From: a virus
Length of the DNA stretch: 23,438 nucleotides
Strand: one strand, 5' to 3'
Virus record (IMG/VR): IMGVR_UViG_3300045912_000377
Span: 1 to 23,438 of that record
Within the stretch, counting starts at the first letter, position 1. Each line of letters starts with the position of its first letter. The position numbers were made by a program, and so were the translations under genes. Under the pieces are notes generated by a model. It made no database searches, was not told where the DNA came from, and worked only from the letters and a program-made list of their open reading frames with translations. Shown here piece after piece: positions 1-23,438 of this stretch.

Positions 1-484
1 TCAGGCGCACCAGCGTGCGCATGCGCGGGTCCACCTCCTCGTACCCTGAGCCGCCGGCGGCCACCAGTTCTTCGGCCCCGTCCGCGTGGAAGCTCACCCA
101 CACGGGCGTCGTGTTGGCCAGCGGCGGGCGATCGTCTACCGGCGGCAGCTCCGACGGCGGGAAGTTGGGGTCACCCGGCGTGGGCGGCGGCAGACCCGGC
201 GTGTACGGCGGCGCGATGTCGCCGGCCGGGATCACCGGCGGGTTGGGGCTGAACGTGCGGCACACCTGCTGGAAATACCACCCGACGGCCGGGTAGTCCG
301 GCGGCAGGTAGCCGGAGAGGTCCACGTACAGCAGCTCGGCCGTACTGGCCGGCAGCAGGCCATACGTGATTGCCGTCACCACGCCATCATCCACCGTGGC
401 GTACATGACGGCGGCGCCCATGTCCAGCACCCCGCCCGCCACCGCAATGGTGGCGGGCGCGAGGCGCAGGGCGGTGGTGGCCAC
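1..484 (-). CDS. Proline-rich putative tail protein, C-terminus beyond window
   Basis: An open frame enters from a GTG at 484 and runs off the left edge with 161 codons visible and no stop. I do not recognise the family. The first 75 residues look like a small beta-rich domain (VMYATVDDGVVTAITYG around residues 27-42). Residues 80-121 are very proline-rich (IAPPYTPGLPPPTPGD), like a linker, and a second domain begins near residue 126 (TTPVWVSFHADGAEELV). Its place after the tail hub and minor tail genes suggests a distal tail or fibre-associated protein; this rests on position only. The start is uncertain: no Shine-Dalgarno is visible before the GTG, and ATGs at 421 and 406 are alternatives. 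The frame is the same as that of the preceding gene, separated only by its UGA stop and seven codons. Confidence 0.6.
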   Translation of the reverse strand, partial: MATTALRLAPATIAVAGGVLDMGAAVMYATVDDGVVTAITYGLLPASTAELLYVDLSGYLPPDYPAVGWYFQQVCRTFSPNPPVIPAGDIAPPYTPGLPPPTPGDPNFPPSELPPVDDRPPLANTTPVWVSFHADGAEELVAAGGSGYEEVDPRMRTLVRL

Positions 485-505
485 GGGCAGAGGGCCGGTG
501 GGGCG

Positions 506-943
506 TCAGCTGGCGGCGCCGATGCGCAGCAGGCCGGCGGACTGGTCCGAGTCCAGCTGCAGCACGTCACCGTCCGCCAGCGTCAGGGAGCTGCCGCGGT
601 CGTACCACCCGATCAGCGGGCCGCCGGCCGGTGTGTTGTTGAAGAGGATGACGAACCGGAATGGGCCCACACTGCCGCCGCTGGCGGTCAGCGTCAGGTC
701 GTCCGTGCTCAGCACGGCCACGCCGCTGGTCCCCTCCTCCGCCACGCTGGTGTTGGTGAGGGCGATGCCGTTGGCGGGGTAGCCGTTGCCGGGGGACAGC
801 TCGCTGGGCAGGTCCGCCCGCACCGCGTTGGCCGCGGCGGGGGCGTCGTTGCTCAGCAGGAATCGCAGGTCATCCGCGGCAAGGTTGTGCACCTTCTGCG
901 CCAAGTCGGTGGTGAACACGCGGAAACGGTTGAAAGTCGCCAC
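506..943 (-). CDS. Minor tail / tail appendage protein (145 aa)
   Basis: A 145-residue protein with a GTG start at 943, supported by a GAGGA Shine-Dalgarno about 8 nt upstream. The N-terminal part (FTTDLAQKVHNLAADDLRFL, residues 10-29, then a DAP motif) resembles a recurrent small phage protein usually found next to tail fibre genes. The second half (LTASGGSVGPFRFVILFNNT, then LIGWYDRGSSL) looks like an all-beta domain. I place it as a minor structural tail protein from these motif impressions and from position downstream of the tail hub. No enzymatic motif is visible. The stop is UGA followed by C, and the next gene continues in the same frame. Confidence 0.7.
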   Translation of the reverse strand: MATFNRFRVFTTDLAQKVHNLAADDLRFLLSNDAPAAANAVRADLPSELSPGNGYPANGIALTNTSVAEEGTSGVAVLSTDDLTLTASGGSVGPFRFVILFNNTPAGGPLIGWYDRGSSLTLADGDVLQLDSDQSAGLLRIGAAS

Positions 944-981
944 TATTCAGTCCTCGGGGTGGGTGGGGGTGGGGCCCTGCA

Positions 982-1839
982 TCATAGTACCTCATCCAGC
1001 ACGACCGGCACGCTGCTGTAGCCGGCCGCGGCATAGCTCACGGCGGAGAGCTGGCGGAGGGTGGCCAAGAAGCTGCGGCGCTGCAGGTGCACCGTGTCTC
1101 CGGCATCCTGCACGACGTACACCTGCCCCGCCTGCCCCAGCTCCTCCAGCATGTCCCGCACCACCGCATAGGCCTCCGCGTCGGGCAGGTTCGAGAACTG
1201 CATGGCCATGCTGCGCCCCTTGGGCCGCACGTCGTAGTACCGCACGCCGGTCAGGGACTGCGCCACCTGCGTGTTGTCCACGAAGCCGAACTCGGCGCCG
1301 ACGGAGAAGTTGTAGGTCGGCATGAACTGCGGGGCCAGCACCAGCCGGCCCACCTGCACGTACCCGTCCCCGTTGCTGTCGTCGTTCAGCTCCACGCGCC
1401 AGTACCGCGCCGTCACCTCCGCCGGCAGTACCAGCACCGCGTCCCGCGGCGGGTCCAGCGCGTCAATCTGCGCGTCCGTGAGCCGCCGCGTGGCGGCGTT
1501 GGGGTGCCCAGCCGGCAGCAGGCCCACGGGCCACTGCGGGCCCCACACCTCCACCCACCCGCTGTCGTACAGCGCGCCGCTCATGTCGCTGGCGTTGCTG
1601 CCACGCACGCGCCACTGGGCCGCACTGCGCAGGTTGTGCCGCACCAGCGCCACGACGCGCACGGCCCGGCCGCCGGCCCCCATGTCCGCCTGCAGCTGCG
1701 TGCTGGCCACCGTTTCGTCCGTGCTCCGGGCCGCGGTGGCCAGCTGCGGCAGCTGCAGGTTGCTCAGCGGCAGCGTCGCGCGCCAGCTCCCGCCAGACAG
1801 CACCGCCGTGTCGCTGACCATGGGCCAGCCGAAGAACAT
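982..1839 (-). CDS. Minor tail protein, possible carbohydrate-binding-like segment (285 aa)
   Basis: I chose the ATG at 1839 because GTAAGG lies about 8 nt upstream; a GTG at 1845 in the same frame would add two residues but sits too close to that purine run. The protein is beta-rich. A segment near residues 143-170 (ARYWRVELNDDSNGDGYVQV) resembles galactose-binding/discoidin-like modules, in which a strand with RYWRV-type residues precedes a loop rich in N, D and G. The remainder (YNFSVGAEFGFVDNTQ, then YYDVRPKGRSMAMQF) has the look of siphophage distal tail components encoded after the hub. Assignment to a tail tip component is by position and general character. The stop of the upstream hub gene is only 9 nt before the start, so translation is probably coupled. 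Confidence 0.65.
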   Translation of the reverse strand: MFFGWPMVSDTAVLSGGSWRATLPLSNLQLPQLATAARSTDETVASTQLQADMGAGGRAVRVVALVRHNLRSAAQWRVRGSNASDMSGALYDSGWVEVWGPQWPVGLLPAGHPNAATRRLTDAQIDALDPPRDAVLVLPAEVTARYWRVELNDDSNGDGYVQVGRLVLAPQFMPTYNFSVGAEFGFVDNTQVAQSLTGVRYYDVRPKGRSMAMQFSNLPDAEAYAVVRDMLEELGQAGQVYVVQDAGDTVHLQRRSFLATLRQLSAVSYAAAGYSSVPVVLDEVL

Positions 1840-1848
1840 GCGCACGCC

Positions 1849-3414
1849 TTACCCCCACAAGGTGAGCGTGGCCTCGCCGGCCACCGGGTCCAGCTGGAAC
1901 CCCAGCACCCGCATCAGTTTGCCGTCCTGCAGCCCGAAACGCGAGTACCGAAGCTCCACGACGGCGCCCAGCTGCACCTGCGCCAGCGCCGCCCCGGGAA
2001 GCCGCACCGTCACCTCGTACCGCTCCCGCTGCACCCCGTACAGGCCCAGCAGCCGGGCCGCCTCCGCCGCGCCGTCGGTGCGGCACGCCAGCAGCGTTTC
2101 CACCACCAGCTCCGGCGCCAGCAGGTGCTGCGCCTGCACTGCCGGGTCTTCCACCACCGCGTCCTGAAACGGCTGGGCCAGCCGGGCCCGCCGGGCCGCA
2201 CTCACGCTGCCGGCCAGCCCGTTGGTCTGCACCGTCCAGTTGGGCGCGCATCGCACCGTGACGCGGTACGCCGGCAGGCCGCCCCGGGACAGGGGCACGC
2301 GCCGCAACGCGCCGGACTTGATGCGGTCCCCGTCCAGCAGCAGCACCGGCGGGCCGGTGGGGGCGTCGAGGCGCTGGATGCGCAGCACCCCGTTCTCATC
2401 CGCCCCCCACCACGCCCCCACGCTCTGCGCCAGCAGGTCCAGCGCCTCCGCCACCGTCGTTTCCGCAGCCACGTACAGCCCCACCGTGGCCGGCTGCAGC
2501 TGGTCCAGCGCCGCCACGTCGGCCGCGCTGATATCGCCCGGGGCCAGCCCCGCCCGCTCCACCAGCAGGCGCTGAAAGACCTGCGCCGCAGTGCGGTCCT
2601 GCGGCCACAGGCCCTCCACCGCATCGCACGTGACCTGCCCCACCGGCGTGCTGCCCAGCCGGAAGAACCCGCCCCCTTTCCAGACCCGGAAGCTGCCGGC
2701 CGCCGGCTGCACGCTCTGCAGCTGCGTGGCGTCCGCGTAGTCCGGGCCACGGGACAGCAGGGCCCCGCTGTCATACACCGCCATCACGTCCCGCACCGGC
2801 CCGTCGTTCACCTGCCAGATCAGCCGGCTGGTGTTGACCAGCACGGGCGCGACGTTGAAGCACCAGCCGTAGAGCACCGGCTTGGGCTTGCCCTGCAGGT
2901 CGCTGGCAATGCCCTCCAGCCCGTTGGGCAGCACGTTCGTGCCGGCGAACTTCGTGGCCTGCAGCTGCCCGGTGGTGAACGTCTGCCGGTCCCGCAGGCG
3001 CACTCGCGCCTCCGCCAGCGTCAGCTCCGGTTGCTCCGCCACCGCTTCCAGCAGCAGCGTGTAGCCGCCCGGGAACTCCGCGGCCGGGGTATCCGCCACG
3101 TACAGCCGCACCGGCCGGCCGTCCACGCTCACACGGCCCAGCCAGTCCAGCCCCCCGTCATCATTCCGCAGCAGCAGCTCCCCGTAGCCCACCCGGCTGG
3201 CACCGCCGGTGGTGCCCACGTCAAACAGATCACGCCGCACCGTGGCGGGCGTGACCACCCGGGGCTCCACGGTGGTGTGCGGCGGCGTGCTGGTGCCGCT
3301 GGTGCTGAAGCCGGTGGAGGCCACCAGCAGCACGCGCTCCGCCGCCGCGTCCGGGTCGTAGTAGGTGATCGCCGCGACGTAGTTGCTGGCGCTGCGGGCG
3401 CTGGCGTAGCTCAC
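1849..3414 (-). CDS. Tail hub / tail-tip baseplate-like protein (521 aa)
   Basis: This gene starts with GTG at 3414 inside a GTGA overlap with the tape measure stop (3411-3413). The protein is 521 residues. Residues 60-145 form a beta-rich N-terminal part (VGYGELLLRNDDGGLDWLG). Residues 274-350 contain the helix-strand pattern seen in gp27-like tail hub domains: a VFQRLLVERAGL helix, TTVAEALDLLAQSVGAWWG, then ENGVLRIQRL. The last 80 residues return to beta structure and end in a Gly-Glu-Ala-Thr-Leu-Thr-Leu type strand, as in phage hub/Tal proteins. The position immediately after the tape measure is where siphophages encode the hub that contacts the tape measure tip. No peptidoglycan hydrolase motif is visible. 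Confidence 0.7.
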   Translation of the reverse strand: MSYASARSASNYVAAITYYDPDAAAERVLLVASTGFSTSGTSTPPHTTVEPRVVTPATVRRDLFDVGTTGGASRVGYGELLLRNDDGGLDWLGRVSVDGRPVRLYVADTPAAEFPGGYTLLLEAVAEQPELTLAEARVRLRDRQTFTTGQLQATKFAGTNVLPNGLEGIASDLQGKPKPVLYGWCFNVAPVLVNTSRLIWQVNDGPVRDVMAVYDSGALLSRGPDYADATQLQSVQPAAGSFRVWKGGGFFRLGSTPVGQVTCDAVEGLWPQDRTAAQVFQRLLVERAGLAPGDISAADVAALDQLQPATVGLYVAAETTVAEALDLLAQSVGAWWGADENGVLRIQRLDAPTGPPVLLLDGDRIKSGALRRVPLSRGGLPAYRVTVRCAPNWTVQTNGLAGSVSAARRARLAQPFQDAVVEDPAVQAQHLLAPELVVETLLACRTDGAAEAARLLGLYGVQRERYEVTVRLPGAALAQVQLGAVVELRYSRFGLQDGKLMRVLGFQLDPVAGEATLTLWG

Positions 3415-6400
3415 CGGCCGCTGATCCCGATGCCGACGCCACCGCCACCGCGGGCCGCGGACAGCTGGGCCCCGCTGCGCACCTCCACCGCCACCCGGTT
3501 CACCGCTTCCACCACGCGATACGTGGCGTCCACCTCCGCCTCGGTGCCCTTGGCCGCCACCAGCGTCAGCCGCTCCACCCGCTCCTGCAGCACGCCCAGC
3601 CGCTCCTGCAGCGTCCGGTTCACCTCCCGCAGCTCAGCCACCGTGGCCTGCAGTGCGTCCTGCAGCTGCGCCCCGGCCGTGGGCTGGCCGCCGGGCGTGC
3701 CGGGGGCCGCGCCGCCCGCGCCACCCTCCCCCGGCCGCTCCAGCTCCTGCAGCGCCCGCTGGTAATACTCGCCGGCGCCGGCCGCGTAGGTCTTGAACAG
3801 GTCGTAGAACTCGTTCTCGCGCAGGCGGGTGGCCAGCTTGGCGTTCTCGTCCGCGATCAGCTGCTCAATGGCCCGGTCGGCGCTCTCCCGGATGGCCTCC
3901 TTGGTCTCCTGCAGCTTGGCCACCGTGGCCTCAGCGTCCGCCGTGATGCGCGTGCGCTCCTCCTTCAGCGTGTCCACCAGCCGGCGGGCGTTCTCCTGCG
4001 CCTCCGCCTTGGCCTTCTCCAGCACCTCCACCTGCCGGTTGGCCGCCTCGGTAATGGCCTCCCGCTGCAGGTCCAGCGCCTTCAGGGCTTGCTGCTGGCC
4101 CTCCACGCTGCGCCGCAGCTGCTCCAGCTGCTGCTGGTCCACGGGCAGGGTGGCCGCGAACTGCTCGCGCACGGCCGCCACCACGTCCTGCACGCGGTTG
4201 AAGTCCTCGACGAACCCGCTGTTGCTGGCGTTGAAGGCGCGGCTGGCGGCCAACAGGGCGTTGGCGGCTTGCGGCAGCTGCTGCGCGGCGGCCGCGTCCC
4301 CACCCTGCGCGGCCTGCGCCAGCTGGTCGAACTGCCGGCGGGCCTCCGCCAGCTGGTCCTCCGGCGACAGTGGGCTGAAGGTGCCCAGCTGCAGGCTGTT
4401 GCTGAAATCGTCCAGCGCCGCCACCACCTGCGTGGACACCTGCACCGACTTCTCCAGCGCCTGCAGCTGCTGCTGGGACACCTGCAGCTGGTCCCGCGCC
4501 GCCCGCGTTTGCTCGTCCAGCGCCTTTAGGCGCAGCTTCGTCTCCTCCTTGATGGCACTGATTTGGGCGTCGAACCCCTTGACCTGCACGGCCAGCCCGG
4601 CCTGCACGGCTTCGATCTGGGCATTGATGGCGGCCACCTGCGCCGCCGCGGCGCTGCGCGTCACCTCGATCAGCAGCTCCGTGGCCTTCAGCTCATCGGC
4701 AGCCGCCGCGTTGATGGCCTTGGTCCCGTCCTCGATGGCGCGCTGCGTGGCCAGCGCCTCCCGCTCCGCGAACTGCACGAACTGCAGCAGCGCCACGTTC
4801 GTCTCGGTCATCCCGCTCCGCACGGCGTCCGCCAGCTCCTGCCGCTGCCGGCTGGCCAGCTGCGCGTCCTCCGCCGCCCGCCGCTCGCCGCTGGCGGCCA
4901 GCCCCCGCACCACCAGCCCCTCGCTGGTGCGCCGGTCCTGCTCCAGCCGCTCCGCCTCCCTTGCGGCCAGCAGCGCCGCGTTGTACAGCCGCAGCGCCGC
5001 CAGCTCAGCCTCGCTGGCGCCGCGGGCAATGGCGTCAAAGATGCGGTTGGCCGCGTCCTCCACGTCCCGCGCCCGCTCCGCACCCCGCGGGTCCGTGAAC
5101 GCCTGCGTGTCCAGCTCCAGCGCCCGCACCCGGCGGCGCTGGTCCTCCTGCGCCTGCGCGGCGGCCTTGGCCTCCTCCTCCGCCCGGCGCTGCTGGTCGG
5201 CCGCGAACTTCTGCCGCTCCGCCAGCTGGGCGGCGGCCAGCGCCGCCAGCGTCGTGGCGTCCGCGGACGCCTTGACGGCCGCGGCATACTCCCGCTGCTG
5301 CTGCTGCGCGAACTGCACGGCGTCGGCCTCCGCCGTGTTGCCCTGCGCCCGCAGCTCGCGCACCCGGAAGTCTTCCTGCAGCTGCCGCTGCTGCTGCGCG
5401 AACTCCGCCTCAGCCTGCCGGCGCAGCTCCGCCGCCGCGGCGTTGATTTCGCGCAGCTTCTCCACGTAGGGCGCCAAGTTCTTGGCGGCCGCCTGCAGCA
5501 GCCGGTTGCCGCTGGCGGCCAGCTGGTCGTAGACCTTGAGCACGCCCTCCGGGTCGCCGGTCACCTTGGTGCCCTTGGGCAGCACCGCCTTCGCCTGCTC
5601 CACCAGCGCCTTGCGCTGCTCCTCGATATCACGCAGGGCGGCCTTCAGCGGGGTGTCCGTGCCCGCCGCCTTGTCCACGAACGCCTGCAGGTTGGCCTCG
5701 AACGCCTCCCGCGCCTGCCGCATCTTCTCCGCCGCCTCCTTGGCCTTGGCGGCCGAACCCAACAGGCCGCCCACCAGCCCGGCCACACCGCCCACAATGG
5801 CGCCCACGGGCCCGGCCACCTGAGCGCCCATCAGGGCCCCGGTGGCCGCGCCACCCACGGCGCCCAGCGTCCGGTTGGTGGTCATGCTGCCGACGCCGTA
5901 GCCCACGGCCAGCCCACCCAGCGCGGCGCCGCCGTACTGCATGAGCGGGGTGGTGGTCATGCTGCCGATCCCGGGCAGGCCCGCACCGGGCGTCTGTGCG
6001 CCGGCCACGCCGGTGGGCAGGGCGGCGCCCAGCGCGGCGGTGAGGCGCTTGAAGACGTTGGCGGCCAAGATGTCCGCGAACACCTTCAGGAACAGGTCTT
6101 TCAGCGTCTGGGTGAAGTCGCGGAAGCCGTCCAGCCCGCTGCGCAGCACGCGCTCGATACCGCCGGACAGGGTGCGCTGAAACTGGTCTGCGAACGCCTG
6201 CGCCAGCCGCTCCTGCTCCTTGGCCGCCTTCTTGGCCGCCTGCGCCGCCTCCTTGGCCAGCTCCTTGCGCTTCTCCAGCTGGTCGTTGGTCTCAATCGCC
6301 TGCAGGGTCAGCCGCAGCTCCTCCGCCACCGCCGCCTCACGGTCCTCCAGCTCCTGCCCCGTCAGCGTGCGCCGCGCCTGCAGCACTGCGGCGGCGGCCT

Positions 6401-8258
6401 GCTGCTGCGCCCGCACCCGGGCCAGCTCCACACCCTCCAGCCCAGCCAGCTCCACAAGGTCCGCCGCCGCCCGGACCCGGTCCGCGTTGGCCTGCGCCAG
6501 CTCCCGGGCCCGGCGCTGCAGCACCGTGGACTCGGCCAGCCGCAGCTCCTCCGCCACCGCCGCCTCCGTCAGCGCCAGTAGCTCCCCCTGCAGCTCCCGG
6601 CGCGCCTCCGTCAAGTCGTTGACCGCCTTGTTGCGCACCACCTGCAGGTCCGCCTCGCGCCCGATCATCCCCTCCAGCTCCAGCGCCTGCTGGGCCAGCC
6701 GCACCCGGTCCGCTGCAGCGTCGCGCACCGCCTGCGCCTTCTTCACCCCCTCCTCGTCCACTGCCTTCACCGGCGTACCACTGGCCGCCGTCACCGGCGC
6801 CGGGACGTTGGCCAGCGCCTGCTGCGCCGCCAGCGTGCGCTCCAGCTCCGCGTTGTACTTGGCCTCGTCCTCCGCCAGCTTCTTCTGCACAGCGTTGTAG
6901 GCGACGTAGCCGGCGGCCAGCCCGCCCACGGCCGCCAGCACGCCGGCGATGCTGCCCTTGGCGGCGCTGAGCAGGGTGGCCGCCGTGGCCATGCTGCGCA
7001 GCGCCTTTACCACGTTGAGCAGGCCGGTGATGACCCCGCCGCTGGACATGACCGCTTGCGCCACGGCCACCAGCCGGGCCTGCACCGCGTAGGCGGCCGC
7101 AGCGGCGGCGGCACCGGCCAGTGCGGCGGCGACGACCGGCAGGTTGCTGGCGAGCAGCTGCATGCCCTGCACCAGCGTGGTCAGCACGACGTTGACGGCC
7201 GGCAGCGACTTGGTGCCGATCTCGATAAAGGCGGCCGACAGCTGGTTGCGCAGCTGCTGCGTCAGGGCGGCTGAGGTGGCGGTGGCCTTGTCGAAGGCGT
7301 CGGAGCTGGCGCCGCTGGCGTTGCGAATCTGGTCCAGCGCGTCCGCCGCCTTCACCCCGCCATCCGTCAGCAGGCTCAGCACCGCCGTCTTGCCGCGGAT
7401 GTCGGAAAAGAGGGCGTTGATGGCCTCCTCACTGTTGCCGCTGGCCTCCGCGAACTCTTTCAGGAAGTTGACGAACCCCACGGCCTTCAGCTTGGTGCTG
7501 TCGAACTCCTTGGCCAGCGCCGGGAACTGCTTCTTGAACTCCTCCGTGGGCTGGATGATGCTGACGATGGCCGACCGGATGCCGGTGATGCTCTCCGCGG
7601 TGTTGATGCCGCCGGCGGTGAGGCGGGCAGTGGCGGCCAGCACGTCTGCCAGATCGACGCCAAAGGCGGCGGCCACGGGGGCCGCCTTGCCGATGCTGGC
7701 GGCCAGCTCCCCGAACGTGGTCTTGCCCAGCTGGATGGCCTTGAAGAACTGGTCGCTGGCCACGTTCACGTCCAGCTGCGTGGTGGCGTAGGCGTTGACC
7801 ACGCTGGTGAGCGCGTCCACGGCCGTGGCCGTGTCCGTCACGCCGGCGATGGCGCTGCGGGCGGCCACGTTCAGGAACTCCATCGCCTTGCCGGCCGGCA
7901 CGCCGGCGCTGATGATGTCATACAGGCCCTTCGTCAGCTCCGCCGTGCTCTTGACCGGCAGGTCGCGGAACGTGTCCAGCACCTGCCGGCTGAACACCGT
8001 CATGCTGGCCGTGGCGTTGTCCGTGACTGTGCTGACCAGCGCAATCTGGGCCTCGAACGCCTGCGCGTCCGCCACCGCCTTGCGCAGCGCCGCACCGACG
8101 GCCACGAAGCTGGCCATGCGGCCCACCAGCGCGCCAAGGCTGCGCTCGGTGCCCTCCGCCCGCTGCCCCAGCTTGTTCAGCTCATCGGCCAGCTTCTGCG
8201 TGGCCACGACCGCCCCGGTGCTGTCCACCCGCAGGCCCAAGACCGCAATATCAGCCAT
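3411..8258 (-). CDS. Tape measure protein (1615 aa)
   Basis: This is the longest gene in the window and sets tail length. I chose the ATG at 8258 (MADIAVLGL), which has GGAGG just upstream; a GTG at 8273 in frame has no Shine-Dalgarno. Residues about 60-340 match the TP901-type tape measure core (QVLDTFRDLPVKSTAELTKG, ISAGVPAGKAMEFLNVAARS, FGELAASIGKAAPVAAAFGV). Hydrophobic stretches follow at about 372-402 and 435-456, and a glycine-rich hydrophobic stretch at 776-836. Residues 500-730 and 860-1540 are mostly alpha-helical coiled coil rich in A, E, Q and R. Using the usual 0.15 nm per residue, the tail would be about 240 nm long. The start overlaps the chaperone stop by 8 nt and the stop overlaps the hub start. 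No lytic transglycosylase or peptidase domain is evident. Confidence 0.95.
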   Translation of the reverse strand: MADIAVLGLRVDSTGAVVATQKLADELNKLGQRAEGTERSLGALVGRMASFVAVGAALRKAVADAQAFEAQIALVSTVTDNATASMTVFSRQVLDTFRDLPVKSTAELTKGLYDIISAGVPAGKAMEFLNVAARSAIAGVTDTATAVDALTSVVNAYATTQLDVNVASDQFFKAIQLGKTTFGELAASIGKAAPVAAAFGVDLADVLAATARLTAGGINTAESITGIRSAIVSIIQPTEEFKKQFPALAKEFDSTKLKAVGFVNFLKEFAEASGNSEEAINALFSDIRGKTAVLSLLTDGGVKAADALDQIRNASGASSDAFDKATATSAALTQQLRNQLSAAFIEIGTKSLPAVNVVLTTLVQGMQLLASNLPVVAAALAGAAAAAAAYAVQARLVAVAQAVMSSGGVITGLLNVVKALRSMATAATLLSAAKGSIAGVLAAVGGLAAGYVAYNAVQKKLAEDEAKYNAELERTLAAQQALANVPAPVTAASGTPVKAVDEEGVKKAQAVRDAAADRVRLAQQALELEGMIGREADLQVVRNKAVNDLTEARRELQGELLALTEAAVAEELRLAESTVLQRRARELAQANADRVRAAADLVELAGLEGVELARVRAQQQAAAAVLQARRTLTGQELEDREAAVAEELRLTLQAIETNDQLEKRKELAKEAAQAAKKAAKEQERLAQAFADQFQRTLSGGIERVLRSGLDGFRDFTQTLKDLFLKVFADILAANVFKRLTAALGAALPTGVAGAQTPGAGLPGIGSMTTTPLMQYGGAALGGLAVGYGVGSMTTNRTLGAVGGAATGALMGAQVAGPVGAIVGGVAGLVGGLLGSAAKAKEAAEKMRQAREAFEANLQAFVDKAAGTDTPLKAALRDIEEQRKALVEQAKAVLPKGTKVTGDPEGVLKVYDQLAASGNRLLQAAAKNLAPYVEKLREINAAAAELRRQAEAEFAQQQRQLQEDFRVRELRAQGNTAEADAVQFAQQQQREYAAAVKASADATTLAALAAAQLAERQKFAADQQRRAEEEAKAAAQAQEDQRRRVRALELDTQAFTDPRGAERARDVEDAANRIFDAIARGASEAELAALRLYNAALLAAREAERLEQDRRTSEGLVVRGLAASGERRAAEDAQLASRQRQELADAVRSGMTETNVALLQFVQFAEREALATQRAIEDGTKAINAAAADELKATELLIEVTRSAAAAQVAAINAQIEAVQAGLAVQVKGFDAQISAIKEETKLRLKALDEQTRAARDQLQVSQQQLQALEKSVQVSTQVVAALDDFSNSLQLGTFSPLSPEDQLAEARRQFDQLAQAAQGGDAAAAQQLPQAANALLAASRAFNASNSGFVEDFNRVQDVVAAVREQFAATLPVDQQQLEQLRRSVEGQQQALKALDLQREAITEAANRQVEVLEKAKAEAQENARRLVDTLKEERTRITADAEATVAKLQETKEAIRESADRAIEQLIADENAKLATRLRENEFYDLFKTYAAGAGEYYQRALQELERPGEGGAGGAAPGTPGGQPTAGAQLQDALQATVAELREVNRTLQERLGVLQERVERLTLVAAKGTEAEVDATYRVVEAVNRVAVEVRSGAQLSAARGGGGVGIGISGR

Positions 8259-8655
8259 CGTCCTCCGCTCCACGGTCTGGTGGTGGGTGCCGTCGTACCG
8301 CGTCCAGCATCAGCAGGGCCTGCACCTCATGCGGCCGTGGGCAGCGGTCCGTCAGCTCCGCCCATGCCCGCACCGTCGTGTAACTCAACGGGGCCAGCCC
8401 GTCCATCGTGGCACCGCTGCGCCCAAACAGCTCGTCCAGCCACTCCAGCAGGTACTGCAGCGCCGGCGGGACCGGCGGCCCCGCCAGCTCCGCCTCCCAC
8501 CGGGCCACCCGGGCCGCCCATTCTGGCACGTCCCGGTACCGCTTGACCATGCCCGCCACATGCTGCCGGGGCGTGGTGCCGTCCTTGCCCGGCGTATCCA
8601 TGCGCGCCTGCTGGGCCACGTGGGCCCGCAGGCGCAGCAGCTCCTCAGTCCAGAA
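8251..8655 (-). CDS. Tail assembly chaperone, downstream (T-like) part
   Basis: This frame resembles the second part of siphophage tail assembly chaperones: PALQYLLEWLDELFGRSGA, then APLSYTTVRAWAELTDR, ending just inside the tape measure start. The only conventional start nearby is a GTG at 8619 with no Shine-Dalgarno in range. The frame reads on sensibly upstream of it (FWTEELLRLRAHVAQQ) and overlaps the end of the upstream chaperone gene. It is in the +1 frame relative to that gene. I therefore think it is made as a frameshift extension of the upstream ORF, as lambda G-T is. The coordinates begin at the TTC codon where the shift would place the ribosome. The fusion product would be 295 residues. 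Confidence 0.75.
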   Translation of the reverse strand, partial: FWTEELLRLRAHVAQQARMDTPGKDGTTPRQHVAGMVKRYRDVPEWAARVARWEAELAGPPVPPALQYLLEWLDELFGRSGATMDGLAPLSYTTVRAWAELTDRCPRPHEVQALLMLDAVRRHPPPDRGAEDDG

Positions 8656-8660
8656 ATCGG
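8645..8660 (-). other. Candidate +1 programmed frameshift site in tail chaperone genes
   Basis: In the zero frame the upstream chaperone ends CGA TTT CTG GAC TGA. The downstream chaperone frame is open through this point and is offset by +1. If tRNA-Phe on UUU (8654-8656) slips one base forward it still pairs with UUC (8653-8655), and decoding continues UGG ACU GAG GAG into the downstream frame, giving ...ARF-WTEELL.... UUU-C resembles known +1 slippery contexts, and the UGA stop follows three codons later. A -2 shift would give the same frame; I see no homopolymeric tract that favours it. Confidence 0.5.
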
Positions 8661-9139
8661 GCCGGGTCCGCCTGCAGCTGCTCCGCGTCCCGACGGATCC
8701 ACGGCGCGGCCCGGAAGACCTCGGCGGCGTTGTGCGCCGTGAGCGGCATGGGCGTGCTGCCGTCCCGCAGGTTCCACTCCAGCACGCAGGCCGCCAGCTT
8801 CTCCAGCTCGTTGCGGTCCACCAGCTCCGCCGTCAGCTCCGTGGTGCGGCGCTTCAGCGTGCGGTCGTTGACCGCTTGCTCCGCCCTGCGGTAGGTGGTG
8901 CTGTGGCGGCCGGCGATGCGCATGTAGGCGGGCACCGCGTTGCCCTCCGCGTCCGCCGTGTACAACGGCTCCCCCTGCTCGTCCCGCAGGTACAGCACCG
9001 CCCCCCGGTCCTCCCGCTGCGCCACACTGCGGGCAGCGGACAGGCTGAACAGGCGGGGCCCGGCCGGCGTGACGGTATCCGGCGTGGTGGTGTCCGGCGT
9101 GGTGGTGTCCGGCGTGGTGTCCTTCGTCTTGGTGCTCAT
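8645..9139 (-). CDS. Tail assembly chaperone, upstream (G-like) part (164 aa)
   Basis: This gene encodes a 164-residue protein between the tail tube and tape measure genes, where lambda-type phages encode gpG. The ATG at 9139 has GGGAA about 8 nt upstream. Residues 4-22 are a low-complexity T/P/D repeat (KDTTPDTTTPDTTTP), followed by a beta segment (AVLYLRDEQGEPLYTADAEG) and helical segments rich in charged residues (TTELTAELVDRNELEKLAAC). It ends ADPARFLD. The family role is to coat the tape measure during tube polymerisation. The gene context and the overlapping +1 frame downstream support the call more than sequence motifs do. A 203-nt gap containing stem-loops precedes it. Confidence 0.75.
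   Translation of the reverse strand: MSTKTKDTTPDTTTPDTTTPDTVTPAGPRLFSLSAARSVAQREDRGAVLYLRDEQGEPLYTADAEGNAVPAYMRIAGRHSTTYRRAEQAVNDRTLKRRTTELTAELVDRNELEKLAACVLEWNLRDGSTPMPLTAHNAAEVFRAAPWIRRDAEQLQADPARFLD
9081..9122. repeat. Tandem 15-bp repeat inside the upstream tail chaperone gene
   Basis: Two perfect copies of GGCGTGGTGGTGTCC (plus-strand sense) at 9081-9095 and 9096-9110 are followed by a 12-bp shortened copy at 9111-9122. On the coding strand they give the repeated peptide PDTTT/PDTT near the protein N-terminus. Unit lengths are multiples of three, so copy number changes keep the frame. Confidence 0.85.
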
Positions 9140-9186
9140 GGGGCGTGTTCCCAGTGGGGTGTTGGGTGCGCCTGCCCGCCGTGGCA

Positions 9187-9203
9187 CGCCCGGATCACGG
9201 GCG
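9187..9203 (-). other. Short stem-loop in the tail tube/chaperone gap
   Basis: CGCCCG at 9187-9192 pairs with CGGGCG at 9198-9203 around a 5-nt loop. It lies in the 203-nt gap between the tail tube stop and the chaperone start, about 50 nt before that start. It lacks a U-tract. It is short enough that chance is possible in DNA this rich in G and C. Confidence 0.35.
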
Positions 9204-9292
9204 GGGGACCGACCCGCGCCGGCACGGCGGGACAGGCACACCCGGAGGCGTGCGATGGTGCAACCCGGGGCGCGTGCGGCCCCGGCCCTGCA

Positions 9293-9319
9293 GCACCGCG
9301 GACTACCTGCCCGCGGTGC
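9293..9319 (-). other. Stem-loop after the tail tube gene (possible attenuator or processing site)
   Basis: GCACCGCGG (9293-9301) and CCGCGGTGC (9311-9319) form a perfect 9-bp stem with a 9-nt loop, starting about 24 nt after the tail tube stop codon in transcription order. There is no U-run after it, so it is not a classical intrinsic terminator. A position just after a highly expressed gene and before the low-expressed chaperone suggests partial termination or 3'-end protection of the tail tube message. The GCACCGC/GCGGTGC core also forms the stem upstream of the scaffold gene at 15902-15920. Confidence 0.55.
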
Positions 9320-9342
9320 CCGTCTTGGTGGCCGTGGCCACG

Positions 9343-10548
9343 TTACGGGGCGGCGCTGGTGCAGATGGTGAGCATGGTGGCATCAACCCCGGCCGCGGCC
9401 GTCTGCGCGCCGGTCTGGAACGGCAGCGATTCAATCATGGCGCCATCACCGCCCAGCGGGGCGTCCGCGCCGGTGTACTTGCACCGGGGCACGTAGAAGC
9501 TCAGGTAGGGCTTGGGCTCCGGCACGGGCTCCGTCAGCAGGATGTGCAGGGCAAACTCCGTCTCGTCCCGGAACGCCTGCACGCGGTCGAAGTCCTCGCG
9601 GATCATGGAGAAGCTGCCGGACATGGTGACGTCGTTGTCAAAGACGTCGGGGCTCACCTTGCTGCCCACCACCGGCTGCGTGGCGGCGTTGATGGTGTAG
9701 GTCAGCTCGAATGCGGTGGCCACGGTGATGTCCGTGCCGTTCAGCCCAATGCGGGCGTCCGCGAACACCAGTGGCACGCTGTTGTAGACGGTGGGGCTGG
9801 TGAAATACGGGCTGTCACCGCCCGTGGCCACCGTCATGCTGGCCCCCAGCGCCGTGAACTCCAGCTCCGCCATGCCGTCCGGCGTGCCGGTGATCTTGAG
9901 CCCAGTCCAGCGGACGCCACCGAACAGCTGGCTGCCGTCGATGTCCACGTTGCGCTGGTCGACGTAGAACGTGCGCTTCACCGGCGCCGCCGGGTTCGCC
10001 AGCTTCTTGCCGCGCACGATGGTGTAGGTGGTGTCAGCCACCGCGTTGGGCGTCAGCGTCTCGATGGTCTCGATGCGGGTGGCGGTGAGCGCCGCCACGC
10101 GGAGGTTGCGGTCGTTGTTGGCGGCCGTGCTGTGGCCGGACAGCCGGATGACATCACCCACCCGCAGGCCGGCGGCGATCCAGCTGCCGTTCGCGCCCAC
10201 GATGGCGTTGGCCTCGGTCGTGATTTCGTCCGGGGCCCCGCTCGTGGCCTCGGTGATCGTCAGGGGCGCCTGCCACGTGGCCCGCATCACCGCCTCATAC
10301 AGGGTGTCATGACTGCCCACGCTGGCCTCGGCCGTGTACGTCCCCGTCACCTGCTCGCTGCCATTTCGGCCCATCGTCTGCAGGGCGTCCGCACGCTGCT
10401 CGTTGGACCGGATGGTGGCCGACTGCAGCTGCAGGCCGGCGGAGGGCGTGAACCGCAGCACCTCCGCGCCGCCAGCCCCGGGCGGCGTGTTGAAGGCGCT
10501 TTCCTGCTTGAAAGCCACCGTGACGTTCTTTGCGCTCTGGAGTGACAT
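9343..10548 (-). CDS. Major tail (tube) protein (401 aa)
   Basis: This is the protein that polymerises into the tail tube. It starts MSLQSAKNVTVAFKQESAFN, a typical siphophage tube opening of the form KNVxVAFKxExxFNTPP. It continues with residues QRADALQTMGRNGSEQVTGT (51-70) and a beta-rich body (TFYVDQRNVDIDGSQLF, FELTYTINAATQPVVG). An inserted module at about 108-180 (GSWIAAGLRVGDVIRLSG) also occurs in the tail terminator gene next to it. The length is larger than simple lambda-type tubes (about 250), consistent with the insertion and a C-terminal extension. The start at 10548 has only a weak GAGCAG upstream. Its position between tail terminator and chaperones is canonical. Confidence 0.92.
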   Translation of the reverse strand: MSLQSAKNVTVAFKQESAFNTPPGAGGAEVLRFTPSAGLQLQSATIRSNEQRADALQTMGRNGSEQVTGTYTAEASVGSHDTLYEAVMRATWQAPLTITEATSGAPDEITTEANAIVGANGSWIAAGLRVGDVIRLSGHSTAANNDRNLRVAALTATRIETIETLTPNAVADTTYTIVRGKKLANPAAPVKRTFYVDQRNVDIDGSQLFGGVRWTGLKITGTPDGMAELEFTALGASMTVATGGDSPYFTSPTVYNSVPLVFADARIGLNGTDITVATAFELTYTINAATQPVVGSKVSPDVFDNDVTMSGSFSMIREDFDRVQAFRDETEFALHILLTEPVPEPKPYLSFYVPRCKYTGADAPLGGDGAMIESLPFQTGAQTAAAGVDATMLTICTSAAP

Positions 10549-10597
10549 GGTCTGCTCGGCGTTGGGGGTGCGGGTCCAGCTTGGGGGAAGTGTGACG

Positions 10598-10613
10598 CGG
10601 CGCGCACGCGCCG
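10598..10613 (-). other. GC stem-loop between tail terminator and tail tube genes
   Basis: CGGCGC (10598-10603) pairs with GCGCCG (10608-10613) around a 4-nt loop, immediately after the UAG stop of the tail terminator gene (10615-10617) and about 50 nt before the tube start. No U-tract follows. It could isolate or stabilise the tail tube message. Confidence 0.4.
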
Positions 10614-10614
10614 G

Positions 10615-11286
10615 CTAGGGGGTCAGCGTGCTGCGGGCATGGAGCACCCACGGGATTTCAATGGCGAGCAGGGCGTGCCCCCGCTCCTCCTGCATGATCT
10701 GCCCGGCCCGCGGCGCGCTGTCGCCGCGCACCCGCAGCTGGTGCTGGCCCGCCACCAGCGTCTGGTACGGCGGGAACAGGCCCAGCACGGCGCTGGCACA
10801 GCGCCGCAGGCCCACCGCGCCGGTGTCCCGCATGACGTACCACCGCAGGACGAAGAGCCCGCGGTGCTCCATCCAGCCGCCGAAGGCGCTGGCGCTGAGC
10901 AGCTGCGACGTGGCCGGCACCAGCTCCCCCTCCACCCACGCAGACGCGGCGGTGGGCACGTGACTGCTGTTTTCCCACACCTGCGCCGCCGGCAGGCCCA
11001 CAGTCAGCGTGCGCGTGGCCGGCCCCTGCACCACCGGGCTGCCGGCCACCAGCAGCTCCGTGGCCGTGGCGGCCACGATGGTGCGCGGCGTGGTGTCCGC
11101 CCAGCCGGCGCCCGTGGGCCGCACCTCCATGCCGGCCGCGAACCCATCGGCGAGAAAACTGCCGCTCGTGCGCCGGTAGCCGGTGGCGGTGGCGGACAGC
11201 GTGGCCGCGCCAGTGGTGCACACCTGCAGCGTGGCCAGCCGGGTGCGAAACGCCACGTCCACCGCCTCCCACGCCACCGCCGTCAC
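10615..11286 (-). CDS. Tail terminator protein with inserted domain (223 aa)
   Basis: The start is GTG at 11286, inside a GTGA overlap with the preceding gene's stop. The opening helix (VAWEAVDVAFRTRLATL) and the C-terminal half (SSHVPTAASAWVEGELVPAT, then MEHRGLFVLRWYVMRDTGAV, then LVAGQHQLRVRGDSAPR and a closing AIEIPW strand) fit the DUF4128/tail terminator fold that caps the tail tube. Between them, residues about 25-97 form an extra module (GSFLADGFAAGMEVRPTG) that normal terminators of about 140 residues lack and that resembles the module inside the neighbouring tail tube protein. Position just before the tail tube gene is the usual one. Confidence 0.8.
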   Translation of the reverse strand: MTAVAWEAVDVAFRTRLATLQVCTTGAATLSATATGYRRTSGSFLADGFAAGMEVRPTGAGWADTTPRTIVAATATELLVAGSPVVQGPATRTLTVGLPAAQVWENSSHVPTAASAWVEGELVPATSQLLSASAFGGWMEHRGLFVLRWYVMRDTGAVGLRRCASAVLGLFPPYQTLVAGQHQLRVRGDSAPRAGQIMQEERGHALLAIEIPWVLHARSTLTP

Positions 11287-11666
11287 GGGCGCCGCCCACT
11301 GCGCGCCCGCTCCCGGGCGTATTCCACGATCTTGTCCCAGCCGGTGCGCGTAAGGGCGACGCTGTGGAAGCCGCCCACCACGCTGCGCAGCACGAACCGG
11401 CCGCGGCTGTTGCCGCCAGCCTCGATGAACGCGCTGTAGGGCACGGGCGTGCTCACCAGCCACGTGCGGGGCGACTCCCGGCGCTGCGTCCAGCTCTTGC
11501 GCAGCGTGCCGGTGTCCACCGGCTGCCCCGGGCTCCCGGTCAGTGTGCTCCCCTGCACGATGCTGCGCCGGACCTCGCTGACGGCAATGAACACCGTGTC
11601 GTCAACGCGCTGCTGCGCGCTGCGCAGCTGGGCCTGTAGCTGCTGGCGGAAGGATCGGGCGCTCAT
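11283..11666 (-). CDS. HK97 gp10-like neck/tail completion protein (127 aa)
   Basis: The ATG at 11666 begins MSARSFRQQLQAQL. The diagnostic region is SPGQPVDTGTLRKSW followed about 13 residues later by STPVPYSAFIEAGG, the pattern of HK97 gp10-like proteins that work at the head-tail joint or tail end. The C-terminal helix (TRTGWDKIVEYARERARSGR) is also typical. The stop overlaps the start of the tail terminator gene in GTGA, and the start is 5 nt after the upstream stop, so these genes are translated as a unit. Confidence 0.85.
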   Translation of the reverse strand: MSARSFRQQLQAQLRSAQQRVDDTVFIAVSEVRRSIVQGSTLTGSPGQPVDTGTLRKSWTQRRESPRTWLVSTPVPYSAFIEAGGNSRGRFVLRSVVGGFHSVALTRTGWDKIVEYARERARSGRRP

Positions 11667-11671
11667 GGCGG

Positions 11672-12049
11672 CTAGCGGGTGAGCGTGACGATGGTGAAGA
11701 GGGGCACCCCGTCCGGGGCATACGGGCGCCGCTCCTGCACGGTGTACGGCACCCCGCCCCACATGCAGGTGGCACCGTCCGGCACCTGCGCCCCGTACTC
11801 CGTGCACACCACCAGCAGCACCGGGCCCTCCGTGGCCACCAGCTGGCCCATGCCGCCGGGCAGCAGGGCACGCCCGCCCTCCGCGTCCGTGGCGTACCCG
11901 TCCACCACCGTGGCCGCGGCCACCGTGCGCACGCCCGCCGCGTCCTCCGCCGTGCGCGTGGGCGCGGTGAACCGGATGGGGGCGCCGGCCGCCATCACGT
12001 CCGCCAGTGCCCCGGCGTGCTCCGCGCCATACTTGCCGGCCATGGTCAT
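11672..12049 (-). CDS. Putative head-tail stopper / connector protein (125 aa)
   Basis: The start ATG at 12049 overlaps the adaptor stop in ATGA; a second ATG two codons later (12043) is possible. The protein is small and beta-rich, with segments IRFTAPTRTAEDAAGVRT, YATDAEGGRALLPGGMGQLV, GPVLLVVCTEYGAQVPDG, and a C-terminal VPLFTIVTLTR. I do not recognise a family with certainty. Placement between the gp6-like adaptor and the gp10-like protein is where siphophages encode the head-closure stopper, and the size fits. The functional call is inferred from synteny. Confidence 0.6.
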   Translation of the reverse strand: MTMAGKYGAEHAGALADVMAAGAPIRFTAPTRTAEDAAGVRTVAAATVVDGYATDAEGGRALLPGGMGQLVATEGPVLLVVCTEYGAQVPDGATCMWGGVPYTVQERRPYAPDGVPLFTIVTLTR

Positions 12050-12606
12050 GCCCGCAGCAGCTCCAGTGCGCCGGCGCTGGTCCGCAGTAGGGGCTGCACG
12101 TGCGCCCACACGCGGTCCAGCGCCGCCACGCCCACCCGGCGCGGGTGGCCGTCCCGGTACTCCGTTTCCAGCGGGCCCACCTTCTTGCGCTTCACTCCGT
12201 CGTCCGGGTCCGCCACCGCCAAGTCGGTCGTGCCGGCCTTCAGGTACTGCAGGGCCAGCTCGCAGGTGGCCGTCTTCACCCGGTCCGGGATGATGTCGGC
12301 CGGGTACACCACCGGCCACCGGCGCAGGACGAGGTCCACGACCAGCCCGTCCACCGTGCCCTCGTGGTCCGGGTTGGGGCAATACGCCCGCGGCCACGCC
12401 AGCGCCTGCGTGGCGTCAGCCCGCTCCCCCAGCCACCGCAGCACGTTCAGGTCTCGCGTCGCCTCCACCAGCGCCGCCAGCTGCTCCTCCGCCTCCGTCC
12501 ACACCCCCGCGTTCAGCCGGGCCTCGCAGTACGCCGTCATCTCGTCCGCGGTGACGAAGCTGTTGGCGTTGGCGGCGCCTACGGTGGCGATAATCTCGAC
12601 AGCCAT
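12046..12606 (-). CDS. DnaT-like / gp6-type head-tail adaptor protein (186 aa)
   Basis: The protein opens MAVEIIATVGAANANSFVTA, followed by an AYCEAR helix, WTEAEEQLAALVEATRDLN, and LAWPRAYC. This is the signature of the phage family commonly labelled DnaT-like ssDNA-binding protein, which in structural modules acts as the head-tail adaptor docking on the portal. The helical core continues with DRVKTATCELALQYLKAG. A strong GAGGGGG Shine-Dalgarno lies about 6 nt before the ATG at 12606 and overlaps the upstream stop. The C-terminal half (VGPLETEYRDGHPRR onward) holds a stretch common in this family. A real single-stranded DNA-binding role is unlikely given the context. Confidence 0.85.
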   Translation of the reverse strand: MAVEIIATVGAANANSFVTADEMTAYCEARLNAGVWTEAEEQLAALVEATRDLNVLRWLGERADATQALAWPRAYCPNPDHEGTVDGLVVDLVLRRWPVVYPADIIPDRVKTATCELALQYLKAGTTDLAVADPDDGVKRKKVGPLETEYRDGHPRRVGVAALDRVWAHVQPLLRTSAGALELLRA

Positions 12607-12609
12607 ACG

Positions 12610-13629
12610 CTACCCCCTCGCGGTGCTCGTTGCGGCCGTGGCGGCCGTCCTGCGGCGCGGCATGACCCCATTGCCGGCCAGCAGCGGGCCCGCCGCCGCC
12701 AGCACACTGCCCACCCGCGCCGGGTGGGGCTCCGCTTCCACCAGCACCGGCTCCGGCCACGCGGCCATGCCCAGCAGGCACGCCAGCGCCGTGCCGTCCG
12801 CCAGCTGCGTGGTGCTCCACTGCGAGGCGCCGGCACGCAGCAGCGCCGCCCGGCGCTCGCCGTAGGACAGTACCCGCGCCGGGGCGCCCAGCGGGCAGCC
12901 GTAGTCACGCCAGAACACCGCGGCGGGGTCCGCCGTGTAGTGCGCCGGCACGCCCGCGTCCACCGCCTCCAGCCCGGCCGTGCTGTTGTGCGTGACCAGC
13001 GCCGCGGCGCCGGCCAGCGCCTCCCGCAGCGGCTCCTCCGCCGGCAGGCTCACCCGCGCCACCCCGGGCGGCGCCGCCACGTCCAGCCCCCGCGGGTGCG
13101 GGCGCCAGCAGACGGGCAGGTCGTACTGCACCGCCACCAGCGCCGCCGCCTCCGCGGCCCAGCGGGCGCAGGCGGCCGCGTCCATGCCGTGGGCCGCGTC
13201 TCCCGGCCTCTGCCCGCACAGCAGCACGTACTCCGGGCGCCACCTGCGCAGCACCCCGCCCGCGTGCACGACGTTGCCCACGCGCAGCGGCAGGTCCGCC
13301 AGCCCGCCGGCGTACAGGCCCCAGAGCGTGCCGTAGTCCTGCCCGTCCGGCCCGCAGGCGGCACCGCGCAGGCGCGGCAGCTCCAGCACGTACACCGGCA
13401 CCCCGGCGGCCCGGTACGCCGCCGTCACCTCTGGCGCCCGCCCTTTCCAGCCGTCCAGCACCACCAGCGCCGCGTCCAGCACGCGGTCCGCCTCCACCCA
13501 CCGGTCCGTCGGCCGCAGGGCGGAACAGCGGAGCCCGAGGGTGGCGGCGCCATGGTGCAGCGCCGCCAGCCCCGGGCGTTGTTCCGGGCGGCCGTACAGG
13601 ACCACCCGCCCCTTTCCGCCGCTCAGCAT
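12610..13629 (-). CDS. Glycosyltransferase-like protein in the head module (339 aa)
   Basis: The first start after the capsid stop in this frame is the ATG at 13629 (MLSGGKGRVVLYGR), with GAGG about 11 nt upstream. The C-terminal half carries motifs of GT-B fold transferases of the capsule/KDO-type superfamily: VLLCGQRPGD at about 135-144, CWRPHP at 174-179, and LVTHNSTAGLEAVDAGVPA at 211-229, in which a donor-binding NST...GLEA..GVP loop is typical. The N-terminal half alternates strands and helices (VVLYGRPE, AALVVLDGWKG, VPVYVLELP) as expected of a Rossmann-like half. The substrate is unknown. Its place between capsid and adaptor genes suggests glycosylation of virion protein, or a cargo gene. 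The last 20 residues are basic and low complexity. Confidence 0.65.
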   Translation of the reverse strand: MLSGGKGRVVLYGRPEQRPGLAALHHGAATLGLRCSALRPTDRWVEADRVLDAALVVLDGWKGRAPEVTAAYRAAGVPVYVLELPRLRGAACGPDGQDYGTLWGLYAGGLADLPLRVGNVVHAGGVLRRWRPEYVLLCGQRPGDAAHGMDAAACARWAAEAAALVAVQYDLPVCWRPHPRGLDVAAPPGVARVSLPAEEPLREALAGAAALVTHNSTAGLEAVDAGVPAHYTADPAAVFWRDYGCPLGAPARVLSYGERRAALLRAGASQWSTTQLADGTALACLLGMAAWPEPVLVEAEPHPARVGSVLAAAGPLLAGNGVMPRRRTAATAATSTARG

Positions 13630-13648
13630 GGCGTGCCCATGCCTCGCC

Positions 13649-14785
13649 TCAGTTGCTGCGCAGGCGGACGCCGGCCAGCAGCCGGTCGTCATACGCGACC
13701 TTATCCCAGTTGGTGGTCGTGCCGAGCGCCGCGTCCGCCGGGTTGATGCCACCGTTGGCGGTGTCCCACTTGAACCCCCGGACCGTGATGTTGTAGGCGT
13801 ACTCGCTCTGGAAGATGCGGTACAGGTTCTCGGCGCCGCCCACGATGTCCGTGTAGAACGTCTCGTCCTCCGACTCCTCCACGACCACGGCGTTGGCGGT
13901 GAGCCCCAGCGTGTTGTACGTGTCCGTGGCGCTCCCGTTCAGGTCCACCAGCGCCGGGCTGTCCGAGACCACCACGGGGCGGCCAAGGTAGGCGGGCACG
14001 GCCCCCTGAATGGTCACGATGTCGGTGAGCCCCGTGACGTTCTGTGCCATGAGGGCGCCGATGATGTCGAAATGCGGCTTGCTGTGGGCCACCCAGCAGA
14101 CCACGTCCTGCGAGGCATCGCCGAACTTCGCCAGCGCGCTGCGCAGGCCGCTGGTGGTGGCGGTGCCGGGGTTGTCGCCGGTGATGTCCGACGTGAGGGT
14201 GTTACCCTGCCCGGCAATGGCCGTCTCGACGGCCAGCAGGGCGGTGTTCAGCATGTCCTTCATCTTGCGCTCGCCGGCCATCTGCCCGAACACGCGGCTG
14301 GCGTCCGCCTCCGTGAGGCCGGCCTTCTTCAGCGCGTCCAGCGTCTGCGCCACCGGGCCGATCTTCCGGTTGAGCTTGACGCTGATGACCTCGTCCTGCG
14401 TCATGGGCAGCACGGCGGCGGCGGACGTGCTGGTGATGTCGCGGCGGGTCACCAAGTTCGCCACGTCCTTGAAGAATGCCGCCTTGCTGTAATGCCCTTT
14501 CAGGGCGCGCGGGACCATGCGGATGGCGCCGCGGGACTGCTCGTTGAAAGCGGCCAAGAACTGCGTGACGCGCTCCACCAGCCCGGTCTGGAACTCCTCC
14601 TGATAGATGACCATGTCACTGGCCTTGCCGATGGCGCCAATGAACAGCAGGCCGGTGAGGGCGTCCGGGCTGTCGAGGAGGGACGGGGTGAGGGCCGCGC
14701 CGGCCGTGCCGGGGGCCAGCAGGGCGAGGACGGCAACGGCCGCGAACGCGCCCCAGCTTGCGAGGGTAAAGAGGGTCTTGGGCAT
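13649..14785 (-). CDS. Major capsid protein (378 aa as called)
   Basis: This gene follows the scaffold. The region from MVIYQEEFQTGLVERVTQFL onward fits an HK97-fold capsid protein, with VTRRDITSTSAAAV, KLNRKIGPVAQTLDAL, VVCWVAHSKPHFDIIG, LGRPVVVSDSPALV and a C-terminal GVRLRSN. Upstream of that core, the open frame adds MPKTLFTLASWGAFAAVAVL followed by ALLAPGTAGA, a textbook signal-peptide pattern with an AGA cleavage-like site at residues 28-30. Codon use there is coding-like (G/C at third positions). The start is uncertain. The ATG at 14785 has a weak Shine-Dalgarno. The ATG at 14911 has AGGAGG 11 nt upstream and would add 42 residues. The ATG at 14614 has AAGG 8 nt upstream and would remove the hydrophobic leader. 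Confidence 0.85.
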   Translation of the reverse strand: MPKTLFTLASWGAFAAVAVLALLAPGTAGAALTPSLLDSPDALTGLLFIGAIGKASDMVIYQEEFQTGLVERVTQFLAAFNEQSRGAIRMVPRALKGHYSKAAFFKDVANLVTRRDITSTSAAAVLPMTQDEVISVKLNRKIGPVAQTLDALKKAGLTEADASRVFGQMAGERKMKDMLNTALLAVETAIAGQGNTLTSDITGDNPGTATTSGLRSALAKFGDASQDVVCWVAHSKPHFDIIGALMAQNVTGLTDIVTIQGAVPAYLGRPVVVSDSPALVDLNGSATDTYNTLGLTANAVVVEESEDETFYTDIVGGAENLYRIFQSEYAYNITVRGFKWDTANGGINPADAALGTTTNWDKVAYDDRLLAGVRLRSN

Positions 14786-14912
14786 GGCTCTGCATGGGGT
14801 AGTGCACTCACCCCAGCAGCCGGCATTCCCGGCATGGCGCGAGTGCGGTCCGAGGTCGTCACTGCTCCTCGCCACGGTGCATCGCGCTACCGCGGGCAAT
14901 GTGCGGGGCATC

Positions 14913-14947
14913 GCGCCGCCGCCCTCCTGCAGGGCCGCAGGCGGCGC
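14913..14947 (-). promoter_or_regulatory. Large stem-loop in the major capsid leader, overlapping a Shine-Dalgarno
   Basis: GCGCCGCC/GGCGGCGC (14913-14920 with 14940-14947) forms an 8-bp outer stem, and GCCCT/AGGGC (14921-14925 with 14931-14935) a 5-bp inner stem with a 5-nt loop; a 4-nt bulge separates them on one side. On the transcribed strand the loop and inner arm contain AGGAGG (14923-14928), the best Shine-Dalgarno in the 254-nt scaffold-capsid gap. It lies 11 nt before an in-frame ATG at 14911. It may regulate capsid translation or protect the message. Confidence 0.5.
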
Positions 14948-15004
14948 ATCACGCGCCGCACCTGCCGGCCCCGGTCCTGCGTCAACGATAGCACGCGGGG
15001 CCAC

Positions 15005-15025
15005 GGCGCGCCAGCACGGCGCGCC
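15005..15025 (-). other. Perfect stem-loop after the scaffold gene
   Basis: GGCGCGCC at 15005-15012 and again at 15018-15025 can pair as an 8-bp stem (9 with the flanking C-G pair 15004/15026) around a 5-nt loop. It lies 15 nt after the scaffold stop codon. Each arm is itself palindromic. No U-tract follows, so it is a candidate for factor-dependent termination, RNA processing or mRNA stabilisation between scaffold and capsid genes. Confidence 0.5.
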
Positions 15026-15039
15026 GGGTCGGCCCTACG

Positions 15040-15867
15040 TCACACCACGCCGGCCGTCCCGCCGCCAGCCCCGCCGCCAGCCCCGCCGCCAGCCCCGCCG
15101 GCGGCGGCACTGGCCAGCTGCTTGTCCAGCAGGGCCCGGTACGCCGCGGCCCCGTTGGCCTCGATGAACTCCCGGCGCTGGTCCGAGGTCCACTGGGTGG
15201 GCGGCTTGTCGCCGCCGGGCACGCCGGTGGCACCGGCCGCCCGCCCGCCTGCGCCACCGCCGGCGGCGTTGGTGCCGCTGTAGAACTCCGGCACCTCGGC
15301 CCGGAAGACCTTCGCGAAGTAGTCCTCCGGGCTGATCGTCTGCGGCTGCCCGTCCGGGCCCACGCGCACCGCCGCACCGTCCACCAGCTGCCAGCCGTCT
15401 TGCTTGGCCAGCACCAGCGCCCGCGCCGTGCGCTCCGCCCGGCCGCCCGCCTTGGTGAAGGCGGCGCTCAGCTTGTCGTCCAGCTCGAACTTCGTCACCC
15501 GCTCCTGCAGCGCGGCCAGCTTCTTCTCCCGCTCGGCCACCGCGGCGGCCACCGCCGCCTCCGTGTCCGCCTTCCACTTGGCCAGCATGTCGTTTATCCG
15601 CTGGTCCGACTGCTGCCCGGACGCCTGCAGTGTCTCCAGCTGCTTGGTGGTGTCCACCAGCTGCGCCTGCAGCTCCTTCACCTTCTGCGTGGCCTCGTCC
15701 CGCTCCTTGCGCACCGCCTTCACCGTGCGCTCCAGCGTCGCCGTGGCCTCGCCGCCGCCCGCGCTCTCCGGGTCCACGGTGTACCAGCCGCCGTCCTTGC
15801 CCTCCACCGCATGGTCCTGCAGCTCCGCGGGCATGGCGTCCTTCGTGTCGTACCGCTTCAGCTTCAT
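15040..15867 (-). CDS. Capsid scaffolding protein (275 aa)
   Basis: The protein begins MKLKRYDTKDAMPAELQDHA, an acidic N-terminus common in phage scaffolds. A long coiled coil follows at about residues 42-130 (ERTVKAVRKERDEATQKVKE, QLVDTTKQLETLQASG, VAEREKKLAALQERVTKF). After a short alpha/beta region (LSAAFTKAGGRAERTARALV, then ISPEDYFAKVF) comes a glycine-rich tail with three tandem GAGG units. The position directly before the capsid gene and the charged coiled-coil character support a scaffolding role. No protease gene is visible nearby, so the scaffold may exit without cleavage, or the protease lies elsewhere. The Shine-Dalgarno is weak (GGACGG). Confidence 0.85.
   Translation of the reverse strand: MKLKRYDTKDAMPAELQDHAVEGKDGGWYTVDPESAGGGEATATLERTVKAVRKERDEATQKVKELQAQLVDTTKQLETLQASGQQSDQRINDMLAKWKADTEAAVAAAVAEREKKLAALQERVTKFELDDKLSAAFTKAGGRAERTARALVLAKQDGWQLVDGAAVRVGPDGQPQTISPEDYFAKVFRAEVPEFYSGTNAAGGGAGGRAAGATGVPGGDKPPTQWTSDQRREFIEANGAAAYRALLDKQLASAAAGGAGGGAGGGAGGGTAGVV
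15061..15096. repeat. Three tandem 12-bp repeats in the scaffold 3' end
   Basis: GCCGCCAGCCCC (plus-strand sense) is repeated three times without mismatch at 15061-15072, 15073-15084 and 15085-15096. It encodes Gly-Ala-Gly-Gly units in the scaffold C-terminal tail. Expansion by replication slippage would stay in frame. Confidence 0.9.
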
Positions 15868-15901
15868 GGTGCCGTCCGTTGCGTCGTGGTGGGTGGCGTG
15901 C

Positions 15902-15920
15902 GCACCGCAGGGCGCGGTGC
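15902..15920 (-). other. Stem-loop upstream of the scaffold gene
   Basis: GCACCGC (15902-15908) and GCGGTGC (15914-15920) form a perfect 7-bp stem with a 5-nt loop, within the 60-nt gap between the zinc-ribbon gene stop and the scaffold start. The same 7-nt arms occur in the stem after the tail tube gene (9293-9319). There is no U-tract. It may set the boundary between the low-expressed upstream and the high-expressed scaffold/capsid messages. Confidence 0.5.
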
Positions 15921-15927
15921 CACTACT

Positions 15928-16206
15928 CTACTGCCCGTGTGCAGCGTGCCGCAAGTCGTGGTCGGCGTGCACGCGCAAGGTACGACCGCAGCACGTGCAC
16001 GGCACGCCGTGAAAGGCGGCCCGCACCAGCGCCGCCGGCGGCACCCCCTCGCGCACCGTCCACACCACATGCGTGGCCGCCGCGGTGCTGCACGGGGCGT
16101 CAACGCCGGCCAGCTGGCAGAACGGGCACAGGAACGCGAAATGCGCCGCAGCCGGCAACGGGTCCGGCACCAGCCCCACCAGCTCCGCCGGCACGTCCGC
16201 CGTCAT
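15928..16206 (-). CDS. Putative zinc-ribbon protein (92 aa)
   Basis: The ATG at 16206 overlaps the preceding stop in ATGA. The protein has cysteines arranged as a possible metal site: CPFC at residues 27-30, C39, and CTCCGR at 70-75 (C70, C72, C73), separated by about 40 residues, plus a histidine-rich end (VHADHDLRHAAH). CPFC with a distant CxCC suggests a zinc ribbon or knuckle. I do not recognise a named family. Location between MuF and scaffold genes suggests a small virion, assembly or ejected host-takeover protein. The function is unknown. Confidence 0.65.
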   Translation of the reverse strand: MTADVPAELVGLVPDPLPAAAHFAFLCPFCQLAGVDAPCSTAAATHVVWTVREGVPPAALVRAAFHGVPCTCCGRTLRVHADHDLRHAAHGQ

Positions 16207-16475
16207 ACCACGGCCCCGGGCGGCAGCTCCTCGGGGCGCAGGGCGACCGGGATAAACGTGACCTCGCCGCCCATGTCATAGGCTGCCCGGCGGGCAAGGT
16301 ACAGCGCGTGGGGCTGGCCACCCGGCGGGCCATTCTGCTCCTCTGCCAGCCGGCGCGTGTAGTCGCGGCGCAGTAGCTGCAGCAGCACGGCATCGTCCGC
16401 GTGCCACTCCAGCGCGCTGTCGATGGCGGCCACCTTGCCGTCGCGGGTGCGGATGGTAATGCGGGGTGCTGACAT
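16203..16475 (-). CDS. Hypothetical protein (90 aa)
   Basis: A GGAG Shine-Dalgarno lies 7 nt before the ATG at 16475. The protein reads MSAPRITIRTRDGKVAAIDS, then helices (ADDAVLLQLLRRDYTRRLAE) and a closing beta strand region (MGGEVTFIPVALRPEELPPG). I do not recognise it. It starts 18 nt after the MuF stop and shares an ATGA junction with the zinc-ribbon gene. The two small genes are therefore likely to be co-translated and functionally linked, but nothing in the sequence shows how. Confidence 0.65.
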   Translation of the reverse strand: MSAPRITIRTRDGKVAAIDSALEWHADDAVLLQLLRRDYTRRLAEEQNGPPGGQPHALYLARRAAYDMGGEVTFIPVALRPEELPPGAVV

Positions 16476-16493
16476 AGCGGCTCCGGGTTGGGG

Positions 16494-18434
16494 TCAGGGC
16501 AGGTTCAGGCGGTAGAAGAAAATGAGGATCGCTTCCCACATCTCAGGATGCTTGCGGGCCATCAGCGCCGTGTCGTTCACCATCGCCTGCACGCCGACGG
16601 TGAGAAACTCGGTGAACTCCGTCAGCGCGTCATCCCCGTAGTAGCGGCCCTGATAGTCCCTTATCAGCCCAATGCCGCCCGGCTTCATCACGTACCCCTT
16701 GGTGTGTTTGTCGTACCCCGGGATGACTTCCGGCCGGTGCGGGCCTTGGGGGTTGCCGGTGAACCGGGCCTGCTGCCGCTTCTCCCATCGCATGAGCGTT
16801 TGCTGCCGATCCAGCGCGCCGTGGATCAGCTCATGCGTGTAGGTGCCGCGGTTGGTTTCCCACCGCATCGGGATGGAGATGCGGTGGGTGTTGGGGTTGT
16901 AGCTGGCGCGCCACGTGTTGCGGGCCCCCGTGCGCAGCTTGTCGAACTCGATGGGCACGAGGCGCGACGCCACCAGCCCGGTCACCGGGTCACGTTTCGT
17001 CACCGCGAGGCGCCCGTGGGGCCCGAACAGGTGGGCCACAATGTGCTGCGCCTCACGCGCCGTCTGTGCCCCCTTCGCGGTGAGCTTGGTGGTGATGATG
17101 GGCAGCACCACGTCCGGGTCGATAACGTCCCCGCCGGGCAGGTTGTTGCGCCGCAGCGTGCGGATCGCCGCCACCACGCCGTCCATCGTCGTGGGCACCT
17201 TGGCCGCCCACGCCCGTTCGTGGTCCTGCACCGGGCGCAGCAGCCGGTCCTCCAGCACGGGCGGCTGCGGCGGCTCCAGCGCCGGCGCAGCGGGCGCCGG
17301 CGGCGGGCCGCTGCTGGGCACGCTGGGCCGCACCACCGGCGTGGGCGTGGGCGGTGGCCCCGGCGTGGGCCCCGGCTTGGGTGCCGGCTTGGGTGCCGGC
17401 TTGGGTGCCGGCTTGGCGATTGCCGTGGGGTCTTTCGTGTTGGTGTTGCGCGCCAGCTCCTTGCCCGCCGCCCTGTCCCGCAGCTCCGCCGCGGTGGCCA
17501 CGTCGTAGATCAGCACGCAGCGGCAGTTCCACTCCTGCGGGTACAGGTAGCCGTTGCTGAACTCCTCGTCCAGCCACCGGCGCTCGCCCTCCATCGCCCG
17601 GTGTTGGTCCCGCACCTTGTCGTCCCCCACCGTCACCCAGATGCGGATGACCCGCTGCCCGTCCAGCTCGCCGGCGGCCACGGCGGCGTGCACCTGCGCC
17701 TCCTGCCCCTCGGCGTAGGCGCGGAACGTGGCGGTGCGGGCCACGGTGAGCGCGTGGGTGGCCCGCCGGTTGTCGGCGTACTTGGCCACCATCCGCTCCA
17801 CCAGCGCCGGCGGCAGCCCCTGCCCCGCCTTCCGGTAGCGGGCCACCACCTCGTCGTACCGCTTGCTGCGGCGCGTGTAATCCTGCAGGCGCCGGCCGTT
17901 GAGGCCCAGCACGGCCTCCCGGTAGTGCTCCACCTCCCGGACCATATTGGGCGAGAGCCCGACCACGTGGCGCAGGTCGCGGGCAATCACGCGCACATTC
18001 TCCCCCCGCTCCAGCCCCGCCTGCACGCGCAGCCGCACCGCCTCCCGCAGGTCCGCTGCCATGCGCGGCAGGATGAAGTCCTGCAGCCGCCGGTTCGCCG
18101 CCAGCACCAGCGGGTCCGGCGCGCCCACCACCTGCACCACGGCGCGCCCCGGCGGGCCCTCCACGCCGGGCACCTTGCGCAGGTTCAGGTTGTAGGCCGC
18201 CGTCACCTGCCGGCGCAGCTCCGCCTGCAGGGGGCGCAGCGCGTCCTCTGCCCGCAGCGCCTGCATGGCCTCCTGCGCCACGCCCAACAGCCCCGGCATG
18301 CCCGCCGCTTGGCTGGGCAGCAGCGCCTGCATCCGCTCCACGCTGGCCAGCCACGCCCGCCGCATGGCGGGCTCCATGCGCCGCAGGTGCTCCTGCACCC
18401 GGCGCAGCTGGCGCTGCCGCTCCCCCCGGGTCAC
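16494..18434 (-). CDS. MuF-type head protein fused to a HExxH zincin-like C-terminal domain (646 aa)
   Basis: The GTG start at 18434 lies in a GTGA overlap with the previous stop. Residues about 130-312 are a MuF minor head domain: helical ALTVARTATFRAYAEGQEAQ, then IWVTVGDDKVRDQHRAMEGE, and the closing PQEWNCRC motif (303-306 NCRC). A proline-rich linker at about 335-395 with APKP repeats follows. The last 250 residues form a separate domain with THELIHGA, where HELIH at 534-538 matches the HExxH zinc-metallopeptidase signature. Glutamates downstream (TEFTEF, E606/E609) could supply the third ligand as in gluzincins of the ATLF type. Plain MuF head proteins are about 250-400 residues. The architecture matches MuF polymorphic effector proteins, which carry variable C-terminal toxic enzymes. 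Protease activity is inferred. Confidence 0.85.
   Translation of the reverse strand: MTRGERQRQLRRVQEHLRRMEPAMRRAWLASVERMQALLPSQAAGMPGLLGVAQEAMQALRAEDALRPLQAELRRQVTAAYNLNLRKVPGVEGPPGRAVVQVVGAPDPLVLAANRRLQDFILPRMAADLREAVRLRVQAGLERGENVRVIARDLRHVVGLSPNMVREVEHYREAVLGLNGRRLQDYTRRSKRYDEVVARYRKAGQGLPPALVERMVAKYADNRRATHALTVARTATFRAYAEGQEAQVHAAVAAGELDGQRVIRIWVTVGDDKVRDQHRAMEGERRWLDEEFSNGYLYPQEWNCRCVLIYDVATAAELRDRAAGKELARNTNTKDPTAIAKPAPKPAPKPAPKPGPTPGPPPTPTPVVRPSVPSSGPPPAPAAPALEPPQPPVLEDRLLRPVQDHERAWAAKVPTTMDGVVAAIRTLRRNNLPGGDVIDPDVVLPIITTKLTAKGAQTAREAQHIVAHLFGPHGRLAVTKRDPVTGLVASRLVPIEFDKLRTGARNTWRASYNPNTHRISIPMRWETNRGTYTHELIHGALDRQQTLMRWEKRQQARFTGNPQGPHRPEVIPGYDKHTKGYVMKPGGIGLIRDYQGRYYGDDALTEFTEFLTVGVQAMVNDTALMARKHPEMWEAILIFFYRLNLP
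17374..17409. repeat. Three tandem 12-bp repeats in the MuF linker
   Basis: GGCTTGGGTGCC (plus-strand sense) occurs three times perfectly at 17374-17385, 17386-17397 and 17398-17409, followed by a decayed fourth copy. It encodes the APKP repeats of the linker between the head domain and the metallopeptidase-like domain. In-frame slippage would change linker length. Confidence 0.9.
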
Positions 18435-18658
18435 CGGCTACCGCCAGCCCCCTGCTGGGCGCGCAGCGCCAGCAGCTCCGCCTGCAGCGCCTGCAGGCTG
18501 CGGCGCAGGTCGATGATGCTCAGCGCCATGGCCAGCCGCGTGCTGCTGCAGCCGGGCCGCCGGAACTCGCGCAGCACCTCCACCACCTCCTCCTGCGCCA
18601 GCTCCTGCTGCGTGCGCGCCAGCTCCCGCAAGTCCACCCGCCGCGGCTCAACCGGCAC
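18431..18658 (-). CDS. Small helical hypothetical protein (75 aa)
   Basis: I chose the GTG at 18658, which overlaps the portal stop by 11 nt and has AGGA just upstream. Further upstream in this frame the translation turns into arginine-rich shadow of the portal gene. The protein (RRVDLRELARTQQELAQEEV, then LSIIDLRRSLQALQAELLAL) is predicted to be almost entirely alpha-helical with a heptad-like C-terminal half. It shares a GTGA junction with the MuF gene. No family is recognised. It may be a small head assembly or portal-associated protein. Confidence 0.55.
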   Translation of the reverse strand: MPVEPRRVDLRELARTQQELAQEEVVEVLREFRRPGCSSTRLAMALSIIDLRRSLQALQAELLALRAQQGAGGSR

Positions 18659-20270
18659 TGTCCTGCCCCGCCCCGGCCGCTGTTCCGGTCGCCGGCTGGC
18701 GCGCCGCGCCGGCCTGCCCAACGGCCAACAGCCGGGCCTCCCGCTCCGCGTCCTCCGCCTCCTGCTTGGCCACCCGCTCCGCCTCCCACTCCAGCTCCAG
18801 CGCGTCGAGGTCGGCATCCGGCGGCAGCCGCCCGCCATCCAGCAGGGCCTGCAGCACGGGGCGCTTGGGGAACCCCGCGTTGACCAGCTGGACGTAGGCG
18901 CCCATCGTCGCCGCGTCCATGCGGCGGCTGTCGAAGTCGGTGTTCACGGCCACCACGGGGCACTCCGCCTGCGGCACCCCCATGTACCACCCGGTCCACT
19001 CCCACGCCAAGTTCATGGCGTCCTGCAGCGCCTTGCCCGCACTGCTGAGCGTGGCCTGCTGGTTGTAGCTGGTGATCGCGATCTCGGTGGCCGTGGCCTG
19101 CGCCCGCTCCTTGGGGATGAGGAAGCCCAGCCCCATCTGGTCCATGGCCTCCATCTTCTCCTTCACGCCCGCCTCCAGCTGCTTCAGCCCGTTGCCGCTG
19201 GGCGACTCCCAGCGGACGCTGCCGCCCTGCTCTACGTGCACCCCCACCAGCGGGCCCACGCGCAGTTGGGCCGGCTGCAGGGCGTTGTTGGGGTCCCGGC
19301 GCAGCTCCCCGGTCACGACCAGCTGCTCGAACCCACAGACGGCGCGGTTGAACTTGAGGTCCGTGGCATACTGCCAGTGGGCTAGGTTGGCATAGGCCAC
19401 GCCCTCCAGCGGGATGCTGGCGTTGAAGGGTCCGAGCCGGCGGCCGGTGTAGCACACGGCGATGGGCAGGGTGGTGGCCAGCTGGCCGAAGCGGTTGGCA
19501 AACGTGCCGGCAGCCTCCAGCGGGTACGACGTGCGGCCGTCCGCGTCCGTCTCCTCCCGCAGCAGCTCCCACGTGGCCACCCGCACGCCGTCCTCATTCA
19601 TCGCCAGCCGCAGCACACGATAGCGGTGCACCGTCTGCACCCCGTAGGCTCCGGCCGGCTCCTCGCCCGGCTCGTGCAGCACCAGCTGGGTCACCGTGCT
19701 GGCGTTGGCCACCACCTCCGTCCGCCAGCTCAGCACCTGCCGGCGCGTGCGCACGGCCCACATGGGGCGCAGGCCCAGCTCCTGCTCGTTGGCCGCCGTC
19801 ACTACCACCCCGGCCGGCCGCGGCGCGTGGTCCACCAGCAGCAGCGCCAGCCCATCCCGCAGCGCCGCCTCCGCGAAATGGGCGCCCACCACCTGCCCGT
19901 TGCTGCCGGCCCCGTCGAGGTTGTCCCACAGTGGGCGCATCAGCGGCTCCGCCGCGTTCCACTCCACCGCCGGGTCGCGGCCCCACAGCATGCCCACCGC
20001 GGCGGCCAGCGTGCGCACGAAGCCGCCGAACACGGGCTCGCCCAGCCGCCGGATGTCGTAGGTTTCGTCGGCCTCGTGCGTCCATTGCCGGATGTAGTGC
20101 CGGCTGCGGCGCCACATCTGCTCCGGGCCACCACTCAGGTCATCCAGCAGCTGCAGCGTGGGCAGCACCTGCAGCAGCTCGGGCCTCCTGTAGGTGGGGG
20201 CGTCCGGGTCTTGCTGCACCGGCGACGCGGCGCTGTACCTGCTGGCGTCCCTGCTCACCACCGTGCTCAT
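18648..20270 (-). CDS. Portal protein, DUF4055-type (540 aa)
   Basis: The ATG at 20270 is preceded by GAGGAG about 6 nt upstream; the longer open frame beyond it reads as low-complexity shadow. Family-like segments occur in order: ETYDIRRLGEPVFGGFVRTL, LRDGLALLLVDHAPRPAG (the conserved GxxxxLVD strand), RPMWAVRTRRQVLSWRTEVV, PIAVCYTGRRLG, PLEGVAYANLAHWQYATDLK, FEQLVVTGE, and the helical region with KERAQATATEIAITSYNQQA that is typical of the portal stem and wing. The C-terminal 80 residues are charged and helical. Length about 500-540 is normal for this group. It forms the dodecameric DNA channel at the head vertex. It sits after terminase with a 71-nt gap in which I find no promoter. Confidence 0.85.
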   Translation of the reverse strand: MSTVVSRDASRYSAASPVQQDPDAPTYRRPELLQVLPTLQLLDDLSGGPEQMWRRSRHYIRQWTHEADETYDIRRLGEPVFGGFVRTLAAAVGMLWGRDPAVEWNAAEPLMRPLWDNLDGAGSNGQVVGAHFAEAALRDGLALLLVDHAPRPAGVVVTAANEQELGLRPMWAVRTRRQVLSWRTEVVANASTVTQLVLHEPGEEPAGAYGVQTVHRYRVLRLAMNEDGVRVATWELLREETDADGRTSYPLEAAGTFANRFGQLATTLPIAVCYTGRRLGPFNASIPLEGVAYANLAHWQYATDLKFNRAVCGFEQLVVTGELRRDPNNALQPAQLRVGPLVGVHVEQGGSVRWESPSGNGLKQLEAGVKEKMEAMDQMGLGFLIPKERAQATATEIAITSYNQQATLSSAGKALQDAMNLAWEWTGWYMGVPQAECPVVAVNTDFDSRRMDAATMGAYVQLVNAGFPKRPVLQALLDGGRLPPDADLDALELEWEAERVAKQEAEDAEREARLLAVGQAGAARQPATGTAAGAGQDSAG

Positions 20271-20341
20271 GGCATGCTCCTCGCCGTGCCGTTGTTGCGT
20301 TGCTCCACCCCGGCCGGGTGCCGGGCGTGTCCACCACTGCC

Positions 20342-21694
20342 CTACAAACTGACCTGCGTGTACCCCACGCCGGCACCCGCCACCGGGAAGCGGCGCACGC
20401 AGAAGTAGCCGAGGGCGTCGGAGATGTGCGTCAGCGCGGGGTCCGCCTGCTTGTCGATTTCGCCGCTCCCGCCCTTCACAGTCTGCACGCCTTCCAAGTC
20501 CTTGACCAGCCGCGGGCACGCCGTGGGGTCCACCAGCAGCCGCCGCACGCCCTCCGCCGTGCGCAGCAAACTGTTGACGCTGTTGACCCGGCTGCGCTCG
20601 CTCGGGTTGGCCGGCGGCACCTGCAGCTGCACCCGGCCCCCGAAATGCGCCCGCAGCTCCCGTTTCACGATGTCCCAGTCGCTGCCCAGCAGCTTGGCCG
20701 TGCCGCGGGCGCCGCCGGTGGCATCCCCATACACCTCCACCGGGCCCGCGTGGCTGCCCCAGTCCGTGATGAGGCGACGGCACACCAGCTCGGTGTTCGA
20801 GTGCTCCGGGATGTACACCTCGCCCAAGCACGCCACGGTGGTCCGGCCATCCATGCCCCCCATGCGCAGCAGCTGCAGCACCACGGCCACGCCGGGCGCG
20901 ACGTTGAAGTCGAGGCAGAAGACCAGCGGCGCGTGCGGGTCGTACAGGTGGCGCAGCCGGGCGAGGTTCTGGTCGCTGAAGGCGTAGTAGGCGCGCCCCT
21001 GAAAGCTGACGAACGAGGCCTCGTATTCCTGCTGAAAACTCAGCTCGTCGAGGTCACGGCGCGCCGCCTCCACCTCCGCCGCCGGCAGCACCTCCGCGCT
21101 GTGCCACGTGTACGCCGCCCACTCGCTGGCCGCCCCCCGCTCCAGCATCTCCGCCCGGGCGCGCTGATAGAGGTCGTAGTAGTGCCCCCGGCCCTCGGGC
21201 ACGCCCGTAAAGTCGCACCACCCCATGCGGTCGGACAGCGCCGGGCGCAGGTGCAGCGTCCACGTGTCCGCGTGCACGTCCGCCACCTCGTCCACCACCC
21301 CGCCGTCCCACGGCGTGCCCTCCACCCGCTGCGGCTTGTCGAGGCCCACGACGGTGATGGTGCTGTTGGTGATGAGGGGGATGGACAGGTGCGTCTCACT
21401 CGGGCGCGCCCGCCACCACGGCCGCGTCAGCGCCTTCAAGTCCTCCCACCAGATGCGGCGCGCTTGGTCACGGGTGGGCGCGCCGGCGAAATAGAACGCC
21501 TCCTGCGTGTGCCGCACCTGCCACCGCGTGATGGCGCGGCGGCAGAGCCGGCGCTTGGCGTGCTCCGTCTTGCCGCTGCGCCGGCCGGCCGGCACGACCA
21601 CGAACCGGTGCGTGCTGCGGGCGTACTGCTGCTGACACCGCAGGGGACGCAGCGGATACCACCGCTCGGGCAGCACCACCGCAGCCGTGGTCAT
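20342..21694 (-). CDS. terL: Terminase large subunit (450 aa)
   Basis: The packaging motor ATPase and nuclease. The ATG at 21694 lies in an ATGA overlap with the small subunit stop. Walker A is PAGRRSGKT (residues 35-43), Walker B VVDEVAD (133-139) with catalytic E136. The nuclease half shows the acidic residues expected of the RNase H-like fold: D262 in LDFN, D324 in VYGDATGG, and D426 in THISDALGY. These match the Terminase_6N/6C arrangement. All key residues are present, so the enzyme should be active. The motif SERSRVNSVNSLL near residue 365 is the usual beta-hairpin region. Confidence 0.95.
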   Translation of the reverse strand: MTTAAVVLPERWYPLRPLRCQQQYARSTHRFVVVPAGRRSGKTEHAKRRLCRRAITRWQVRHTQEAFYFAGAPTRDQARRIWWEDLKALTRPWWRARPSETHLSIPLITNSTITVVGLDKPQRVEGTPWDGGVVDEVADVHADTWTLHLRPALSDRMGWCDFTGVPEGRGHYYDLYQRARAEMLERGAASEWAAYTWHSAEVLPAAEVEAARRDLDELSFQQEYEASFVSFQGRAYYAFSDQNLARLRHLYDPHAPLVFCLDFNVAPGVAVVLQLLRMGGMDGRTTVACLGEVYIPEHSNTELVCRRLITDWGSHAGPVEVYGDATGGARGTAKLLGSDWDIVKRELRAHFGGRVQLQVPPANPSERSRVNSVNSLLRTAEGVRRLLVDPTACPRLVKDLEGVQTVKGGSGEIDKQADPALTHISDALGYFCVRRFPVAGAGVGYTQVSL

Positions 21695-22221
21695 GGCGCG
21701 GCCCCGGCCGGCGGGTCGGCCGGCGGGCTCTCCGGGGCGTCCAGCGCCGCCAGCAGCCCGTCCGCCTCCGCCGCCGCCTGCATCGCGGCGGCCACGTTGC
21801 GCGCAACGGCCTCCGGGTCCACGGGCGAGGCCGCGCTCTGCGGGCTGGCGTCGTACCAGTGCCGGCGCTGCCGGTTCTTGAGCCAGAAAATGGCGGCCGT
21901 GGTGTCCGGCGGCACCTTGCGCCGCACCTGCATGACCACCGGCGGCTGGTTCCGGCCCACGCGCACCAGCTCCTCCTCCGTCCACTCGTACCCCACGGCG
22001 CGGCGGTAGAGGCTGACGGCCACCTGCGCGTCCGCCTTGGCCTTGCCGGCGTTTAGGGACTGCAGGAACTCGGGATAGCGCCGCTTCCACGTGTTGATCG
22101 TCCGCTCGCTCACCCCCAGCGCCATGCCCAGCTCCGCGTCGTCCAGCCCCAGCAGCGCCAAGCTGAACGCCTGCTGCACGAACCGCGGGTCCCATTTGCT
22201 GGGCCGGCCGGTGCGCGCCAT
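21691..22221 (-). CDS. terS: Terminase small subunit (176 aa)
   Basis: The N-terminus GRPSKWDP is a common TerS opening. A helix-turn-helix lies at residues 27-47 (DDAELGMALGVSERTINTWK), followed by RRYPEFLQSLNAGKAKADAQ and VAVSLYRRAVGYEW, the characteristic TerS stretch that leads to oligomerisation. The C-terminal 40 residues are alanine/proline-rich, probably the segment that contacts TerL. It would recognise the packaging site and recruit the large subunit. The start follows the folE stop by 3 nt with no good Shine-Dalgarno, so translation is probably coupled to folE. The pac or cos site itself is not evident. Confidence 0.92.
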   Translation of the reverse strand: MARTGRPSKWDPRFVQQAFSLALLGLDDAELGMALGVSERTINTWKRRYPEFLQSLNAGKAKADAQVAVSLYRRAVGYEWTEEELVRVGRNQPPVVMQVRRKVPPDTTAAIFWLKNRQRRHWYDASPQSAASPVDPEAVARNVAAAMQAAAEADGLLAALDAPESPPADPPAGAAP

Positions 22222-22224
22222 GCG

Positions 22225-22818
22225 TCAGCGGCCGGCCGTGGGCCAGCTGGCGGCCACCAGCTGCAGCAGCTCCGCCCGGGCGGCGGCGTTGGCCCGGAAG
22301 GTGCCGCCCAGCGCGCTGCTGGTCATCAGCGCCGGGGTGCGCACCCCCCGCATGGTCATGCACAGGTGCTCGCCACGGGCCACCACCCCCACGTCTTCCG
22401 TGCCCGTAACGCGCACCACGTGGCTGCGGATGTCCTGCACCAGCCGCTCCTGCACCTGCAGCTTGGCCGCGTGGTGGTGGGCGATGCGGGCGAACTTGGA
22501 CAGCCCCAGCACGCGCTCCGTGGCCACGTAGCCCACGGCCACGTCACAGTAGAACGGCAGCAGGTGGTGCTCGCACAGCGACCAGACGCGCATGCCGGTC
22601 ACCAGCACCAGCTGGTCCGTCACCTGCGCCGTGACCTCGGCGCCGAACGTGGTGTCCATGCGGGCCGCGCCGGCGGCCGGCTGCAGCCGCTCCATCCACC
22701 AGCTGGCCCAGCGCCGGGGCGTGTCCGCCAGCCCCGGCCGCTCCGGCTCCGGGTCCACCAGCGTCAGCAGCTCCCGGCACAGCACCTGTAGCCGGGCCTC
22801 CCGCTCCGCGGGCGTCAT
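22225..22818 (-). CDS. folE: GTP cyclohydrolase I (197 aa)
   Basis: Converts GTP to 7,8-dihydroneopterin triphosphate, the first step towards folate, biopterin and 7-deazaguanines. I chose the ATG at 22818, which forms ATGA with the queE stop; a GTG at 22839 would add seven residues. The fold signature is complete: SLCEHHLLPF with C82 and H85, and HLCMTMRG with C153. The C82/H85/C153 spacing is the same as E. coli FolE zinc ligands C110/H113/C181. GLSKFARI and the VRTPALMTSSALGG tail are also typical. In a phage and next to queE it more likely feeds preQ0/7-deazaguanine synthesis than folate synthesis. Confidence 0.95.
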   Translation of the reverse strand: MTPAEREARLQVLCRELLTLVDPEPERPGLADTPRRWASWWMERLQPAAGAARMDTTFGAEVTAQVTDQLVLVTGMRVWSLCEHHLLPFYCDVAVGYVATERVLGLSKFARIAHHHAAKLQVQERLVQDIRSHVVRVTGTEDVGVVARGEHLCMTMRGVRTPALMTSSALGGTFRANAAARAELLQLVAASWPTAGR

Positions 22819-23438
22819 ACGCCCACCACCGTGCCCCACGCCAGCACGTGCAGCTGCGGCAGCACGCGCACCATCGGCAGGTCCTCGGCCACCTGCGCCG
22901 CCAAAGGGGCGTAGGCGTCCAGCACCCGGCGTCGCACCACCGCCACGTCCTCCGTCGGTGCCATGGGCGGCGTGCCCACGCTCACATACAGGTGCCGCAC
23001 GCCGGCGCCGTGGGCGGCCAGCAGCATGGCGCGGGCGTAGGCGTAGTCGTCGGCGTCAAAGACCACGACCTTCACGCTGGTGAACGCCGGCCCGGCGTCA
23101 ATGGCCGCCAGCATCTGCTCCGTGGGCGTGGTGTGGCCACTGCTGGGCGGCTTCGGGCTCAGCGTCAGGTGGTCCAGCGTGGACAGCCATGCGGGGGCCA
23201 CACTGCCCTGCGTCTCCAGCGCCACGCGCCAGCCGTCCCGGTGCAGCAGGGCGACCAGCGGGCCGCACGGCTGCAGGACCGGATTGCCGCCGGAGAGGGT
23301 GACCCACGGCTGCACGTCGGCCGGCCAGCCCGGGCGCGCCGGCAGCTGGGCGCGCAGCACCCCCGCCACCTCCGCCGGCGTCATGCGGGCCCAGCCGAGC
23401 CGGTAGCTGGGCAGCACCGCGTGCAGGCTGTCGCACCA
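22815..23438 (-). CDS. queE: 7-carboxy-7-deazaguanine synthase, N-terminus beyond window
   Basis: A radical SAM enzyme converting 6-carboxytetrahydropterin to 7-carboxy-7-deazaguanine, the precursor of preQ0. The gene enters from the right edge. The first visible residues are WCDS, the last cysteine of the CxxxCxxC cluster in its usual WCDS/T context, so only about 30-40 N-terminal residues are missing. A GTG at 23417 is internal, not the start. QueE hallmarks are VTLSGGNPVLQP (GGNP replacing the usual GGEP), ALETQGS, and LSPKPPSSG. The C-terminal part (MVRVLPQLHVLAWG) also fits. It is translationally coupled to folE by ATGA. queD, queC and any transferase would lie outside the window. Confidence 0.93.
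   Translation of the reverse strand, partial: WCDSLHAVLPSYRLGWARMTPAEVAGVLRAQLPARPGWPADVQPWVTLSGGNPVLQPCGPLVALLHRDGWRVALETQGSVAPAWLSTLDHLTLSPKPPSSGHTTPTEQMLAAIDAGPAFTSVKVVVFDADDYAYARAMLLAAHGAGVRHLYVSVGTPPMAPTEDVAVVRRRVLDAYAPLAAQVAEDLPMVRVLPQLHVLAWGTVVGV

Follow-up and report, generated by a model that had tools for sequence, protein, structure and literature searches.

How does a tailed phage translate the second of two overlapping open reading frames when its frame is displaced by one base from that of the first? The question is raised by a locus in a single IMG/VR virus record of 23,438 bases (the window, by which we mean the whole stretch of DNA that was analysed). In this phage, which has a GC content of 72.6%, the structural genes are carried on the minus strand in the order tail tube, ORF1, ORF2, tape measure (Table 1). 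A sequence-only reading had proposed that the two frames are joined by a +1 shift at UUU-C; both the offset and the predicted 295-residue product were reproduced here, and the same offset was found in three relatives. On comparative grounds we consider it very probable that ORF1 and ORF2 encode a siphophage tail assembly chaperone of the G/GT type, expressed through programmed +1 frameshifting.

Two frames of a putative tail assembly chaperone

Both parts match known chaperone families (ORF1 phrog_313, ORF2 PF23812), and the pair also has the position of a G/GT pair, with a PF18906 tube gene upstream and, downstream, a tape measure gene whose ATG at 8258 overlaps the end of ORF2. By homology and gene order, ORF1 would be the counterpart of lambda gpG and ORF2 that of lambda T. 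The N-terminus of ORF1 contains a TPDTTTPDTTTPDTVTP repeat (9070-9130, minus strand) that is missing from L012, one of the relatives described below. No isolate phage matched the window in a nucleotide search, and scans of bacterial genomes with the tube protein and the chaperone of a second phage group (see below) as queries found no prophage relatives.

Table 1 Features of the chaperone locus, with corresponding sites in relatives (positions of related loci follow the locus handle)
Feature	Position	Strand	Details
ORF1, putative tail assembly chaperone, zero frame	8645..9139	-	164 aa, ATG 9139 to TGA 8645; phrog_313 'Tail assembly chaperone' E=2.8e-6; gene sits between tail tube and tape measure
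ORF2, putative chaperone extension, +1 frame	8251..8652	-	133 aa past the junction; stop 8253-8251; PF23812 Phage_TAC_18 E=3.3e-8, exceeding the curated cut-off; phrog_20700 2.8e-7
Tape measure gene	3411..8258	-	phrog_991 1.6e-44; PF10145 1.3e-27
Tail tube protein gene	9343..10548	-	PF18906 Phage_tube_2 2.5e-24; source of the tree
Candidate shift site CGA_UUU_C	8653..8659	-	CGA 8659-8657; slip codon UUU 8656-8654; skipped C 8653
First +1 codons	TGG 8652-8650, then ACT, GAG	-	
Zero-frame stop UGA	8645..8647	-	three codons past UUU; same position in 4/4 clade members
Unannotated candidate UUU_CGA, CGC, CAA or CGU sites	L020 4793; L024 4751; L035-L052, L057, L058, L061, L062, L071		P26059A, DC31 and metagenomic relatives

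Three observations concern other minus-strand genes of the window. A GTP cyclohydrolase I gene (PF01227, 1.8e-47; 22225-22839) lies beside an ORF that appears QueE-like by eye, with no Pfam hit (22815-23417), a pair that possibly serves 7-deazaguanine DNA modification. The Mu F-like head morphogenesis protein (PF04233; 16494-18434) has a PKPAPKPAPKP linker and, in its C-terminal stretch, a zinc-protease-like HELIH motif. Amid the head-tail genes, a 380-aa ORF (12610-13752) gave a weak, below-cut-off match to the putative glycosyltransferase DUF6716.

At its 3′ end ORF1 reads GAC CCG GCC CGA TTT CTG GAC TGA on the minus strand, and the ORF2 frame lies one base on (CGA TTT C TGG ACT GAG GAG CTG). 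When TTTC is taken as a single Phe step, the result is a fusion of exactly 295 residues (...DPARF-WTEELL...). An in-frame CGA TTT pair occurs only once across the predicted genes of the window, at this site. The tandem X_XXY_YYZ arrangement of -1 sites is absent, with ORF2 in the +1 frame and A_UUU_CUG providing no tandem -1 site. Transcriptional slippage was considered separately and rejected, since runs of three Ts (window, L012) or five Ts (L013, L015) are too short for it.

Searches with the tail tube protein identified L012 (77% identity), L013 (70%) and later L015 (72%), which together with the window form a clade that is a small sample (n=4). Their fused proteins are 45-51% identical, and the +1 offset recurs at this position in all three relatives. 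Since the window and its clade relatives are metagenomic, one might suspect that the offset is an error of sequencing or assembly, or that the site has decayed in a relic without function. The window sequence is not the error of a single assembly, because a second contig (IMGVR_UViG_3300044961_000308; loci L003, L005, L011), 99.9% identical with 12 substitutions and 0 gaps over 8,492 bases, has an identical junction and three diverged genomes share the offset. Both ORFs are moreover conserved on either side of the junction, and isolate genomes of the second group have the same kind of site, making either explanation scarcely conceivable.

The motif CGA TTT YTG G is found in 4/4 members of the clade. 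Conservation of TTTC itself, the point of comparison named in the sequence-only reading, held only in part: UUU-Y is kept throughout, but the fourth base is C in two genomes and T in two (TTTT in L013 and L015), and the conserved unit is therefore CGA TTT Y TGG. The zero-frame UGA noted soon after the slip codon was confirmed as the third codon past TTT, where a stop stands in every member (TGA, TAA, TGA, TGA). In the four loci, the share of CGA among Arg codons is 4, 10, 10 and 8%, and that of TTT among Phe codons is 14, 18, 62 and 53% (14% in the window). As independent draws, the chance of CGA TTT in all four is ~3e-7, a rough figure for genomes that share ancestry. Among residues other than Met and Trp that are invariant in all four, an identical codon is used at 8/68 in the chaperone gene and 34/213 in the tube gene. 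Because synonymous sites elsewhere in the chaperone gene are thus nearly saturated (8/68), retention of CGA and TTT is not explained by drift. Nor does double coding account for the A of CGA or the last T of TTT, since shifting ribosomes read both in the zero frame. At the protein level, the alignment is continuous across the junction, with F162 invariant in six distant fusions and PARFW invariant in three clade members.

Position and possible mechanism of the shift

In L012, L013 and L015 the +1 frame contains a stop six codons before TTT; with the zero-frame stop three codons past TTT, the shift must therefore lie within nine codons in these genomes. When all codons of the allowed stretch were listed, UUU was the sole codon that could re-pair in the +1 direction in every genome, in agreement with the earlier suggestion that tRNA-Phe re-pairs from UUU to UUC; among L012, L013 and L015, only L013 offers a second candidate, CCC_G. 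UUU_Y is present in 29/29 +1 loci, which comprise 14 distinct junctions from both the window clade and the second group.

A -2 shift, as in the G-T pair of phage Mu, would enter the same frame and add one residue (ARF-F-W). In Mu a -2 shift occurs naturally in the homologous gene pair (PMC3498833), and many of the relatives that use -1 have FF at the junction position. However, within the stretch where the shift is allowed, neither the window nor L012 has a codon that could re-pair at -2, and the same holds for every second-group junction except those of L062 and L071; we regard a -2 shift as highly improbable.

Independent translation of ORF2 would remove the need for a shift. The first conventional start of ORF2 is GTG 8619, and the sole Shine-Dalgarno-like sequence, GAGGAG, lies 21 bases ahead of it, too distant to serve it, in line with the remark in the sequence-only reading that the nearby start lacks a Shine-Dalgarno. 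Ribosomes that terminate at the UGA could instead re-initiate past it, for example at GTG 8619 or at an in-frame CTG that stands nine bases behind GAGGAG in the window, the stop and this site being near enough for coupling. L012, L013 and L015, however, lack GAGGAG. In L013 no ATG, GTG or TTG occurs for 51 codons past the junction, the first being at codon 52, which makes separate initiation of ORF2 at a usual start impossible in that genome, and in the second-group isolate DC31 there is no start before codon 90. The relatives thus do not show the independent ORF2 start that would have spoken against the frameshift; the three in the clade keep both the offset and UUU-Y. Re-initiation would also leave unexplained the conservation of CGA TTT and of the residues between the junction and the start, and it appears very unlikely.

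We infer the occurrence of the +1 shift and its efficiency from these comparisons: most ribosomes would translate ORF1 and terminate at UGA 8645, and those that shifted would read UGG next and produce the fusion. Movement of peptidyl-tRNA-Phe from UUU to UUY would best explain such a shift. For PA-X of influenza A, a UUU to UUC shift has been argued from mass spectrometry, UUC being a better pairing partner for tRNA-Phe than UUU (PMC3498833). In the lambda model, many G and few GT copies are placed on the tape measure and T recruits tube protein (PMC5009743); by analogy, the presumed chaperone function of the short product would be to coat the tape measure protein, with the extra domain of the fusion recruiting the tail tube protein.

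A possible role for CGA is suggested by its position directly before UUU. Because this rare codon is strictly conserved there, it may act either as a weak E-site pair or from the P site in a Ty3-like event; both modes would give the same protein. Weak E-site pairing has been reported to favour +1 shifting (PMC3498833, PMC5009743). In the Ty3-like alternative, CGA in the P site (a weak I:A wobble) would let the incoming Phe-tRNA bind in the shifted frame at UUY; the first U would be passed over with no re-pairing of the peptidyl-tRNA, and the ARF-W junction would be identical. The strict retention of a codon that makes up 4-10% of Arg codons is consistent with this, as is the fact that in Ty3 few P-site codons, CGA being one of them, can replace GCG (PMC5009743). 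However, the second +1 group has AAC or AAU rather than CGA before the same UUU, the -1 relatives pivot on that UUU as well, and CGA could act instead as a weak E-site codon. We therefore consider the Ty3-like event unlikely, and slippage of tRNA-Phe from UUU to UUY the better account.

No further stimulatory element was apparent. Folds of the 81 bases after the slip codon gave z = -1.75, -2.53, -0.05 and +0.38 in the four genomes, with no shared 3′ stimulatory RNA, and upstream folds were ordinary, with no conserved upstream Shine-Dalgarno in the four genomes. Most known +1 sites have a rare codon or a stop in the A site, whereas the window has CUG, its most frequent codon for Leu (82%).

Relatives and the direction of the shift

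The statement in the sequence-only reading that most siphophages use a -1 shift was borne out among relatives, where the same two domains are joined by -1 in distant isolates and in nearest neighbours. Distant isolates with a -1 join include Roseobacter CRP-6, Klebsiella VLCpiS6a, Pseudomonas PSA28 and Acinetobacter JeffCo, and further examples are Bradyrhizobium ppBdUSDA122-1, Stenotrophomonas QDWS359, Pseudomonas PaMx74 and Synechococcus Ssp-JY42, among others. The nearest neighbours of the window clade by tube protein (L075-L084 and L087, 34-66% identity) are all -1, and most have U_UUU_UUC or U_UUU_UUG at the same residue (GGT TTT TTC in L078, AGT TTT TTG in L075). Compared with these neighbours, the window clade has A (of CGA) in place of the U before UUU, which abolishes the -1 heptamer, and its ORF2 lies two bases further on; the zero-frame stop, three codons past the slip codon, is also nearer. 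FFQERVAQL of L078 and FWHEQLAQL of L013 nevertheless align without a gap. In the window clade, CGA_UUU_YUG would have taken the place of the U_UUU_UUY of the relatives, and a net spacing difference of two bases would have put ORF2 in the +1 frame.

A second, separate +1 group includes two isolates. In Curvibacter phage P26059A the junction region reads GTA ACT AAC TTT CGA CCC AAA TGA, and in Limnohabitans phage DC31 it reads CTG AAC TTT CGA TCC GAG TGA. In DC31 the +1 frame carries a stop two codons ahead of TTC, and residues 9-253 of the fusion align end to end with positions 18-251 of the 258-aa phrog_313 chaperone profile (5.9e-19). The isolate records of both phages list the two pieces as hypothetical proteins and give no join. 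A scan for relatives returned 37 loci, 23 of which are +1 with UUU_CGA, UUU_CGC, UUU_CAA or UUU_CGU; the motif of the group is mostly UUU_CGN, preceded by AAC or AAU and not by CGA. Close to P26059A (L020), the loci L053-L056 and L063 use -1 at the same codon, for example A_AAU_UUU, and on this comparison the difference is a recent switch of direction.

In a maximum-likelihood tree of tail tube proteins (43 rows), the window and its three relatives group together (100/99) and are nested within -1 phages. Support for this nesting next to L075 and L076 is high (99/99); deeper in the tree, placement is unsure owing to the long branches of distant rows. The direction label changes at least 4 times on the tree, compared with a shuffled mean of 14.7. 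The fusion and the UUU codon are therefore retained through changes of direction.

Relation to known frameshift systems

The locus resembles the lambda gpG/gpGT -1 family in its order of tube, G, T and tape measure, in the overlap of ORFs immediately ahead of the tape measure gene and in the two products per start (PMC5009743), but would shift +1 at CGA_UUU_Y rather than -1 at a tandem heptamer. Among eukaryotic RNA viruses, +1 sites of the form UUU_C have been described (PMC3498833), namely the PA-X type of influenza A, fijiviruses, chronic bee paralysis virus and amalgaviruses. The phage sites share with this type a P-site UUU able to re-pair with UUC and no evident 3′ stimulator. UUU is common to all 14 distinct junctions, although it is followed by U in L013 and L015. 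The UUU_CGN of the second group is a further likeness; the slow or rare A-site CGN of PA-X is found in that group only, the window clade having CUG or UUG. The window clade differs from PA-X also in that CGA precedes UUU and the fourth base may be U, and the setting is a bacterial ribosome and a tail chaperone gene.

Shifting in the +1 direction in phage chaperone genes is itself already known or predicted. The chaperone frameshift of HSTV-2 is likely +1 (PMC5009743), and the SEA-PHAGES training set of PRFect contains 350 forward candidate chaperone sites (PMC10885494). These sites and CCC_UGA in Listeria PSA tsh are likewise +1 in phage tail genes (PMC5009743, PMC10885494); Listeria PSA differs in that the tail tube gene is extended and a Pro codon adjoins the stop. 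The PRFect forward rule calls for a +1 A-site codon more frequent than its zero-frame counterpart, and UGG against CUG in the window does not satisfy it. In the literature searched we found no report of UUU_Y in tail chaperone genes, with the proviso that the full PRFect forward list may contain UUU sites. Nor did we find in it a report of CGA before UUU_Y in these genes, or of a single codon at which the direction has switched repeatedly.

Taken together, these comparisons lead us to a tentative model, which we regard as quite possible, in which the junction has flipped repeatedly between -1 and +1 with UUU and the protein junction fixed. The +1 state would be the bacterial equivalent of the UUU_Y class to which PA-X belongs, and the window clade a new sub-type in which a rare E-site CGA stimulates shifting. 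Predictors that seek -1 heptamers, or +1 sites with a rare codon or stop next, would miss the site in the window. The matched -1 and +1 versions of one junction, with the same UUU codon, constitute a repeated natural experiment on reading-frame maintenance. They suggest that what selection maintains is the fusion, whichever way the ribosome slips, and that bacterial ribosomes probably also make use of UUU_Y +1 sites, a type described from eukaryotic RNA viruses.
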